DNA of 64,000 bases from Polyangiaceae bacterium (GTDB lineage Bacteria; Myxococcota_A; Polyangia; Polyangiales; Polyangiaceae): contig JABTUA010000001.1 of NCBI GenBank assembly GCA_015075635.1, positions 248,001-312,000 on the forward strand, read 5' to 3'. The notes below the pieces were generated by a model. The model ran no database searches, was not told where the DNA came from, and saw nothing but the letters and a program-made list of their open reading frames with translations. Positions 1 through 64,000 of the stretch are shown piece after piece; the first letter of the stretch is position 1, and each line of letters begins with the position of its first letter. The position numbers and the translations under genes are program-made.

Positions 1-20
1 CTCGAATGGACGAACGGCCG

Positions 21-96
21 AGAGGCCGGCCCCGCCTAGGGAGCGGGTAGCTCCCACGGGGGTAGACGGGTGTCAACGGGACACCGGTCGGCCTCT
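21..96. ncRNA. possible structured RNA (outer stem with two inner hairpins)
   Basis: An 8-bp outer stem pairs agaggccg (21-28) with cggcctct (89-96), and extends by about three pairs including one G-U. Inside sit two hairpins: gggagc/gctccc (39-44 and 50-55, loop gggta) and ggtgtc/gacacc (69-74 and 80-85, loop aacgg). Nested helices of this kind are more than expected by chance, but GC-rich DNA forms hairpins readily. Strand and family are unknown. It lies about 135 bp upstream of the bactofilin gene, so it could be a leader element, or the end of an RNA gene that starts before the window. No known RNA family was recognised. Confidence 0.3.
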
Positions 97-231
97 ACAA
101 GCAGGATCCGGGCCGAGGCTGAGGCTTGGAAGATCCAGGGCATTTCCGCGGAGCAAGGACGAGCGTCACCCCCCGAACGCCCCGGGGCGTTAGCAAGCGG
201 ACGCGTGCCCTGGCCGGGCTAGGATGCCCCC

Positions 232-576
232 GTGGACCCGACCCTGCCCGCGACGGAGATCACGGCCCTGCTCGGCCGCGGCACGCACTTCGAGGGCAAG
301 CTCGCCTTCGACGGCCGCGTGCGCATCGACGGCAGCTTCAAGGGCGAGATCAAGAGCGCGGACATCCTGATCGTCGGGGAGGGCGCCGAGGTCGAAGCGG
401 AGATCGAGGCCGGCACCGTGATCATCAAGGGCGGAAGCGTGACGGGCAACGTGCGCGCCCACCAGGCCATCGAGCTGTACGTCCCCGCGCGCGTCACCGG
501 CAACCTGCACGCGCCGGAGATCTTCATGGACAAGGGCGTGCAGTTCTCGGGCAACTGCACCATGGCTCCGCTCTGA
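232..576 (+). CDS. bactofilin (polymer-forming cytoskeletal protein)
   Basis: This 114-residue protein is a single bactofilin domain. It has the regular hydrophobic/Gly repeat of a right-handed beta-helix, including the family-typical stretches FEGKLAFDGRVRIDGSFKGE and GEGAEVEAEIEAG near residues 20-60. Bactofilins polymerise without nucleotide at the inner membrane and organise cell shape, chromosome or motility complexes. The start is a GTG at 232; a longer in-frame start is not apparent. The protein is short, with almost no N- or C-terminal tails. It is convergent with the glycosyltransferase gene that ends at 602. Family assignment is firm; which bactofilin role it has cannot be told from sequence. 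Confidence 0.9.
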   Translation: MDPTLPATEITALLGRGTHFEGKLAFDGRVRIDGSFKGEIKSADILIVGEGAEVEAEIEAGTVIIKGGSVTGNVRAHQAIELYVPARVTGNLHAPEIFMDKGVQFSGNCTMAPL

Positions 577-601
577 CTTCGGCTTCGCTCTCGCGCCTTC
601 C

Positions 602-2290
602 TCACTTCGGCCGGACGTAGACCCAGATCACCGGAACGCCGTCGTGCGTCCCGATGTACGCGGGCGCGGTCGTGCCGTAGTCCACCCAGATCTGGTACTC
701 GACGCGCAACATGTGGGGCTCGTGGTGATAGAGCGCCACGCTCGACTGGGCTGGCGACCAAGCGGCGCGCAGGTCGCTGCGCAGCCGCCCGTCCTTGACC
801 ATCTGATCCCAGCTCTGCATCGCCGTGTCGTGGACGAAGACCGCGGCGCCTGGCTCCGCGCGCTGGTTGACGAAGCCCGCGACGGATCCGGTGGTGTAAC
901 CCCAGAAGCTCCGGTTCAAGCCCAGGCTCGCGGCTCCGGGAGCGCCGCCGACCAGCGGCGTGTACGCAGTCAGGCCCCAGGGGTGCGAGCCGAGGGCGAT
1001 GGCAGTGGGAGCCGCCGTCACCGAGACGGCGAGCCCCAGCGTCGCGGCAACGCGGTAGCGCTCCGAGAGCAGGCCGCCGAGCGCGCGGCACGCGAGCACG
1101 AACGCCTGCGCCGCGAACAGGCACAGGAACGGGTACGCCGTGATCCAGTGCTTGGTGCCGCCGAAGATGGGCGTGGTCTTCGACAGCCACGGTGCGTAGC
1201 TGGTCAGGATGCAGAGCAGCCACAAGAGCTCGGTGGAGAACAGCTCGCGCTCCCCCGGCGAGGCGGGCTCGGGCTTGGTCTTGCCGAGCACGCTCGCCAG
1301 CCAGGTCAGGCGCACCGCGTACGCGCGCCGGGCCGCGGCAGCTAGCCCGATGGCGAACAGGAGCAGCGTGACGCCGGGCACCGTGCCCAGCGTCATCACC
1401 CAGGCGTAGCCGAGCGGCATCGGCGGCTTCCAGTAGGTCCGCCCGAGGAACTCCATGTTGTAGTACTCGTGCCCGGTGTGGAAGGCGACGTAGGCCGCGA
1501 GCCGCCGCCCCGTGTCGTGCCAGATCCAGGGCCACATCAGGTAGAACAACACCGGACCGATGAAGGCCATGCACACCAGCGCGAGCGGCGCGCGCACGCG
1601 TCCGGCGCGGAGCTCCCGCCAGATGCCGTCGCCGCGGGCGATCACGAAGTGCGCGATCAGGGCCGGCGGCAAGAGCCACGAGTTGTGCTTGGTGTTCAAG
1701 AGGAGGCCGTACAGCACGCCGGTGAAGAGCGCCCAGCGCCAGCCGCCACCCGAGATGGAGCGCCAGTAGGCGTAGGTGGTGAAGAGCCACATCGCCGCCA
1801 CCGGCATGTCGAAGCAGTCGAGGTGCGAGTGGTAGAAGACCCGCGGCATCATCGCGAACGAGAGCGCGGCCACCAGCCCGGCCACGCGCCCGCTCACGCG
1901 CCGCCCCCACAGGTAGGTCACCGCCACCGCCAGGCTCGACAGCAACATGCCCGGGAAACGGAAGCTCGTGCCCTCGTCGCGGATCAGCTTCCACTCCGTG
2001 TGCAGGAACTTGTGCGAGAGCGCGAACAGGCTCTTGATCAGCGCGGGGTGCTCGTTGTTGGCGGTCCAGTAGCGGTCGATGGCGGCCCGGTCGAAGGCCG
2101 CCTTCGGGGACTTGAACAGGAGCTCGAACCAGCCCTCGTAGCTCCGCGCCGCCTGGAAGTAGAAGCCCTCGTCCCGGGCGTAGCCCAGGTCCTTGGTCGT
2201 CGCGAGCAAGAGCGCGAGGTAGAGCGCCGCGAGGCAGAGCCCGATCAGCGGATCGAGCGCGGCGCCGAGCAGTCGTCGCGCGCGGCTCAT
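602..2290 (-). CDS. GT39/ArnT-like integral membrane glycosyltransferase
   Basis: This protein of about 562 residues has around ten hydrophobic segments. Its N-terminal pattern is typical of GT-C glycosyltransferases of the PMT/ArnT type: a first membrane helix followed by an acidic DEGFYF motif and, about 45 residues later, EHPALIK. Such enzymes transfer a sugar from a polyprenyl-phosphate donor to a periplasmic acceptor; the Asp of the first loop is the usual catalytic residue. The chosen ATG overlaps the stop of the upstream gene by ATGA, which marks translational coupling with the membrane-anchored protein at 2287-3198. Longer reading frames upstream are shadows of that gene. Donor and acceptor are unknown. 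Confidence 0.8.
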   Translation of the reverse strand: MSRARRLLGAALDPLIGLCLAALYLALLLATTKDLGYARDEGFYFQAARSYEGWFELLFKSPKAAFDRAAIDRYWTANNEHPALIKSLFALSHKFLHTEWKLIRDEGTSFRFPGMLLSSLAVAVTYLWGRRVSGRVAGLVAALSFAMMPRVFYHSHLDCFDMPVAAMWLFTTYAYWRSISGGGWRWALFTGVLYGLLLNTKHNSWLLPPALIAHFVIARGDGIWRELRAGRVRAPLALVCMAFIGPVLFYLMWPWIWHDTGRRLAAYVAFHTGHEYYNMEFLGRTYWKPPMPLGYAWVMTLGTVPGVTLLLFAIGLAAAARRAYAVRLTWLASVLGKTKPEPASPGERELFSTELLWLLCILTSYAPWLSKTTPIFGGTKHWITAYPFLCLFAAQAFVLACRALGGLLSERYRVAATLGLAVSVTAAPTAIALGSHPWGLTAYTPLVGGAPGAASLGLNRSFWGYTTGSVAGFVNQRAEPGAAVFVHDTAMQSWDQMVKDGRLRSDLRAAWSPAQSSVALYHHEPHMLRVEYQIWVDYGTTAPAYIGTHDGVPVIWVYVRPK

Positions 2291-3198
2291 CGCGAGTCCG
2301 CCTGGAAGCAGAAGTGGCGATCCTTGGCGCTCGAGCTGCGCACCTCGATCTCGACCTCCGCGCTCTGGCCTTGTCGCCCCGTGTCGAACGAGAACGGCGC
2401 GAAGCCCGCCTCGTCCCTGTGTACGTAGGTGCCGATGCTCTGGCCGCCGACCCGCACCTCGAGCTCGATGGGAGGCGCGCCCACGCTGTCGCGGAAGACC
2501 AGCCAGGGCATGCCGCCGTAGCCACGGATCTGCTTGCCCAGCGGCACGTTCGCGAAGCGCAAGCGCAAGGGGCCGCCCTGGGGCGGGTGCGCCCAGATGC
2601 AGCGCCGTGGCCGGTACTCCATGTGGTCGTCGATCACGGTCACGCCCGCGAAGAACCACTCGCCCCCGGGGCACATGAAGCGCTCGGCCGGGAAGGTCGG
2701 GTTGCCCCCCAGACCACCGGTCGAGACCGGCGCGCGGGGATTCCAGGCGCAGGGAGCTTGGCCCTCGAACACGCTCAGGTGCTCCGGCTTCACGTGGTCG
2801 GCGAAATCGAACACGACCCGCTCCGGCGCCGGGTTCTCCAGCGTGCGCAACGTGAAGCGCCCGCGCTTCGACTCCGCGACCGTGCGCCAGCCTCGGAGCT
2901 CCGGCGCACGCTCACCCAGCGACGAAATCTCGATGGCGCGCGCGTAGCCGCTCTCGTCGGGCCGCGCCACGTCACGGAGCGGCATCAACGCGTCGCCCAG
3001 CGCCTGGCGTGCCAAGGGGTCCGCCCAGCGCGGCGCGACCACCACGAGCTCTTCGGCCTGCCGCAGCGCCGCCACCGGCTCGCGCAGGCCGGCCCACTCC
3101 TCGACGCGCGGCGCGCGATTCGCGAAGAAGTAGTGCAGGGAAAGCTCCACGAGACCGGCGAGCGGCACGGCGAGCCAGAGCAGGCGCTTGTCGAGCAT
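2287..3198 (-). CDS. membrane-anchored protein of unknown function, coupled to the GT39-like gene
   Basis: A 303-residue protein with an N-terminal hydrophobic anchor (about residues 6-26) and a long exported portion. No catalytic motif was recognised. The middle has conserved-looking Cys residues and a CPGGEWFFAG stretch; the C-terminal half (VELEVRVGG, FSFDTGRQGQSAEVEIEV) reads like a beta-sandwich. It shares a 4-bp ATGA overlap with the downstream glycosyltransferase gene, so the two are probably made together and may act together, for example as a companion of the lipid-linked sugar transferase. Upstream it is divergent from the polytopic gene at 3254. Confidence 0.6.
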   Translation of the reverse strand: MLDKRLLWLAVPLAGLVELSLHYFFANRAPRVEEWAGLREPVAALRQAEELVVVAPRWADPLARQALGDALMPLRDVARPDESGYARAIEISSLGERAPELRGWRTVAESKRGRFTLRTLENPAPERVVFDFADHVKPEHLSVFEGQAPCAWNPRAPVSTGGLGGNPTFPAERFMCPGGEWFFAGVTVIDDHMEYRPRRCIWAHPPQGGPLRLRFANVPLGKQIRGYGGMPWLVFRDSVGAPPIELEVRVGGQSIGTYVHRDEAGFAPFSFDTGRQGQSAEVEIEVRSSSAKDRHFCFQADSR

Positions 3199-3253
3199 CG
3201 AGGGGCGGCCGAGCTTAGGTCAAACGCGGGCGAGAGTGGGCTATAACGGCCAG

Positions 3254-4798
3254 GTGTCAGGCCGGATCCGCGCGCTCACCTTGGCGGTCGCGGCGCTCGC
3301 GGCTCTGACCGTGCTGGTCTATCCGTTCACGGTCGCGCGCTACCCCGCGATCACCGACCTGCCCTTCCACGCCGCGCAGGTCTCGATCTTCCGTCACTAC
3401 GCCGACCCGGCCTTCCACTTCGCGGAGCAGTTCGAGCTGCACCCGTTCGACGTCCCGTACCTGACCATGTACGCGCTGGGCGCGCTGGCGGCGTTCGCGG
3501 TGCCCATCCACGTGGCCGCGAAGGTCATGGCGGTGGGCATGTTGGCTCTCCTGCCCCTGGGGCTCGGCCTGCTCTTCCACGGCATGAAGAAGAGCCCGCT
3601 CTGGGGCGTCTTGGGCCTCGCCTTCGCGTACACCGATCTGACGCACTGGGGCTTCCTGAGCTTCGTCGGCGCGCTGGGCCTGTACGCCGCGAGCATCGGG
3701 CTCACGCTGCGACTGCTCGACGCTCCCAGCCCGCGAAAGCAGCTCGCCCTCGGGGCGGTGCTGCTGCTGCTGTTCTTCACCCACGTCTACCGCTTCCCGT
3801 ACGCGCTGCTCGCGATCGGGCTGACCGCGCTGGTGATGTACCCGGCGACGCGCCAGGTGAAGCCGCTCTTCTTGCCCCTGGGCCCGCCGGTGGCGCTCTT
3901 CGCCGTCTGGTTTCTCTCGCGCCCGCCGACGCTGTCGGGCGGCGTCCCGCTCGCGTTCGACGCCTCGCGCGCCGCGCGTCTCGGAGACTTCGTGTTCGGC
4001 AACTACGTGGGCGCGAGCGGCGCCGAGGAGAAGAAGCTCGCCGGAGCGATGCTCGCGACCGTCGCCGCGGCGCTGGTGCTCGCCCTCGTCTATCGCGATC
4101 GCGAGCGCGCCGCGGACGCGCGCGAGCGCCGATTCCGCCAGGGCGTGACGCTCCTGCCGCTCTTGCTCGCCGGGGGGCACTTGCTCGCCTATTTCACGCT
4201 GCCTGCCCGCGTCGGCGAGTGGTGGTACGTGTTTCCGCGGGAGCTGCCCGCCGCGTGGTTCATCCTGCTCGGCGCGCTGCCCGATCTGCCCCAGCGCCGC
4301 TCCGTCCAGCTGGGCATCGTCGCGCTGATCGGCCTCGGCTCCGGCCGCATGGCGCTGTTCGTGGCCGAGCGCTGGCGCGCGTTCGAGCGCGAGACGGCCG
4401 ACTTCCGCGAGATCGCCGCGAACCTGCCGCCGGCACCGAAGCTCGCCTATCTGGTCATCGACCACGGCTTGCCCGGCAAGGCCGGCGAGAAGCGTCACTC
4501 CGCGCTGGTGCACCTGCCGGCGTGGATCCAAGCCGAGCGGGGCGGCTGGCTGTCGTTCCACTTCGCCGGCTGGCGCATCTTCCCGATCTGGTACCGCACG
4601 GGCGCGGCGGACACGCCGCCGCAGGTGCCCCGCGACTGGGAGTGGAACCCGAGCTGGTTCCGCGTGAACGAGCAGGGGCGCTTCTTCGACTGGTTCCTGG
4701 TGCGCCTCGCGGACGACCCGGCGCCGATCTTCGCGTCCGACCCTGGCGTGCAGCTGGTCGAGCGGCGCGGCAGCTGGTGGCTGTACCGCCGCCCATGA
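3254..4798 (+). CDS. polytopic membrane protein, GT-C glycosyltransferase-like
   Basis: About 514 residues with around ten transmembrane segments in the first 370, followed by a soluble C-terminal domain of about 140 residues rich in Trp and Tyr. The GTG at 3254 is chosen because it directly precedes the first hydrophobic segment; an in-frame ATG at 3188 would overlap the start of the divergent gene at 3198 and adds an unstructured leader. The first periplasmic loop contains TDLPFH before further helices, resembling the acidic loop of GT-C glycosyltransferases, but no family-defining motif was seen. Its position opposite a GT39-like gene supports a role in envelope glycan assembly. Function is inferred only. 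Confidence 0.6.
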   Translation: MSGRIRALTLAVAALAALTVLVYPFTVARYPAITDLPFHAAQVSIFRHYADPAFHFAEQFELHPFDVPYLTMYALGALAAFAVPIHVAAKVMAVGMLALLPLGLGLLFHGMKKSPLWGVLGLAFAYTDLTHWGFLSFVGALGLYAASIGLTLRLLDAPSPRKQLALGAVLLLLFFTHVYRFPYALLAIGLTALVMYPATRQVKPLFLPLGPPVALFAVWFLSRPPTLSGGVPLAFDASRAARLGDFVFGNYVGASGAEEKKLAGAMLATVAAALVLALVYRDRERAADARERRFRQGVTLLPLLLAGGHLLAYFTLPARVGEWWYVFPRELPAAWFILLGALPDLPQRRSVQLGIVALIGLGSGRMALFVAERWRAFERETADFREIAANLPPAPKLAYLVIDHGLPGKAGEKRHSALVHLPAWIQAERGGWLSFHFAGWRIFPIWYRTGAADTPPQVPRDWEWNPSWFRVNEQGRFFDWFLVRLADDPAPIFASDPGVQLVERRGSWWLYRRP

Positions 4799-4955
4799 CT
4801 CGGGTTTCGCCTGTTCGCGCCCCGCGTTTGCGGCCCCGCCCTGCCTTCTTCGGGGTTCTCGTCGAGAGCCGCTCAGGAAGCGCTCGGCGGAAACTCCCAC
4901 CTGACGACGGAGTCCGCCGGCCTCGCCGGTATTCTCCTGGGTCTCGGCCCCGGTG

Positions 4956-5004
4956 GCAGATCGCGATCTGCTCATGTCACGACGGCGAAAGTCGAGCATG
5001 AGCA
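4956..5004. promoter_or_regulatory. nested inverted repeats, candidate enhancer-binding site
   Basis: Two symmetric elements lie side by side. gcagatcgcgatctgc at 4956-4971 is a perfect 16-bp palindrome. tgctcatg (4969-4976) and catgagca (4997-5004) are perfect 8-bp arms 20 bp apart, with a smaller cgac/gtcg hairpin between them. They sit about 100-150 bp upstream of the sigma-54-like element at 5096. That is the usual distance for the upstream site of a bacterial enhancer-binding protein. Binding is inference. Confidence 0.35.
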
Positions 5005-5095
5005 AATTTTCGACGACGCACTGCGGCGTTTTCATTTCTGCAATCCATCCCCTGCTCCGGCCCATCCAACTGCTCGAAATGAGGAAAACGCGCCG

Positions 5096-5111
5096 TGGCA
5101 CAGCCCATGCA
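5096..5111 (+). promoter_or_regulatory. sigma-54 (RpoN)-type -24/-12 promoter
   Basis: tggcac-agccc-atgca matches the sigma-54 consensus TGGCAC-N5-TTGCA at ten of eleven fixed positions. The invariant GG (5097-5098) and GC (5109-5110) are separated by exactly 10 bp. The predicted transcription start is about 5120-5124, just before a run of hairpins ending in a T-tract terminator. There is no reading frame of note between this element and the terminator. Confidence 0.5.
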
Positions 5112-5119
5112 CTACGGGA

Positions 5120-5280
5120 GAGCGGCGGCAGTGACGGACTGCCAGACAGACCTCTCTCCCGCCAGTCACTACGCACGGTGACGTTGACGTACCCCCCCCT
5201 CCGTTAGCGTCACCGTGCTTTTCTCACCCACGGCAGTGTCGGAACGTCCCCCCCCGTCCGGCCTGCCGTGGTTTTTTTTG
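5120..5280 (+). ncRNA. candidate small RNA or leader with C8-loop hairpins
   Basis: Downstream of the sigma-54-like element the DNA encodes consecutive hairpins: ggcagt/actgcc (5127-5132 and 5138-5143), an 11-bp perfect stem gcacggtgacg/cgtcaccgtgc (5173-5183 and 5208-5218), and a 9-bp perfect stem ccacggcag/ctgccgtgg (5228-5236 and 5263-5271) followed by eight T. The last two loops each expose a run of eight C (5192-5199 and 5248-5255) flanked by acgt on the left. C-rich loops in bacterial small RNAs often pair with G-rich ribosome-binding sites. The end lies 28 bp before the heptose-isomerase gene, so a leader/attenuator role is an alternative to a free small RNA. The Pxr small RNA of Myxococcus, also described as sigma-54 dependent, is an analogy; homology is not shown. 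Confidence 0.45.
5228..5279 (+). terminator. Rho-independent terminator
   Basis: Nine perfect base pairs (5228-5236 with 5263-5271), an inner cgga/tccg helix (5240-5243 with 5257-5260), then eight consecutive T (5272-5279). It is the clearest intrinsic terminator noticed in the window and stands 28 bp before the start codon at 5308. Confidence 0.7.
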
Positions 5281-5307
5281 TGCGGTTGGCTCTAGAGTCC
5301 CGCGCGC

Positions 5308-5904
5308 ATGACCCACGCGCGTAAGTTCTTCGACGAGGCCGTCCAGATCCTGAACCGCCTGGACGCCGATGCCGTAGAGCGGCTGGCGTCGCTGCTCGCC
5401 GACCTCGGCAAGCGCGGCGGCCGGCTGTTCATCCTCGGCGTGGGCGGCAGCGCTGGAAACGCCTCGCACGCGGTCAACGACTTCCGGAAAATCTGCGGCA
5501 TCGAGGCCTACGCGCCAACCGACAACGTGTCCGAGCTGACGGCGCGCGTGAACGACGAGGGCTGGGAGACGACCTTCGAGCGCTGGCTGGAGGTCAGCCG
5601 CCTCGGCAAGAACGACATGGTGCTGGTGTTCTCGGTGGGCGGCGGCAACCTGGAGAAGAACGTGAGCCCGAACCTGGTGCGGGCGCTCGGGCTCGCCAAG
5701 CGAGTCGGCGCCAGCATCGGCGGCGTCGTGGGGCGCGACGGCGGCTACACCGCCCAGGTCGCGGACGCCTGCGTGATCGTCCCGACCGTGAACCCGGAGG
5801 CCATCACGCCGCACACGGAGGCGTTCCAAGGCGTGGTCTGGCATCTGCTCGTGTCGCACCCCGCGCTGCAGAAGTCGGCGACGAAGTGGGAGAGCACTCG
5901 ATGA
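5308..5904 (+). CDS. SIS-domain phosphosugar isomerase, GmhA-like
   Basis: This 198-residue protein is a single SIS domain. The glycine-rich phosphate loop FILGVGGSAGNASHAVNDF (about residues 41-59) and the second SIS signature VFSVGGGNLEKN are both present. The best reading is a sedoheptulose-7-phosphate isomerase (first step of ADP/GDP-heptose synthesis) or a close relative. It is translationally coupled to the following epimerase by an ATGA overlap. A nucleotidyltransferase and a GHMP kinase that would complete the GDP-heptose route lie 3.5 kb downstream. Substrate is inferred from family and neighbours. Confidence 0.75.
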   Translation: MTHARKFFDEAVQILNRLDADAVERLASLLADLGKRGGRLFILGVGGSAGNASHAVNDFRKICGIEAYAPTDNVSELTARVNDEGWETTFERWLEVSRLGKNDMVLVFSVGGGNLEKNVSPNLVRALGLAKRVGASIGGVVGRDGGYTAQVADACVIVPTVNPEAITPHTEAFQGVVWHLLVSHPALQKSATKWESTR

Positions 5905-6839
5905 AGTCGCTGGTCGTCGGCGGCGCGGGCTTCATCGGCAGCCATCTGGCCGATCGCCTGGTCAGCCGCGGACCGGTCACGCTGTTCGACAACCTGAGCG
6001 TGGGCAAGCGCGAGTTCGTCGCGACGCACCTCGACTCCGGCGCCGCCAAGCTCGTGGTCGGTGAGCTGCTCGACCTCGGCCAGGTGTGCGAGGTGGTGAA
6101 GGGCCACGACGTGGTGTTCCACCTGGCGGCGAACCCCGAGGCGCGCTGGGGCCTCGACAACCCGCGGCTGGATCTGGAGCAGGGCACCATCGCCACCTGG
6201 AACGTGCTCGAGGCCATGCGCCGGGGCGGCGTGAAGACCATCGTCTTCTCCTCGTCCGGCACCGTGTACGGCGACACCGCTGCCGTCTGCGCCGAGGGCG
6301 ATCTCGGGCACCTGCCCATCTCGCTCTACGGCGCCAGCAAGCTCGCCGGCGAGTCGTTGATCAGCGCCTACGCCGAGTGCTTCGGCCTGCGCGGCTTGAT
6401 CTACCGCTTCGGCAACGTGGTGGGCCCGCGCGGCACGCACGGCGCTGCGCTCGACTTCTTCAAGAAGCTCCAGAAGACCCCCGACGAGCTGGAGGTGCTC
6501 GGCGACGGCGCGCAGGCCAAGCCCTACGTCTTCGTCACCGACTGCGTGGACGGCATCTTGTTCGGCCTCGATCATTCGAAGGGCCCCCTCGACGTGTTCA
6601 ACATCGCGCCACCGGACTTCACCAGCGTGCGCCGCATCGCCGAGCTGTGCGTGGCGGCTTCCCCCTACCCCAGCGCGCGCATCCGCTACACCGGCGGCGA
6701 GCGCGGCTGGCCCGGCGACGTCCCGCAGTCGCGCATCGCGCCGAACCGCCTGGCCGAGCTCGGATGGCGGGTCTCGCGCACCAGCGACGAGGCGGTACGC
6801 GAGGCGGTCAGCGCGCTGGCACGAGAGGTCTTCGGGTGA
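5901..6839 (+). CDS. NAD(P)-dependent nucleotide-sugar epimerase/dehydratase
   Basis: A 312-residue extended short-chain dehydrogenase with the N-terminal GGAGFIGSH nucleotide-binding motif at residues 7-15, the FSSSGTVYG catalytic Ser/Thr region and the YGASK catalytic Tyr-Lys pair. The ATG at 5901 overlaps the previous stop (ATGA) and has gggag about 8 bp upstream, so the in-frame ATG at 5886 is rejected. Such enzymes convert NDP-sugars, for example UDP-glucose to UDP-galactose or NDP-heptose forms. Coupling to a GmhA-like isomerase favours a heptose-related or surface-glycan sugar. The exact product is not readable from sequence. Confidence 0.8.
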   Translation: MKSLVVGGAGFIGSHLADRLVSRGPVTLFDNLSVGKREFVATHLDSGAAKLVVGELLDLGQVCEVVKGHDVVFHLAANPEARWGLDNPRLDLEQGTIATWNVLEAMRRGGVKTIVFSSSGTVYGDTAAVCAEGDLGHLPISLYGASKLAGESLISAYAECFGLRGLIYRFGNVVGPRGTHGAALDFFKKLQKTPDELEVLGDGAQAKPYVFVTDCVDGILFGLDHSKGPLDVFNIAPPDFTSVRRIAELCVAASPYPSARIRYTGGERGWPGDVPQSRIAPNRLAELGWRVSRTSDEAVREAVSALAREVFG

Positions 6840-6843
6840 GGGC

Positions 6844-7500
6844 TCACAGCTTCCCGACGAGCAAGCGCTTCACGGGCCCGGGCGGCTCGCCCTGCTTGCA
6901 GCCGTCCAGGAGGAAGCGGATCCCGGGCAGGTTCTTGGCGCGGGCGTCGCAGGTCGGCTTCGAGTCGAGCCACTCGGGGTTTCGCACGATCTCGATCTCG
7001 CCATAGACGTCGCGCAGATCCTGGTAGGTCGAACCGACGCCGATGCCTTCGGCGGTGGTGATGCCGGGGCTCTCGATCACGATGGCGTCCACCAGCGCGC
7101 CGGCGCGCGCCGCGGCGAGCGCCTTCGGTGCGAGCACGGGCAGGAGCTCCTCGATGGGCCCTGGATCGACCTCGTCCATCGGTCCCTTGTCCAGGGTCAC
7201 CCACACCGGCGGGTTGCCGATCAGGAAGCCCTCCATGGGCTGCGCGTCGGCGACCCAGCGCGCCTCGTAACGCGCCCTGTCGTCGAGGTAGCGTGCCGGG
7301 ATCGGCGCTCCCACCACGATGTCGTCCACGGCGCCGCCACGCACGCGCGCGGGCGCGGGCCTGGCGGCGGGCGGCTTCGCGGGATCGACGCTGCCGCTCG
7401 GCGGCACCGGCGTCACTTCGGGGCTGGGAGGCCCGCTCGGCTTCGGCGCGGCGCAGCTCACCCCACAGGCGAGGCACAACAGAATTCGCAGCGTTCCCAT
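6844..7500 (-). CDS. secreted or lipid-anchored protein of unknown function
   Basis: A 218-residue protein starting at the ATG at 7500. The N-terminus is a short signal peptide with two Cys residues (about positions 8 and 12); neither sits in a perfect lipobox. A Pro-rich linker of about 40 residues follows, then a compact domain. The domain includes IESPGITTAEGIGVGSTYQDLRDVYGEIEI and a pair of C-terminal cysteines. The 'GIGVGSTYxDLRxxYG' pattern occurs in small uncharacterised periplasmic domains of myxobacteria, by recollection only. It ends 4 bp after the convergent epimerase gene. Confidence 0.6.
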   Translation of the reverse strand: MGTLRILLCLACGVSCAAPKPSGPPSPEVTPVPPSGSVDPAKPPAARPAPARVRGGAVDDIVVGAPIPARYLDDRARYEARWVADAQPMEGFLIGNPPVWVTLDKGPMDEVDPGPIEELLPVLAPKALAAARAGALVDAIVIESPGITTAEGIGVGSTYQDLRDVYGEIEIVRNPEWLDSKPTCDARAKNLPGIRFLLDGCKQGEPPGPVKRLLVGKL

Positions 7501-7564
7501 GGGCTCGCGGTTAGGCGAAGCGACAGCACGGCGCAACCCTGGCCCTTCCGCTAAGCTTCGAGGC

Positions 7565-8122
7565 ATGGGTGTTCCACGGCGCCTCGCCGGCGCGGCGGCC
7601 TTCGCGCTCTGGGCGAGGGCGTGCAGCGTCGAGCCCATCGACATCGAGGGCAAGGAGTGCCCCTGCGCCCCGAGCTACACCTGCGACCCGCGGACCAACC
7701 GCTGCATCATCGGCAACGCCACCGGGGGCAGCGCGGGCGCGGCGAACGGTGGCGCGGCGAGCACCGGCAGCGGAGGAGCGGCGGGCAGCGCGGGCAGCGC
7801 GCCGGGCGGCGGAGGCTCCAGCGGCTCCGGCGGCGACGCGAGCGTCGATGGGACTTCGCCCGACGGCAGCGCGAGCGGCGGTACCAGCTCCGGCGGCGGC
7901 GGTGCCGGCGGAACGGTCGTGAGCGGCGGAGGCAGCTCGGGAACTGGTGGCGCCACCGGCAACAAGGGCAGCTGCGTCGGTTACTGCGATCTGAACGACG
8001 AGCCCGTGCCGGGCAGCAAGCCGCCGTGCTACTGCGACGCCGCCTGCGAGGGCTTCGGCGACTGCTGCTCGGACAAGATCCAGATCTGCGGCAAGGCACC
8101 GGCAGACGCGGGCGCGGGTTAG
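7565..8122 (+). CDS. lipoprotein with a C-terminal somatomedin-B-like cysteine domain
   Basis: A 185-residue protein. The signal peptide ends in the lipobox ARAC (lipid Cys about 20). A short Cys-rich knob (CPCAPSYTCDPRTNRC, residues 32-47) and a Gly/Ser/Ala linker of about 85 residues follow. The last 50 residues hold eight cysteines at 137, 141, 155, 157, 161, 167, 168 and 175: C-x3-C-x13-C-x-C-x3-C-x5-CC-x6-C. That is the spacing class of the somatomedin-B domain of vitronectin and related animal proteins, including the CxCDxxC and CC signatures. The role is probably extracellular binding. It overlaps the convergent gene by 4 bp at the stop. Confidence 0.7.
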   Translation: MGVPRRLAGAAAFALWARACSVEPIDIEGKECPCAPSYTCDPRTNRCIIGNATGGSAGAANGGAASTGSGGAAGSAGSAPGGGGSSGSGGDASVDGTSPDGSASGGTSSGGGGAGGTVVSGGGSSGTGGATGNKGSCVGYCDLNDEPVPGSKPPCYCDAACEGFGDCCSDKIQICGKAPADAGAG

Positions 8123-9405
8123 CGCTCCTCCGCCAGCTCGTACGCCGCCCGAGCCAGCGCCGTGGCGGTCTCGAGCGTCAGCTTCTTCCGCGCCTGGCTG
8201 CCCGCGACCAGGGCGATGCCGGGGTAGTCCACGTAGATCTGCCAGCCCATGCCTTGCACGGTGCGCGCCGCCGCGGAGAGCATCACGCGGCTCGCGTCGC
8301 GCTCGCGCGGTGACGCGAGCACGACCACCGCTTCGCGTGCCCAGAGGTCGGTCCACGACGCCAGCACGCTCAGCAGCACCGGCCGGCCGTGGAACGCGCC
8401 GGCGATGGACCAGCGGCTGGTGAAGGTGCCTTGCGCCTCGAAGGTGGGCGGGGTCACGCCGATCCAGTAGCGGTCGAGCCAGTCGAAGGGCGGCTCGAGG
8501 CCGGAGCCGAACTCGCCGCGCAGCTGCTTGCTGAGCGAGAGCATCGCCTCCTCCAGGCTCGGCGTCAGCGCGCGAACGGCGTAGCCGAACGCCAGCACGG
8601 GGACGGCCAGGAACGCCAGGCTGCCCACCACGAACCAGGTGCGGAGGACCACCGCGCGCCGTGCGGTGGCGACCTTCGCGCGGAGCAGGGCGCGCTCCGC
8701 CCGGGCCCGAGCGCGACGGGCGAGCTGCAGCTCGGAGAGCGCCAGTGAGAACACGCTGTCGGCGTGCTCGTCCGGAGCGATCACCACCGAGCGGCAGTGC
8801 CCGCACTCCACTGCGTGCTCGCCCGCGCGAAACCAGAGCGGCGCACCACACTCGCCGCAGCAAGTGAGCGGCGCGGGCCTCGCGCCGTGCTCCCGCCCGT
8901 ACCACTCTGGATCGGAGCCGAGGCGGCTCCAGCGCCGGTGCCGCGTCGCGCGCCGGTACAAGAACACACACACGCCGACGAAGGCGGCGACGAAGCCCAG
9001 CGCCGCTGCTCCCGCGACGATGGTCAGCAGGATGGCGGCCCAGGGCTCCAGCTCGTCGAACGCGACCAGCACGGCGCCGACGGCGTAGAGCGCCAGGCTC
9101 GCGAGCGCCGGGAGCACGAAGACCGCGGCCACGACCGCGAGCACCAGCGTCAACGCGCCGCTCTTCAGCCGCTCGCCCGCCGCCGCAGATTTCTGGTGGC
9201 GCGCCAGCTGCTCCTCCTGGGCGTGCGCCGCCCGCGCCGAGGCGAGGGCGTTCCAGCGCTCCCACACGGCCCGCCGCAGCTCTTCCGGAACCGGCCGCCA
9301 GGCGTGGCAGGCCCGGCACCACGACCAGGCCGAGGACACGTCCACCGCCAGCGGCGCACCGCAGCCGGGGCAAGGTACGGCGTCGGCCTGGTGAACCCGG
9401 GTCAT
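8119..9405 (-). CDS. zinc-ribbon membrane protein of unknown function
   Basis: A 428-residue protein with two candidate zinc ribbons: CPGCG...CRAC near residues 12-34 and CGECG...CGHC around 185-207. Two hydrophobic segments lie between them (about 80-110 and 122-150) and one after (about 256-280). The C-terminal third is a soluble domain containing repeated Trp residues and EAVVVLASPRERDASRV, with no recognised catalytic motif. The layout suggests a membrane protein with cytoplasmic zinc-binding domains. It is divergent from the nucleotidyltransferase gene at 9452 with a 46-bp spacer. Confidence 0.6.
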   Translation of the reverse strand: MTRVHQADAVPCPGCGAPLAVDVSSAWSWCRACHAWRPVPEELRRAVWERWNALASARAAHAQEEQLARHQKSAAAGERLKSGALTLVLAVVAAVFVLPALASLALYAVGAVLVAFDELEPWAAILLTIVAGAAALGFVAAFVGVCVFLYRRATRHRRWSRLGSDPEWYGREHGARPAPLTCCGECGAPLWFRAGEHAVECGHCRSVVIAPDEHADSVFSLALSELQLARRARARAERALLRAKVATARRAVVLRTWFVVGSLAFLAVPVLAFGYAVRALTPSLEEAMLSLSKQLRGEFGSGLEPPFDWLDRYWIGVTPPTFEAQGTFTSRWSIAGAFHGRPVLLSVLASWTDLWAREAVVVLASPRERDASRVMLSAAARTVQGMGWQIYVDYPGIALVAGSQARKKLTLETATALARAAYELAEER

Positions 9406-9451
9406 GCTGCCTCGTTAGCGCGGATCAGCGCGGCCGTGATAGTGCTCCCGC

Positions 9452-10147
9452 GTGCAAGCGGTGATCTTGGCGGGGGGCTTGGCGACGCGGATGCGCCCGC
9501 GCACGCTCACGCTGCCCAAGAGTCTGCTCGAGGTGGCGGGCCGGCCGTTCGTCGCCTGGCAGCTCGAGGCCCTGGCGCGCTCGGGCTTCTCGCGGGTGCT
9601 GCTCTGCATCGGGCACCTGGGCGAGCAGATCCGCGCGCTCGTGGCCGACGGCGCGGCGTTCGGCCTGGTCGCCGAGTACTCGGAGGACGGCCCCACCTTG
9701 CTCGGCACGGCGGGCGCGCTGCGCCGGGCGCTGCCGCTGCTCGAGCCGACCTTCCTGGTCACCTACGGCGACAGCTACCTGCCCTTCGACTACTCGGCGC
9801 CGCTCCGCGATCTCGACGCGCACCCGGAGGCGCTCGGCACGATGAGCGTGTTCGAGAACCGCGGCCAATGGGACTCGAGCAACACCCGCGTCCAGGGCGA
9901 GCTCGTGCTGAGCTACGAGAAAGGCGCGACCTCTCCCGACGTCGCGTTCATCGACTACGGCGCCATCGCGCTCCGTCGTGAAGTCGTCGCCGGCTTGCCC
10001 GAAGGTCGGGTGATCGGCCTCGACGGCGTGCAGGCGGAGCTGGCCCGGCAAGGACGCTTGCGCGCGCTCGTGGCCCATGAAAGGTTCTTCGAAATCGGCT
10101 CGGAAGCCGGCCTCGTCGAGCTCGCCAAGAAACTCGGAACCCCGTGA
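9452..10147 (+). CDS. sugar-1-phosphate nucleotidyltransferase, HddC/GmhC-like
   Basis: A 231-residue nucleotidyltransferase with the classic N-terminal motif AVILAGGLATRMRPRTLTLPKSLLEVAGRPF split over residues 3-33; G, R and K residues of this motif bind the NTP. A central VTYGDSYLPFDY provides the metal-binding Asp. It is shorter than RmlA-type enzymes and close to the D-glycero-D-manno-heptose-1-phosphate guanylyltransferase type. The start is GTG at 9452. It is coupled (4-bp overlap) to the GHMP kinase downstream, as HddC and HddA are in GDP-heptose clusters. Confidence 0.75.
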   Translation: MQAVILAGGLATRMRPRTLTLPKSLLEVAGRPFVAWQLEALARSGFSRVLLCIGHLGEQIRALVADGAAFGLVAEYSEDGPTLLGTAGALRRALPLLEPTFLVTYGDSYLPFDYSAPLRDLDAHPEALGTMSVFENRGQWDSSNTRVQGELVLSYEKGATSPDVAFIDYGAIALRREVVAGLPEGRVIGLDGVQAELARQGRLRALVAHERFFEIGSEAGLVELAKKLGTP

Positions 10148-11139
10148 TCATCTCCCGCGCACCCGTTCGTTTCTCCCTCGGTGGAGGTGGCACCGACCTG
10201 CCGAGCTACTACGAGAAGTTCGGTGGCTTCGTGGTCAGCGCGGCCATCGACTCCTACGTCTACATCACGGCCAACAAGCGCTTCTACGACGACATCCGCC
10301 TGGCCTATTCGCAGACCGAGATCGTGCCGAACGTGGAGTCGATCCAGCATCGCATCTTCCGCGAGGCGCTGCGCATGACCGGGATCGGACGCGCCATCGA
10401 GCTCACCAGCGTGGCCGACGTGCCGGCCAACAGCGGGCTCGGGTCTTCGTCGAGCTTCACGGTGGCGTTGCTCAACGCGCTCCACACCTTCAAGCGTGAG
10501 TTCGTGTCTTCGCGGCAGCTCGCGGAGGAGGCCTGCGAGCTCGAGATGGTCCGGCTGGGCGAGCCCATCGGCAAACAGGACCAGTACATCGCGGCGTTCG
10601 GCAACGTGACCGCGCTGACCCTGGACAAGGACGGCAGCGTCCACGTCGAGCCGGTGCCGGTGCGCGACGAGGTGATCGACGAGCTGACCAACAACCTGAT
10701 CATCATGTGGTCGGGCATCGAGCGCGCGGCCAGCTCGGTGCTGGCGGAGCAGGGCAGCCGCGTGCAGAAGAAGGACAGCTCGACGCTCGACGGCATGCAC
10801 CGCATCAAGGCGCTGGGCCACGAGGTCTACGATCTGCTGGTGAAGGGAGAGACGGACCGCTACGGCGAGCTCTTGCACGAGCACTGGACGAACAAGCGCA
10901 AGCTCGCCAGCAAGATGACCGACGACCGCATCGACGAGCACTACGACACGGCCCGGAAGGCCGGCGCCATCGGCGGCAAGCTGATGGGCGCGGGGGGCGG
11001 CGGCTTCTTCATGTTCTACGCGCGCCCGGCGGACAAACGGCGGGTGTACGAGGCTCTGGTCCAGCGCGGCCTCCGGCCGCTTCGCTTCAGGTTCGATCTC
11101 GATGGCGCGCGCATCGTGGCCAACATGCACCGCACGTAG
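10144..11139 (+). CDS. GHMP-family sugar kinase, HddA-like heptose-7-phosphate kinase
   Basis: A 331-residue GHMP kinase. The N-terminus ISRAPVRFSLGGGGTDLPSYY and the ATP-binding PANSGLGSSSSFTVALLNAL (about residues 93-113) are diagnostic, and the C-terminal GKLMGAGGGGFFMFY motif is present. The first motif is the form seen in D-glycero-alpha-D-manno-heptose-7-phosphate kinases (HddA) and related fucokinase-like enzymes. The start is GTG at 10144 inside the end of the nucleotidyltransferase gene. With the SIS isomerase at 5308 it would supply most steps of GDP-heptose synthesis; the phosphatase GmhB is not seen here. Confidence 0.8.
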   Translation: MIISRAPVRFSLGGGGTDLPSYYEKFGGFVVSAAIDSYVYITANKRFYDDIRLAYSQTEIVPNVESIQHRIFREALRMTGIGRAIELTSVADVPANSGLGSSSSFTVALLNALHTFKREFVSSRQLAEEACELEMVRLGEPIGKQDQYIAAFGNVTALTLDKDGSVHVEPVPVRDEVIDELTNNLIIMWSGIERAASSVLAEQGSRVQKKDSSTLDGMHRIKALGHEVYDLLVKGETDRYGELLHEHWTNKRKLASKMTDDRIDEHYDTARKAGAIGGKLMGAGGGGFFMFYARPADKRRVYEALVQRGLRPLRFRFDLDGARIVANMHRT

Positions 11140-11755
11140 GGCGCTGACCCTGGGCCTCGCGCTGATGACGGCGAGCTGCAGCTCCCGCTACCAGCCGCAG
11201 ACCGGGCCACGCCTGTCCATCGTGATGGACGAGGGCAGCCTGACGTACGTGCGAGACGGGCAGAAGTTCAAGCACGGCATGATGGGCGGCGGGCTCGTCG
11301 AAGCCGTCGAAGACGACCCGGAAGCGAAGGAAGCAGCGGAGCGGTACCACTCGCGCATGACCAGCGGCTTCGTGCTGTACCTGGTCGGCACCGGCTGTCT
11401 GATCACCGGCATGGTCGTCGGGCTCAGCACCATCGACGAGCGCGAGCGGCACTCCGACAAGGACGCGATCGCCGCCGGCGGCCTGCTCTGCGGCGTGGCA
11501 GGGCTCGTCGTCGGCGCGTCGCTCCTGGCCTCGGGCATGCCGTACCAATACGACGCGGTGAACATCTACAACGACAACCTCGAGCGACGCCGCGCCATCA
11601 TGCTCCCGCCCCCCGCGCCGCCGGGCTACGTGCCCTACGCGCCGGTGCCGGTGCCCGCTCCAGCACCCCCGGCTCCACCTGCGCCGCCTCAGCTGACTCC
11701 GCTCGGCGGTGGAGACGCGGGGCCCACGGACGCCGGCGCTCCAGACGGCTCTTGA
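11102..11755 (+). CDS. lipoprotein with two hydrophobic segments
   Basis: A 217-residue protein whose ATG lies 38 bp inside the kinase gene. The signal peptide ends in MTASC (lipid Cys about 26). Two hydrophobic stretches (about residues 96-115 and 128-148) could form a hairpin in a membrane. The C-terminal 50 residues are Pro/Ala-rich (PVPVPAPAPPAPPAPP) and end with a Gly/Asp tail. Nothing identifies a function. The overlap with the kinase gene suggests it is co-transcribed with the sugar genes. Confidence 0.55.
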   Translation: MARASWPTCTARRALTLGLALMTASCSSRYQPQTGPRLSIVMDEGSLTYVRDGQKFKHGMMGGGLVEAVEDDPEAKEAAERYHSRMTSGFVLYLVGTGCLITGMVVGLSTIDERERHSDKDAIAAGGLLCGVAGLVVGASLLASGMPYQYDAVNIYNDNLERRRAIMLPPPAPPGYVPYAPVPVPAPAPPAPPAPPQLTPLGGGDAGPTDAGAPDGS

Positions 11756-11758
11756 GAG

Positions 11759-12676
11759 ATGGCCCGGCTCGCGCACAAGCTCGTCGAGCCGCTGCTCCTC
11801 TCCGACGCCCTCGCCCGCGCCCGTGCGCTGCCGAAGGACCACGCTCCTCGGGCCCGGGAGCTCGGCGCCGCGGCGCGCCGGCGCGCCGACGCGGCCCGCG
11901 CGCTCCGCTCCGAGGAGCACGACGTCGCCGCGCTCCGCCTCGAGCGCGAAGCGGCGCTGTTGGCGCTGGAAGCGCTGCTCGCTGCGCGGGGTGAGCCGGC
12001 CGGTGCGCCAGCAGACGCCTGGTCCCACCTGACCGCGCTGCCGGACCCGCCGCCGGGGCTCGGCGCCGCGCGGAAGCTGCTGGAGAGCGACGACCCGCTG
12101 GTCTTCGACGCGCTCGCCGACCCGCGCCGGGCGCGCGCCGAGCTCGCGCCCACCCTCGACTGGCTCCTCCGCTTGGCAGAGCCGCGTACGGAGCGCGAGC
12201 TCCGGAGGGCTCGCGTCGGCCGCGTCGCGGCGCTGTCGGCGGGGCTCGGCGGCGCGCTCTGGCTCTGCCTCTGGCTGTTCGTCTGGCCGGCGAACGAAGC
12301 GGCGCACAAGCCGGCGCACATGAGCAGCCTGGTCCGCGGCGGCACGCCGACCGAGAACCTGACCGACGGCGTGCGCGGCAAGCCGTTCTCGACCAGCGAG
12401 CGGCAGGGCGATGCCTGGGCCCGCGTCGATCTGCTGAACGTGGTGGAGGTCGAGCGCGTGACGATCTTCGGCGCGGCGGAGACGTCGCTGCCGTTGATCG
12501 TCGAGCTCAGCGACGACGACCGCAAATTCACCCAGGTCGCGGAGCTCGCAGGGGCGCCGGTGAACGGGCGCTGGTCGGCTGAGCTGGGCAAGAAGCGCGG
12601 GCGCTTCGTGCGCATCCGCCACCCGGGACAGGGCGTGCTCTCGCTCAGCGAGATCGAGGTCTGGGGCAAGCGCTGA
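11759..12676 (+). CDS. membrane protein with C-terminal discoidin (F5/8 type C)-like domain
   Basis: A 305-residue protein. Residues 1-150 are Ala/Leu/Arg-rich helical and presumably cytoplasmic. One transmembrane helix follows (about 158-178, rich in Leu/Trp). The last 115 residues form a discoidin-like carbohydrate-binding fold: LTDGVRGKPFST, WARVDLLNVVEVERVTIFG and FVRIRHPGQGVLSLSEIEVWG are hallmark stretches. It starts 3 bp after the lipoprotein stop. The likely role is binding of a surface glycan outside the inner membrane with a signalling or structural part inside; this is inference. Confidence 0.7.
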   Translation: MARLAHKLVEPLLLSDALARARALPKDHAPRARELGAAARRRADAARALRSEEHDVAALRLEREAALLALEALLAARGEPAGAPADAWSHLTALPDPPPGLGAARKLLESDDPLVFDALADPRRARAELAPTLDWLLRLAEPRTERELRRARVGRVAALSAGLGGALWLCLWLFVWPANEAAHKPAHMSSLVRGGTPTENLTDGVRGKPFSTSERQGDAWARVDLLNVVEVERVTIFGAAETSLPLIVELSDDDRKFTQVAELAGAPVNGRWSAELGKKRGRFVRIRHPGQGVLSLSEIEVWGKR

Positions 12677-13123
12677 CTACGGCGGCGTCCAGTGGCCCTT
12701 GGCCAGCGCCGCGAGCACCACGGCCGCCACGTAGAAGGCCAGGCCCACGGCGATCAGCGCCATCGAGCGGTGCAGCGCGCGCTGCAACGAGTTGCGCCGC
12801 TCGAGCACGCGCCGCGCAAGCTCGACGTTGCCGTCGCCCAGGTCCTGCGTGACCCAGCGCACGTTGGCCAGGCACTGAAGTGTGATCACGATGGCGACCA
12901 GGATCAGCGTGACGCCGACGATCATGGCGCCGGCGGCGAACGGGCCGGCGTTGACCATGTTGTGCCCGGCGAAGCCGGTCACGCTGATGCAAATGCCGGC
13001 GATGCCGAGGAAGGTCTGCGCTTGTGTGCGCAACACCGCGAGCTGCGCCGCCAGGAACGACACCAGCTCGCTGGTGCGTTCGAACGCTGCCGCCAGATTC
13101 TCGGCCTCACGGGCCTCGCCCAT
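12677..13123 (-). CDS. small membrane protein, probably three transmembrane helices
   Basis: A 148-residue protein with a helical N-terminus (residues 1-35) and hydrophobic segments near 38-58, 63-85 and 118-140. No motif is recognised. It is convergent with the discoidin-like gene, with adjacent stop codons. Confidence 0.5.
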   Translation of the reverse strand: MGEAREAENLAAAFERTSELVSFLAAQLAVLRTQAQTFLGIAGICISVTGFAGHNMVNAGPFAAGAMIVGVTLILVAIVITLQCLANVRWVTQDLGDGNVELARRVLERRNSLQRALHRSMALIAVGLAFYVAAVVLAALAKGHWTPP

Positions 13124-13168
13124 GCCAACGGCGCGTACCAGAACGCGCCCGGCACGGCCAAGTTGGGC

Positions 13169-14116
13169 TCACTGGAAGCTCAGGACCACGTTGTTGTCCG
13201 CGGTCTGGCGCAGGCTGCTGGGCTGGGTGCCCGCCAGGATCTCGTAGGCCGGGCCCGCGCCGCAGGTCACGCTGCGGGCGTTCGGCGCGCCGGACCTCTG
13301 GCAGCTGGGCGGCGCGGCCGCGTCCTGCACCGTGCCCTTCACCGGGCTCTTGGCGTTCAGGACGTAGCCGCCGGCCTTGGGGAAGGTCGCGGCGATGCTG
13401 CCCGACACCGTCGAGATGCGCCCGCCTCGGCTGCCGGGGTTCACCGCCGCTAGGCGCACCGTGATGGCCGGATTCGGACCGTCGTGGCTCTGATCGGTGT
13501 TGGTCAGATTCACCTCGTCGCTGACGTCGAACAGGCTGATGCCGGCGCCGCACTGCACCGTGGTGCTGCGCACGGTCGGCGCGCCCTGGATCCAGCAGGC
13601 ACCGAGCGACGACTGGTTGGTGACGCTGAGCGCGGTGGCCCGCCCCACGGCCTGCACCTTCAGGTCGAAGTTGTTGAGCGGACCGCCGCCTTTGTTGACG
13701 ATGGTGAGCGGGCCGTCGAAGTTGTCGGGCACACGCACGACGACGTTCGCCCCGAGCCCGTTGCTGCCGCCCTCGCGGCCCACGGTCACCAGGTTCGGCG
13801 CGGCAGCGGTGCGCAGGTTCTGGGCCAGCTGCTGGTCGGCCAGAGCCTTCTCGTCGTGCCCCGCATACGCGAACGGGAAGAACTGCACCTCCAGCTTGCC
13901 GCTGGCGCTGCGCTGCACGTCGATGTTGCCGTAGAGTACGTCGATGGTGAGCGGCGTGCCCGGCGCGCGATCGAAGGCCTGGGGGGCGCTGGGCGCGCCG
14001 TCATAGCGGACCAGGCTCTTGGCGGAGCACTTGGTGCCGCTGGCGTCCTCGATGCAGGTCACGGAGCACGCGGTACCGAAGAGCGAGAAGACGGCGGCAA
14101 TGGCGAGAGCACGCAT
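13169..14116 (-). CDS. lipoprotein with DUF4097-like beta-helical domain
   Basis: A 315-residue protein. The signal peptide carries the lipobox FGTAC (Cys about 17). The body has short beta repeats: LTIDVLYGNIDVQRSASGKLEV, RVPDNFDGPLTIVNKGGG, RGGRISTVSGSIAATFP. These are of the kind found in DUF4097/head-GIN adhesin-like domains. The first of them, 'GNIDV', resembles the G-D/N-V signature of these families. Several Cys pairs could be disulfides. Probably a cell-surface protein; ligand unknown. Confidence 0.6.
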   Translation of the reverse strand: MRALAIAAVFSLFGTACSVTCIEDASGTKCSAKSLVRYDGAPSAPQAFDRAPGTPLTIDVLYGNIDVQRSASGKLEVQFFPFAYAGHDEKALADQQLAQNLRTAAAPNLVTVGREGGSNGLGANVVVRVPDNFDGPLTIVNKGGGPLNNFDLKVQAVGRATALSVTNQSSLGACWIQGAPTVRSTTVQCGAGISLFDVSDEVNLTNTDQSHDGPNPAITVRLAAVNPGSRGGRISTVSGSIAATFPKAGGYVLNAKSPVKGTVQDAAAPPSCQRSGAPNARSVTCGAGPAYEILAGTQPSSLRQTADNNVVLSFQ

Positions 14117-14189
14117 CGGAAACCCCTTCCTGAAGGAAGCGTGGACTATGCCGGCAGGGCCACGCCGGCGCCAAGCGCAGAATTGTCGT

Positions 14190-14894
14190 TCAGTCGCGGG
14201 AGGAGATGAAAATCCTGAGCACGTACCACAGCATCATCGCCACCGAGGCGAACAGCTCGAGCGCCGCGGCCACGTAGCGGTCCTCCGGGAAGTGGTGGAT
14301 GACGTTCGATGTGTCGTACAGGATGGCGGCGCCGGCGAAGCCGACCATGAGCACGCTGAAGAACGTGCCGAGCTGGAAGCCGAACGCGACGCCCGCGACG
14401 ATGGCGATCAGCGCCACTATGCCGCCCCAGAACAGGAAGCCGCGCAGGAACGAGAAGTCCTTGCGGGTGACGAAGGCGATGGCGGTCAGCCCGGCGAAGC
14501 CGAGCATGGTCACGAGCGACGCGCTCTGGATGGCGCCGGGCGCGACCTTGTCCGCGATCACGAGCAGCGGTACGAAGATGATGGCCTGCGCCACTACCAT
14601 GCCGAGGAGCGCCAGGTACTGGAGCGGTTTGGACAGCGAGCGGTGCGCTGCGTGGCTGGCGAGCCAGCTCACCAGCACGAAGCCGCCGAGCACGAGCAGC
14701 CAGCTCTTGCCGAGCAAAGCCGCGGCGATCGGATAGGCCAACCCCGACGTGAACAGCCCCACCTCGATGGCCGCGAACAGCACGATGGCCCCGAACAGGT
14801 GGTTGTAGGTGCGGACGATGAACTTGGCGCGCGCGTCGACGGGGTTCACCCCGACGTTCCCGCGGGCGACGCTGGACGAGTACATCTGGCTCAT
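14190..14894 (-). CDS. Bax inhibitor-1 / YccA-family membrane protein
   Basis: A 234-residue protein with seven hydrophobic segments and family motifs LFWGGIVALIAIVAGVAFG near residue 150 and DTSNVIHHFPEDRYVAAALELFASV near 200-225. The conserved acidic residues of the latter lie in the pore region of BI-1 proteins. The start is the ATG at 14894; the longer open frame upstream is the shadow of intergenic and kinase sequence. BI-1 homologues in bacteria are putative calcium-leak channels or modulators of the protease FtsH. Confidence 0.85.
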   Translation of the reverse strand: MSQMYSSSVARGNVGVNPVDARAKFIVRTYNHLFGAIVLFAAIEVGLFTSGLAYPIAAALLGKSWLLVLGGFVLVSWLASHAAHRSLSKPLQYLALLGMVVAQAIIFVPLLVIADKVAPGAIQSASLVTMLGFAGLTAIAFVTRKDFSFLRGFLFWGGIVALIAIVAGVAFGFQLGTFFSVLMVGFAGAAILYDTSNVIHHFPEDRYVAAALELFASVAMMLWYVLRIFISSRD

Positions 14895-15029
14895 GTTCCG
14901 CGGAACATAGGGCAGGGCCGGGGGCTCGGCCAGTAGCGGGGTCAGGGCGACTTTTGCAGGCCTTTTCCCGAGTGGACGCGCCCGGGCACGCTTGCCAGCC
15001 TCGCCGCCGCCTGCGACCCTGGGGCTTGG

Positions 15030-16649
<1,620 letters not shown>

Positions 16650-16658
16650 GCGACGCGC

Positions 16659-17237
16659 ATGGCGCTCCGCACGAACCGCGAGCTCTACGCCCACGTGCTC
16701 GAGCTCGCGCGTCGCCCGAATGCGCGACCGCTGGAGGAGTACCTGCGGGCGCTCTGGGCCCTGGCCGCGCCGCTCTCCCATCGCGACGCGCTCACGCTCG
16801 ACGAGCTGGGCGCGCTGCTCGAGGGCGCCCTCGCCGCCGAAGCCGCTGCCTTCGGCCCGGACTGGCGAGAGGAGCGCGAGCTCCCGTGGCAGGAGACGTT
16901 GCGCCTTCAGGTCGTCGATCTCAGGGAGCTCGCGGCGAGCGGGGAGCTGGAGGACGAGCAGCGCTACTTCGGCATCGACGCACCCGGCGGCGGGCGCTGG
17001 TACAACTTCGACGTCGGCAGCTACCTGGAGTGTGGCGTGCAGGGCGCGTTCGGCGGATGGACGCCCGAAGAGAACGACGGGCGGGTGGTCGTCCCTGGCA
17101 AGGTCGCCGTCATCGACCAGGCAGGTCAGCTCGTCGCCGTCGATCCCCAGGACCTTCAGGAGGAAGAGCTGGTCTTGGAGCGGGTGACCTGGGAGGACTT
17201 CGAGCGCCTGCTCTGGGCGGGGCAGAGCTACGAGTGA
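16659..17237 (+). CDS. protein of unknown function, downstream of the kinase
   Basis: A 192-residue soluble, acidic protein with no signal peptide or transmembrane segment. The first 100 residues are helical; the last 90 hold RWYNFDVGSYLECGVQGAFGGW and a beta-rich segment ending EEELVLERVTWEDFERLLWAGQSYE. The WYNFD...YLECG core resembles SMI1/KNR4-like or related immunity-type folds only loosely. The 9-bp spacing from the kinase gene implies one operon. Confidence 0.5.
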   Translation: MALRTNRELYAHVLELARRPNARPLEEYLRALWALAAPLSHRDALTLDELGALLEGALAAEAAAFGPDWREERELPWQETLRLQVVDLRELAASGELEDEQRYFGIDAPGGGRWYNFDVGSYLECGVQGAFGGWTPEENDGRVVVPGKVAVIDQAGQLVAVDPQDLQEEELVLERVTWEDFERLLWAGQSYE

Positions 17238-17343
17238 TGGACGCGTCCACCGCAACCCACCCCTGCTCGACGCGCGCCGATGACTTGATCGGCGTCAACA
17301 CGGCCGTTCGCGCGGCGTGGGAACATCCCGCGTCGAGGGCCCC

Positions 17344-17778
17344 ATGGATTCCTTCTTCGTGTGCGAGTCGTGCCAGCGGCACGTCAAGGCGACCGAGACC
17401 ACATGTCCGTTCTGCCGCTCGGCGCGGAGTCGCGTCGGGGTGACCGCGGCGCTGGTGGTCGGAGTCGGCCTCTCGCTCGCCGCTTGCGGCGGCGACTCCG
17501 ACAGCGGTGGCAGCGGCGGCGCTGCGGGCAGCGGCGGCTCCTCCGCGGGCGGCGCCTCCGGTGCGGCGGGCTCGGGGACCGGCGGCACCGCCGGGACCAG
17601 CTCCGGCGGCATGGCCGGCATGATGCCGGCGTACGGGCCGCCACCGGTGGGTGGCGCCGCGGGCATGGGCGGCAGCGCGGGCTCGGGCGGCGCCAGCGGC
17701 GGCACCGGCGGCAGCGCCACGGGCGGCGACGGCGGCGCGATGCCCGCCTACGGACCGCCGCCGCCGGACGCGGGCTGA
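17344..17778 (+). CDS. small zinc-ribbon lipoprotein with two PAYGPPP motifs
   Basis: A 144-residue protein. Cysteines 7, 10, 21 and 24 form a CxxC-x10-CxxC zinc ribbon before the hydrophobic segment (33-47), which ends in LAAC (Cys48). The rest is a Gly/Ser/Ala linker containing two copies of MPAYGPPP (residues 94-101 and 133-140), the second four residues from the C-terminus. The start at 17344 is preferred because gaggg lies just upstream; an in-frame ATG at 17317 adds nine residues. A zinc ribbon ahead of a lipobox is unusual. The stop codon is 1 bp from the end of the convergent radical SAM gene, which raises the idea that the YGPPP motifs are modified by it. Confidence 0.65.
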   Translation: MDSFFVCESCQRHVKATETTCPFCRSARSRVGVTAALVVGVGLSLAACGGDSDSGGSGGAAGSGGSSAGGASGAAGSGTGGTAGTSSGGMAGMMPAYGPPPVGGAAGMGGSAGSGGASGGTGGSATGGDGGAMPAYGPPPPDAG

Positions 17779-17779
17779 G

Positions 17780-18988
17780 TCAGGCCTGGGCGGGAAGCCC
17801 TCGGACCCAGTCGTCGGGTGCGGCTTCGAGCACGAGCTCGAAGCGCGCGGTGTCGCGGATCTCTCCCTTCGCCGCGGCGACCAGCTTCAGGCGCTCGCGC
17901 TGTCCGGCCGCGAGCAGCTCCAGCGCGCGGTGGTGGCAGTAGGGATTGTTGCCGACCTTGCCGAGCAGCGTGGAGCTGGTCCAGATGCAGCCGCCCTTGC
18001 AGGTCTCGGCGTAGTAGCAGCCGCGGCAGAAGCCCCAGAGATCGTCGAGCACGAAGCCGCGGGTGAACCGTAGCTCGGGCGAGTGGTCCCAGATCTCGCG
18101 GATGGACTTGTCGCGCACGTTCCCGCCCACGAAGCCCTTCGAGGCCATGGCGGAGCAGCCCTTGACGTCGCCGTTGGCCTCGATGCCCAGGGTGCGGATG
18201 CCGCCGCCGCAGCCGCTGGAGAAGCCCTGGCGCGAGCGATCCGCGCGCAAGAGGTGCTCGTAGGGCCCGAAGTAGCCCACGTTGTTGCCCGGCCAGAGCT
18301 TCACGCCCAGCTCGTCGGCGCGCCGGCGCGCCGCAGCGATGCGCGGCATGACCTCCAGGATGTCGTGGGGCTCGAGCCAGAGATCCTCCGCCTCCGCGGC
18401 GCGACCCATCGGCACCATCAGCTGCACCTGCCAGCCGTAGGCGCCACGCGCCGCCGCGAGCTCCACGATGCCGTCGAGCTCGCGGTAGTTCTTGCGATTC
18501 ACCTGCGTGTTGCAGCCGACCGCGACGCCGCGCTCGTGCAAGAGCTCGAGCGCGCGGAGGGCGCCGCGGTGGCTGCCGCGGAGGCCGCGCAGCTCGTCGT
18601 GCGTCGCTTCCAGCCCGTCCACGGAGACGCTGACGGCGGTGATGTCGGCGTCGCGGAGGCCGTCGGCCAGCTCCGGCGTGATGCCACGCCCGCCGGTGAC
18701 CATGGTGCACTCGATGCCGCGCGCGCGGATCGCCCCCACCAGCTCCAGGAAATCCTTGCGCAGGTAGGCCTCGCCGCCGTGGACCGCGATCTCCGCCGTG
18801 CCCATGGCATGGAGCTGGTCGACCACGTCGAGCATCTCCGCGGTGGAGAGCTCGTTCGGGTGACTCTTCCCGGCGCGGGTGCCGCAGAACCGACAGTGCT
18901 GATCGCAGCGCAGCGTCGTCTCCCAGACCACCAGCAGCGGACGGCAGTCGCTGACGACCTGCAAGCGGCGAGGCTCGACGCTGGTCAC
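17780..18988 (-). CDS. radical SAM protein with SPASM-type C-terminal cysteine cluster
   Basis: A 402-residue protein. The canonical 4Fe-4S motif C-x3-C-x2-C lies at C28, C32 and C35; 'GGEAYLRKDF' is the second radical SAM motif. The C-terminal quarter has a SPASM/twitch pattern: GCGGGIRTLGIEANGDVKGC, then CRGCYYAETCKGGC and a final Cys-His pair. SPASM proteins mostly modify ribosomal peptides or mature enzymes such as sulfatases. It is convergent, with a 1-bp gap, with the small PAYGPPP lipoprotein, and no other candidate substrate is adjacent. The enzyme class is firm; the substrate is inference. Confidence 0.85.
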   Translation of the reverse strand: MTSVEPRRLQVVSDCRPLLVVWETTLRCDQHCRFCGTRAGKSHPNELSTAEMLDVVDQLHAMGTAEIAVHGGEAYLRKDFLELVGAIRARGIECTMVTGGRGITPELADGLRDADITAVSVSVDGLEATHDELRGLRGSHRGALRALELLHERGVAVGCNTQVNRKNYRELDGIVELAAARGAYGWQVQLMVPMGRAAEAEDLWLEPHDILEVMPRIAAARRRADELGVKLWPGNNVGYFGPYEHLLRADRSRQGFSSGCGGGIRTLGIEANGDVKGCSAMASKGFVGGNVRDKSIREIWDHSPELRFTRGFVLDDLWGFCRGCYYAETCKGGCIWTSSTLLGKVGNNPYCHHRALELLAAGQRERLKLVAAAKGEIRDTARFELVLEAAPDDWVRGLPAQA

Positions 18989-19002
18989 GGGACGATCTTA
19001 GC

Positions 19003-20157
19003 TCAGAAGCCAGCGTCGAGCTGGCCCAGGATGGCGGTCGTCACCTCGGACATCTTGGCGGCGCGCTCGCTGCCGGAGAGGTCGTAGGTGAGCGGGGCGC
19101 CGGCGGCGATCACGGCGCGCACCGCGGCCTCGATGGCGTCGCCCCCGCGGCGGAGCGCCGAGTCGCCTTGCTTGTCGCCGAGCCAGCGCAGCGCCTCGCC
19201 GGTCGCGAGGATCATCGCCATGGGGTTCGCCTTGTCCTGGCCCGCGTGCTTGGGCGCGGAGCCGTGGATGGGCTCGAACATGGCGTGGTGATCGCCGACG
19301 TTGCAGCCGACGGCCAGGCCCATGCCACCCTGGAGCACCGAGGCCAGATCCGTGACGATGTCCCCGAACATGTTGGTGGACACCACCACGTCGTAATACT
19401 CCGGCTGCCCGAGCAGCCACTGCGTGAAGGCGTCCACGATGGCCACGTCCTTCTCGATCTCCGGGTAGTCTCGGCCAATCTCGTCGAACACCTCGGCGAA
19501 CAGCCGACAGCCGTCCAGGACGTTGTTCTTCACCAGCACGGTGACGCGGCGCTTCTTGTCCTTGGGAGCGCCATTGCGCTTCTTGCTGAGCTCGAAGGCC
19601 AGGCGGATCACCCGCTCCGAAGCGGCGCGCGTGATCACGCGCACGTCGGTGGCCAGGACCGTGCGCCCTCCGGGAGAGAGCGTGCCGCCCATGCCGGAGT
19701 ACAGCCCCTCGGTGTTCTCGCGCACGAACACCATGTCCACGTCGGCCGGGCGCCACACCTGCTGGTGCCGGCCCGAGATGCGGTGCGACACGCCCTCGTA
19801 GAGCTTGACCGGGCGGATGTTCGCGTACAGGTCGAGCCGCGAGCGGTTGCCGAGCACGGCGTTGTAGCCCGCCATGTGACCGTTCGGCATCATCACCGGA
19901 CCCTTGCCCTCCGGCGAGGGCCAGCCCACGGCGCCCAGCAAGATCACGTCCGCGCGCTTGCACTTCTCGGCCGAGCCGTCCGGCCAGTCCTTGCCGTGCT
20001 CCAGGTAATACTGCCCGCCGCAGGGGATCTCTTCGACGGCGAATCTCGCGCCGATCCCGCGCTCCACGCGCTCGAGCACGCGGCGGGCCTGCGCGGCGAT
20101 CTCGCGACCGATGCCGTCGCCTGGCAAGAGGACGACGTCGTAGCTCTCGTCTGCCAT
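19003..20157 (-). CDS. isocitrate/isopropylmalate dehydrogenase-family enzyme
   Basis: A 384-residue beta-decarboxylating dehydrogenase. It has LLPGDGIG at the N-terminus, the substrate-binding Arg-rich LGNRSRLDLYANIRPVK, FVRENTEGLYSG, VLVKNNVLDGCRLF (catalytic Lys) and TNMFGDIVTDLASVLQGGMGLA with the metal-binding Asp residues, then FEPIHGSAPKHAG. The last is the NAD-binding form seen in LeuB/tartrate-dehydrogenase enzymes. It cannot be split confidently between 3-isopropylmalate and other malate derivatives. No leu genes are next to it. The start is the ATG at 20157 just before the dinucleotide-fold strand. Confidence 0.85.
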   Translation of the reverse strand: MADESYDVVLLPGDGIGREIAAQARRVLERVERGIGARFAVEEIPCGGQYYLEHGKDWPDGSAEKCKRADVILLGAVGWPSPEGKGPVMMPNGHMAGYNAVLGNRSRLDLYANIRPVKLYEGVSHRISGRHQQVWRPADVDMVFVRENTEGLYSGMGGTLSPGGRTVLATDVRVITRAASERVIRLAFELSKKRNGAPKDKKRRVTVLVKNNVLDGCRLFAEVFDEIGRDYPEIEKDVAIVDAFTQWLLGQPEYYDVVVSTNMFGDIVTDLASVLQGGMGLAVGCNVGDHHAMFEPIHGSAPKHAGQDKANPMAMILATGEALRWLGDKQGDSALRRGGDAIEAAVRAVIAAGAPLTYDLSGSERAAKMSEVTTAILGQLDAGF

Positions 20158-20203
20158 GAGCCAGGAGATGCCCGCGTGGCCGCGGAGGGTCAAGCGCGCG
20201 TGG

Positions 20204-20458
20204 TCACTTCACGATGGGCACGCACTTGCCGTTCACGCAATCTTCGCCGGCCTGGCACTCCTTCTTGTCGGTGCAGGGCTGGCGCTCGACGCTGGTCACC
20301 CACTGCGCGATGTGATTGCCGCCGGCGATGTCCTGGAACGGCAGCCAGAAGGCCGGCAGGCTGGGGTCCTTGCCCTGCTGCCCGAGTTCCGGATCGAAGG
20401 CGCTCATCCAGAGCTGGACCTTCGAGCCCTGCGGCTGCCCTGTTGAGATGCGATCGCA
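20204..20458 (-). pseudogene. C-terminal relic of a large secreted protein
   Basis: An 85-codon open frame with no proper start. It reads ...GQPQGSKVQLWMSAFDPELG and ends in a Cys-rich tail (CTDKKECQAGEDCVNGKCVPIVK). By recollection the LWMSAFDP...PAFWLPFQD...NHIAQWV segment is the C-terminal part of much longer secreted myxobacterial proteins. The in-frame ATG in the middle (20407) falls inside the conserved segment, so it is not a genuine start. The frame is closed by an in-frame TGA just upstream, where the 14-bp palindrome at 20447-20460 lies. Probably left by a deletion. Confidence 0.5.
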
Positions 20459-20460
20459 TC
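20447..20460. repeat. 14-bp palindrome at the edge of the gene relic
   Basis: gatgcgatcgcatc is a perfect palindrome that sits exactly where the truncated reading frame (20204-20458) begins. Such gcgatcgc-centred palindromes are hot spots of rearrangement in some genomes. It marks the probable break point. Confidence 0.35.
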
Positions 20461-20635
20461 ATGCTGGCCTCCCGCGCGCGAGGGGCATGCTAGCGCGTGG
20501 CCACCCGGTCGCCACTCTTCGCCACTTCGCCAGCTGCGCGTGTGGCTCATTTGCCGCCATTTTGGCTGCATCCCGGCTGGCATGCTCCTGCTCCCCGCTC
20601 CCTCGGCAGACCCCGAAGCTGGCGGTACACTGGCC

Positions 20636-21469
20636 ATGGTGAGCGAAGCACGAGTCATCGAGCTCCACTACCGGCTCGACCCGGGCACCGACCGAGCTCT
20701 GGAAACTTGGGTCTTGCCCGAAGTGCCCGTGCCCGAGTCTCAGCCTCACGACCGTATGCTCGACCACCTGAAGGCGCTCTTGTTCGCCTGGGTGGCGCGC
20801 ACTTCGCGCAGCGCCATGGTGGCGAGAAACCTGGCAGTGCGCTGGCTCGAGAAGCATCCGCAGGTCGGGATCGACCCGGATTTGTGCCTGGTCGAGCCGG
20901 CGCCGCCGCGCGCCGAAGAGCTCGAGAGCTTGTGCCTGTGGCGGCGCGGTCACCGCGCTCCGCGGCTGTGCATCGAGGTCGTCAGCAGGAACCATCCCTA
21001 CAAGGACTACGGCGAGGTCCACGAGCGCTACGCCGCCTGCGGCGTCGAAGAGCTCTGGGTGCTCGACCCGCGGCGCCTAGGCCCGAAGAAACTCGGCGGC
21101 CCGGCGCCGCTCCAGATCTGGCGCCGCGAGCCGACGGGCGTGTTCGTCCGCGTCCACCACGGCGGCGGGCCGGCGCGCTCCGAGGTGCTCGACGCTTGGG
21201 TTCACCCCGTGTCCGGCGCGAGCATGCGCATCGCCGACGACAAGGCCGGCCTCTCGATGTGGCTCACGCAGGAGGAAGCCGAGCGGGCCGAAAAGGAGGT
21301 CGCGCTGGCCGCGCGGGAGGCCGAACGCGTCCAGAAAGAAGCCGCGCTGGCCGCGCAGGAGGCCGAGCGAGCCGAGAAGGAAGCTGAGCGGGCCGAGAAG
21401 GAGGCCGAACGCGCTCAGCGCCTCGAGCTGGAGCGGCGCGTGAAGGAGCTGGAGCGGCGCTTCAAGTGA
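20636..21469 (+). CDS. Uma2/DUF820-type PD-(D/E)XK nuclease-like protein with Glu/Ala-rich tail
   Basis: A 277-residue protein. Residues 1-190 resemble the Uma2 (DUF820) restriction-endonuclease-fold family: Asp in 'GIDPDLCLVEP', 'PRLCIEVVSRNHPYKDYGEVHERYAACGVEELWVLDP' with the E/D...ExxS...KxxxY pattern. The last 80 residues are a coiled coil of repeated (E/A)AERAEKEA units. The ATG at 20636 is chosen because it starts the family core; ATGs at 20540 and 20582 would add up to 32 residues of Cys/Pro-rich sequence. These proteins are often mobile and their role is unclear. The end is 3 bp from the convergent reductase gene. Confidence 0.75.
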   Translation: MVSEARVIELHYRLDPGTDRALETWVLPEVPVPESQPHDRMLDHLKALLFAWVARTSRSAMVARNLAVRWLEKHPQVGIDPDLCLVEPAPPRAEELESLCLWRRGHRAPRLCIEVVSRNHPYKDYGEVHERYAACGVEELWVLDPRRLGPKKLGGPAPLQIWRREPTGVFVRVHHGGGPARSEVLDAWVHPVSGASMRIADDKAGLSMWLTQEEAERAEKEVALAAREAERVQKEAALAAQEAERAEKEAERAEKEAERAQRLELERRVKELERRFK

Positions 21470-21472
21470 GCT

Positions 21473-22186
21473 TCAGATGTACTGCCCTGCGTCCACGCGG
21501 ATCACCTCGCCGGTGATGCAGCGCGCGGCGTCCGAGAGCAGGAACGCCACCGCGTTCGCCACGTCGCGCGGCGTCGGGAGCTGGGGCAACACGGCTTCGG
21601 CCTGGGCCTTGTCGCGAAACTCCTGGGGCAGCGCCAGGGTCATCTCCGTGAGCACCATGCCGGGCGCGACGGCGTTCACCGTCACGCCTTTCGCGCCGAG
21701 CTCGCGGGCGGCGGCCTTGGTCAACCCGATCAGGCCGGCCTTCGCCGCCGAGTAGTTCGCCTGCCCGAACTTGCCCCGCAGCCCGTTGATGCTGCTCACG
21801 TTCACGATGCGACCGTGCGCGGCGGCGCGCATGCGCGGTGCCAGTGCCCGCAGCACGTTGAAGGCTCCGGTGAGGTTCACGTCGATGACCGACTGCCACT
21901 CGTCGTCGCTCATCTTCCCGAGGCTCTTGTCCCGCGTGATGCCGGCGTTGTTGACCAGGAGCGTCGCGTCGTCCGGCAGGCCCAGGACTGCGGCCGCCAC
22001 CGAAGCCGCGTCCGCGACGTTCACTTGGCGAAACTCGGCGCCCGCGAGCGGCTCCCCGGGCTCGAGGTCGAACCCGAACACGCGCGCGCCGCGCTCGAGC
22101 AAGAGCTCCGCAATGCTGCGGCCGATGCCGCGTGATGCGCCGGTGACCACCGCCGAGCGACCCGAGAGAGACCAGTCTTTCGCCAT
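21473..22186 (-). CDS. short-chain dehydrogenase, FabG/PhaB-type 3-ketoacyl reductase
   Basis: A 237-residue SDR with TGASRGIG (residues 15-22), NNAG, the catalytic Ser-Tyr-Lys triad (NVSSINGLRGKFGQANYSAAKAG) and the C-terminal GEVIRVDAGQYI. The FabG-like SINGxxG...YSAAKAG stretch fits both 3-oxoacyl-ACP reductases and acetoacetyl-CoA reductases. It is not next to other fatty-acid or PHB genes, so the pathway is open. It is a member of the family with all catalytic residues. Confidence 0.85.
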   Translation of the reverse strand: MAKDWSLSGRSAVVTGASRGIGRSIAELLLERGARVFGFDLEPGEPLAGAEFRQVNVADAASVAAAVLGLPDDATLLVNNAGITRDKSLGKMSDDEWQSVIDVNLTGAFNVLRALAPRMRAAAHGRIVNVSSINGLRGKFGQANYSAAKAGLIGLTKAAARELGAKGVTVNAVAPGMVLTEMTLALPQEFRDKAQAEAVLPQLPTPRDVANAVAFLLSDAARCITGEVIRVDAGQYI

Positions 22187-22232
22187 GCGCGGTCACATGC
22201 CGCGGCGCGGCCCGCGCGTCCATTGACCGGCG

Positions 22233-22535
22233 TCAACGCGGCAGGCGGCGCACGTAACCCGGCTGCGCGCGCTCCCAGCGGCCGCGCATCCAGACGTGGC
22301 GCACGCCGTCCCAGTGCCAGTAGCCCCGCACCCAGACCCAGCCGGGCCCGAGCGACCTGTCCGGCGTGGGGTCTGGACGAGCCTTCGGCACGTCGCTGGC
22401 GATCTGCCCCGCGTGGGGCTCGTCCGCGGGCGGCGGCGGCGTCTCGCGCGCTGCCTCGGCGTTCCCGGCGCGGCGCTCGACTCCTGTCACGCAGCCCGCG
22501 AGGCACAGCAAGGCGACTGGGAGGAAAGCCCTCAC
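22233..22535 (-). CDS. small lipoprotein with WxxGxW-like repeats
   Basis: A 100-residue protein read from a GTG at 22535. The signal peptide ends in LCLAGC (lipid Cys 15). A Pro/Ala-rich linker leads to a C-terminal aromatic block, WVWVRGYWHWDG and VWMRGRWE, which is the WxxGxW repeat type found in small envelope proteins. It lies 57 bp upstream of a divergent uridylyltransferase gene. Longer open frames upstream overlap that gene and are rejected. Confidence 0.55.
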   Translation of the reverse strand: MRAFLPVALLCLAGCVTGVERRAGNAEAARETPPPPADEPHAGQIASDVPKARPDPTPDRSLGPGWVWVRGYWHWDGVRHVWMRGRWERAQPGYVRRLPR

Positions 22536-22591
22536 GCCCGAGAAGGTAGTGCATCCTCGGCTCTGCCCGAAGTCTGTTACGCTCGCCCGCC

Positions 22592-23725
22592 ATGACCGCG
22601 TCGCTCTCGGCACAGCTCGACCGGCTGCCGGCGGACGTGTTGGAGCTCTTGCGCCGCCACGCCTTCGATCGCGCCCGCTTCCTCGCCCTGGCCGAGCGCG
22701 TGTTGGGCGGCGCCGCACAGAGCAACCGGGTCACCGGCAAGGTGGAGCCCCCGGCGCCGGGCGACGTGAGTGACCTGCCCCCCGCGGGCTCGGGCGAGCA
22801 CGAGCAGCTGAGGCAGGCGGGGCTCGCGGCCCTCTCTCGCGGCGAGTGCGCGCTGGTGGTGCTGGCGGGCGGCATGGCCACGCGCATGGGCGGCGTGGTC
22901 AAGGCGCTGGTGGACGCGGTGCCCGGTCACTCGTTCCTGGACCTGCGCCTCGGCGAGATCGCTCACCTGAAGAAGCTGAGCGGCCGCGCGCCGCCGTTCT
23001 GGCTGATGACCAGCGACAGCACCGACGACGCCATCCGCGAAGCGCTGGGCGCCCGCCTCGACGGCCAGAACGTCGCGACCTTCACCCAGCACCTCTCGCT
23101 GCGGCTGAACCCCGACGGCAGCCTGTTCCTCGACGCGGAAGGACGCCCGAGCCAACACGCTCCGGGACACGGTGACCTGCCCGACGCGCTCAGGGAGAGC
23201 GGCCTGCTCCAGCGGTTCGTCGAAGGCGGGGGCCAGGTCGTCACGATGGCGAACATCGACAACCTGGGCGGCACCCTCGATCCGGCGCTGATCGGCTGGC
23301 ACCTCCGGCACGGAAAGCCCGTGAGCTGCGAGGTCGTGGACAAGCTGCCGAGCGACCGCGGCGGCATCCCTGCGCGCTGGAACGGCCGCCCGGTGGTGCT
23401 GGAGGAGTTCCGCTTGCCGGAGGGTTTCGATCCGACCTCCGTGCCGGTCTTCAACACCAACACCTTCCACTTCTCGGCGCGCGCTCTGCTCGAGCTGAAG
23501 ATGGACTGGACCTTCTTCGTCGCGCAGAAGAAGGTGGACGGCGCGCCGGTCGTGCAGTTCGAGCGCCTGATCGGCGAGGTCACCAGCCACCTGGACACGC
23601 GCTTCGTGCGCCTGCCGCGCGACGGCGCCGAATCGCGCTTTCTGCCCGTCAAAGACAACGACGAGCTCGCATCGCGGAGGACGGCCATCGAGCTCGTCGC
23701 GCGGGCTCGAGGAATGCTCTCATGA
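22592..23725 (+). CDS. UDPGP-family uridylyltransferase
   Basis: A 377-residue protein of the eukaryotic-type UTP:sugar-1-phosphate uridylyltransferase fold (UAP1/UGP2-like). The nucleotide-binding motif VVLAGGMATRMGGVVKALVDA lies near residues 88-108. Further family features are HGDLPDAL, TMANIDNLGGTLDP (metal-binding region), PVFNTNTFHFSA and the C-terminal RFLPVKDNDEL. It should make UDP-GlcNAc or UDP-glucose; the sugar is not determined by these motifs. Its last codons overlap the next gene by 4 bp. Confidence 0.85.
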   Translation: MTASLSAQLDRLPADVLELLRRHAFDRARFLALAERVLGGAAQSNRVTGKVEPPAPGDVSDLPPAGSGEHEQLRQAGLAALSRGECALVVLAGGMATRMGGVVKALVDAVPGHSFLDLRLGEIAHLKKLSGRAPPFWLMTSDSTDDAIREALGARLDGQNVATFTQHLSLRLNPDGSLFLDAEGRPSQHAPGHGDLPDALRESGLLQRFVEGGGQVVTMANIDNLGGTLDPALIGWHLRHGKPVSCEVVDKLPSDRGGIPARWNGRPVVLEEFRLPEGFDPTSVPVFNTNTFHFSARALLELKMDWTFFVAQKKVDGAPVVQFERLIGEVTSHLDTRFVRLPRDGAESRFLPVKDNDELASRRTAIELVARARGMLS

Positions 23726-26232
23726 GAAATCGCTCGCTCTCGCTCGGACTCACGCTCTCGCTCGTCTTCGCAGCCTTCGCGACCCCCGCGCAGGAGGTGG
23801 TGCAGCGCCCGACGCCGCTGCCCGCCTTCGGTCGCAGCGTGGCCGGCACCGACGACACCACGGCGCTGGTGCAAAACCCGGCGAACCTGGCCTTCATGCC
23901 CGGCTCGGAGCTCAGGTGGAGCTCGCTCTACCTGGACGAGTCGAACCGCGTGCCCTGGCAAGGGCACGCCTTCGCGCTCGGCTTTCCGCTGCCCTTCGTC
24001 CCGGTCGCCACGGGCATCCGCCTCGACTTCGTCGATCCGCCGTATTCGACCATCAGCGGCCCGTTCGGCCAGTACAACTACCAGTGGCTCACCTGGGGCC
24101 TCGCCATCGGCGGCTCGCCCTACGCGGCCCTCGGTCTGTCCGTGCAGCGCACGTATTCGGACGCGGCCGAGGTAGACGGCCTGTCGTCGTTCACCCTCGG
24201 CTACAGCGCGCGCCCCTTCGATCAGCTCGGGTTCTCCCTGGTCGCGCACGACATCAACGGTCCGACCAACGCCTTCGGGCAGGGCCTGGAGCGCTCCTAC
24301 GACATCGCGCTGGCGATCCGTCCGACCGGCTCGCGGGCGCTGGAGCTGGGGCTCGAAGGCAAATACGTCGACACGCGCGACGGCTACTGGATCCCGCGGG
24401 CCACGCTCGGCATCGACGTGCCCTACCTGGGCCGCCTGCGCGGCGACTTCGCCGTCAGCCGGCCCGACGAGGTCAACCGCCGCGCCTGGCTCGCCTCGGC
24501 CAACATGGCGTTCAACATGTCGGGAGCCGGCGGCAGCGCCGAATTCGCCGGCGGCGCCGTCACCGGCACGGGGCTCGGCGAGAAGGGCTCGTACGGCGCG
24601 CAGGTGGAGGTGGCGTTCCGCGGCTTCCGCGAGGCCTCCGGCATGGAGGGCCCGCGCTACGCGCTGCGCATCCGCCTGGAGGAGACGCCGGGCACGCGCG
24701 GTCACGTCGCGCTCCTCAAGCAGCTCTGGAGCATCGCCGACGAGAAGAAGGTGGACGCCGTCGTGCTGGAGCTGCGCACCTCACCGGCCTCGTCCCTGGC
24801 GCACGTGCAGGAGCTCCGAGACGCGGTGCAGCTCCTGCGGGCCAACGGCAAGCGCGTGCTCTGCCACCTCGAAGACGCCGGCGGCGCCGAGCTCTATCTG
24901 TGCTCGGCGGCGAACAAGACGCTGATGAACCCGGCCGGCGGCCTGCGCTTCGCCGGGCTCAAGTCCCAGGCCATGTACTTCTCTTCCATGCTCGGGAAGC
25001 TGGGCATCCGCGCTGACTTCGTGCGCATCGGCCAGCACAAGAGCGCGCCGGAGCGCTTGACGCGCGACTCGGCCACCGAGGTCTCCCGCGCCGACAAGAT
25101 CGACCTGTTGCAGCAGCACGAGCGCCAGGTCGTCGAGGGCCTGTCGCAAGGGCGCCGCATCGGCGTGCCGGAGCTGCGCAAGCGCATCGCCGGCGGTCCC
25201 TACATCGCGTCCGAGGCGCTGACCGCGGGCTTCATCGACGGCTACGCCTTCGACGACGAGATCGACGCCGCGGTGGACAAGCTGGTCGGCCGCAAGACCA
25301 TCCTGATCGACGACGAGCGCGCCGAGCGCGCGCCCAGCCGCTTCGGCGTCGGGCAGCGCGTGGCCGTGGTGTACGTGGACGGCGACATGGTGGACGGCAA
25401 GAGCAAGACCGTGCCGCTCGTGGGCATGAAGCTCGCCGGCTCCTACACCATCGCCAAGACGCTGAAGGAGGTCCGAGAGAACCCGCTGGTCGGCGCCGTG
25501 GTGCTGCGCATCGAGTCGCCCGGCGGCTCGGCCATGGCCAGCGACGTGATCTGGCGCGAGGTGCAGCTGACCACGAAGGTCAAGCCCGTGGTGGTCAGCA
25601 TGGGCGCGTCGGCGGCTAGTGGCGGCTACTACGTCGCCTCGCCCGCCACGCGCATCTACGCCAACCCGCTCAGCATCACCGGCAGCATCGGCATCTTCTA
25701 CGGCAAGGCCGACGTGGCCGAGCTCCTGAAGAAGATCGGCGTCTCGGTCGAGACCTACAAGACCGCGCCCCGCGCCGACGCGGAGAGCATCTTCCGGCCC
25801 TTCACCGAGGACGAGAAGAAGGAGCTGGAGAAGAAGGTCGCGCAGTTCTACGACGTGTTCCTGACGCGCGTCTCCCAGGGTCGAAAGCTCGACAAGAAGG
25901 AGATCGACAAGGTCGGCCAGGGCCGCGTCTGGACCGGCGAGCAAGCGCTCTCGCGCAAGCTGGTGGACGAGCTCGGCGGGCTGCGCCAGGCGCTGGCGCA
26001 CGCGCGAAAGCTCGCGGGCCTGCCCGACTACGCTCCGATCCTGGAGCTGCCGCCGCCGGATCAGTCGCTGATCGGCAAGCTGCTGGGCGTCGAGGGCGTG
26101 GGCACGAAGGGCGGCGTCGAGACGGTGCTGCCCGGTCAGATCATGGACCTGGCCAAGGCCCTCGCACCCTTCACCGTGCACTCGCCCGACAAGCCCCTGG
26201 CGCGAATGGAGCTCATGCCGGTGAAGCCGTGA
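23722..26232 (+). CDS. beta-barrel/SppA (S49) peptidase fusion
   Basis: An 836-residue protein with a signal peptide (about 1-23). Residues 25-310 have an outer-membrane beta-barrel-like pattern: alternating aromatic strands, NPANLAFM, GLAIGGSPYAALGLSVQRTYS. The rest is a full-length SppA-type signal-peptide peptidase with two tandem subdomains. In the first, RIGQHKSAPERLTRD carries the general-base Lys (K440); in the second, ASAASGGYYVA carries the nucleophile (Ser633). This is the E. coli 67-kDa SppA arrangement. Joining a barrel-like domain to SppA is unusual. It is coupled at both ends: 4-bp overlap upstream and a GTGA overlap with the ABC-like gene downstream. Confidence 0.75.
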   Translation: MRNRSLSLGLTLSLVFAAFATPAQEVVQRPTPLPAFGRSVAGTDDTTALVQNPANLAFMPGSELRWSSLYLDESNRVPWQGHAFALGFPLPFVPVATGIRLDFVDPPYSTISGPFGQYNYQWLTWGLAIGGSPYAALGLSVQRTYSDAAEVDGLSSFTLGYSARPFDQLGFSLVAHDINGPTNAFGQGLERSYDIALAIRPTGSRALELGLEGKYVDTRDGYWIPRATLGIDVPYLGRLRGDFAVSRPDEVNRRAWLASANMAFNMSGAGGSAEFAGGAVTGTGLGEKGSYGAQVEVAFRGFREASGMEGPRYALRIRLEETPGTRGHVALLKQLWSIADEKKVDAVVLELRTSPASSLAHVQELRDAVQLLRANGKRVLCHLEDAGGAELYLCSAANKTLMNPAGGLRFAGLKSQAMYFSSMLGKLGIRADFVRIGQHKSAPERLTRDSATEVSRADKIDLLQQHERQVVEGLSQGRRIGVPELRKRIAGGPYIASEALTAGFIDGYAFDDEIDAAVDKLVGRKTILIDDERAERAPSRFGVGQRVAVVYVDGDMVDGKSKTVPLVGMKLAGSYTIAKTLKEVRENPLVGAVVLRIESPGGSAMASDVIWREVQLTTKVKPVVVSMGASAASGGYYVASPATRIYANPLSITGSIGIFYGKADVAELLKKIGVSVETYKTAPRADAESIFRPFTEDEKKELEKKVAQFYDVFLTRVSQGRKLDKKEIDKVGQGRVWTGEQALSRKLVDELGGLRQALAHARKLAGLPDYAPILELPPPDQSLIGKLLGVEGVGTKGGVETVLPGQIMDLAKALAPFTVHSPDKPLARMELMPVKP

Positions 26233-27125
26233 CGGCGCTGCTCGAGCTGGAAGGCGCGCGCATCGATCGGGACGGCGTCCCGCTGTGCGAGGGGCTCTCG
26301 TTCTCGCTCTCGGGCGCGCGCGTGTGTCTGGTCGGCGAGCTCGGCGGCCTGTTCGCGCTGCTCTCGGGCCGCGCCGAGCTGGTCGCGGGCCGGGTGACCC
26401 TCGACGGGCACGACGCGGCCGGCGCCCTCGCAGCGGGTCTGGTCGGCGTGGCGGCGCGAGACAGCCTCTTCCCCGAGGCGTGGGAGCTCGACCGCTACCT
26501 GGTCGAGGGAGCTCGGCTCGGCGGCCTCGGCAAGCGCGAGGCCCGGGACGCCGTGCGCTCGGTGCTCGGCGCGCTGGAGCTCGCTCACCTCACCGGTCGC
26601 CGCATCAGCACGCTGACCGAGGCGGAGAAGCGCTGCGCCGCGCTGGCGCTCGCCTTGCTCGACGCGCCGCCGCTCCTGGCCGTCGAGGATCCCGTCTCGG
26701 ATCTCGACGAGCGCAGCACCGAGCTCGTGTGCCAAGCGCTGGAGCGCGCCGCAGCGGGCCGACGCCTGCTCCTGTCCACGCGGGTTTTGCCCCGCTTCGG
26801 CCCCGAGCACGCGCTCTTCGCAAGCGCCGACGACGTGGTCGTGCTCGAAGCAGGAGCGCTCGTGGCGCAGGGCCCGCTCGCGGCGCTGACTCAGCCCGGT
26901 GCGCGCTACCTCGTGTCGGTCACACGGCACGGCGCGGAGCTCTCGGAGCGGCTGGTCGCGCAGGGCCTCGCGGTGACCGCAGCGACCAGCGAGACGAGCG
27001 CCGGCGCGCGCTTGGTGGTGAGCCTCCCGGAGACCGGCGGCACCGATCCCATCGTGGCCGCGGCGCTCGAAGCCGAGGCGCCCATCGTCGAGCTCTTCCC
27101 GCTCTCGACGCCGCGCGCGGGTTGA
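26229..27125 (+). CDS. degenerate ABC-type ATPase, probably inactive
   Basis: A 298-residue protein with the overall strand order of an ABC nucleotide-binding domain but without the active motifs. The Walker A region reads LVGELGGLFALLSG and has no GKS/T. The signature LSGGQ is replaced by ISTLTEAEKR. A Walker B-like LLAVEDPVSDLDE and a C-terminal VFLEAGALVAQGPLAAL-type segment remain. A second C-terminal domain ends in APIVELFPL. It is coupled by a GTGA overlap to the SppA fusion gene, so it may be a structural partner of it. It is not broken by frameshift, which argues for a kept but altered function. Confidence 0.65.
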   Translation: MTALLELEGARIDRDGVPLCEGLSFSLSGARVCLVGELGGLFALLSGRAELVAGRVTLDGHDAAGALAAGLVGVAARDSLFPEAWELDRYLVEGARLGGLGKREARDAVRSVLGALELAHLTGRRISTLTEAEKRCAALALALLDAPPLLAVEDPVSDLDERSTELVCQALERAAAGRRLLLSTRVLPRFGPEHALFASADDVVVLEAGALVAQGPLAALTQPGARYLVSVTRHGAELSERLVAQGLAVTAATSETSAGARLVVSLPETGGTDPIVAAALEAEAPIVELFPLSTPRAG

Positions 27126-27156
27126 GCCGGCGTGACCTCACTTGCCCGAAACGAGG
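27078..27156 (+). repeat. diverged direct repeat, copy 1
   Basis: This stretch, spanning the end of the ABC-like gene and the last codons of the convergent FGE-like gene, recurs at 28806-28878. The best-conserved part is gacctcac...cccgaaacgagg (27134-27156), which matches the second copy at 21 of 23 positions. The further upstream part (gcgcccatcgt / cgagc) matches less well. Confidence 0.5.
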
Positions 27157-28052
27157 CCAGCGCAGCAGCGGAAACCAATCTCGTAGTGGGTGTCCGTCGT
27201 CGTCGCGGGACCGACCGCATCGCACGACATCGGGACGTCCGGGCTGCTCATGGACCCGTACCCGTGGATCGCGCAACCCTTCCCCGGGCTCTCGCACTCG
27301 GCGGTCCACTCCTGCACGCTTCCGACCAGGTCGTAAACCTCGGCGAACCCTTCGAGCGCGCCGTGGCACGCGCTCGCGGCCGTGCCGGTCACGTCCTTCG
27401 CGGCCTCGCCCTGCTGCTGGATCTTGACTGGATCCACGCAAGTCCCCGGTACGTACGAGTCACCCCAGGGGTACTTCGTCTTGCCGCCCTGCGTGCAGGC
27501 GTTCGTCCACTCGCTCTGGGCGGGGTCGTTGATCCCCGCCAGCGTCGCGGTCCCGCCGCCCACCTTGCCGCACAGCCGCTTGCCTGCCCACGCGCAGTAG
27601 GCGGCAGCGTCGCACCAGTCCACGCAGGCGACCGCGCGATCCGGATGCTTCACCGGGTCGTACTCCTCCGCCATGCAGTACCCAGGCATCCCGACCATCT
27701 GCCCGTCGTACGGCGGGATGAGCTTGGGTTCGTACAGGGTGTTCCAGGCGCAGGCCTCGATTTGGCCCCCGGTCTTGCCGGCCATGGCCTTGGCGAACGT
27801 GACGTACTCCCCCGCCGTCACCTCCCGCTGGTCCATGCAGTAGCCCGTTCCGTCCGGTGCCACGAGCTTCACCAGCTTCGGCCCGGGAAGTCCGGCGGGG
27901 CAAGCTTCGGGCTTCGCGGCGTCGGACGGGGCATCGCTCTCTGCGTCGCCGATCGGCTCGGAGCTGATCCCGCTGTCGGCCTTGTCCTTGCTGCAAGCGG
28001 CGAGCAGCAGGGCCACGAACGCGGGTGCCATCAGGGCTTGTCGATGGTTCAT
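27138..28052 (-). CDS. lipoprotein with formylglycine-generating-enzyme-like (SUMF1) domain
   Basis: A 304-residue protein. The signal peptide ends in ALLLAAC. An acidic linker of about 30 residues is followed by an FGE/SUMF1-type domain: CMDQREVTAGEYVTFAKAM, ACVDWCDAAAYCAWAGKRLCGK, EWTNACTQGGKTKYPWGD, VYDLVGSVQEWTAE and the C-terminal FRCCAGLVSGK. The 'W.D....YC.W.GKRL' and 'G.V.EW' motifs are typical of this fold, which in many secreted proteins has lost sulfatase-modifying activity. The ATG at 28052 is chosen because GGAGG lies about 5 bp upstream. Confidence 0.75.
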   Translation of the reverse strand: MNHRQALMAPAFVALLLAACSKDKADSGISSEPIGDAESDAPSDAAKPEACPAGLPGPKLVKLVAPDGTGYCMDQREVTAGEYVTFAKAMAGKTGGQIEACAWNTLYEPKLIPPYDGQMVGMPGYCMAEEYDPVKHPDRAVACVDWCDAAAYCAWAGKRLCGKVGGGTATLAGINDPAQSEWTNACTQGGKTKYPWGDSYVPGTCVDPVKIQQQGEAAKDVTGTAASACHGALEGFAEVYDLVGSVQEWTAECESPGKGCAIHGYGSMSSPDVPMSCDAVGPATTTDTHYEIGFRCCAGLVSGK

Positions 28053-28067
28053 TTCATCCTCCAAAGC

Positions 28068-28731
28068 TCAGAGCACCACGGCGCGCTGGTTGCCGATCGT
28101 TCGAGACTCCCAGATAGTGTAGTCCGACTGCGAGGTGAGCCAGTTGATCGTCATCGTGTCGGGGTTCACGATCAAGATCTCCGCCTTGCCGTCCCCGGTC
28201 ATGTCGCTCACCGCGAAGACCATGTTGCGCGGCCGATTCAGCGACCAGAGCGCGTAGTTGGTCTGCGTGCCGTTGCACGAGGCTCCTCCGTTGCTATGGG
28301 GTGCCGTCGGTCCAGGCGTTGCTCGGCATGCCCGGGAACACCACCTGCAGATCGCTGCGCACTTGCGTCCAGGTCTTCGATGGGTTCGATGCCACTGACA
28401 GGTCGGAGAACTGCGGCGAGACCCAGCGCTCGTAGGACTTGATCCAGTACTGCACTCCGGCGGCCTTGAAGACCTCGTTGGCAGCCTGCACTCCGCTCTG
28501 GAGGGTCGCGTAGCTGATGACGTCGGGATCGGACGCCGAGTTGACGATCTGGACCACGCGAAGCGGCACCGTCCGTTCCTGCACGGCGCTCGAGAACTCT
28601 TCCTCTACTTCGCCGAGGGGTTCCGGCGGCGCGCGACGTCCGTCATCGACGGAGCACGCAGCGAGGAGTAACGTCAGCACAATGCAACAGCTGCATTTGA
28701 GCTGAGCTGAGCCGAGCCGAGCACTCGCCAT
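28068..28731 (-). pseudogene. broken secreted protein gene (lipoprotein N-part, FG-GAP-like C-part)
   Basis: The 5' part (28294-28731) encodes a lipoprotein signal (LTLLLAAC) and about 110 further residues (PLRVVQIVNSASDPDVISYATL...ASNPSKTWTQVRSDLQ) ending in a TAG at 28294. The 3' part (28068-28290) encodes an FG-GAP/VCBS-like segment with the diagnostic SDMTGDGKAEILIVN and ends in a TGA. The two parts are in different frames, and the middle of the expected protein is missing. So this is one gene split by deletion or frameshift. The N-part has the look of a secreted metalloprotease pro-region, but no zinc motif remains. Confidence 0.55.
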
Positions 28732-28794
28732 GCCAAGTAGGCTACGCCCCCGCACACCCGCGTCAAGCGTGCTGCGGGTTCGACTTGATGAGCG

Positions 28795-29061
28795 TCAAGG
28801 CCGGCGCGCCGATCGTGGAGCTACTCCCGAGCGCCGCGCCCGGGTCGAGCCGGATGACCTCACGTTCCCGAAACGAGGTCTAGTGGGGCGCGTCACGGTT
28901 GCTGCCCGCGGGAACGATCCACTCCATGGATTGCACGTGGAGCGGCCAAGCTCCTCGAAGTCGTTGTCGCAGTGGAGCAGCGTGAGCCCGTGCCGCTCGG
29001 CAACGGCGACTGCACTGGGAAGGCGGTCGCCGCGACGTATGTGTTGTGGAAACGTCCACAC
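28795..29061 (-). pseudogene. relic of a PIN-domain (VapC-like) toxin
   Basis: An 88-codon open frame whose first part, RRGDRLPSAVAVAERHGLTLLHCDNDFEELGRST, matches the C-terminal third of PIN nucleases (AVAERHGLTLLHxDxDFE, with the conserved acidic residues). The remainder after about codon 50 is out of family. The upstream PIN part with the first catalytic Asp is missing. It sits beside the intact MNT/HEPN pair, and shares 28806-28878 with the second copy of the diverged repeat, so it was probably scrambled during duplication. Confidence 0.45.
28806..28878 (+). repeat. diverged direct repeat, copy 2
   Basis: This is a degraded copy of 27078-27156, with the 23-bp core at 28856-28878. In the reverse direction the copy preserves an LVSGT-stop end that matches the LVSGK-stop end of the FGE-like gene. 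In the forward direction it keeps an APIVEL-like codon series from the ABC-like gene. It therefore looks like the relic of a tandem duplication covering the end of both genes. Confidence 0.5.
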
Positions 29062-29092
29062 GCTCTAGAATGCCGGCATGTACGCGCCGGCA
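29045..29092. promoter_or_regulatory. inverted repeats over the MNT/HEPN promoter and start codon
   Basis: tgtgga-aacg-tccaca (29045-29060) and tgccggc-N8-gccggca (29071-29077 and 29086-29092) are both perfect. TTGTGG (29044-29049), 16 bp and TAGAAT (29066-29071) make a plausible -35/-10 pair, putting the transcription start near 29078, the ATG itself. The repeats overlap both promoter elements and the start. That is what self-repression of a toxin-antitoxin operon would need. Confidence 0.4.
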
Positions 29093-29524
29093 AGCACGCG
29101 GAAATGGCTCGTCGATGAGGCCGACCACCAGCGTCTCGCCAAGGCTGCAGCCCTGATTTTCAGTTCCGAGCCGGAGGTGATCGCCGTGTACTTGTATGGT
29201 TCGGCGGCCAGACGCGAACCGGCCGCGGACCTCGATCTGGCAGTTCTCGCGGACGCGCCAATCCACCCGCGTCGGCTCGAGGCGCTGGCTGGGAAGCTTC
29301 AAGGCGAAGGGGCGCCAGGCGGGCCCGAGATCGATCTGCGGCAGCTTTGGCAAGCCGCGCCGCGCTTCCAAATCGAGGTTCTCAAGCATGCGCGGCTCCT
29401 GTTCGAGCGAAATCGCGGGTTGCGGCTGGAGCGCGAAGCCCTGGTCATGAGCCGTTGGGCCGACTTCAAGCCTACGTGGGAGAGGATGCGGCGGCTGATG
29501 CTCGACAGGTGGCGCCGTGGGTGA
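29078..29524 (+). CDS. MNT-type nucleotidyltransferase antitoxin
   Basis: A 148-residue minimal nucleotidyltransferase with GSAARREPAADLD (GS at 41-42, DxD at 51 and 53), the catalytic core of the MNT family. The spacing between GS and DxD is shorter by about two residues than in the best-known members. A helical C-terminus follows. MNT proteins paired with a HEPN protein act as antitoxins that modify the HEPN toxin. The two reading frames overlap by 8 bp. Confidence 0.75.
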   Translation: MYAPASTRKWLVDEADHQRLAKAAALIFSSEPEVIAVYLYGSAARREPAADLDLAVLADAPIHPRRLEALAGKLQGEGAPGGPEIDLRQLWQAAPRFQIEVLKHARLLFERNRGLRLEREALVMSRWADFKPTWERMRRLMLDRWRRG

Positions 29525-29924
29525 GACGCAGCTCGAGCTCCTCGAGAGGCTGCTGGCTCGGCTCGAACAGTACGCCGAGCACGTCACGCGTGCGGAGCTC
29601 GAGTCGGATCTCGACACCTGGCTCAAGGTGACCCGCGCCCTCGAGCTCGTCGCGCAGTGCTGCGTCGATCTCGCGATGGAGCTCGTCGCCAAACGTGGTC
29701 TCGGCATCCCCGAGACCTACCGCGATGCGTTCGTCAGGCTTGCGCAGGACGGCCTGCTCACCGCCGAGCAATCTGTGGCGCTTCAGGGTTGGGCCGGGCT
29801 GCGGAACGTGCTCGCCCACCTGTACACGTCAATCGACCTGGATCGTCTCCACGCGGCGATGATCGAGGACAAGGAAGTGCTCCGAGCCCTCGGCCGCCTC
29901 GCCGCCCGCGAGCTTTCGGACTGA
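29517..29924 (+). CDS. HEPN-domain toxin (HepT-like)
   Basis: A 135-residue all-helical protein with the HEPN ribonuclease motif RN-x3-H-x-Y at R96, H101 and Y103. Length and motif match DUF86/HepT toxins. It starts at a GTG inside the end of the MNT gene, and the MNT-HEPN order fits an MNT-antitoxin/HEPN-toxin pair. The motif is intact, so the ribonuclease should be functional. Confidence 0.75.
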   Translation: MGETQLELLERLLARLEQYAEHVTRAELESDLDTWLKVTRALELVAQCCVDLAMELVAKRGLGIPETYRDAFVRLAQDGLLTAEQSVALQGWAGLRNVLAHLYTSIDLDRLHAAMIEDKEVLRALGRLAARELSD

Positions 29925-29979
29925 GCTCCCGCGCCCCCTCTCGACGCCGCCGGCGGGTTGACGCATCGTAGGCGGCCAC

Positions 29980-31068
29980 ATGAACAAGGAACGCGCCGCC
30001 CTGAGCCGCGCACGGCGCGTGGTCGTCAAGATCGGCTCGCGCTCCCTCGCAGCCGACAGCGAGGCGCCGCGTCTGCTCGCAGAGGACGTCGCTCAGCTCC
30101 GGCAGGCCGATCGCTCCGTGGTGCTGGTCTCGAGCGGCGCCATCGCCATCGGCTGCGCGCGCCTCGGCTATCGCACCCGGCCCCGCGAGATGGCCAAGCT
30201 CCAGGCCGCCGCCGCCGCCGGCCAGAGCGTGCTGATGCGACGCTACGACGAAGCCTTCGGAGAGCGCGGCCTGACGGTGGCGCAGGTGCTCCTGACCCAC
30301 GCGGATCTCGCAGATCGCGAGCGCCTGAACAACGCGCGGGAGGCGCTCGCCGCGTTGCTCGAAGCCGGCGCCGTCCCCGTCGTCAACGAGAACGACACCG
30401 TCGCGACCGACGAGATCCGCTTCGGTGACAACGACCAGCTGGCTTCGATGGTCGTGCCGCTGGTCGGCGCGGATCTGCTCGTGCTCCTGACCGACGTGGA
30501 GGGCGTGCTCGACCCGCAAGGCCGTCGCATCCCCGTCATGACCGAGAAGTCCAGCATCGGCAGCGTGCCGAGCACCGGCGAGAGGCTCGGCAGCGGCGGC
30601 ATGGCCAGCAAGCTCGACGCAGCCGAGAAGGCGCGGCGCTCGGGGGCCACGGTCGTGATCGCGTCCGCCAAGCAGCCTCGCGTGCTCTCGGAGGTCATGG
30701 CGGGCAAGGACGTGGGCACGCTGTTCCCGCGCCTCGGCGAGCCGCTCCGGGCCCGCAAGCACTGGATCGCCTACACGCTCCGGCCCAAGGGCACCCTGCT
30801 CCTGGACGCCGGCGCAGTGCGCGCGGTCCAGGGCGGCAAGAGCAGCCTCCTACCCGTTGGCGTGCTCGGGGTGCGTGGCGACTTCCGCCCAGGTGACGCG
30901 GTGCGCCTGGTCGATGCGAATGGAGCCGAGGTAGGGAGAGGTCTTACGCGACTCGGCGCCGTGGAAGTCGCGCGGGCTGCGGGCCTCAAGGGCCGGGAGC
31001 TGGAGCTGGTCGCGGGCTCGGACGACCTGGTGGTCGTCCACAAGGACGACCTGGTCCTCGCCCCGTGA
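29980..31068 (+). CDS. proB: glutamate 5-kinase
   Basis: A 362-residue protein: an amino-acid kinase domain followed by a C-terminal PUA domain (about 275-362). VVKIGSRSL at the N-terminus, LVSSGAIAIG, NENDTVATDEIRFGDNDQLAS and GSGGMASKLDAAEKARRSG are ProB signatures. It catalyses the first step of proline synthesis, ATP-dependent phosphorylation of glutamate. It stands alone here, without proA next to it. It opens 55 bp after the HEPN toxin, marking the return from the accessory patch to core genes. Confidence 0.92.
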   Translation: MNKERAALSRARRVVVKIGSRSLAADSEAPRLLAEDVAQLRQADRSVVLVSSGAIAIGCARLGYRTRPREMAKLQAAAAAGQSVLMRRYDEAFGERGLTVAQVLLTHADLADRERLNNAREALAALLEAGAVPVVNENDTVATDEIRFGDNDQLASMVVPLVGADLLVLLTDVEGVLDPQGRRIPVMTEKSSIGSVPSTGERLGSGGMASKLDAAEKARRSGATVVIASAKQPRVLSEVMAGKDVGTLFPRLGEPLRARKHWIAYTLRPKGTLLLDAGAVRAVQGGKSSLLPVGVLGVRGDFRPGDAVRLVDANGAEVGRGLTRLGAVEVARAAGLKGRELELVAGSDDLVVVHKDDLVLAP

Positions 31069-31173
31069 AGGTCGGGGAACGCTTTTTACCACCCAAGACG
31101 TACAATTCTGGCGGGTCACAACCCGAGCGGGAACTTTCTGACGAGTCCGTTGTCGGGAGCTGATTCAGGGTCG

Positions 31174-31692
31174 ATGCATCACGTTCGCTGGACCGCGCTC
31201 ACGCTGGTCGGCCTCGGGGGGCTGTGGGTTGCGGTGTCTTCGTCGCCTCCGGCCGCCCCCGCGCTGATTGGGCGGGGCCTCGGACCCGAGGTCGCCGAGC
31301 TGGAGGCGACCGTGAGCGCGCACCCGCAGGACGCCGCTGCTCTGGCACGCTTGGCGGACACCTACCTCGACCACTCCGCGCCTGGAGTCGCCTACGCCGC
31401 CCTCGAGCGCGCACCCCGGAGCGTGCGGGAGTTGCCCGCCATCGCCGACGCACGAGCGCGCGCCCTGTTGCAGCTCGGCTTCACCGAAGCCGCGCTCGAT
31501 ACGCAGCGCCGAGTGCTCGACGCCTGCTCCGAGGTGCAGTGCTCCGCGGTGCTCACGGGTCGCGCGCAGCGCCGCGAGCGTTTGCTGTCGGAGTTGGTGA
31601 AGCACGGCGTCGAAGATCCCAAGCAGGACCCGCAGCTGACCGAGCTCGCCTATCGAATTTCCATGCGCGAAGTGAGCTTGGACCTGCGATGA
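31174..31692 (+). CDS. membrane-anchored TPR-like protein
   Basis: A 172-residue protein. An N-terminal hydrophobic anchor (about 5-25) precedes Ala-rich helical repeats of TPR type: PQDAAALARLADTYLDHSAPGVAYAALERA and DARARALLQLGFTEAALDTQRRVLDA. The start at ATG 31174 is preferred to an upstream in-frame TTG at 31150. It is coupled by an ATGA overlap to the trypsin-like protease, suggesting a scaffold for that enzyme. Confidence 0.55.
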   Translation: MHHVRWTALTLVGLGGLWVAVSSSPPAAPALIGRGLGPEVAELEATVSAHPQDAAALARLADTYLDHSAPGVAYAALERAPRSVRELPAIADARARALLQLGFTEAALDTQRRVLDACSEVQCSAVLTGRAQRRERLLSELVKHGVEDPKQDPQLTELAYRISMREVSLDLR

Positions 31693-32531
31693 AACGCTTG
31701 GCGACCCTCAGCGTCGTACTCGCCGTTGGCGGGAGCAGCGGTTGCTCGAGCATGCGCTCGTTTCGCGTGAGGAGCGACCCGCCTCCGGCGCCGGCGGCGC
31801 GCCCCGACGACCAAGGACGCCAGGAGGCCCCCGAGATGCCGTTCGCGCTGGCGCGGGAGGACGACTACGTGGTGCGCGTGGTCGTCTCCAGCACCAGCTG
31901 CTCCGGAACGCTGATCGACGAAGATCAAGTGCTCACCGCCCACCACTGCGTCGCGCAGCGCGACAAGTACGGTGACTTCGTCGAGAAGAACGCGCGCGCG
32001 CGGGACATTCGCGTCGAGCTCGGCGGCGACAACTTGCCCTGGGGCGACGTGGGCGTGCGTCACGTGGTCGCCCCCGCGTGCGGGCACGCCGCCGGCGAAG
32101 GCGACATCGCCATCCTGGTGCTGGAGCGCAAGCTGATCGGCGTGGCCACGGCCAAACCCCGGCTCGACGACGCCCCGGCCGTCGGCGAGCACGTGAACCC
32201 GGTGGGATTCGGCCGCTGCGCGCTGTCCACCGAGGCCATCTCCCGTCGTCATCGCCCCGGCGGGCGGGTCGATCGCTTGCTCGACTCGCGCTTCCGGCTC
32301 GATGCGGGCATCTGTCCCGGTGACTCCGGCGGTCCGGTGATGAGCGAGGGCACGGGCGAGGTCGTCGGCGTCATTTCGCAGGCCGTGATGGACGGCAGCG
32401 AGGCGACCCGTGGCCGGGCCGAGTTCACCCGCCTCGACCGCTGGCGCGCGGTGTTCGCGACGGCCAAGGCCATCGCCGAAGGCCAGAGCGCCTCGGAGCT
32501 GCCCCCCATTGGCGGCTGCCCGCCGCGCTGA
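31689..32531 (+). CDS. secreted trypsin-like (S1) serine protease
   Basis: A 280-residue protein with a lipoprotein-like signal (SSGC, Cys about 19). The catalytic triad is in place: His86 in TAHHC, Asp139 in EGDIAIL, Ser213 in GDSGGP. Cys71 and Cys87 could form the standard disulfide near the active-site His. The domain is short but complete; no propeptide or extra domain was seen. It is probably exported to the periplasm or surface. The ATGA overlap with the TPR-like gene implies joint expression. Confidence 0.85.
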   Translation: MKRLATLSVVLAVGGSSGCSSMRSFRVRSDPPPAPAARPDDQGRQEAPEMPFALAREDDYVVRVVVSSTSCSGTLIDEDQVLTAHHCVAQRDKYGDFVEKNARARDIRVELGGDNLPWGDVGVRHVVAPACGHAAGEGDIAILVLERKLIGVATAKPRLDDAPAVGEHVNPVGFGRCALSTEAISRRHRPGGRVDRLLDSRFRLDAGICPGDSGGPVMSEGTGEVVGVISQAVMDGSEATRGRAEFTRLDRWRAVFATAKAIAEGQSASELPPIGGCPPR

Positions 32532-32582
32532 GCCGGCACCAAAGGTGCCCGCGCCCGACGCATCGGCTACCCTTGGGGCGGA

Positions 32583-33227
32583 ATGCAGAAGCTCCTCAAG
32601 TTTCTGCTCTGGACGGCCCTCGTCATCGGCGTCTTGGTAGGGCTCGCCCGGGCGTTTGCGATCCGCTGGTATCGGATCCCCGAAGGGGACCCCTACCTCG
32701 AGGCGTCCATCGCCCCGAGCTTGCGCGGCGGGGACTTGATCATCCTGTGGCGGGTCACTCCGCCGAAGTTCGGTGATCTGGTGATGTGTCCGGAGCCGAC
32801 CGCGCCCGAGCGCGTGGTCATCGGGCGCATCATCGGTGACGCAGGGGACAAGATCCGCGTCGAAGGCCCGCGGGTCTTCATCAACGGCCGCGCCGCCGAG
32901 ACCGAGCACGCCTGCAACCCAGCGACGTTCAAGGTGATGCACCCGAGCACCGGCGCGGAAATCGAGCAACGGTGCGACATCGAGGCGGTGGCCGGGGTCT
33001 CCCACATGCGCGGGTCCACCGTCGAGCACGGCGTCCAGCCCACCCCGGTCAACCAGACGGTGGAGGAGGGCAAGGTCTTCCTGGTCAGCGACAACCGGCT
33101 ATTGCCCTATGATTCCAGGGACTTCGGTCTGGTCGATCGAGCGAGTTGCACGGAGACGGTGGTCTTCCGCCTGGTGAGCAAGGACGGCTTCATGGACCAG
33201 GGGCCGCGCTTCACCGTGATCCGCTAG
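32583..33227 (+). CDS. signal peptidase I homologue lacking the catalytic lysine
   Basis: A 214-residue S26-family protein with an N-terminal transmembrane helix (about 5-25). The nucleophile motif is EASIAPSLRGGD (Ser42), and the conserved C-terminal box is SDNRLLPYDSRDFG. The Lys motif, normally (V/I)KR(V/A)(I/V)G-x-PGD, reads IGRIIGDAGD. The residue aligned with the general-base Lys is Gly81. So the Ser-Lys dyad cannot form in the usual way. A Cys-rich insert (110-140) is also present. It may be a non-catalytic paralogue, or use another base. It lies alone between a protease gene and the FHA gene. Confidence 0.75.
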   Translation: MQKLLKFLLWTALVIGVLVGLARAFAIRWYRIPEGDPYLEASIAPSLRGGDLIILWRVTPPKFGDLVMCPEPTAPERVVIGRIIGDAGDKIRVEGPRVFINGRAAETEHACNPATFKVMHPSTGAEIEQRCDIEAVAGVSHMRGSTVEHGVQPTPVNQTVEEGKVFLVSDNRLLPYDSRDFGLVDRASCTETVVFRLVSKDGFMDQGPRFTVIR

Positions 33228-33267
33228 CGTTCGGCGCAGGGGTTTTCTAGCGTGCTCGGTACGACCC

Positions 33268-34350
33268 ATGGGTGAGGCGGCTCTCCAGCTCGGCATCGTT
33301 TGTGGGCACTGCGACGCGTACAGCCCCCTGGGCACCCGCTCGTGCCCCAGCTGCGGCCAGGATCTCCAGCTTTTCCCGCGGAAGAGCCAGGCGCCGGTGG
33401 TAGCGCCGTCGATCGCGCCGCCCCGGCCGGTCTTCGAGGAAGAGCACACGATCGCCTACGAAGTGCCGGAAGCCCGTTCACAGATTGAAGAAATTGATCG
33501 AGTCTCGGTTGACGTCGGGCGCGTCCCCTTGGGGGCGACGCAGGAGGAACGGATGGATCAAGCAAGGAATTACGTCTGCGAATCGTGCATGAGCCCGGTG
33601 CCCAGCGGGCACAAGTTCTGCGGGCGCTGTGGGACGCCGGTTCCGGACCACATCCTCCACCTGCAGGCGAACTTCTTCAGTGACATGCAGGACCCGGAGA
33701 AGGCGCGCATCGTCGTCATCCGCGGCCAGGACAAGCACGGTGGTGAACAGGAGGGCCTGTCGTACCACCTCAAGGCCGACCAGCACCTAGCCGGTCACGG
33801 CCTGGACCTGGACTTCTCCGACGACACCTATGTGTCGCCGAAGCACGCGAACTTCTTCTACCGCGGCGGCAGCCTGGTGGTGCGCGACGAAGGCTCGCTG
33901 AACGGCGTCTTCTTCCGCATCCGCGGCAGCGTCGAGATCGCCCCCGGAGACAGCTTCCTGGCGGGCGAGCAGCTGTTCCGCCTCGACCCGACGCCGAAGG
34001 CCTCCGACGGCAACGACGCGGAAGGCACCTTCTTCTACTCGTCGCCGAAGTACCCGAGCGCCTTCCGCATCAATCAGGTGCTCGAGGGTGGCGCCGTCGG
34101 CATGACGGTGTGCGCCCGCGGCAACAGCCTGGACATCGGCCGGGAGGACGGGGACCTGAACTTCCCCGGCGACGTCTTCATGTCCGCCAAACACTGCACG
34201 GTCGAGGAGAAGGACGGGAAATTCGTCCTGACGGACCACGGCAGCCGCAACGGCACGTACATCCGCATCAAGAGCGAGAAGCCGCTCGCTCACGGCGACT
34301 ACTTGTTCCTCGGCAAGAAGCTCGTCCGCGTCGAGATGAACAGCAACTGA
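33268..34350 (+). CDS. zinc-ribbon protein with two FHA-type domains
   Basis: A 360-residue soluble protein. Two zinc ribbons come first: CGHC...CPSCG (about 12-30) and CESC...CGRCG (about 103-121). Two FHA-like domains follow. The second (about 265-355) is canonical, with IGREDGDLNF, MSAKHC and TDHGSRNGTY. The first (about 160-240) keeps SPKHANFFYRGGSL and EGSLNG but lacks the usual GR-x-x-x-S start, so it may not bind phosphothreonine. FHA proteins are readers of Ser/Thr kinases, of which two lie in this window. Confidence 0.8.
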   Translation: MGEAALQLGIVCGHCDAYSPLGTRSCPSCGQDLQLFPRKSQAPVVAPSIAPPRPVFEEEHTIAYEVPEARSQIEEIDRVSVDVGRVPLGATQEERMDQARNYVCESCMSPVPSGHKFCGRCGTPVPDHILHLQANFFSDMQDPEKARIVVIRGQDKHGGEQEGLSYHLKADQHLAGHGLDLDFSDDTYVSPKHANFFYRGGSLVVRDEGSLNGVFFRIRGSVEIAPGDSFLAGEQLFRLDPTPKASDGNDAEGTFFYSSPKYPSAFRINQVLEGGAVGMTVCARGNSLDIGREDGDLNFPGDVFMSAKHCTVEEKDGKFVLTDHGSRNGTYIRIKSEKPLAHGDYLFLGKKLVRVEMNSN

Positions 34351-34373
34351 CGCGGCCAGAGCAGGACCGGAGA

Positions 34374-35804
34374 TCAGCGTCGCCGGCGCCGCCGCCGGCG
34401 CTTGGGGGGCGCTAGAAGCGAGGAGTCCGCCCGCTCGGTCGTGGCCGAGTCGCGGGTCTCGTGTCCCATGGCGCCGCGGTGGATGTCGTGTACCTCGGCG
34501 GCCAGGGCGAAGAGCGGCGTCTTGGAGAACCGCCCGGCGCGGCCGGCCTCGAGGCGCGGGTAGATGGCGACGATGCGACGCACGGCGTCCGCGATGCGTC
34601 GCGGTACGTTCAGTCGGTCGATCACGGGCTCCAGGAAGTCGTAGGCGGCCTCGACGCGGTCCTTCTCCCCGGCGGTGATCTCCCTGAGCGGCTCGAGCAG
34701 GAGCAGCGTCCAGAGCACGACGTCGTCGAAAGGCTCACCGCGCTCGTTGGTGCGGCGATCGAGCTCGCGCAGGATGCGCCAGACGACTCCGTCTTCCTCC
34801 TCGGCGTCGGATAGGTACGCGGAGAGCTCCGGCAAGAGCACGTCGAGCACGCCCGTCTCCCAGGCGAGCCAGAAGGAGCGGTGCGCGGCGCCTTCGCGCA
34901 GGAGCCGCAAGAGCTCCTCGAACAGGCGCGGACGGGCCGCCATCGCCAGCGAGCCACGGCATTGCACGATGGCGTCGTACACCTCGGGTGTGATGCCCAG
35001 ATCCAGGCGCGCGCTGAACTTGATGGCGCGCAGGATGCGCACCGGATCTTCCTGGAAGCGCACCACCGGGTCGCCGATGGTGTGGACGATCCGCCCCTCG
35101 ATGTGCGGCATGCCGCCGACCCAATCGATGACTTCCTTGTTCTCGACGTCGTAGAAGAGCGCATTGATGGTGAAGTCGCGCCGCGCGGCGTCCTCGTGCG
35201 CGTCTCCGAAGACGTTGTCATTTCGGATCAAGAGGTCGTCGCCCTCTCGCTCGCTGGTGTCCGGCGCTCGGCGGAACGTCGCGGTCTCGATGACCTTGCC
35301 GCCGGAAAAGAGCACGTGGACCAGCCGGAAGCGGCGGCCGATGATGCGCGAGTTGCGGAACAAGGTGCGCACGTCGTCCGGGCGCGCGCTGGTCGCGATG
35401 TCGAAGTCCTTCGGGCTGCGGTCGAGCAGCAGATCTCGAACGCCGCCGCCCACCACGTAGGCCTCGTACCCGTTGCGCACCAGGCGGCGCACGACCTTGA
35501 CCGCGTCGGCGTCCAGCCGGCGATCACCGAGATCCACGGGGTGGCGCGACGGGCCGGCGGGCCGGGGGCGCTCGTCCGAGTCGGGCTCCGCCGAGGACAC
35601 CCGGGCGCCGTCCCGGGGCGGGGACTTCGACTCGGTGCGGCGGGTCGTGCGGTCGGACGCCGCATCGGCGGCGGCACGCCTGGGTCTTTTTTCTTCCGCG
35701 TGCCGAGCGGGACGTTCGTCTGCGGGCAGGGAGGGGCTCCTCGATCGACGGGCGGCTTCGGCGCGCCCCGATGCGCTAGCCGTGTAGCAGGCTCCGCCGG
35801 CCAA
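34374..35804 (-). CDS. pcnB: poly(A) polymerase / CCA-adding-enzyme-type nucleotidyltransferase
   Basis: A 476-residue protein. The class II nucleotidyltransferase core starts after an Arg/Ser-rich N-terminal extension of about 90 residues. GGGVRDLLLDRSPKDFDIATSA gives the GG and DxD motifs. NALFYDVENKEVIDWVGG and VRFQEDPVRILRAIKFSARLD are motifs of this family. The C-terminus is RRRRRRRR. The last feature and the long arginine-rich head are typical of poly(A) polymerases PcnB rather than of CCA enzymes. It starts 15 bp after the S41 protease gene stop, and may be co-transcribed with it. Confidence 0.8.
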   Translation of the reverse strand: MAGGACYTASASGRAEAARRSRSPSLPADERPARHAEEKRPRRAAADAASDRTTRRTESKSPPRDGARVSSAEPDSDERPRPAGPSRHPVDLGDRRLDADAVKVVRRLVRNGYEAYVVGGGVRDLLLDRSPKDFDIATSARPDDVRTLFRNSRIIGRRFRLVHVLFSGGKVIETATFRRAPDTSEREGDDLLIRNDNVFGDAHEDAARRDFTINALFYDVENKEVIDWVGGMPHIEGRIVHTIGDPVVRFQEDPVRILRAIKFSARLDLGITPEVYDAIVQCRGSLAMAARPRLFEELLRLLREGAAHRSFWLAWETGVLDVLLPELSAYLSDAEEEDGVVWRILRELDRRTNERGEPFDDVVLWTLLLLEPLREITAGEKDRVEAAYDFLEPVIDRLNVPRRIADAVRRIVAIYPRLEAGRAGRFSKTPLFALAAEVHDIHRGAMGHETRDSATTERADSSLLAPPKRRRRRRRR

Positions 35805-35819
35805 AGCCAGCCCGCGGGG

Positions 35820-37721
35820 TCATTCCGGCCCGGCCCGGCGCGCGGCGCGGCCGCCCAGCACGGCCGCCGACCGACGCGGCGGCGCTGCTGCGCCCAGACG
35901 CGCGAGGGCCGCTCGGAGCGAAGGATCGTCCGAAACGCCGATGACCCCGCGGTGGGCGGGCCAATCGGGACCACCCATCGCGGCCCGAGAGCGGATGTCC
36001 GGCCCCTGCCAGGGGGGCATGCTCCCCGCGATGCTGCGCTCGCGCTCCGCCACACGCGGCAGGGCGACCGACAGGCTCGGCGAGAGCCCGACCCCCTGCA
36101 GCGGCGACCCGTCCGGCAGCGCGAACAGCATCGTGGTGAGCCGGACCACGCCGGCACCGGCGGGGTCGTCGAAGTACTCCTGCACGCAGCCCTTGCCGAA
36201 GGTGCGCGAGCCCAGGACCGGACCGCGACGGTAGGCCAAGAGGGCGCCTGCGATCATCTCGGCGGCGCTCGCGGTGTAGCCGTCCACCAGCGCGGCGACC
36301 GGACCACGCCACACATGCGCGTCCGCTGGCGCCGTCGCGTGCTGAAGCTCGATCGCGCCGTCGCGGCGCTTGAGCGGGAAGATCGGCGCTCCCGGCAGGA
36401 AGACGCCGATGGCGCGCGCGGCGCCGTCGATCGAGCCCCCGCCGTTGCCGCGCAGATCGAGCACGACCCCGGCGACGGAGTCACGTTCTTCGCCGAGCTC
36501 GACCACCACGCGCTCCAGATCTTCGCCCAGCTCGTCTGGAACGTCGGGCACGCTCACGACGGCGACTTGCCGAGAGCCGAAACCGACGCGGCGCACCGAG
36601 AGGCCAGGCGCTGCGCCCTCGGCGTCCTGCTCCAGCTCGACGCTCAGCGTTCGCGGCGCACGCTCGCCGCGCCGGAGCACGACGACGTCGCGCGTGGACT
36701 CACCGCCGATCGACTCCAGGTGCGCCAGCTGCTCCACCTGCTCCACGCTCAGGCCCGCGGTGGCGACGCCGCCGACGGCGAGCACCAGGTCGCCGTCGGA
36801 CAGCGGCGGTGTGGCCTCGTCCGACACGCGCACGCCGAGCGCCGTCCGCACCATGCGCCCCCACAGCCGCGGCTCGGCATCCAGCGCTGGATCCGCCGAG
36901 TACAGCGACCACTCTTCGTCGAGCGGGACCCACTGACCGTGGGGATCCACCGCCGGCACGTAGGCCCGGATGGCCGCGGCCAGCACGGCCTTGGTCCAGC
37001 TCTCCAGGGATTGCTCCGGTGCCAGCCGCGCCAGCGCTGCGGGCACCGCGCCCGCGGCGTCCCCGAACTCGGCCTCGAAGCTGCCGATGCGGGCGCCCAG
37101 ATCCCGCGCAAGGAGCCGCGCCGGCCGCGTCACCGGGTCGTCCTGAAACACGCTCTGTTCCGCCAAGAGCCGCGTGCGCTCGGCGCCGAGCCGCGGCGCG
37201 CTTCGCCGCGCGGCCTCGAGCTCTCGCCGGACCTCCACGGCCCAGTCCCGCGCCACCCGCCCGATCTCTTCGGCAGCCTCGCAGCGGGACTCCGCGTTCG
37301 GCGCGGCCTCGAGCTCCGCCAAGAGCCGCGCGGCGTGCTTGGTCAGCGCCGCCTTGATCGGGCTGTCCGGGGCCGCCGACCAGAGCCCGTGGGGATCGAG
37401 CCAGCCGGCGGTGTGCTGGGCGAGCTCGAGCGCCGCCGGCGACGCGACCGGGGTGGCGAGCTTGCTCTTGACCTGCGCCACGATGCGCCGGGCCTCGACG
37501 CAGCTCAGCACCGCCGCCCTGCCGGACGGCAGCTTCAGCGGGCGCGACTCGCACGCCGCGGGGTCCTGGCTCGGATCGGCCGAGTCCGGGCTCGGGGGCG
37601 GAGCCGCGGTCGCGCTCGCGTTGGCGATCGCGGGCGGCGCCGGCGGCTCGTTCGAGAACGCACCGAGCGCGAGCGCGAGCCCCGAGCCGATCGCGAGTGC
37701 CGTGAGAGCGCGCCGTCGCAT
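35820..37721 (-). CDS. S41 C-terminal-processing peptidase with PDZ domain
   Basis: A 633-residue protein. A signal/anchor (1-20) and a long helical region come first. A PDZ-like segment (about 280-370, with GDLVLAVGGVATAGLSVEQV) and the S41 catalytic domain follow. GYTASAAEM carries the nucleophile Ser485 and GSRTFGKGCVQ the general-base Lys510. 'GVVLDLRGNGGG' is the family's substrate-binding strand. These proteases process or degrade periplasmic proteins. All catalytic residues are present. Confidence 0.85.
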   Translation of the reverse strand: MRRRALTALAIGSGLALALGAFSNEPPAPPAIANASATAAPPPSPDSADPSQDPAACESRPLKLPSGRAAVLSCVEARRIVAQVKSKLATPVASPAALELAQHTAGWLDPHGLWSAAPDSPIKAALTKHAARLLAELEAAPNAESRCEAAEEIGRVARDWAVEVRRELEAARRSAPRLGAERTRLLAEQSVFQDDPVTRPARLLARDLGARIGSFEAEFGDAAGAVPAALARLAPEQSLESWTKAVLAAAIRAYVPAVDPHGQWVPLDEEWSLYSADPALDAEPRLWGRMVRTALGVRVSDEATPPLSDGDLVLAVGGVATAGLSVEQVEQLAHLESIGGESTRDVVVLRRGERAPRTLSVELEQDAEGAAPGLSVRRVGFGSRQVAVVSVPDVPDELGEDLERVVVELGEERDSVAGVVLDLRGNGGGSIDGAARAIGVFLPGAPIFPLKRRDGAIELQHATAPADAHVWRGPVAALVDGYTASAAEMIAGALLAYRRGPVLGSRTFGKGCVQEYFDDPAGAGVVRLTTMLFALPDGSPLQGVGLSPSLSVALPRVAERERSIAGSMPPWQGPDIRSRAAMGGPDWPAHRGVIGVSDDPSLRAALARLGAAAPPRRSAAVLGGRAARRAGPE

Positions 37722-37771
37722 GCTGGAGCCGGGAATCTACCCCGGCCCCGAGGGCGGAAAAATGTCCTAAT

Positions 37772-38263
37772 GTGCGGGCCGTGTACGACGCGCTGGTGCT
37801 CCTCGGCTGTCGCATCGGCCCCGGCCGAGCCCTCTCGGCGACGGCCGAGCGGCGCGTCGAAGCCGCGGCCCGCGCCTTCGCGGCCGGCCTCGGACCCAGC
37901 GTGATCGTGAGCGGCGGGCGTCGCTGGGACGGCCACGCGGAGGCGGAGGTCCTCGCCGAGGCGCTGCTCGCGCGCGGCGTCCCCGAGCACGCGCTGGTGC
38001 TCGAGCTACTCAGCCTGTCGACCTGCGAGAACGCGCGCTACAGCGTCGAGCTCGCGCGGGAGATGGGCGCACGTGAGCTGGGCGTGGTCACTTGCGACTG
38101 GCACATGCGCCGGGCGCTCGCCGCGTTCGAGCGAGCCGGCGTCTTGGCGCGCCCGATCCCCGCGCTCACGCCCGCGCTGCCGATCCCCGCGCGCCTCGTG
38201 CGCGCGGGCCGTGAGCGGGTGAGCTTCTGGGTCGATCGCTTCGCCACCTGGGGAGCGCTGTGA
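37772..38263 (+). CDS. DUF218 (YdcF/SanA/ElyC-like) protein
   Basis: A 163-residue protein with the DUF218 features ALVLLGCRI at the N-terminus, VIVSGG, AEVLAEALLARGVPEHALVLE, STCENARYSVELAREMGARELGVVTCDWHMRRA. The conserved Glu/Asn and the 'CDWHMRRA' (usually sDxyHmxRA) are intact. Such proteins act in cell-envelope or peptidoglycan metabolism. There is no transmembrane segment. The start is GTG 37772; another GTG lies 9 bp downstream. It overlaps the next gene by 4 bp. Confidence 0.75.
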   Translation: MRAVYDALVLLGCRIGPGRALSATAERRVEAAARAFAAGLGPSVIVSGGRRWDGHAEAEVLAEALLARGVPEHALVLELLSLSTCENARYSVELAREMGARELGVVTCDWHMRRALAAFERAGVLARPIPALTPALPIPARLVRAGRERVSFWVDRFATWGAL

Positions 38264-40449
38264 GGCTCGGCTGGTTGCTGATCGGGCCGCTGCTCGGAGC
38301 GCACGCCTGCAAGAAGCCACCCCCTCCGGCGCCGGCAGACGCGGGCCCGAGCGCCAGCGCCGCTCCCGCGCCGGCACCGAACCGCGACGCCGCCCTGACG
38401 CGCATCCTGAGCGCCGAGCACCGGCGCGCGCAGGGCGAGATCCGCGACGAGGATCTCTCCAGTCGCGACATCGTGGTGCGCCGTGCGGCGGCGCGCGCGC
38501 TGGCGCGCATCGCGGACGTGGCCGCGGCGGAGCGGCTGACGAAGACCCTGGCGGACGAAGATCGCGAGGTCGTGAGCTGGGCTGCCTACGGCCTGGGCTA
38601 CGCCTGCAAGGGCAACGAAGCCGCGACCGTGCGCGCCTTGGTCTCGCGCGCCGCGACGCTCGCCGCTTCCGGCGACAAACCCTCCGGCGCCTTCGATGCG
38701 AACGCCACCCTGGCTGACGCGCTCGGGCGCTGCGCCACCCCGGAGGCCGAGGCCACGCTGCGCGCCTGGCTGGACGTGGAGGACAAGAGCGAGGGCGCGG
38801 CGCTGGCCCTCGGCCGCCTGGCCTCCCGGAAGAAGCGCCTGGACGACGCCTCGGTGGTCGCGCTGCTCGACGCCGCCAGTCGCCCCGACAAACCCGTCGC
38901 CTCGGCGCTGCTCGCGTTCACGCGCATCAACGCCGGAAGCGAGGCGATCCGCACGCGCCTGTACGAGGTCGCTAGCGAGGCGTTGGCGGGTCCGGCGGGC
39001 CCACGCCGCTCCTATGCCGTGCGCGCGCTCGGTCGCTCCGGACCCAAGGCGGTGGAGACGCTGAGCAAGCTGCTCGCCGATCCGGCGTTCTCGGTCGCCG
39101 AGCGCTCGGATGCGGCGCGCGAGCTCGCGCGCCTGGGCGAAGAAGGTCAGGTCGCCCTGCGCAAGAGCCTCGGGCTCGTCGCACCGAAGCCCGAGGGCCT
39201 CGACGCCCTGGCGGGCGCCGGGATCGCGCCGCTCTCGGTGGTGCTCGAGTCGCTGACCTTGCCCGTGCGCGACGCCAAGCCCGTGCTCGAACAGCTCGCG
39301 AGCCTGGAGCTGCCGAAGGACCAGCCCGCGCTGGCACGCCGGCTGACGGTGCTGCGCTGCCGTGCTGCGTCGTTGCTCGCCGGCGACGCCTTCGGCCAGC
39401 CCAAGCTCGCGGCCTGCGATCCGGATCCCGACGGCGCCACCGGCCAGCTCGCCGTGCTCGAGGTGCTCGACCGCGGCAAGCTCACCGGCACGCGCCAGAA
39501 GCGCTGGCGTGCGCTCTCGGAGGCGAAATCGGCGCTGGTCCGTCAGAAGGCCCTGGAGATGATGGCGGGCCACCCCGAGATCGAAGCGCCCCAGCACCTG
39601 CTCGCCAAGGCGCTGCGCGCGCCGGACGCGGGCACCGTGGCTGCGGCGGCGCAGCTCATCGCCTCCTACCCCGACCGCGCCGCCGAGAAGCAGGAGCGAA
39701 AGGCGCCGGTAGAAGAGGGCGAAGACGCGGGCGTACCCCCCACCCCGGCGCCGATCAAGCCGCACCCCGCGGTGGTCGACGCGCTGACCACGGCCTTCAC
39801 GTTGCAGCGCCCGCCGGACTCGTTGGAGGTGTGGGCTGCCCTCACCGATGCAGCGGGCGCGCTCCAGGTCTTGAGCTTCAAGCCGAAGCTCGACGCCTTC
39901 TGCAAGGGCCCGAACCCCACGCTGCGCGAGCACGCCGAGAAGGCGCTGCGCGTGATGGGCGAGCAGAAGCGCGTGTGCAAGGCCGAGTCGAACGCCGCGA
40001 CGCCGCCCGAGCTCGAGCACCTGGCCCGCGAGAAGGTCACGCTGGTGTTCGAGACCGACGCGGGTGAGGTCACCCTCAGCTTGGATCCGGCGCTCGCGCC
40101 GGTGACGGTGACCCGCTTCGCGGAGCTCGCGCGGACGGGCTTCTTCGAGAACATGCGCATCCATCGCGTCGTGCCCGGCTTCGTGGTCCAGCTCGGAGAT
40201 CCCGGCGGCGACGGCTACGGCGGCGCCGGCAAGCTGCCGCTCGCCTGCGAGACCAGCCCCATTACCTTCGCTCCGCTCAGCGTCGGAGTGGCCTTGGCCG
40301 GGCGGGACACGGGCTCGAGCCAGCTCTTCGTCACCCTCGCGAGCTTCCCCCACCTGGACGGCGACTACGCGCTGATCGGGCGCGCAGAACCGGGCTGGGA
40401 CAAGCTCGCGCAGGGAGACGTGGTTCAGAAGGTACGCGTGGGCCAGTAG
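38260..40449 (+). CDS. HEAT-repeat lipoprotein fused to cyclophilin-type PPIase
   Basis: A 729-residue protein. The N-terminal signal ends in GAHAC (Cys about 17). Residues 45-560 are alpha-alpha repeats (RRAAARALARIADVAAAERLTKTLAD, RRSYAVRALGRSGPKAVETLSKLL) of HEAT type. The last 150 residues are a cyclophilin: FENMRIHRVVPGFVVQLGDPGGDGYGG with the catalytic Arg, and GSSQLFVTLASFPHLDGDYALIGR. A repeat scaffold carrying a prolyl isomerase at the membrane is an unusual architecture. The GTG start overlaps the previous stop. Confidence 0.8.
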   Translation: MRLGWLLIGPLLGAHACKKPPPPAPADAGPSASAAPAPAPNRDAALTRILSAEHRRAQGEIRDEDLSSRDIVVRRAAARALARIADVAAAERLTKTLADEDREVVSWAAYGLGYACKGNEAATVRALVSRAATLAASGDKPSGAFDANATLADALGRCATPEAEATLRAWLDVEDKSEGAALALGRLASRKKRLDDASVVALLDAASRPDKPVASALLAFTRINAGSEAIRTRLYEVASEALAGPAGPRRSYAVRALGRSGPKAVETLSKLLADPAFSVAERSDAARELARLGEEGQVALRKSLGLVAPKPEGLDALAGAGIAPLSVVLESLTLPVRDAKPVLEQLASLELPKDQPALARRLTVLRCRAASLLAGDAFGQPKLAACDPDPDGATGQLAVLEVLDRGKLTGTRQKRWRALSEAKSALVRQKALEMMAGHPEIEAPQHLLAKALRAPDAGTVAAAAQLIASYPDRAAEKQERKAPVEEGEDAGVPPTPAPIKPHPAVVDALTTAFTLQRPPDSLEVWAALTDAAGALQVLSFKPKLDAFCKGPNPTLREHAEKALRVMGEQKRVCKAESNAATPPELEHLAREKVTLVFETDAGEVTLSLDPALAPVTVTRFAELARTGFFENMRIHRVVPGFVVQLGDPGGDGYGGAGKLPLACETSPITFAPLSVGVALAGRDTGSSQLFVTLASFPHLDGDYALIGRAEPGWDKLAQGDVVQKVRVGQ

Positions 40450-40479
40450 GTGCTGATCGGCGCGGCTCGAAATCCGCGA

Positions 40480-40545
40480 GCGAAGCGAGCCCGCGACGAG
40501 CAAAGCGAGTCGCGTCGGGGGTCCGGGGGCGTGCCCCCGGCGGAG
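40480..40545. repeat. short inverted-repeat cluster upstream of the pantothenate kinase gene
   Basis: ccgggggc (40523-40530), gt, gcccccgg (40533-40540) is a perfect hairpin. Just upstream is cgcgac...gtcgcg (40492-40514) in a stretch of gcgagcgaag-type repeats. The GGGGTCCGGGGGCGTGCCCCCGG form is a common extragenic element in GC-rich genomes. It may act as a terminator for the gene before it. Confidence 0.45.
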
Positions 40546-40594
40546 GATTACGCTGGGGTGGGTGGGCGGGCCATTATGGTACGCTCCGCGCGCC

Positions 40595-41392
40595 GTGCTG
40601 CTCGCCGTGGACATCGGGAACACGAACATCGTGTTCGGCTTGTACGCAGGCTCCGAGCTCGTGCAGACCTTTCGCATCGCGACCGTTCACACCCGAACGG
40701 CCGACGAGTACGGCGTGCTGCTCCAGCAGCTCCTGGCACTGCGCGCCCCGGATCACCGCCGGGTCGAGGCGTCGATCATCGCCAGCGTGGTGCCGCCGCT
40801 GACGGACGTGATGTCCGAGGCGATCAGCCACGCCGTGGCGCGCGTGCCGCTCGTGGTCGGCCCCGGCACCAAGACCGGTATCAGCGTGGTCTACGACCAC
40901 CCGCGCGACGTCGGCGCCGACCGCATCGTGAACGCGGTGGCCGCCTTCGAGCGCTTCAAGAGCGGCGCCATCATCGTGGACTTCGGCACCGCCACCACCT
41001 TCGACTGCGTCTCGCCCAAGGCCGAGTACCTGGGCGGCGTCATCGTGCCGGGCGTGCGGGTCAGCCTCGATGCCCTGCTCGGCAAGGCGGCCAAGCTCTC
41101 GCGCATCGAGATCGCCGAGCCGCCGCAGGTGGTGGGCCAGAACACCACCCACGCGCTCCAGTCCGGCATCGTGCACGGCTATGCCGCGCTGGTGGACGGC
41201 CTGGTGAAGAAGCTCCAGGCGGAGCTCGGCTTCCCGTGCCGGGTGATCGCCACCGGCGGCCTGGCCACGCTGATCGTCAAGCACTGCGACACGGTCGAGG
41301 GCGTGGACGACAACCTGACCCTCGAAGGACTGCGCATCTTGCACGAGCGCAACAGCCGGGCCGAGGGGCAGCGCGGGCGCGCCGCCGGGTAG
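40595..41392 (+). CDS. coaX: type III pantothenate kinase
   Basis: A 265-residue CoaX. The start at GTG 40595 gives LLAVDIGNTNIVFGLY, the diagnostic N-terminal phosphate motif. GADRIVNAVAAF, IIVDFGTATTFDCVSP and GGVIVPGVRVSLDALLGKAAKL are the other signatures. It performs the first step of coenzyme A synthesis, phosphorylating pantothenate, and is independent of the CoaA family. It lies 3 bp before the permease gene. Confidence 0.92.
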   Translation: MLLAVDIGNTNIVFGLYAGSELVQTFRIATVHTRTADEYGVLLQQLLALRAPDHRRVEASIIASVVPPLTDVMSEAISHAVARVPLVVGPGTKTGISVVYDHPRDVGADRIVNAVAAFERFKSGAIIVDFGTATTFDCVSPKAEYLGGVIVPGVRVSLDALLGKAAKLSRIEIAEPPQVVGQNTTHALQSGIVHGYAALVDGLVKKLQAELGFPCRVIATGGLATLIVKHCDTVEGVDDNLTLEGLRILHERNSRAEGQRGRAAG

Positions 41393-41395
41393 GCG

Positions 41396-42394
41396 ATGTC
41401 CCGCGGCGTCGCGCTCGGTGCGCTCTCGGTCCTCCTCGTCCTGACGGTGCTGGTCGCGGTGCGCTTCGGCGCCGAGCCCATCGACCTCGGGCGAGCCTTG
41501 CGCGAGCCGGAGAGCCTCGACTCGACCATCCTCTGGTCTGCGCGCTTGCCCCGCGTCGCGCTGGCCTGCCTCGCGGGCGGTGCGCTGTCGGTGGTGGGCG
41601 TCGCGTTCCAGGCCCTGTTGCGCAACCCGCTCGCCGACCCGTACGTGCTCGGCGTGTCGGGCGGCGCCGCGGCGGGCGCAACCTTGGCCATCGTGGCGGG
41701 GACCAGCGCCTTCTCGCTGATCGGCGCCGCCGTCGTCCCGGTAGCCGCGCTCGCCGGTGGTCTGGTCGCCACGCTGGTGGTCTTCGCCATCGCTCGCGCC
41801 GGCGGCGAGGTCAGCGGCACCACCATCGTGCTCGCCGGGGTCATCGTCAACGCCATCGCCGCCAGCGTGATCACCTTCGTGAAGACGCTGGTGTCGGCGG
41901 CGAAGGCGCAGGAGCTGCTGTTCTGGTTGATGGGCTTCCTGGACGTGCCCTCCACGCCACAGCTCGTGGCGTGCGCCATCTGGGTCACGCTCGGAGTCTC
42001 GGTCATCGTCTACGACTCGGGGCGACTGAACCTGCTCTCGCTCGGACGCGAGCCCGCCGCGCACCTGGGCGTGGACGTGCCGCGGCTCGAGCGCCGGGTG
42101 TTCTTCGCTGCCTCCGCCATCGCCGGCGCCGTGGTCAGCCTGACCGGCCTGATCGGCTTCGTGGGTCTCGTCGTACCGCACGCGGTGCGCCGCTTGCTCG
42201 GTCCCGACCACCGCGTGGTGGTGCCGGCGTCGCTCTTGCTCGGCGCCATCACGCTCACGGCCTGTGATCTCGCGACACGCGCGCTGTTTCGCTGGCTCGA
42301 GACGGAGCCGCCGGTCGGCGCGGTGACCGCCCTGATCGGCGGTCCCCTGTTCCTGCTGATCCTGTACCGGGGCCGCCGCCAGGCCTTCGAGTGA
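41396..42394 (+). CDS. FecCD/BtuC-family ABC transporter permease
   Basis: A 332-residue protein with about nine transmembrane segments and family motifs: ARLPRVALACLAGGALSVVGVAFQALLRNPLADPYVLGVSGGAA, and GLIGFVGLVVPHAVRRLLGPDHR near the C-terminus. It should carry an iron-siderophore or cobalamin-type substrate. No binding protein or ATPase gene is next to it, so it is a lone permease here, and the partners must lie elsewhere. Confidence 0.85.
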   Translation: MSRGVALGALSVLLVLTVLVAVRFGAEPIDLGRALREPESLDSTILWSARLPRVALACLAGGALSVVGVAFQALLRNPLADPYVLGVSGGAAAGATLAIVAGTSAFSLIGAAVVPVAALAGGLVATLVVFAIARAGGEVSGTTIVLAGVIVNAIAASVITFVKTLVSAAKAQELLFWLMGFLDVPSTPQLVACAIWVTLGVSVIVYDSGRLNLLSLGREPAAHLGVDVPRLERRVFFAASAIAGAVVSLTGLIGFVGLVVPHAVRRLLGPDHRVVVPASLLLGAITLTACDLATRALFRWLETEPPVGAVTALIGGPLFLLILYRGRRQAFE

Positions 42395-42511
42395 GCGCGT
42401 CGCTTCGCAGCTGCGAAAGCCCCCGCTGCGAAGTGGTTGAGCCAGTAGAAGGTTCTCCTGCGGGATCATGCCTCATCAGCTGGGCATGGTTTGTGCAACT
42501 GGTTGAACCAC

Positions 42512-43045
42512 ATGACCCGCCTGCTCGAGCTCGCTGGCGCCCATCACCTGCTCGTTCGCCTGCCGCCGCCGGCGCTGCCGGCTCGGGGCCTGACCCCCGC
42601 CGAGCGCGCGGTCGTGGAGGCCGCCCTGGCGGGACTGTCCAACGCGGACATCGCACGGGCCCGCGCGACCTCGACCCGCACCATCGCCAATCAGCTGTCG
42701 AGCGCCTACAAAAAGCTCGGCGTGCGCTCCCGCGGTGCGCTCGCGCACAAGCTCTGCGAGCCGACGGAGCAGCGCAGTGAGCTGCTCAGCGGAGCCTGGA
42801 CCCTGGTCGAGCGCGCCGACTCCGGCGAGCAGCGTTGGGCCATCGCCCGTCCGAGCGCGGCGCGCCTCGAGCCGAGCGAGCTCCGGGCGCTCGCGCTGCG
42901 CGCGAAGGGAGCCAGCCTCGTCAGCATCGCCCAAGACCTCGGCGTCAGCGAGGCCACCGCGTCGCGTCGCGCGAAGCGCGGGATGCAGAAGCTCGGGGTG
43001 AGCACCGTGACCGAGCTGGCTCGCCTGCTGGCGGAGCGAGGCTGA
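42512..43045 (+). CDS. regulator with two tandem LuxR-type HTH domains
   Basis: A 177-residue protein. The first HTH (about 35-85) is a typical LuxR: LTPAERAVVEAALAGLSNADIARARATSTRTIANQLSSAYKKLGVRSR. The second (about 125-175) reads LEPSELRALALRAKGASLVSIAQDLGVSEATASRRAKRGMQKLGVST and is diverged. There is no receiver or sensor domain, so it is either a dimer-on-one-chain DNA binder or a partner of a separate sensor. The start at ATG 42512 is used; GTG 42491 would add seven residues. Confidence 0.75.
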   Translation: MTRLLELAGAHHLLVRLPPPALPARGLTPAERAVVEAALAGLSNADIARARATSTRTIANQLSSAYKKLGVRSRGALAHKLCEPTEQRSELLSGAWTLVERADSGEQRWAIARPSAARLEPSELRALALRAKGASLVSIAQDLGVSEATASRRAKRGMQKLGVSTVTELARLLAERG

Positions 43046-43135
43046 CTCGACTTGCGCAGTCCCCCCGCGGGTGCATCTCGACAGCAACCCGACGGAATCA
43101 GGGCGCGCGCGCAAAGCACCGCAGCCCGAGTCCAG

Positions 43136-44587
43136 TCACGGTTTCCGCTCGTCCGCCCCGAGATCCGGCGCGCCCTGGTCGTGCGCTTGCCCGTCCATGT
43201 CCACGCCGGCTTGCGCCACGCTCACGCCCTGGTCGATGGCGTTCGCGGCGCCGCTCTGCAGGTGGAAGTCGCTGCCTGCGGCCACGAAATACGCCAGCGG
43301 CGTGTTTTGAAGGTTGTGGTCCACGGTGCCCTGAGCGCCGTCCCGCACGGTGATCTTGTTGGTCAGGTTGTTCTGGATCACGGCGAAGGTCTCGGCGAAG
43401 CGATAGTCGATGGAGCTGAAGGCTTTGGTCGCCCCGCTGCCGTGCATCACGGTGTTGTGGAAGACCAGCGGTTGCTTGGCGATGTCGAGCTCGATGCCGG
43501 TGTCGTAGAAGGCGTGGTTCGCCCAGACCACGTTGTTGCGGATGATGCCGTCGTAGTGGGCGAGCTTGGCGCCGCCATAGGGGTTGTCGGGGTAGACCCG
43601 GTCACCCGTCCCGCCGCCGAGCCCGAAGCCGATGCCCCGCGCGCAGTCGATGATGGTGTTGTTCTCGACCAGGGTGTCCCGCGCGCCCTTCCAGAAGTGG
43701 ACGGCGTGCTCGGCCAGCCCGCCGTTCTCGCAGTAGATGCCCTCGAAGCGGTTGTTCCGCACCACCCACTTCCAGGCCGCGTGCACGTCGATGCCGCCGG
43801 TGTAGCAGCCGCCGCAGCAGCTCTCGACCTTCGGCCGGCCCGCCGCCGTCATCAGGAACTCGGAGCACTCCACGCGCCCCTCGTCGACGTAGCCGGGGGT
43901 CGAGCCGATCGGGTTCACCTTGACGAACTGCTCGCCGTGATCGACGAGCTTCACGCCGTAGATCACCAGGTTCTTCACGTCCTGGTTCGCGCCCGGCGGG
44001 TAGGCGTGGATCGCGTGGTCCACCGCGTGGGTGAGCGTCACGTGAGCGATGGTCACGTTGCTGGCGCTCACCGCCACGAGCTCGTTCACCGCGTACTTGC
44101 CGTCGATGATCACCTTGCTCGCGTCGTTGGACGCCGAACGCAGCGACACGCCGGCCTTGGCCAGCTGCAGGGTCGAGGTGATGTCGTAGGTCCCGTCCGC
44201 GAGCAAGATGGTCGAGCCCGCCGCAGCGCCCATCACGATGGAGTGCAGGCTCGCGGCGTCGCTCGGCTTCGCGTTCACCACCGCGCCAGTCGGCGCGGGC
44301 AGGGGCGGACAAGCCAAGCTCGTGCCACCACCACTGCCGCCGCTGCCGGCGTCCCCGCCGGTCCCCGAGCCGCCGCTGCCGCTCGCGCCGCCACCACCGC
44401 CGCTCGCGCTGCTGCCGCCTCCGCCACTCGTGCCGCCCGCCCCGCCGCCGCCGACGCCGGAACCGCCGCCGCTGCTGCTCCCGCCGGTGGCCGCGCCGCC
44501 GCTGCCGCCGCTACCGCCGCCGCCGTCATCCGAGCCGCAGGCCAGAGCCACGAAACCGAGAGCCAGGAGCAGTAGCGAGGCGCGCAT
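43136..44587 (-). CDS. secreted lipoprotein with right-handed beta-helix domain
   Basis: A 483-residue protein: signal ending in FVALAC (Cys about 17), a Gly/Ser linker of about 75 residues, then a parallel beta-helix (about 105-470) with repeating strands: GSTILLADGTYDIT, VTIAHVTLTHAVDHAIHA, NNRFEGIYCENGG, VENNTIIDCARGIG, IRNNVVWANHAFYDTG. This is the fold of pectate lyases and polysaccharide-processing proteins. Candidate acidic residues line the groove (VDEGRVE), but no known active site was matched. The probable role is binding or cleavage of a polysaccharide outside the cell. Confidence 0.75.
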   Translation of the reverse strand: MRASLLLLALGFVALACGSDDGGGGSGGSGGAATGGSSSGGGSGVGGGGAGGTSGGGGSSASGGGGGASGSGGSGTGGDAGSGGSGGGTSLACPPLPAPTGAVVNAKPSDAASLHSIVMGAAAGSTILLADGTYDITSTLQLAKAGVSLRSASNDASKVIIDGKYAVNELVAVSASNVTIAHVTLTHAVDHAIHAYPPGANQDVKNLVIYGVKLVDHGEQFVKVNPIGSTPGYVDEGRVECSEFLMTAAGRPKVESCCGGCYTGGIDVHAAWKWVVRNNRFEGIYCENGGLAEHAVHFWKGARDTLVENNTIIDCARGIGFGLGGGTGDRVYPDNPYGGAKLAHYDGIIRNNVVWANHAFYDTGIELDIAKQPLVFHNTVMHGSGATKAFSSIDYRFAETFAVIQNNLTNKITVRDGAQGTVDHNLQNTPLAYFVAAGSDFHLQSGAANAIDQGVSVAQAGVDMDGQAHDQGAPDLGADERKP

Positions 44588-44624
44588 TCCGCCAGGTTAG
44601 AGGAACCGGAGAAAAACGCGAGGC

Positions 44625-45362
44625 TCAGTCCGTCCCGGCGTCGAGCAGACACGGCGTGCTGCCCAACAACCAGGCGCCGTTCACGCAGCTCGCCTTCGTC
44701 AGCTTGCCGAGCGCCGAGCAGGTGTCGTAGCTGCACTCGCCGGGCATCGCGCAGGGGTCGCAGGGGGCGCCCGACTGCGGCGGAGTCGCGGGGCAGATCA
44801 GCGGCGGCGGGTTGCAGCTCACCGGCACTTGGGTCCACTTGCCTTGGTCGCATTGGTACACGTCGGGACAGCAGCCCTTCGAGTACGAGCAGGTCTCGGT
44901 CGCAGGCACGGCGCAGGGCGCGCCGACCGCGGGCGCGCTCGCGGGACACGTCGCGCAGGTCAGCGCTCCGCTGGTGACTGTCCAGGTCGCTCCACCGCAG
45001 TCCATGACCAGATCGGCGGTTCCTCCACAGGGGTCCGGGTAGTAGCAGGTCGTTCCCCACCAGCCGCCGAAGCACGAGCTTGGGTTGGTCGGGCAGGCGC
45101 TGCCCTCGGGAGGAGGTGTGGCGGGACAGGGAATCGCCGGAGGGTTGGCTCCGCACCCGCCGCCCCCTGGGTTGGCGCCGACGCCGCCGGTCCCGCCGCC
45201 TCCGCTGCCGCCGACGCTGCCCCCGGTGCCGCCGGCGCCGGTGCCGCCCGCGCCTCCGGCGCCAGACTCCTGGCTCGTCGATCCGCCGCACGCGGCCGCG
45301 GCGGTCGCGAGCGCGACGGTGACGACGAAGGGAGCTCGGGGGCGTGGTCGCTTCTGGGCCAT
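44625..45362 (-). CDS. cysteine-rich lipoprotein with CPxxPPxxG repeats
   Basis: A 245-residue protein. The signal ends in AAAAC, then a Gly-rich linker of about 45 residues, then a body with about 24 cysteines in repeats such as CPATPPPEGSAC, CPASAPAVGAPC and CPATPPQSGAPC. The blocks share CP-x2-(P)P-x2-G-x-x-C followed by an aromatic and another Cys. The layout suggests disulfide-rich modules for extracellular binding. Function unknown. Confidence 0.6.
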   Translation of the reverse strand: MAQKRPRPRAPFVVTVALATAAAACGGSTSQESGAGGAGGTGAGGTGGSVGGSGGGGTGGVGANPGGGGCGANPPAIPCPATPPPEGSACPTNPSSCFGGWWGTTCYYPDPCGGTADLVMDCGGATWTVTSGALTCATCPASAPAVGAPCAVPATETCSYSKGCCPDVYQCDQGKWTQVPVSCNPPPLICPATPPQSGAPCDPCAMPGECSYDTCSALGKLTKASCVNGAWLLGSTPCLLDAGTD

Positions 45363-45458
45363 CGCCCAACCCTACAGCAACCCGCGTGCCGGCGAATCTG
45401 TGCCAAACGGTGCCAGCCTGCGGCCGGGCGGCTCCAGCTTGGTAGGCTCGCCACCGCG

Positions 45459-46691
45459 ATGCAGCACGCACCGTTTCCAGCCCGCGGGTCCTACGCCGAC
45501 GGCTTCGAGCCCGTCGCCCGCACCTTCGCCGAAGCGCTCGCGCGGGGCGCGGAGATCGGCGCCGCGCTCAGCGTGTACCAGCGCGGCGTGCAGGTGGTCG
45601 ATCTCTGGGGCGGGCTCGCCGACACGACCACGGGCCGCGCGTGGGAGCGCGACACCCGCATCGTCGTCTTCTCGGTGACCAAGGGGCTCGCAGCGATGGG
45701 CATGCACCTCCTGGCGGACCGCGGGGTCTTCGACTGGGACGAGCCCGTCGCGACGTACTGGCCCGAGCTCGGCCAGCGGGGCAAGCACGCGATCAGCGTG
45801 CGCACCCTGCTCAACCATCGCGCCGGGCTGCCCTACCTGGACGTGCCGCTGTCGCTCCGGGACTGCATCGATCCCGCGCGCGCCGGCCACGTGCTCGGCG
45901 CGCTCGAGCGGCAGGCCCCCGCGTGGCGACCGGGCGAGGAGCAGGGCTACCACGCGCTCACCTACGGCCTCTACCTGAGCGAGCTGTTCGCGCGGCTCGC
46001 CGGCGAGCCCCTCGGACCATTCCTCGAGCGCGAGCTGTTCCAGGTCGTGGGCTCGGACGCGCGGCTCGGCACGCCGGCCTCGGAGGACTCGCGCCAGGCC
46101 ACGCTCTACGTGCCGAGCACGCGGGAGCGGCTACTCGAGCTCGCACGCGACGCGCTTCTCGCCGGGAGTTCGCCCGAGATGCGCATCATGCGCGACGCCT
46201 TCTCGCGAAAGTCGCTGGTGCGCCGCGCGTTCACGAACCCGTCGCCGGGACCGCGCGGGTTGCAGGCCTACGCCGACGTCGAGGTCCGCCGCGCTGCGCT
46301 CGCCTGGGCCTCGGCGACCGCCAGCGCCGACGGCATCGCGCGCGCCTACCTGCCCTTCGCCTCCGACGGCCGTTTCGGGGACGCGCAGCTCTTCTCCCGA
46401 GGCTCGCTCGCGCCCGTGTACCGGCGACAAAGCTGGTCGCCTCGCGATCTGTTGCTGAAGAAGCCCCTCGGTTGGTCCCAGGGCTTCCTCAAGGAAGAAC
46501 GCCAGACCTTCAGCCCGAATCCAGAGTCGTTCGGTCACGCCGGCATGGGCGGCGCCCTCGGCTGGTGCGACCCGACCGCCGAGCTCTGCATCGGCTACGT
46601 CATGAACCGCATGGACGGGCGCGTCCGCTCGCCCCGCGCCCTGGCGCTGTGCCGCAGCCTGTACGAGTGCGAGCCGCTGTGTGGGTCGTGA
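45459..46691 (+). CDS. serine beta-lactamase-fold hydrolase (EstB/class C type)
   Basis: A 410-residue protein with the S-x-x-K motif SVTK (Ser72, Lys75), the second motif Tyr164 in YHALTYG, and a C-terminal GHAGMGG. RTLLNHRAGLP is the family signature around residue 115. It has no obvious signal peptide in the chosen frame. These proteins are often esterases or D-aminopeptidases rather than antibiotic-degrading enzymes. The start at 45459 is taken because the longer open frame upstream overlaps the gene on the other strand. Confidence 0.8.
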   Translation: MQHAPFPARGSYADGFEPVARTFAEALARGAEIGAALSVYQRGVQVVDLWGGLADTTTGRAWERDTRIVVFSVTKGLAAMGMHLLADRGVFDWDEPVATYWPELGQRGKHAISVRTLLNHRAGLPYLDVPLSLRDCIDPARAGHVLGALERQAPAWRPGEEQGYHALTYGLYLSELFARLAGEPLGPFLERELFQVVGSDARLGTPASEDSRQATLYVPSTRERLLELARDALLAGSSPEMRIMRDAFSRKSLVRRAFTNPSPGPRGLQAYADVEVRRAALAWASATASADGIARAYLPFASDGRFGDAQLFSRGSLAPVYRRQSWSPRDLLLKKPLGWSQGFLKEERQTFSPNPESFGHAGMGGALGWCDPTAELCIGYVMNRMDGRVRSPRALALCRSLYECEPLCGS

Positions 46692-46697
46692 CGGCGT

Positions 46698-46736
46698 CCC
46701 CCCCCATTCGCGCGTCAGCGCGAATTTGGGGGGGGG
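46698..46736. repeat. palindromic repeat, copy 1
   Basis: C8-attcgcgc-gtca-gcgcgaat-tt-G9. The two arms are perfect reverse complements, so transcripts from either strand would fold into one long hairpin. An almost identical copy lies at 47422-47457, with the gene at 46877-47398 between them. Confidence 0.75.
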
Positions 46737-46876
46737 AGCCCAACTGGACCCGAACGGAGTTGACCGAAGGCGACTCCGGCGCGATCGTGTCGCGTGCGCT
46801 GTTCACGAGGGTTGGGGCGCGCTCCGCGCTGGCTCCCTCGACCTCGACGTGACGCAGCTCTGGTGAGGGTGGAGCC

Positions 46877-47398
46877 ATGCGGGGCGTGCTGTCTTGGTTG
46901 GGCCTCTCGATCGTGACTGGCTGCGTTCGAGTTGCCGAAGTGCCGGCAACCGAGCTGCCGCGGCTGAGTGAGCACGGGCCGGGCAAGCCGCCCGTCGAAG
47001 TCCGTACCCAGAGCGGGCGCGCGGTGGCGATCAGCGGCAAGTTCAGGGAAGCTCGAGTCGTCGTCGGCGGCGACGGGTACGAGCGCACCGTGAGGCTGCG
47101 ACCACCGTTTCGTGCGTCACTGCAGGATGGCCTGCTGCGCTACGACTGGCACACGGTGGAAGCGGCGGACGTGAGTCGAGTCGAGATCGTACAGCGCGAC
47201 GGCGGTCGGACCCTCGTGGTCTTGCTGATCGGAAGCGCTGGGGCACTCGCGGGCGCCGTCCTGGGCTCCTGGCTGGATTCTCGCTCGCCATCCGACCCAG
47301 GCGGCGGCACCTGCAACTGCCAGTGGACGATGCTGGGGACGGCGGGACTTGGCGGCCTCGGGTTCGCGATCGCAGCCCCGCTCACGAAGTACTACTAG
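46877..47398 (+). CDS. lipoprotein between two palindromic repeats
   Basis: A 173-residue protein with a signal ending in VTGC (Cys 16), a soluble part with alternating charge and a hydrophobic hairpin (about 114-134 and 150-168) at the C-terminus. GGGTGGAGCC precedes the start, a good ribosome-binding site. No family was recognised. The gene lies between two copies of the same palindromic element, so it may be a mobile or shuffled cassette. Confidence 0.55.
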   Translation: MRGVLSWLGLSIVTGCVRVAEVPATELPRLSEHGPGKPPVEVRTQSGRAVAISGKFREARVVVGGDGYERTVRLRPPFRASLQDGLLRYDWHTVEAADVSRVEIVQRDGGRTLVVLLIGSAGALAGAVLGSWLDSRSPSDPGGGTCNCQWTMLGTAGLGGLGFAIAAPLTKYY

Positions 47399-47421
47399 GC
47401 TGTGAGCCCGGAAGCACGTGT

Positions 47422-47457
47422 CCCCCCCATTCGCGCGTCAGCGCGAATTTGGGGGGG
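47422..47457. repeat. palindromic repeat, copy 2
   Basis: C7-attcgcgc-gtca-gcgcgaat-tt-G7, the same sequence as copy 1 except for the lengths of the C and G runs. It follows the stop of the lipoprotein gene by 24 bp. Confidence 0.75.
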
Positions 47458-47492
47458 ACCGGCGCCGCGAAGCGGCGACGAGGGGGGGCAGC

Positions 47493-48188
47493 TCACTTCT
47501 CGTAGAGCTGCGCCGCCGCGATGCCCGAGCCGCCCGCGACCTCGAGCACCATCTTGACGGGCACGGCCATCGGGAAGGCGTTCTTGTAGCAGTTCGGCTT
47601 CTTGCCGAGCACGGCCTGGGTGCCGGTGTCCTGATCGTTGGCGAGCACCATGGCGGAGCCCGGGATCGGCGTGACCGCAACGAACTTCACGTTCACCTCG
47701 CTCACCGGCGGCAGGCCGGAGGCGACGACCGTGTAGCACTTGCCGGGCTGGAGCTGGATCTGCGACTCCAGCGTCTGACCTTGCTGGAACTGGCCTGCGA
47801 GCGCCGAGCCGACGGGCTTGCTGCCCGCCACGGCCTGCTGCGTCGCCATCTGGTTCAAGACCTGCGTAGCCGCGCCGGCGAGCGTGGGATCGATGGGCTG
47901 CGCTTGGCCGCCGGCAGCGGGCGCCGCGGTCGGAGCTGCGGTCGGCTGCGCGGTCGGCTGCGCGGTCGGCTGCTGGCCGTAACCCGGTTGCGGCTGGCCG
48001 TAGCCCGGCTGCTGCTGGCCGTAGCCCGGCTGGCCCGGCTGCGGCTGACCGTAGCCCGGCTGCTGCTGGCCGTAGCCCGGCTGCTGCTGATAGCCCGCGC
48101 TCTGAGCGTCCTGATCCTTCTTCTTGCAGGCCACGACGCCGGCCACCACCACTACGCCCACAACACCAAGCATGATCGCGTTTCGCAT
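47493..48188 (-). CDS. lipoprotein with QPGYGQ repeats
   Basis: A 231-residue protein with a signal ending in AGVVAC (Cys about 21), KKKDQD and then a Gln/Pro/Gly/Tyr-rich part with six or seven GYGQ(P/Q)QP-type repeats, then a QPTA block. The C-terminal 130 residues form a globular domain (PGKCYTVVASGLPPVSEVNVKFVAV...GKKPNCYKNAFPMAVPVKMVLEVAGGSG) with two Cys. The domain and the composition of the linker recur in myxobacterial lipoproteins, by recollection. Function unknown. Confidence 0.65.
   Translation of the reverse strand: MRNAIMLGVVGVVVVAGVVACKKKDQDAQSAGYQQQPGYGQQQPGYGQPQPGQPGYGQQQPGYGQPQPGYGQQPTAQPTAQPTAAPTAAPAAGGQAQPIDPTLAGAATQVLNQMATQQAVAGSKPVGSALAGQFQQGQTLESQIQLQPGKCYTVVASGLPPVSEVNVKFVAVTPIPGSAMVLANDQDTGTQAVLGKKPNCYKNAFPMAVPVKMVLEVAGGSGIAAAQLYEK
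47975..48100. repeat. coding tandem repeats (QPGYGQ)
   Basis: About 15-24-bp near-repeats of the form ctgctggccgtagcccggctg. They encode GYGQQQP and GYGQPQP units of the lipoprotein at 47493-48188 and should be prone to slippage. Confidence 0.6.
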
Positions 48189-48331
48189 GACAACTCCTCG
48201 CTCGCGCCTCTCGTACGGTCCGCACGCGCGGCGACATTCGGCCGCGGAAGGCTACAATTAGACGGGCGGCGCGGTAAAGCTCGTCACGAGACCGGTCAAC
48301 TCGGGGGAAAAACGCGGGAAATCGCCGCGAG

Positions 48332-50665
48332 TCAGGGGATGGAGACGGCGCCGGGGCTCCGGTCCACGCCCCCGCTCCGCTCGGTCTGAGGCGCGCCGGC
48401 GGTGCTCGCCATGACCGCGAAGCTCCAGGTCTGGCCGTCCCCCGCGGCGGGCGCGCCGCTCGGCAGGGCGTAGGTGTCTGCGCCGTCGGCGTCCACGAAG
48501 ATGCCGTAGGTCGGCATGTCGTCGCGGGCGGTGAAGGGCCCGCCGTGCCCGAGGGACGCGCAGCCGTAGGTGTTGCTGCCCGCCGGCGCGTAGGTGTCGG
48601 TTCCGCCGATGTTGATCAGACCGCCGGCGCCTTGCGAGTTGCCGCAACCCAGCGAGAGGCCCGGAGCGGTGTAGTAGTCGTTGCCGCTTTCATCCACGTG
48701 CAGCGCGCCGGAGAAGTCGTGCCCGACGCCAATGCTGGTGGCGCGGATGGGAAAGCCCTTATTGTAGACGTCGTCGCCACCGTGGTCGAAGTGGAAGCCG
48801 AGCGCGAAGTGCGCGCTCGCGCCCTGCACGTACCAGAGGCCGTCGTAGGTGTCGTTGCCAGCTTTGTCCGCCAGCACGCCGAAGCCGAGCCAGTAGCCCG
48901 AGCCCTGAGCGAACACGCTGGCGGTGTACTTGTCGGTGCCAGCGCGGTCGTAGAGCACGCCGTGCCCGCCGCCCATGTAGAGCTTCTTGGCGTCGTCGCG
49001 GCGACCGAAGCCGGCGCCCTGGCACATGCTGGTGTTGCCTTCACCCGGCAGCTGCGCCGAGGCGTAGAGCGGATCGCCGCCGATCTTGGGATCGCCCGGA
49101 TCGGCGAACCACTCGTCGTCGCCGCCGCCGTCGGCGGCGAAACCCACACCGTGCACGTAGCCAAAGCCCTGCGAGGCGTAGAAGCTGCGGCGCGCGTCGT
49201 TGCCCGCGCGATCGAGCAAGGCGCCGATGCCCCACATCGCCGAGCCCTGGCTGGTGCTCTCCGCGACGTATTCGTCGTTGCCGCCGTCGTCGAACAAGAC
49301 GCCCACGCCCACGGAGCCGGCGCCCTGCGACAGCGCCAGGGACGCGTATTTGTCGTCCTTGCCGCCGAGGTCCCAGAGCAGGCCGATGCCGAGCACGCCG
49401 CTGCCCTGCCGCCCCTTGCGCGACAAGGTCTGTCCTTGCACACCGAACTGCACGGCGCGCCCCGCCGCGTCCGAGGGCGGGCGCGTCGGCAGGTCCGCGG
49501 CGTCCGGGTAGACGGGGTAGCCGTAGTTGTCCTTGCCTCCCAGGTCGATGGCGAGGCTCACCGGCACGTCACGCCGGCCCGCGCCCACCGGCACCTCGTA
49601 GGTGTCGTCACCGCCGACGTCGAGCAAGAGCGCGGCGCGCTCGGACAACGAGCCTTCGAAGTACTCGCTCGCGCCGGCGCCACCGAGCACCAGCGCGCCG
49701 ATCGGCGTGTCGATGGCCAGGTCGGGGACCTGCTTGTCGGCGAACGCCGCGAGCTTCGCGTCTTCGACCGCGCGCGCGACCAGCGCCGCCGCTGCGGCGA
49801 TGCGTTTCTCGTCCACCTTGGCGAGATAACCGACGTTGGCGGCGTCAACCGTGAAAGGCTCGGTCGGGAAGATCACGAAGCTGTGCGCGAGGCTCAGGAA
49901 GTCGAGCTCTTCGCTGACCGTGGTGCCGAGCGCGGCCTGGAATTCCTTGGCGGCGAAGGACACGGCTCCGAGCACGGGCACCAGCGCCTGCTGCAGCGCG
50001 AGGGGCACGTTCTTGGTCTGAGCGGTGAGGTCACCCAGGTTCGCGCTGCCCCCGTGGAGCTCGATGAGTTTGACCAGTGCCGCCGCGAGCGGGGCCGCGT
50101 CCACGCTCGCGGGCGCGAAGTCGTCGAGCTTCGCGCAGGCGTCGATGTCGTGGCCCTTGCGCACCGAAGCGGCGAGCACGGCGCTCGACACCGCCTGCTC
50201 GCCGTCGAGCGCGGCGTCGAGCCAGCTCTCCGTCTCCTTCACGAACGCCGGCGCGCGCAAGAGGCCCAGGTGCAGGGGGCGAAAGCTCGGCAGCTGGTAC
50301 TCGTCGTCGGCGAAGATGGGCTTCCAGATCGCCATCGTCGCGTCGGAGAAGCCGTACTTGCAGCGGTCGATGCCGGCCTTCGTCAGCGCCTCGTCGAGCG
50401 CGTCGGCCACGCCGGGCTTGTTCGCCGGACAGGTCGCGTCGCCGGCCGGAGCCGCGGCCACCGGCGACTTGACGCAGATCGCCGCCAGCGACGGCCCCGA
50501 GTCGCCGGCGTCGCCGCTGTCGCCGCCCGCGCCGCCGGCGTCTCCGGCGCTGCCGCCGCTGCCGCCGCTGCTCGACTTGCCACCCCCGTCGTCGCTGCCG
50601 CAGGCGGCGAAGGCGAGACCCACCAGGAGCGCCAGCGCTCCGCCCGAGAACCCGTAGCGCACCAC
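48332..50665 (-). CDS. large lipoprotein with GGNDxY-type repeats
   Basis: A 777-residue protein. The signal ends in AFAAC, followed by a Gly/Ser linker. A helical region (about 80-320) precedes about ten repeats of roughly 28-32 residues in the last 450. Each repeat has the form (Q)G-x-G-x3-G-(V/I)G-x-L-x-D-x2-G-(N/D)-D-x-Y: LLDVGGDDTYEV, LWDLGGKDDKYAS, LFDDGGNDEYVAE, LADKAGNDTYDG, HFDHGGDDVYNK. The spacing of Gly and Asp recalls calcium-binding beta-rolls but the sequence differs from GGxGxDxxx RTX. It may be a solenoid on the cell surface. The start is the GTG at 50665. Confidence 0.7.
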   Translation of the reverse strand: MVRYGFSGGALALLVGLAFAACGSDDGGGKSSSGGSGGSAGDAGGAGGDSGDAGDSGPSLAAICVKSPVAAAPAGDATCPANKPGVADALDEALTKAGIDRCKYGFSDATMAIWKPIFADDEYQLPSFRPLHLGLLRAPAFVKETESWLDAALDGEQAVSSAVLAASVRKGHDIDACAKLDDFAPASVDAAPLAAALVKLIELHGGSANLGDLTAQTKNVPLALQQALVPVLGAVSFAAKEFQAALGTTVSEELDFLSLAHSFVIFPTEPFTVDAANVGYLAKVDEKRIAAAAALVARAVEDAKLAAFADKQVPDLAIDTPIGALVLGGAGASEYFEGSLSERAALLLDVGGDDTYEVPVGAGRRDVPVSLAIDLGGKDNYGYPVYPDAADLPTRPPSDAAGRAVQFGVQGQTLSRKGRQGSGVLGIGLLWDLGGKDDKYASLALSQGAGSVGVGVLFDDGGNDEYVAESTSQGSAMWGIGALLDRAGNDARRSFYASQGFGYVHGVGFAADGGGDDEWFADPGDPKIGGDPLYASAQLPGEGNTSMCQGAGFGRRDDAKKLYMGGGHGVLYDRAGTDKYTASVFAQGSGYWLGFGVLADKAGNDTYDGLWYVQGASAHFALGFHFDHGGDDVYNKGFPIRATSIGVGHDFSGALHVDESGNDYYTAPGLSLGCGNSQGAGGLINIGGTDTYAPAGSNTYGCASLGHGGPFTARDDMPTYGIFVDADGADTYALPSGAPAAGDGQTWSFAVMASTAGAPQTERSGGVDRSPGAVSIP

Positions 50666-50715
50666 GAGCCGAGCTTAGCGTGGAACCGGGCGCGGGGCAG
50701 CGCTAGCTTCGAGCC

Positions 50716-51519
50716 GTGCGCTTCGCGCTGATTACCGACCAGCACTTCGGGCCCAAGGCCTACTTCGCCGGCAAGCTGCGCAAGCTGAGCCACGAGGCCG
50801 GCAACCTGACCCGCGCCTTCGTCGAGCGCATGAACCAGATCGAGCGCCCCGAGCTGGTCGTGAACCTGGGCGACGTGATCGAGGACGAGAGCCACCAGCA
50901 GGACCTCGAGCGCTACCGCGAGTTCTTGCACGTCTTCTCCGAGCTCCAGGCGCCGGTGCTGCACGTGGCGGGCAACCACGACCAGATCCACCTGAGCGAA
51001 GACGACCTGCGCAGTCTCTGGGGCCACAGCGGCCCGCTCCACTACAGCCGCGACGTGGGCGGCGTGCACTTCGCGGTGCTGAACACGCTGGAGACCAAAG
51101 ACGTGTGCGTGCGCCTGCCGATGGCGCAGCTCAGCTGGCTGGAGCAGGACCTCGCCGCCGCCCACGCGCCCGTCGTGGTGCTGACGCACCACCCGGCGAG
51201 CGACCAGGATCTCACCGGCAACCGCTGGTTCGAGAAGGCGCCGCACATCTGCCGGGTGGCGGAGCGCCGGGAGCTCCGCCGGATCATCGAGCAGAGCGGC
51301 AAGGTCGTGGCCGTGTTCAACGGCCACGTGCACTGGAACCACCTGGACGTGATCCGAGGCATCCCCTACGTCACGCTGCAGAGCCTGATCGAGAACCTGG
51401 ACGACGACGCGCCGGGCCGCCCGGCCTCGAGCTTCGCGGTCGTGGATCTCGAACCGAAGCGCCTCAGCGTGCGAATCGAGGGCGCGGAGACAGCCCGGTA
51501 TCAGGTCGAGCTGGGCTGA
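50716..51519 (+). CDS. calcineurin-like metallophosphoesterase
   Basis: A 267-residue protein with all metal-binding motifs: DQH at residues 8-10, GDVIED, GNHDQ, the paired His in LTHHP and GHVHWNH. It is cytoplasmic (no signal) and similar in size to cAMP phosphodiesterase/Icc-type enzymes. The exact substrate is not determined. The start is the GTG at 50716, 50 bp from the divergent lipoprotein gene. Confidence 0.85.
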   Translation: MRFALITDQHFGPKAYFAGKLRKLSHEAGNLTRAFVERMNQIERPELVVNLGDVIEDESHQQDLERYREFLHVFSELQAPVLHVAGNHDQIHLSEDDLRSLWGHSGPLHYSRDVGGVHFAVLNTLETKDVCVRLPMAQLSWLEQDLAAAHAPVVVLTHHPASDQDLTGNRWFEKAPHICRVAERRELRRIIEQSGKVVAVFNGHVHWNHLDVIRGIPYVTLQSLIENLDDDAPGRPASSFAVVDLEPKRLSVRIEGAETARYQVELG

Positions 51520-51556
51520 CCGCCCGCGTTCCGCGCAGCGCAACCCTTGCGACGCA

Positions 51557-51626
51557 CCGGATGTCCGCGGGATGGACGTTTCGCGCATCGGAGCCCGCTG
51601 CGGCGCTCCGGATGTCCGCGGGATGG
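51557..51626. repeat. 19-bp direct repeat with 51-bp period
   Basis: ccggatgtccgcgggatgg occurs at 51557-51575 and again at 51608-51626. Beyond it the flanks are also alike (acg/ggc-ttt and gacgca/ggcgct). It lies between two convergent genes, so it is a short extragenic tandem repeat rather than part of a coding region. Confidence 0.6.
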
Positions 51627-51641
51627 GCTTTAGCCAGCGCG

Positions 51642-53024
51642 CTAGGCGGACGGCGCGGCCGTCTTCCTCTTCTTCTTCTTCTTCTTGTTCGCCGACGGCG
51701 GCGGCGGAGACGCCTCTTCCTCGGCGGGCTCGTCGGCAGCGGGTTTCTCCTCCTCCGCTTCCTCGTCACTCTCCTCCGCTCCGGGCCCGAGGCTCATCGC
51801 CGCCTCGGGGTGCTTCCTCGCCCCTTCGTCCAGCGTGTACCAGACGACCCCGGCGGCGACGCCGGTCAGGAGCCCGACCCACTGCGAGGTCGAGAGCTGA
51901 AGCGACGAGGCGTCGGCGAAGCTCGCCGGCTTGAGCACGAAGTAGAGCGCGACCGGCGGCACGATGGCCAGCGCGTCGGTGGCGTAACGGAGCCGGGGAT
52001 TCGAGAAGCTGCGCGACGGGCCGTACACGTACGCGGCGGCGAAGATCAGGAGCGCCGCAGGGAGGTAGACGTGGGTGGCGATGTACGGCCCGAGCTCGCC
52101 GCGCTCCGCGTCGTCGCGCAGGATCTCGATGATGAAGCGCAGGTAGCCGTAGCCGAGCGTGAGCGCCAGGAAGGCCTGCCCGCGGAAGCGGACGTGCTTG
52201 CGCACCAGCACCACGACGACGAAGAGCAGCGCGCCGGCCAACACTTCGTAGAGCTGCGTCGGGTGCACGGGCAAGGACGCCTCGACGTCCGGCGCGAGCC
52301 CGCGCTGGTTCACGTGTTGGATCCAGGCCGGCGACCCCGAGCCTTCGAGCAACGTGCCCTCGGCCCAGCGCGGGAAGGTGCCGAGCTTCTTCAGCCAGGC
52401 CGGCGCCGTCTCGCCGAGCGGCTTGCCGAAATCGCAGCCGAACATGTAGCAGCCGACGCGCGTGATCAGCACACCGAGGGCCAGGCCGGGCGCCGCGGCG
52501 TCTCCCCAGGCGAGGAGCCGGATCTTCTGCGCGCGCAGGTACAGGAACGAGCCGATGAAGCCGCCCAGGAACCCGCCGTAGGCCACCAGCCCGCCGCGCC
52601 GGAGCGCGAACAGATCCCGGAAGCTCTCGAACTCGTGGGGGTTCGTCGCGACGTACATCAGGCGCGCGCCCGCCAGGGCCGCCAGCGCGGTGACGAAGTA
52701 GCAGTTCGCCATCTTGTCGCGCGGCAGCCCGACTCTCTCCGCGAGCCCGAGCGTCAGGAACCAGCCGACGACGATGGCCACGCAGAGCATCGCGCCGTAG
52801 CTGTAGATGGGCAGCGGTGAGAGCGTGTAGACCTGGCCCTGGTAGCTGAACGCAGACAGGCCCGCTGCAGCGGCGAGCACTGCACCGATCACCAGCAGAT
52901 CGCCGGCGCGCTTCTTGTACCCGAACAGCGCGAGCACCGCGCCGAGCGCGGCGAGCACGAGCAACGCCGGAAACAGAGGAATGGTCCACGCCGGCAGCGG
53001 CAGGCGGAACAGCACGGGGAACAT
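51642..53024 (-). CDS. lgt: prolipoprotein diacylglyceryl transferase with C-terminal extension
   Basis: A 460-residue Lgt, longer than the usual 260-300. RRGGLVAYGGFLGGFIGSF contains the Lgt signature, GCYMFGCDFGKPLGE the second and HPTQLYEVLAGA the third. About eight transmembrane segments are seen. After these come two extra segments and an acidic tail (EESDEEAEEEK) ending in a Lys-rich run. The enzyme moves a diacylglycerol group to the lipobox Cys of prolipoproteins, so it serves the dozen or so lipoproteins of this window. Confidence 0.88.
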   Translation of the reverse strand: MFPVLFRLPLPAWTIPLFPALLVLAALGAVLALFGYKKRAGDLLVIGAVLAAAAGLSAFSYQGQVYTLSPLPIYSYGAMLCVAIVVGWFLTLGLAERVGLPRDKMANCYFVTALAALAGARLMYVATNPHEFESFRDLFALRRGGLVAYGGFLGGFIGSFLYLRAQKIRLLAWGDAAAPGLALGVLITRVGCYMFGCDFGKPLGETAPAWLKKLGTFPRWAEGTLLEGSGSPAWIQHVNQRGLAPDVEASLPVHPTQLYEVLAGALLFVVVVLVRKHVRFRGQAFLALTLGYGYLRFIIEILRDDAERGELGPYIATHVYLPAALLIFAAAYVYGPSRSFSNPRLRYATDALAIVPPVALYFVLKPASFADASSLQLSTSQWVGLLTGVAAGVVWYTLDEGARKHPEAAMSLGPGAEESDEEAEEEKPAADEPAEEEASPPPPSANKKKKKKRKTAAPSA

Positions 53025-53095
53025 CGCTTCCCCGCATACCGCGCAAAACGCCGCGCCACAAAGCCGGTGCGAAAGCCCGCTTCTGGCGTGCTAGC

Positions 53096-54142
53096 ATGCG
53101 GCCCGTGCAGCGTTTCTTCTCGTACCTCGGGCTCGTGACGCTGGCCTCGGCCTGCGTCCCCACCGATGACCAGCCCCAGAGCAGCTCGGCGCCGGCGAAC
53201 CCCGCCCCCCAGCCGCAGCCGCAGCCGGCACCAGCGCCCCCGCCACCGGTGGCGCAGCCGCAGGGCTCCGGCCGGCTCGACCCCAATCGGCCCATGGCCT
53301 CGGCCAACCCCTTCGTGCTCGGCGACGCCGCGCCCAAGCCGGGCGCGCGCAGCGTCTCGGCGCGCGAGCAGCGACGGCTGGTTTCGCCAGCGCTGAGGGA
53401 CAAGGGCCGCGACCCCGCGCAGCTGGCGCAGCCCCCGGCGGCTCCGCCCGAGCCGCCGCCGCCGCCGGTTCTGGAGCAGCCCAGCGTCGCCGCACAACCG
53501 GTCGCCGCCGCAGCCGCCCCCAAGCCACCCGCCGCGGCCCCCGACAGCCCGATCACCGGCGTCTACTGGGACACCTTCGAGCGCGGGGAGCTCGGCGCGG
53601 AGTGGAACCCGACCAGCCCGGAGTGGCGCATCATCGGGGGCCGACTTTGCGGCTCGAAGGCGCGCAACCACCCGGTGTGGCTGAAGCGCAAGCTCCCGAC
53701 CAACGCCCGCATCGAATTCGACGCCGTCTCGACGTCGGCGGACGGCGACCTGAAGGTCGAGATCTGGGGCGACGGCAAGGGCTTTGCCAAAGGTGTCTCG
53801 TACAACGACGCCACCAGCTACCTCGCCATCTACGGCGGCTGGAAGAACCAGTTCCACGTCCTGGCACGCCTCGATGAGCACGCGCCGGGCCGGCCGGAGG
53901 TGAAGGTCTCGGCGGGTGGCGACTACAAGGCGCGCCCGGTGGTGCCGAACACCGTCTACCACTTCAAGGTCGAGCGCAGCGACGGCAAGACGGTGCGCTG
54001 GTTCGTGGACGACATCGAGATCATCGCGTTCACGGACCCGGCCCCCCTGCGCGGCGATGGCCACGAGCACCTCGGCTTCAACGACTGGGAAGTCCAAGTC
54101 TGCTTCGACAACCTCGTGATCTCTGCCTTGCCCGGAGGCTGA
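53096..54142 (+). CDS. lipoprotein with C-terminal laminin-G/jelly-roll-like domain
   Basis: A 348-residue protein. The signal ends in LASAC (Cys about 20), followed by a very Pro/Gln-rich linker of about 135 residues. The last 190 residues form a beta-sandwich of the concanavalin/laminin-G type: WDTFERGELGAEWNPTSPEWRIIGGRLCGS, ARIEFDAVSTSADGDLKVEIWGDG, YHFKVERSDGKTVRWFVDDIEII and HEHLGFNDWEVQVCFDNLVI. Such domains bind carbohydrates. Its stop is immediately followed by the GTG start of the next gene, so they are in one operon. Confidence 0.7.
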   Translation: MRPVQRFFSYLGLVTLASACVPTDDQPQSSSAPANPAPQPQPQPAPAPPPPVAQPQGSGRLDPNRPMASANPFVLGDAAPKPGARSVSAREQRRLVSPALRDKGRDPAQLAQPPAAPPEPPPPPVLEQPSVAAQPVAAAAAPKPPAAAPDSPITGVYWDTFERGELGAEWNPTSPEWRIIGGRLCGSKARNHPVWLKRKLPTNARIEFDAVSTSADGDLKVEIWGDGKGFAKGVSYNDATSYLAIYGGWKNQFHVLARLDEHAPGRPEVKVSAGGDYKARPVVPNTVYHFKVERSDGKTVRWFVDDIEIIAFTDPAPLRGDGHEHLGFNDWEVQVCFDNLVISALPGG

Positions 54143-55354
54143 GTGGCCGAAGAAGCCGAGCTCAACCTCGATGAAGAGCTCGACGAGCTGGAGAACCGGC
54201 TCGAACGCCTGCGTGCGCTCTACGAGCAGTACTTCCTGGGCATCGAGAAGCTCGAGCCGTCGGTTCCACGCAAGGACGTGGAGCGCCGCATCTGGGTCTT
54301 GCGCCGGGTGAAGTTCAAGAACACCGGCAAGCGCTTCAAGTTCAACGTGCTCACGCAGCGCTTCAACACCTTCGCGCAGTACTGGGCGCGCATCTGCCGC
54401 GAGATCGAGAACGGCACCTACAAGCGCCACCTGATCAAGGCGGAGAAGACCTTCGGTGAGCCGCTCACCATTGCCGCGAAGCGCCGCAAGGGCGACTTCT
54501 CCAAGAAGAAGGAGGAGGAAGCGCCACCCATCGAGCCCTCGATGGAGCCGCCGGTGGACAGCCTCGACACGATGCTCGGCCTCAAGCCCACGAAGGTGCC
54601 CACCGCGCCAGGCCTCACGCCCGGGCCCTTCGCAAAGAGGGAAGCCCCCACCCGACCAGGGCGCTTCCAGCTCGAGAAGCTCGACCTCGACATCGACGAC
54701 ATCATCGGCGGTGGCGCCGCGCCCATCTCGAAGCGCCCCCAGGGTCCGGTGGGGCCGGTGCGCGCCAAGCCGGCGGCTGCCGCTCCGCCGCCGTCGATCG
54801 AGCCGCCGCCGCTCTCGGGGCCCCCCGTCAGCCGACCGGGTGGCGGCAAGGCGCCGCCACCCGTCGGGCCGATGGTCGGCGCGCGGCCCCGGCTGCCGAA
54901 GGGCATCGCTCCGCCCGCCGAGCCGCCTCCCGCGGCCGTTCAGCCCCCGCCCGCGGCGGACCCGCAGAAGCCGAGGCCTCCGCCCGTCCCGGCTCGAGCC
55001 AAGCCGGCACCGCCGCCGATCCCCGCCCGCTCGGTGCCGCCCGCTGCGCCCGCGCCGGCCGCTCCGCGCGCGCGACCCCCGGTTGCGCCGCCCCCATCAG
55101 TCCGGCCCGCCGCGCCCGCGCGCCCGGCCGCGCCAGCGGGGAGCCTGAGCGACGATCGCCTGAAGGAAATCCACTCGCGTCTCCTCGACGCGAAGCGTCA
55201 AACCAACGATGCCAAGTCAGTCTCGCTGGACGGCCTGAGCAAGCAGCTCAAGGCCACCGAAGACAAGCTCCGGCAGCAGCACGGGAACCGCAAGATCGAC
55301 TTCGACGTGGTGATCAAGGACGGCAAGGCCGTCGTGAAACCCATCGTGAAGTGA
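54143..55354 (+). CDS. coiled-coil protein with Pro/Ala-rich linker (MXAN_5187-like)
   Basis: A 403-residue cytoplasmic protein. The first 130 residues are helical and charged: LDELENRLERLRALYEQYFLGIEKLEPSVPRKDVERRIWVLRRVKFKNTGKRFKFNVLTQRFNTFAQYWARI. I recall this as the domain named after M. xanthus MXAN_5187. The middle 180 residues are Pro/Ala/Arg-rich and disordered. The last 70 are helical (LSDDRLKEIHSRLLDAKRQ). The start is a GTG immediately after the previous stop. Function unknown. Confidence 0.6.
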   Translation: MAEEAELNLDEELDELENRLERLRALYEQYFLGIEKLEPSVPRKDVERRIWVLRRVKFKNTGKRFKFNVLTQRFNTFAQYWARICREIENGTYKRHLIKAEKTFGEPLTIAAKRRKGDFSKKKEEEAPPIEPSMEPPVDSLDTMLGLKPTKVPTAPGLTPGPFAKREAPTRPGRFQLEKLDLDIDDIIGGGAAPISKRPQGPVGPVRAKPAAAAPPPSIEPPPLSGPPVSRPGGGKAPPPVGPMVGARPRLPKGIAPPAEPPPAAVQPPPAADPQKPRPPPVPARAKPAPPPIPARSVPPAAPAPAAPRARPPVAPPPSVRPAAPARPAAPAGSLSDDRLKEIHSRLLDAKRQTNDAKSVSLDGLSKQLKATEDKLRQQHGNRKIDFDVVIKDGKAVVKPIVK

Positions 55355-55356
55355 GC

Positions 55357-55629
55357 TCAGCGGGCCAGGCGCTGGCGCTCGGACGGAGGCACGGAGGGGC
55401 GCCGGGTCTCGACCAGGGGCTCGTCCTCGCAGAAAAGAATGGCGCAGGAGCTACGGCCTCCCTCTTGGAGGCGCCCGCAGAGCTCGGCCAGCTCTTCATC
55501 CGAGTCCACCACGTCGCCCTCCACGGGCTGCAGCGTGGCCTGGTCGTAGCGGCAGTTGTCCAGCGCTACCCATAGTCCTTTGAACTCTCCCGAGCGACAC
55601 AGCTCGGGCCAGGTCATTCTGGTCGACAT
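55357..55629 (-). CDS. small protein of unknown function
   Basis: A 90-residue protein with GEFKGLWVALDNCRYDQATLQPVEGDVVDSDEELAELCGRLQEGGRSSCAILFCEDE. The 'KGxWVALD' start and the acidic DSDEELAELC helix suggest a compact alpha/beta fold. It is convergent with the coiled-coil gene (2 bp apart). A promoter-like element with an inverted repeat lies 70-100 bp upstream. Confidence 0.5.
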   Translation of the reverse strand: MSTRMTWPELCRSGEFKGLWVALDNCRYDQATLQPVEGDVVDSDEELAELCGRLQEGGRSSCAILFCEDEPLVETRRPSVPPSERQRLAR

Positions 55630-55699
55630 CGCACTGATTGCTTTGCTTGGGTGAGAATTTCTGAGGAGCCCCCAGCTCGAGTCAGAAGCGATGAGGAGA

Positions 55700-55729
55700 G
55701 ATCTAGACCCGCTCTTCTCGGGTCGTCAA
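55700..55729 (-). promoter_or_regulatory. candidate promoter with operator-like spacer
   Basis: On the minus strand TTGACG (55724-55729) and TAGATC (55700-55705) are separated by 18 bp. The spacer contains gacccg-N7-cgggtc (55706-55711 and 55719-55724), a perfect 6-bp inverted repeat. A second pair, gggtgt/acaccc (55735-55740 and 55753-55758), lies just upstream. A long spacer with a dyad inside it is the style of MerR-type promoters. Confidence 0.3.
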
Positions 55730-55793
55730 GAGATGGGTGTGGCAAAAGGTATACACCCGAGCACCCTTTCGCCGACAATTGCCGAAGCTTCGC

Positions 55794-57524
55794 CTACTTG
55801 CAGCTCGAGCCGGCCAGGGCGTTGTTCAGGGCTGGACTGTCGGCGCCCATGGCCTTCGCCGCGGCGATGGTCCCCTTCGCCTGCGCGCACTTGCCGTTCA
55901 GCGCGGCCGACTTCGCGGCACCGGGCGCCTTTCCCCGGGCAATTTGCGAGCACTGCGCCTTCTTCGCCCCGTCGGTGCACTTCGAGTAGGCGGCGGAGGC
56001 CCCGCCAATGTTCCCGCCGGACGCAGCGCTGATGCAGGCGTCGCAGGCCTTGGCCGGATCGACCTTTGGCGCGGTGCTGGTCCCGGTCGTGGTCGGCTTG
56101 GCCGTGGGCTGCGGGGTCGTGCCCGCGTCTTCCGTCGGCGGGGCTGCGGTCGTGTCCCCCGTCCCCGTGGGCGTGCCGGTTCCCGTGCCGGTGTCCACCG
56201 GCCCGACCGTGGTCGCCCCGGTGGAGGTGCCGAACGGGTTGGTCAGCGGCTGATCGGTGCCGTCGTCCTTCTTCCGCTGCATCACGAAGACGACGACGAT
56301 GATCACCCCGAGCAGCGCGAGCAGGCCCGCCAGCCCGAAGATCAGGCCCTTGCCTCCTCCTCCGCCGCGGCTGGGCATGGGTGCCGGCGGCACCATCGGC
56401 GCGGGCGCCATCATCGGCGCGGGCGCCATCATCGGCGCGGGCGATTGTGGGACCGGAGTCACCGCGGGCGCCGAGCCGAAGGAGCCGAAGTCGGGCGCTG
56501 CCGCCATGGCCGCGGTGCCCTGGACTTGCAGCTTCTCGCGCGGCGGCTCCTCGACCACGGTGATGCCGCCGCCGTGGGACAGCTCCGCGTAGAAGTCCTT
56601 CGCGGTCTCCTGGCGTTGCTCGCGGTCCTTGGAGAGCGCGCGCAAGATGGCCTTGCGCATGTGGTCGGAGATGGAGCTCGCGGGCGCGGTGACCTCGAAG
56701 GGCAGCGGCTGCGCGGTCATGTGCTGCGTCGCCCACTGCCACGGCGTGTCCGCCTCGAAGGGCAGCTTTCCCGTCAGCATCTCGTAGGTCATCACGCCCA
56801 GCGAGTAGATGTCGCTGCGCGAATCGAGGGCCTTGCCCGTGAACTGCTCCGGGCTCATGTAGGGCGGGGTGCCGAGCACCATGCCCTGCTGGGTCAGCTT
56901 CGCCTCCTTCTGGGCGTCCGCCGACTCGCTACGGGCGGCGATGCCGAAGTCGAGCACCTTCACGAAGTCCACCTCGCCGGCCCGGTCGGTGAGGATGATG
57001 TTCTCGGGCTTCAGATCGCGGTGGATGATGCCCTGCTTGTGAGCCTCGTCGAGCGCGCCGCAGACCTGCTTCATGATCTTGAGCACGCGCTCGGGGATCA
57101 TGGGTCCGCCTTGCTCGATGATCTCGTTCAAGGGCTTGCCCTTGACGAACTCCATCGCGATGTAGAGCGTGCCGTCCGCGGTGGAGCCGAAGTCGTAGAA
57201 CTTGATGGTGTTCGGGTGCTCCAGCTGGGCCACCGTGCCGCACTCGCGGTGGAAGCGCGCGAGCACGGAGGGGTCCTTCGACAGGTGCTGGTGCAAGGTC
57301 TTGATGGCGACCTGGCGGATGGTCGAGCCCATCTGCTGCTCGCCCACGTAGACGATGCCCATGCCGCCCTCGCCGAGCACGCCGGTGACCCGGTAGCGCC
57401 CGCCGATGACCTGGCCGATGAGCTTGTCCTCGGCGCCTTCGTCGTGAGTCGGAAGCACCCCCCCGCACTTGGCACAGAACCGCGCGCCATCGATGTTGGC
57501 GTGGCCGCAGGTCTCACAATTCAT
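55794..57524 (-). CDS. Ser/Thr protein kinase with zinc ribbon and exported C-terminal domain
   Basis: A 576-residue Hanks-type kinase. A complete zinc ribbon (C3, C6, C17, C20) precedes the kinase domain (about 42-320): GEGGMGIVY, ATP Lys75 in VAIKT, HRDLKPEN (Asp170), DFG (192-194) and SPEQ. A Pro/Met-rich linker (APMMAPAPMM) and a transmembrane helix (about 393-415) follow. The exported domain is Thr/Gly-rich, then about 80 residues with six Cys. All catalytic residues are present. It is similar in layout to the first kinase (15030-16649), but its zinc ribbon is intact. Confidence 0.9.
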   Translation of the reverse strand: MNCETCGHANIDGARFCAKCGGVLPTHDEGAEDKLIGQVIGGRYRVTGVLGEGGMGIVYVGEQQMGSTIRQVAIKTLHQHLSKDPSVLARFHRECGTVAQLEHPNTIKFYDFGSTADGTLYIAMEFVKGKPLNEIIEQGGPMIPERVLKIMKQVCGALDEAHKQGIIHRDLKPENIILTDRAGEVDFVKVLDFGIAARSESADAQKEAKLTQQGMVLGTPPYMSPEQFTGKALDSRSDIYSLGVMTYEMLTGKLPFEADTPWQWATQHMTAQPLPFEVTAPASSISDHMRKAILRALSKDREQRQETAKDFYAELSHGGGITVVEEPPREKLQVQGTAAMAAAPDFGSFGSAPAVTPVPQSPAPMMAPAPMMAPAPMVPPAPMPSRGGGGGKGLIFGLAGLLALLGVIIVVVFVMQRKKDDGTDQPLTNPFGTSTGATTVGPVDTGTGTGTPTGTGDTTAAPPTEDAGTTPQPTAKPTTTGTSTAPKVDPAKACDACISAASGGNIGGASAAYSKCTDGAKKAQCSQIARGKAPGAAKSAALNGKCAQAKGTIAAAKAMGADSPALNNALAGSSCK

Positions 57525-57573
57525 GGCGGGCGCTAGCGTCGCACGAAGCGCCCCCCTCTGGCCACATTAGCAG

Positions 57574-58254
57574 TCAGTCATTGGGCGCAGCGTCCCCGAC
57601 CGGCCCAGCCGCCGCGCTCGCGTCCCCCGCGTCCGCGGGAAGCGCGGCGATCGGCGGGCCGAGGGGGGCGTCCGGCGGCCACGCCAGCTCCAGCGTCGTG
57701 CCGGTCGCGCGGTCGATCAACGCGGCTCGGGTCGCGCGGGTGCTCGCCGGGACCAGGACCTTCAGCGTCGCGACCACCCCCGCGGCGAAGCTCGGCGGCT
57801 CGTGCAGCGGGTGCTTCTTCTTCTTGCGCGGATCCTCCGCGGCGACCAGCGGAAAGTCGAAGCGCACGCGCTCGATCAGCTCGCGCCCGAGCCAGAGCTC
57901 GATGGCGAAGCGTCCCATCTTGCGCACGGCGGGCACCGGTCGCTGAAAGCGCACGCCGCGCACGCTCTGGACGCGCACCTTGCCGCCCTCGTAGACGACC
58001 TCGTACTCGAAGTGGCGCGCTTCCTTGAGCGCCTCCGGATCGGGCAGCGAGCCGGGGCCCGGATCGCGCTCGGCGGCGCCGATCAGCTGGCGCGCGTCGC
58101 TCCCCGCGTCCACGGCGCCGGCGTCCTGATCGCTGCCTTCGCCGATGCGCGCGGGCATCGAGAGCGCAGGGCCTTGCGCCGTGCCTTCGAAGCGCGCTCC
58201 CGAGCACGCCAGCGCGACGCCACCGGCGAGGAGCAGGGCTCGGAGGACGCGCAT
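57574..58254 (-). CDS. lipoprotein of unknown function
   Basis: A 226-residue protein with a signal ending in ALAC (Cys about 17). The body has a beta-rich segment (YEVVYEGGKVRVQSVRGVRF, FAIELWLGRELIERVRFDFPL) and a Lys-rich KKKKHPLHEPPSF. The C-terminus is Ala/Asp-rich. No catalytic motif. It lies 11 bp upstream of the RluA-type gene stop on the same strand, so the three genes 57574-61729 may be one operon. Confidence 0.55.
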   Translation of the reverse strand: MRVLRALLLAGGVALACSGARFEGTAQGPALSMPARIGEGSDQDAGAVDAGSDARQLIGAAERDPGPGSLPDPEALKEARHFEYEVVYEGGKVRVQSVRGVRFQRPVPAVRKMGRFAIELWLGRELIERVRFDFPLVAAEDPRKKKKHPLHEPPSFAAGVVATLKVLVPASTRATRAALIDRATGTTLELAWPPDAPLGPPIAALPADAGDASAAAGPVGDAAPND

Positions 58255-58265
58255 GGCGCCGAGCT

Positions 58266-59159
58266 TTAGCGCATCGCGCTCGCGCGTTCCAAGTCCTCGC
58301 CTCCGCCCCCCAAGGCCAGCCAGATCTCGGCGAAGTCGGCGGGCGGCGGCGCGACCACGACCCAGGGCTCGCCGCTCGGGCGGGGCAGCTCGACGCGCGC
58401 GGCGTGCAGCATGACGCGCGGGACCTCGAGCACGCTGCCGCTCTCGGTGCCGAGCCGCCGCGCTCCGCCATGCGCGCGGTCGCCGAGCAGCGGCGCGCCG
58501 AGCTCGCGGGCGTGGAGCCTGAGCTGGTGCTTGCGACCCGTCTCCGGCCAGAGCGTCAGGAGAGCGGGGCTGACCCGCTCGCCGCTCGGGAGCTGGTGCG
58601 GCCGTGCGGTGGCCACCACCGCGTAGCGCGTGCGCGCCGCGCGACCTTCGACCGGAGTCGACACGCCGCCGTGCTCCGGCGCCGGCGCGCGCTCGGCGAT
58701 GGCGACGTACGCGCGCGAGATGGCGCCCTGCTCACGCAGCCGTGCGGCGCGCTGGTGCGCCGTGCGGCTCTCCGACAAGAGGACCAGCCCGCTGACCCCG
58801 ACGTCGAGCCGAGACACCGCGTGGACCTGGCGCGCTCCGATGAGCGCCGCGATCTCTCGGCTCAAGCAGGCGTGGCCGCTCCGGTCGGCCTCGGTGGGAA
58901 GAGCCGCGGGCTTGTGCGCGATCACGAAGCCGTCCGCACGCTCGACCACCCAGGCCGGCTCCTCGCTGGGGCGCGCAGCGAAGACCTCGACGCGACTGCC
59001 GACGTCGAGCTCCTCGGTCGCGTCGCTCGCGCGCCGCCGCTCGACGAACACCCGGCCTTCGGCGAGCGCCCGCGCGTCCACGCCCAGAGCCTCGAGCACC
59101 TCCCCGAGCGTACGCGGACCGTCCGGCCCCACCTGCCAGAGCTGCTTGCCTCGACTCAT
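58266..59159 (-). CDS. RluA-family RNA pseudouridine synthase
   Basis: A 297-residue protein: an S4-like N-terminal domain (about 1-70), then the catalytic domain. The motif HAVSRLDVGVSGLVLL carries the catalytic Asp of the RluA family (normally HRLD), and TGRKHQLRLHARELGAPLLGD is the second signature. It modifies uridines in rRNA or tRNA, and the substrate is not clear. The ATG at 59159 overlaps the stop of the upstream gene (ATGA). Confidence 0.85.
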   Translation of the reverse strand: MSRGKQLWQVGPDGPRTLGEVLEALGVDARALAEGRVFVERRRASDATEELDVGSRVEVFAARPSEEPAWVVERADGFVIAHKPAALPTEADRSGHACLSREIAALIGARQVHAVSRLDVGVSGLVLLSESRTAHQRAARLREQGAISRAYVAIAERAPAPEHGGVSTPVEGRAARTRYAVVATARPHQLPSGERVSPALLTLWPETGRKHQLRLHARELGAPLLGDRAHGGARRLGTESGSVLEVPRVMLHAARVELPRPSGEPWVVVAPPPADFAEIWLALGGGGEDLERASAMR

Positions 59160-61729
59160 GCGTCCAGGCGCTCGACCAGCCCGCGGTCGCCGTCCACCTT
59201 GACCTGCTCGCCGTCCCGCAGCGTGACGCTGGCGCCGAGCACGCCGAACACCGCTGGAATGCCGATCTCCCGCGCCACCACGGCGGCGTGCGAGAGCGCG
59301 CTGCCGGCGTCGGCGATCAGCGCCGCGCCCCAGAAGAACAGCGGCGCGAGCCCCACGTCCGGCGTGCGCATCACCAGAACGTCCCCGGGTACGATGCGCT
59401 CCGCGCCGCGCCCGTCGGAGCCCAGCAGGCGGACCCGCCCGGTCACCACGCCCCCGCTCGCGCCGGCCCCCGAGGCGCTGCGCGCGTCGAACGGCAGCGG
59501 CGCCACCCGCGGCGGAGAGCCGATGAAGGTGTCCGGCGGGTCGGGGCGCGCCAGGCCCCGCGTGTAGGCGTCGCGCCGCATGCGCACCAGCGCGCCGAGG
59601 TCCGCACGAGTTCGCCCCGTCGCGCTCACCAGCTCGGCGTGCTGCAGGAAGAACACGCTGTCCGGCCCGAGCGCCGAGTCCAGGCGTCGCAGCCGGTGAT
59701 CGACGTCCAGCGCCACCGTACGCGTCATGGCTATGGTCCGCGCCATCCACACGCGCATGCGTTCCCGCAGCTTGGAGAGGGCGCGCGCTCGCGAGAGCAG
59801 CAGCCGGATCACCGCCAGCTCCACCTGCCCGGCGTTCGCCTCGACGACCGCCAGGTCTCGATCGGCGGCCACTCGCACTCGGCGCATCACGGCGTCCGGA
59901 TCGATCGCCTGCGCCGCTAGCCCTGCGCTCAGCATGCGCAAGACCGGCGCCCGGTCCTCGCCGAAGCGCGGCGTCATGGCCTCGACCTCGCACAGCCCGC
60001 GATCGCCGAACGCCTCGAGCCAGCTCGAGAGCGCGCGCCTGCCGGCGCCGTCCCCGAGCTCTTCCACCGAGGTGACGCCCTCTGCGCGCAAGAGCTCCAC
60101 GACGTGGGCCAGGGCCAACGCGGGGCGCGCGCTCTCGACCTCACCCAGACCGCTGGTCAGGGAATACGCCAGGCGCGAGGCCGCCTCCGGCAGCACGCGC
60201 GCGAGCGCCGCCTGCAACGCCAGGTGCGACGCCAGCGCCACCACCGAGCACGAGAGCAGCATGCGCCCGGTGGCCTCCAGAAAACCGTGGGACTCGCGCA
60301 GCGTCGTGACCAGCGCGTCGTCGGGCAAGATGGCAAGATCCATCTCCGCCAGCCAACGCCGGTGTTGATCCGCGTCGCGCTCGAACTTGAGGTGAGCGTC
60401 GGTCAGCCGCCGCTCCTGCAGGGTAAGGCGCGCGGCAGCGAACGAGAGCGCTGCCAGAGACCCCCGCCGCGAGCGCACGTCCAGAGTGCGCGCCACCTCG
60501 GCCTTGTTGCCGCCGCGCAGGAGGTCCACCACCACCGCAGGCTCGATGCCCGGCACTCCCGAGAGGGCCGGCACCATCGCCGACACGTTCAGGTAGTGAC
60601 GGCCGTGCACGCGGGCCACCAGCGCAGCGTCGCGCTCGACCTCCGCGCCGAGGTCGCCCAGAGTCTTGCGCAGGCTCTCCTCGACGAAATCTTCGACGAG
60701 CGAAGCGGAAAGTGGCGTCGGGACTCCTGGCAACAGATCAGCGAGCCCGGTGCGCGACCACACGCTGTCCGAGGCTCCCCCCTTCGGGTAACCAGCCCCG
60801 CGCGAAGCGCGCGCGGAGAGCACTCGCGGCGTGTCGGCGGCGAAAGCGAGCTCCAACTCCTCGACGCGGGAGCGGTCGAGCTTCTTCCACAGCTCGCTGG
60901 CCTTGCGCAGAGCGCGGTCCCCGATGGCCGGCTCGTCCGGCGCCGCGGCCGCCACGACCTCCGCTCCGGCAGCGCCCACCACCAGGGCCCCGGGCTTGTG
61001 AGCCAGCCGCCGCGCCAACGCGCTGCCGTCAGCGGCGACTCGCACGAAGTCCATCGGACGCGCGCCGTCCACGACCGGCGAGCCCAGGCCCACGCTCGCG
61101 GCCAAGAGGAACGACTCGTCTCCCGCCGGACCCCGGGCCTCGCGACTCAGCAGGATGGCGGAGCTCTGCGCCGGCTCGAGGCGTTGGATGACCACCGCCA
61201 TCGCCAGGTCACGCAGGCGCTGATCCCGCAGGGCGACGAGGGCGTCCTCGTCCACCGCCGCCGACCAGAGCAGCGCGATGCCGCGCTCCAGCGCCTCGGG
61301 ATCCCGGAGGCCGAGCTCGACTCGGTCGAGCCCCGCGAGCTCCGCCATGCTCGGGTCGGCGAGCGTCGGGCTCGCCCGCAGCGCGAATCCCCAATCATCC
61401 GGCGCGAGGCGCTGGCACAGCGCGGCGAGCTCCGACCGAAGCTCCGCCGAGAGCGCCGTCTGTCGCAGCCGCTCGCGGGCACGCGCCGCCTTCTCCCGGC
61501 CGCTGGGCTTGTGAATCACGCGCAAGAGCGACGCCGGATCGTGACCGGGCGGCAGCGCCACCACCGCCTCGCGAAATGGGCTCGCCGACAAGAGCCAGCT
61601 CTCGACCACCGGCAGGCCGCGCCGCTCGGCCTCGACCAGCCCGACACCCGCCGTGCCGAAGTCCTCGACGCGTGCCCCGCCGACGGCGGCATCGAGCAGC
61701 GTGTAGAGGCGACTCCCGGGGCGACTCAT
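59156..61729 (-). CDS. PEP-synthase-like enzyme, rifampin-phosphotransferase-type architecture
   Basis: An 857-residue protein. The N-terminal ATP-grasp part (about 1-330) has GFALRASPTLADPSMAELAGLDRVEL and QSSAILLSREARGPA...SVGLGSPVVDG. The middle (about 330-745) is all-helical. The C-terminal 110 residues are the swivelling His domain, GRVRLLGSDGRG and DAGSALSHAAVVAREIGIPAVFG, with the phosphate-carrying His at 814. PEP synthase would have an extra C-terminal PEP-binding TIM barrel. Its absence and the length (Listeria rifampin phosphotransferase is about 867) favour an Rph-like enzyme that phosphorylates a small molecule. It overlaps the RluA gene by 4 bp. Confidence 0.75.
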   Translation of the reverse strand: MSRPGSRLYTLLDAAVGGARVEDFGTAGVGLVEAERRGLPVVESWLLSASPFREAVVALPPGHDPASLLRVIHKPSGREKAARARERLRQTALSAELRSELAALCQRLAPDDWGFALRASPTLADPSMAELAGLDRVELGLRDPEALERGIALLWSAAVDEDALVALRDQRLRDLAMAVVIQRLEPAQSSAILLSREARGPAGDESFLLAASVGLGSPVVDGARPMDFVRVAADGSALARRLAHKPGALVVGAAGAEVVAAAAPDEPAIGDRALRKASELWKKLDRSRVEELELAFAADTPRVLSARASRGAGYPKGGASDSVWSRTGLADLLPGVPTPLSASLVEDFVEESLRKTLGDLGAEVERDAALVARVHGRHYLNVSAMVPALSGVPGIEPAVVVDLLRGGNKAEVARTLDVRSRRGSLAALSFAAARLTLQERRLTDAHLKFERDADQHRRWLAEMDLAILPDDALVTTLRESHGFLEATGRMLLSCSVVALASHLALQAALARVLPEAASRLAYSLTSGLGEVESARPALALAHVVELLRAEGVTSVEELGDGAGRRALSSWLEAFGDRGLCEVEAMTPRFGEDRAPVLRMLSAGLAAQAIDPDAVMRRVRVAADRDLAVVEANAGQVELAVIRLLLSRARALSKLRERMRVWMARTIAMTRTVALDVDHRLRRLDSALGPDSVFFLQHAELVSATGRTRADLGALVRMRRDAYTRGLARPDPPDTFIGSPPRVAPLPFDARSASGAGASGGVVTGRVRLLGSDGRGAERIVPGDVLVMRTPDVGLAPLFFWGAALIADAGSALSHAAVVAREIGIPAVFGVLGASVTLRDGEQVKVDGDRGLVERLDA

Positions 61730-61746
61730 TGCCCGCGGGGAATACC

Positions 61747-62100
61747 TCAGCCACCGGTCGGCAGCGAGCCCGTGCTGCGACGCACCAGCTCCACCAGCAC
61801 CGGATCGGTGCGGAGCTGCTCGCGCAGCGCACTCTTGACGAACTCGAGCTGCTCCGTGCCCAAGTGGCCTTCGAGGTGCTGGACGGCTTGCGAGACCTTG
61901 GCGTCGAGGTACTGATCGACGCCGATCTCGCCGCGCTCCAGCCGCGCTAGCGGGTCGGTGCCTTGGGTTCGCTCCGGGCCTTCCGCCCGTTCGACCTTGA
62001 AGGCCTCGCGGACCGGCGAGGTCTCCCCCGGGCGCGCCGCACCGGCGGGTCCCTGCGGACCGCCGGGTGCGGGAGGCTTGCCGATGCCGTCGATGCCCAT
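61747..62100 (-). CDS. small protein of unknown function
   Basis: A 117-residue protein. The first 40 residues are Pro/Gly-rich and disordered. The remainder is helical: LARLERGEIGVDQYLDAKVSQAVQHLEGHLGTEQLEFVKSALREQLRTDPVLVELVRRSTG. No signal or transmembrane segment. It lies 11 bp from the next small gene on the same strand, so the two are probably a pair. Confidence 0.5.
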   Translation of the reverse strand: MGIDGIGKPPAPGGPQGPAGAARPGETSPVREAFKVERAEGPERTQGTDPLARLERGEIGVDQYLDAKVSQAVQHLEGHLGTEQLEFVKSALREQLRTDPVLVELVRRSTGSLPTGG

Positions 62101-62111
62101 GGGATGCTCAG

Positions 62112-62564
62112 CTAGCGAATGTTACCGATGGCGTTCTTGACCGTGTCGTGACGGGTCTTGAGCACGTTGGAGAGCGTGGTGTACGCGCGGCTCTCCGCGC
62201 TGATGCGCTCCTGAAGCTGCAGATAGTACAGGTTCATGTCGGCGTTCCGCTCCAGCATATCGTCCATGCCGCCGGCGGACGACCCTTCGACCCCGCCGAC
62301 GCCGCCGCCCGCGGTACCCGCCGAGCCCTCCGGGCTGGCGGCGCTGTGGGCACCCGCGGCGTTCGGGCCGGGGCGGAAGGCGGCGGCGAGGATGGGACCT
62401 CCCGGCAGGCGCCGGACGGCGGCCTCCGCGCCGCCCACGACGGCGCTCGCCCCGGCTTCCATCACCTGCTTGAAGGGGCGGGAGGGGGCCGGCGTGACGC
62501 GGGCCGCGGTGGGGCTCGAAGCAACGGAAGTGGCGGGACCGCCGGTTTCGACGCGAGTGCTCAT
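62112..62564 (-). CDS. small helical protein of unknown function
   Basis: A 150-residue protein. Residues 1-95 are Ala/Gly/Pro-rich. The C-terminal 50 residues are one amphipathic helix: MLERNADMNLYYLQLQERISAESRAYTTLSNVLKTRHDTVKNAIGNIR. A long C-terminal helix with NLYYLQLQ...S...YTTLSNVLKxxHDT is the style of small proteins of secretion needles and inner rods, but no such genes were seen here. It is likely a partner of the 117-residue protein. Confidence 0.45.
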   Translation of the reverse strand: MSTRVETGGPATSVASSPTAARVTPAPSRPFKQVMEAGASAVVGGAEAAVRRLPGGPILAAAFRPGPNAAGAHSAASPEGSAGTAGGGVGGVEGSSAGGMDDMLERNADMNLYYLQLQERISAESRAYTTLSNVLKTRHDTVKNAIGNIR

Positions 62565-62634
62565 CTGTGATCTCCTTTGGCGCTGAGTCCGAGCACTGCT
62601 TCGGCTGGTCCGAGCCGCGGGTTGCGAACTTTCT

Positions 62635-63345
62635 TCAGAAGGTGCCGTAGAGGCCCAGCCCCCGGCCCCGGCCCACGCGCATGGGGCCGAACTTCACGCT
62701 GGTCTGCTCCCGCACCAGCACCTTCTTCCGGGCGGTCAGCCCGATGGCCAGCACCACGCCGCCGGCGGTCTGCATCAGGCCGTCGGTGACCAGGAGCATG
62801 GCCACGGCCACGTCACCGAGGCACTCCGCGGCGTTCTCGCCGTTGTTGTTGGGGTCGTTGTCGTTCTCGTCGCAGGAGTCGTCGCGCGTCGAGAGCGTGA
62901 GGAAGGGTCCGACGCCCGGTACCACCAGCCAGTAGCTCTTGTTCTCGAAGCCGGAGGCTGCCGCGACGTGCAGACCGATGACGTAAGGCACGCCCGCGAC
63001 GATGGCCCCGGCGATCACCGCGCCCTTGCGCGCCCGCTCCTCGACCTTGTAGCCATCGGGGATCGGCTTGTCGGGGTCGTAGGGCATCTCGGCCGCAAGC
63101 GGGCGCGCGGCGTAGGGGTACGGATACGGCTGCGCGTAAGGGTATGGATACGGCTGCGCGTAAGGGTACGGCGGCGGATACGGGTAGGGCTGCGGCTGCG
63201 GCTGCGGCTGTGCCTGCGGCTGCGGCTGCGGTGCCGCCGCCGGCGGAGCAGGCGCCGGCCCAGGCGCCGGCTCCTGCGCGCGCGCGAGCACAGGCGCGAA
63301 CGCCACCAGAGCCGCCGCCAGAACCCCACACGCCGCGCGCAACAT
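62635..63345 (-). CDS. exported protein with (PYPYAQ) repeats
   Basis: A 236-residue protein: signal peptide (1-23, AQEPAP cleavage region), a Pro/Gln/Tyr-rich block with PQPQPQ and three PYPYAQPYPYPYAQ-type repeats, then a domain with hydrophobic segments (about 108-128 and 138-155) and a conserved Asp/Asn-rich loop, CDENDNDPNNNGENAAEC. The latter could bind calcium. The C-terminus has KFGPMRVGRGRGLGLYG. Function unknown, probably an envelope protein. Confidence 0.6.
   Translation of the reverse strand: MLRAACGVLAAALVAFAPVLARAQEPAPGPAPAPPAAAPQPQPQAQPQPQPQPYPYPPPYPYAQPYPYPYAQPYPYPYAARPLAAEMPYDPDKPIPDGYKVEERARKGAVIAGAIVAGVPYVIGLHVAAASGFENKSYWLVVPGVGPFLTLSTRDDSCDENDNDPNNNGENAAECLGDVAVAMLLVTDGLMQTAGGVVLAIGLTARKKVLVREQTSVKFGPMRVGRGRGLGLYGTF
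63115..63240. repeat. coding tandem repeats (PYPYAQ / PQ)
   Basis: About 20-bp units of ggatacggctgcgcgtaagg type (63121-63170) and 6-bp units of ggctgc (63185-63235). They encode the PYPYAQ and PQ repeats of the exported protein at 62635-63345. Confidence 0.6.
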
Positions 63346-63357
63346 GCGCCGAGAGTA

Positions 63358-64000
63358 TCAGATCCCGAACCACTCGGCGGGGTCGACGGCCTCGGTGCCC
63401 TTGCGGATCTCGAAGTAGAGCATCGGGCCCTGGCCCATGTCGCCGACGGAGCCGACCCGTGCGCCGGTCGTGACGTCGTCACCGACCTTGACCGCGAACT
63501 CGGAGAGATTGGCGTTCACCGTGTAGTAGCTCTCGCCGTGATCCAGGATCACCGTCTTGCCGTAGCCGGCGTAGTCGTCCGCGAAGGCCACGCGTCCCGG
63601 GTAGACCGCGCGCACGGGCGTGCCCCGCGGCGCGCGCATCTCGATGCCTGGTCCGTCCGTGCCGGGCCGGCGCGCGCTCTTCAGCTCCGCGCGCCCCGGG
63701 ATCGGGAAGGGCAGCCGCGCCTTCATGGAGGCGAACCCGCGCGCCAGATCGGAGGGGTCACTCGGACCCACGCCGGCGCCGTAGACCGCAGTGTGCGCGC
63801 CCGAGCCGCTCGACTCGAACGCGCGCTGGAACGCCAGCGCGCGATCCTGAGCCTGCAAGAGCGCGTCCCGCGCCGAGGCCAGCGCGCGCTGCTGCACCTC
63901 GAGAGGGCCGCGCTTGAGCTTGAGCTTCTCGAGTTGCTTGCCGATCTCGACGCGGCGCTCGGCGAGGCGGCGCTCGCCGTCCAGATCTCGACCCAGGGCG
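63358..64000 (-). CDS. EnvC-like murein hydrolase activator, N-terminal part cut by window end
   Basis: 214 codons of the C-terminal part are in the window. A coiled coil (about the first 75 visible residues) is followed by a LytM/M23 domain: PGTDGPGIEMRAPRGTPVRAVYPGRVAFADDYAGYGKTVILDHGESYYTVNANL...GPMLYFEIRKGTEAVDPAEWFGI. The residues that bind zinc in active M23 enzymes are replaced: GIEM lacks its His and MLYFE has Tyr for the His of LHFE. That is the pattern of EnvC, which activates amidases without cutting peptidoglycan itself. The 5' part lies beyond the window. Confidence 0.8.
   Translation of the reverse strand, partial: ALGRDLDGERRLAERRVEIGKQLEKLKLKRGPLEVQQRALASARDALLQAQDRALAFQRAFESSGSGAHTAVYGAGVGPSDPSDLARGFASMKARLPFPIPGRAELKSARRPGTDGPGIEMRAPRGTPVRAVYPGRVAFADDYAGYGKTVILDHGESYYTVNANLSEFAVKVGDDVTTGARVGSVGDMGQGPMLYFEIRKGTEAVDPAEWFGI

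Follow-up and report, generated by a model that had tools for sequence, protein, structure and literature searches.

The window analysed here is a stretch of 64,000 nucleotides from the 9.47 Mb genome of a Polyangiaceae bacterium. In its first part, an open reading frame ends at position 4798 and a sugar isomerase-like gene starts at 5308; the control sites, the promoter and the hairpins found in this gap all lie on the plus strand. The features of the locus and of its surroundings are:

605-2674, minus strand: PMT_2 gene, a marker of the orthologous locus in other genera
2290-3198, minus strand: uncharacterised gene of 310 aa, which marks the orthologous locus together with the PMT_2 gene
5008-5021, plus strand: putative distal activator site TTTCGACGACGCAC, degenerate, which fits the family consensus TTTCnnnnnCGCA (28 promoters)
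5030-5043, plus strand: putative proximal activator site TTTCATTTCTGCAA, of the form TTKCA-N4-TGMAA
5067-5080, plus strand: conserved upstream element CAACTGCTCGAAAT, from the family alignment (family form TAACnnCTCGAAA)
5096-5111, plus strand: predicted sigma-54 -24/-12 promoter TGGCAC-AGCCC-ATGCA, one mismatch to the consensus, aligned in all family members
5122-5279, plus strand: predicted small RNA of about 160 nt (fold z -8.5; unit conserved in the congeners)
5124-5163, plus strand: SL1, weak hairpin containing the pyrimidine-rich stretch ACCUCUCUCCC, from the fold, not significant alone
5173-5218, plus strand: SL2, hairpin of 17 bp (loop UACCCCCCCCUC) with a U-run after it (z -8.9; covariation)
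5228-5279, plus strand: SL3, terminator hairpin with a C8 loop and a U8 tract (z -5.5; identical in the congeners)
5308-5904, plus strand: SIS-domain (sugar isomerase-like) gene, a neighbour only (Pfam SIS_2)

Further along, the open reading frame at 7319-8122 (plus strand) gives a weak match to Somatomedin_B (24.7 bits, just above the cut-off), which is unusual in a bacterium and may be a chance match in a cysteine-rich tail.

Control region and promoter

The motif TTKCA-N4-TGMAA occurs perfectly only once in the window, at the proximal site, and in none of 100 shuffles. The distal site, about 21-22 bp away, is kept in the alignment of both congeners, in which the conserved upstream signal spans 5008-5080. 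The element at 5067-5080 resembles the sequence AAGTGCTTGAGAAA found upstream of Myxococcus pxr. From this sequence conservation, the sites at 5008-5021 and 5030-5043 are the likely binding sites of the activator. A preliminary description of this DNA had instead placed symmetric activator sites at 4956-5004. The inverted repeat that it had noticed is real (4970-5003), but the congener alignment shows no conservation there and this candidate was rejected.

The -24/-12 element reported in the same description is present at 5096-5111 and matches TGGCAC-N5-TTGCA at 10 of 11 positions, as TGGCAC-N5-ATGCA. Matches of this quality are expected by chance 0.59 times per window, so the promoter word by itself is weak evidence. 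The host genome contains rpoN. Among 47 promoters of the family described below, a perfect TTKCA-N4-TGMAA lies upstream of 24 (0.05 expected), and 38 have such a site with at most one mismatch (0.7 expected). The 47 are not all independent, since the set holds related copies and four pxr loci. In most of the 47, the centre of the activator site lies 57-60 bp upstream of TGGCAC. Transcription is predicted to start near 5122.

Fold of the predicted RNA

The 160 nt from 5121 to 5280 fold at -77.9 kcal/mol, a value that no shuffle equals. A transcript of the opposite strand was considered and rejected on its fold (z -3.6, against -8.5 for the plus strand). The three hairpins had all been described as strong, which holds for SL2 and SL3; SL1 by itself does not stand out from chance (z -1.7; 12 of 200 shuffles fold as well). 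Many relatives carry a C-loop hairpin at the SL1 position. The loops of the window RNA read CUCUCUCCC, CCCCCCCCUCC and CCCCCCCC, those of SL2 and SL3 being C8 loops. The U-run after SL2 is a possible inner terminator or processing site. The eight T at 5272-5279 follow SL3, and there is no conserved protein between the promoter and the terminator; both points agree with the first description.

Conservation of the unit and of its stems

From the promoter to the T-run, the unit is 90-91% identical in the two congeners, while the flanking DNA diverges; within the genus, one T-A pair has changed to C-G in the congener alignment. In eight genomes the RNA gene lies near a PMT_2-type gene, and in six of them the same 310-aa gene is also present. 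The copies next to the PMT_2 gene are taken as orthologous because these neighbours are shared. In the window, a further open reading frame lies between the RNA gene and these neighbours. A second set of loci (G077, G029, G100, G099, G105 and G011) has different neighbours in common, including an M50 peptidase and a PTR2 transporter.

Covariation was examined for the outer ten pairs of SL2 in six genera of the PMT_2 locus, with the arms excised and the loop replaced by CCCCCC. All 60 cells are paired; the register was fixed on the closing pairs, a choice that favours pairing. Six of the ten pairs have changed on both sides. The covariation is 0.61, against 0.04-0.21 when the arms are slid. The compensatory changes that had been anticipated in relatives are found in this stem.

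The description had left open whether the RNA was free or a leader, the 5' part of the mRNA of the sugar-isomerase operon with a regulated terminator. The start codon of the SIS gene, 28 nt past the U-tract, and the presence of this gene after the RNA in both congeners would suit a leader. However, the SIS gene adjoins the RNA only in this genus, both congeners included, so that the RNA did not classify as a cis-acting leader. Outside the genus the unit, which ends in a terminator of its own, adjoins other genes, stands in tandem arrays or is alone, and an unlinked copy exists in the host genome itself (at C1:2479783); moreover, no alternative anti-terminator pairing was seen. Since the same unit occurs without the SIS gene in relatives, the idea of an attenuator for this operon was rejected, and the leader hypothesis is very unlikely. 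The gene very likely stands alone.

The locus is very probably a genuine small RNA gene. Of the original observation, the promoter, the hairpins and the U8 terminator stand and the symmetric activator sites do not. The conservation, the covariation, the order-wide family and the conserved activator site all lend strong support to the proposal of a sigma-54 locus for an undescribed small RNA.

A family of predicted C-loop RNAs in the Polyangiales

Two models were used for the family search, R1 for the hairpin and R2 for the segment from the promoter to SL2 (R2 gives 124 bits on the window RNA, by construction). With R1 and then R2, the family was found in 50 of the 184 Polyangiales genomes, covering 29 of 84 genera and six families, and many of these genomes have more than one copy, some in tandem; weak matches of these models in a Sorangium genome (G122) were set aside. 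Of 379 genomes drawn evenly across the phylum, G232 was the only one outside the order that matched (E 1.3e-12). This genome carries the perfect activator site TTTCATTCATGAAA together with a promoter and two C-loop hairpins.

The number of long hairpins per RNA ranges from one to six (six in G009 and G029, for example); the stems change and the loops stay C-rich. Among 145 loop hairpins, some loci being counted twice, 125 have a C-run of C6-C8, and the runs vary from C5 to C10 in the family. The divergent copy of G022, which belongs to another genus, keeps the same promoter layout and has four hairpins, every loop of which reads UCCCCCCUCC. In G033, nine small RNA genes lie in tandem (L044, G033:C1:9574000-9577800), and every one of them has activator sites, a promoter and a terminator of its own. 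They are spaced by about 385 bp where the copies are near-identical and by slightly more elsewhere. Tandem sets also occur in G066 and G067.

The near-identical tandem copies of these three genomes could evoke a mobile or repetitive palindrome of the REP type, in which promoter-like words occur by chance. Yet the promoter, activator sites and hairpins keep a fixed spacing across many genera, and synteny of the orthologous locus extends over eight genomes. The copy number is also low and no transposase-like context was seen, so that such an origin is scarcely credible.

A third model, R3, is based on the sequences of 28 Polyangiales control regions and contains neither a hairpin nor any pxr sequence. 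It was searched against nine genomes. All 22 full-length matches examined (E < 1e-3; a few G033 matches outside the tandem array were left out of this hairpin test) have a C-loop hairpin within 150 nt downstream, and the matches absent from the training set include G001:C26, G002:C56, two in G048 and one in G232. R3 also detected a second C-loop sRNA-like gene in the host (G000:C1:2479783-2479843; L194, L199), which has a perfect activator site, a TGGCCC-N5-TTGCT promoter and a single C9-loop hairpin with U5. Both congeners have relatives of this gene (L175, L182). The window RNA is thus very probably a member of a previously unlisted, sigma-54-controlled family of RNAs with C-rich loops in Sorangium-type myxobacteria.

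On the minus strand of L191 (G000:C2 near 1454600), an activator site TTGCAAACCTGAAA lies about 100 nt before a C9-loop hairpin; there is no clear -24 element, and this is a possible third member in the host.

Relation to Pxr

Pxr, the best-studied small RNA of myxobacteria, is a gatekeeper of multicellular development: it holds back fruiting-body formation in Myxococcus while nutrients last. It exists in long and short forms (Pxr-L and Pxr-S) and its function needs the first stem-loop, which has a C-rich loop. To our knowledge, its targets and binding rules are largely undefined. The origin of Pxr has been placed within the suborder Cystobacterineae (PMC5684412, PMC11928866).

A scan of named genomes with a published Northern probe (PMC5568312) gave 13 pxr loci, including those of M. 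xanthus, Pyxidicoccus and Hyalangium; the probe pattern had no match in 284 genomes of the phylum. Upstream of M. xanthus pxr one reads TTTCACTTATGAAA, TTGCAGTCATGAAA, AAGTGCTTGAGAAA and TGGCACGGCGACTGCT, and the first hairpin loop is UUCCCCCCCACCCC. A typical Myxococcus-type pxr locus is also present in a record titled Comamonas sp. KCTC 72670 (L127, BNCN01000002.1), which is probably mislabelled or derived from a mixed culture.

Of the 13 named Myxococcaceae loci, 9 have a pxr control region that R3 recognises (E 1e-5 to 4e-3). The Rfam model of Pxr (RF01812, membership threshold 80 bits) does not match positions 3800-6600 of the window at E<=5, so the window RNA was not filed as Pxr; none of six Polyangiales relatives matched this model either, for which M. 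xanthus scores 129.2 bits.

When the host is compared with the activator PxrR, as encoded at the M. xanthus locus, a single relative stands out (51-54% identity). Among the twelve best host relatives, only this protein keeps SPTTLWRKMTRL (SSTTLWRKMKRL in PxrR) and, with it, the recognition helix TTLWRKM-RL. Its gene (C1:3250392-3251726) lies 3 Mb from the window RNA gene, with no kinase gene next to it. This protein is the candidate for binding the TTKCA-N4-TGMAA sites.

Both Pxr and the Polyangiales RNA have a sigma-54 promoter (TGGCAC-N5-CTGCT for Pxr), paired TTKCA-N4-TGMAA sites about 19-24 bp apart, an element like AAGTGCTTGAGAAA, a hairpin near the start with a C-rich loop (C7-rich in Pxr, and seen in many Polyangiales members, although SL1 of the window is weak), a hairpin terminator and a known or probable NtrC-type activator; tandem paralogues occur in some species in the case of Pxr too (PMC5568312). 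The Polyangiales RNA, for its part, does not match the Rfam model, its stems are different, its C-loop hairpins are longer and more numerous, and its activator sites lie about 24 bp nearer the promoter. In Myxococcus the order is pxrK-pxrR-pxr, whereas the window RNA, from a different taxonomic order, has neither pxrR nor pxrK directly upstream, its neighbours being other genes.

A rival reading is convergence, in which only the regulon of a sigma-54 activator would be common and C-rich loops would have arisen twice. The RNA part indeed lacks a sequence match to Rfam Pxr, and R2 reaches only three pxr loci, marginally (E ~0.01). Convergence is nonetheless doubtful, for the activator sites, the second upstream element, the promoter, the C-loop hairpin near the start and the activator protein are all common to both, and tandem paralogues were made in both lineages. 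The recognition of the pxr control region by R3 and the PxrR-like activator of the host make this look like a Pxr-like small RNA beyond the suborder of Pxr. On these sequence grounds, there is a good chance that the control of the window RNA is of the Pxr type, and this RNA probably shares the regulator of Pxr.

It is about an even bet that the Pxr system did not arise recently in the Cystobacterineae but is one branch of an old myxobacterial regulon, in which a PxrR-type activator drives the sigma-54 promoters of C-loop hairpin RNAs. In the Polyangiales this regulon would have multiplied both in hairpins, with as many as six per RNA, and in genes, with nine at one locus. In a large, fast-diverging family with a Pxr-type control region in the Sorangium/Chondromyces branch, conservation can show the parts that matter, such as the activator sites and the C-loops. 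The family also points to the DNA site of the probable activator and makes the age of the Pxr system testable.

Proposed mode of action

In the favoured reading, to which we give a probability of about 0.7, the locus is a gene of its own that encodes a trans-acting small RNA of about 160 nt. This RNA would be Pxr-like in its working, as a member of an order-wide Polyangiales family, and would act in three steps. First, as the conserved sites and the orthologous protein suggest, an NtrC-type activator of the PxrR kind on the two sites, together with sigma-54 polymerase, would start transcription near 5122. Second, the predicted transcript would fold into one weak and two long hairpins, a structure backed by the covariation, and terminate at the U8 tract. 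A shorter form may arise at the U-run after SL2; forms ending after SL3 or SL2 would, speculatively, parallel Pxr-L and Pxr-S. Third, the exposed C-rich loops would reduce the translation of several mRNAs by pairing with their G-rich Shine-Dalgarno regions, the repeated loops providing redundancy or dosage. This last step is proposed from the conservation of the loops and from the analogy with the alpha-r14 family of rhizobia, and the odds are slightly against it. The physiological output might, at a guess, resemble that of Pxr and consist in holding back development or in responding to nutrients.

The alpha-r14 RNAs (NfeR1; SmelA075 and SmelA099 of Rhizobiales) are the best precedent for the pairing step. 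They have three or four hairpins with constant anti-Shine-Dalgarno loops, CCUCCUCCC, and highly variable stems (PMC3927594, PMC10746234), an architecture of several hairpins, constant loops and variable stems which the window family shares. The alpha-r14 loops were shown to silence the translation of ntrB, and the RNA is Hfq-independent (PMC10746234, PMC3927594). The loops of the window family are of the form C6-C10(U)CC instead, and in the window RNA the hairpins do not all carry an identical CCUCCUCCC loop. The alpha-r14 promoter, regulated by LsrB and NtrC, has a different layout, and the lineage is unrelated. Myxobacteria have been reported to lack Hfq (PMC5684412); pairing of the kind proposed, if true, would suggest that Hfq-less bacteria use many-hairpin RNAs of the anti-Shine-Dalgarno type. 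Over its whole length the window RNA also weakly resembles ar7 (RF02342), but its 23.4 bits fall well short of the gathering score of 60.

Perfect 10-base complements of the SL2 loop (GGAGGGGGGG) occur nine times over the two strands of the host genome, compared to eight for the reversed pattern, and two of the nine are the antisense of the RNA genes themselves. In the three genomes searched, no complement besides those of the RNA genes is conserved; one lone candidate lies before an ATG (L218). The target step thus draws no support from target sites, these complements being neither commoner than the reversed control nor conserved. Given that the host shows no enrichment of perfect long complements, any pairing would depend on short G-rich Shine-Dalgarno seeds; alternatively, the loops would bind a protein.

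In the latter case the C-loop hairpins would be a sponge for an RNA-binding protein, in the manner of CsrB or CrcZ. Hairpins repeated one to six times per RNA with constant loops and variable stems, like the lack of enrichment of complementary sites in the host, would agree with this, and CrcZ is itself a sigma-54-driven sponge RNA. CsrB/RsmZ and CrcZ likewise repeat short motifs in one RNA, but these are GGA or A-rich, whereas the window family is C-rich and has no known partner protein. Furthermore, its loops vary in length from C5 to C10, and the analogous alpha-r14 RNA pairs with mRNA. A sponge is hence rather improbable, and pairing with mRNA is the retained proposal for the third step.

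Partly similar promoters before protein genes

Partial R3 matches before protein genes (L176-L178, L183) were not counted as members, as they comprise only part of the control region and have no C-loop hairpins. At L176 (G000:C1:2688401) and L178 (G022), in two genera, a sigma-54 promoter precedes a gene that by eye is sigma-factor-like; this promoter shares the GAAA element next to the promoter but has an upstream palindrome of the TGTTAC/GTAAC type. At L177 (G002) and L183 (G001), a sigma-54 promoter with TTTCA...TGAAA-like sites stands before the start of a gene that by eye is PilZ-domain-like, a possible protein-coding member of the regulon.
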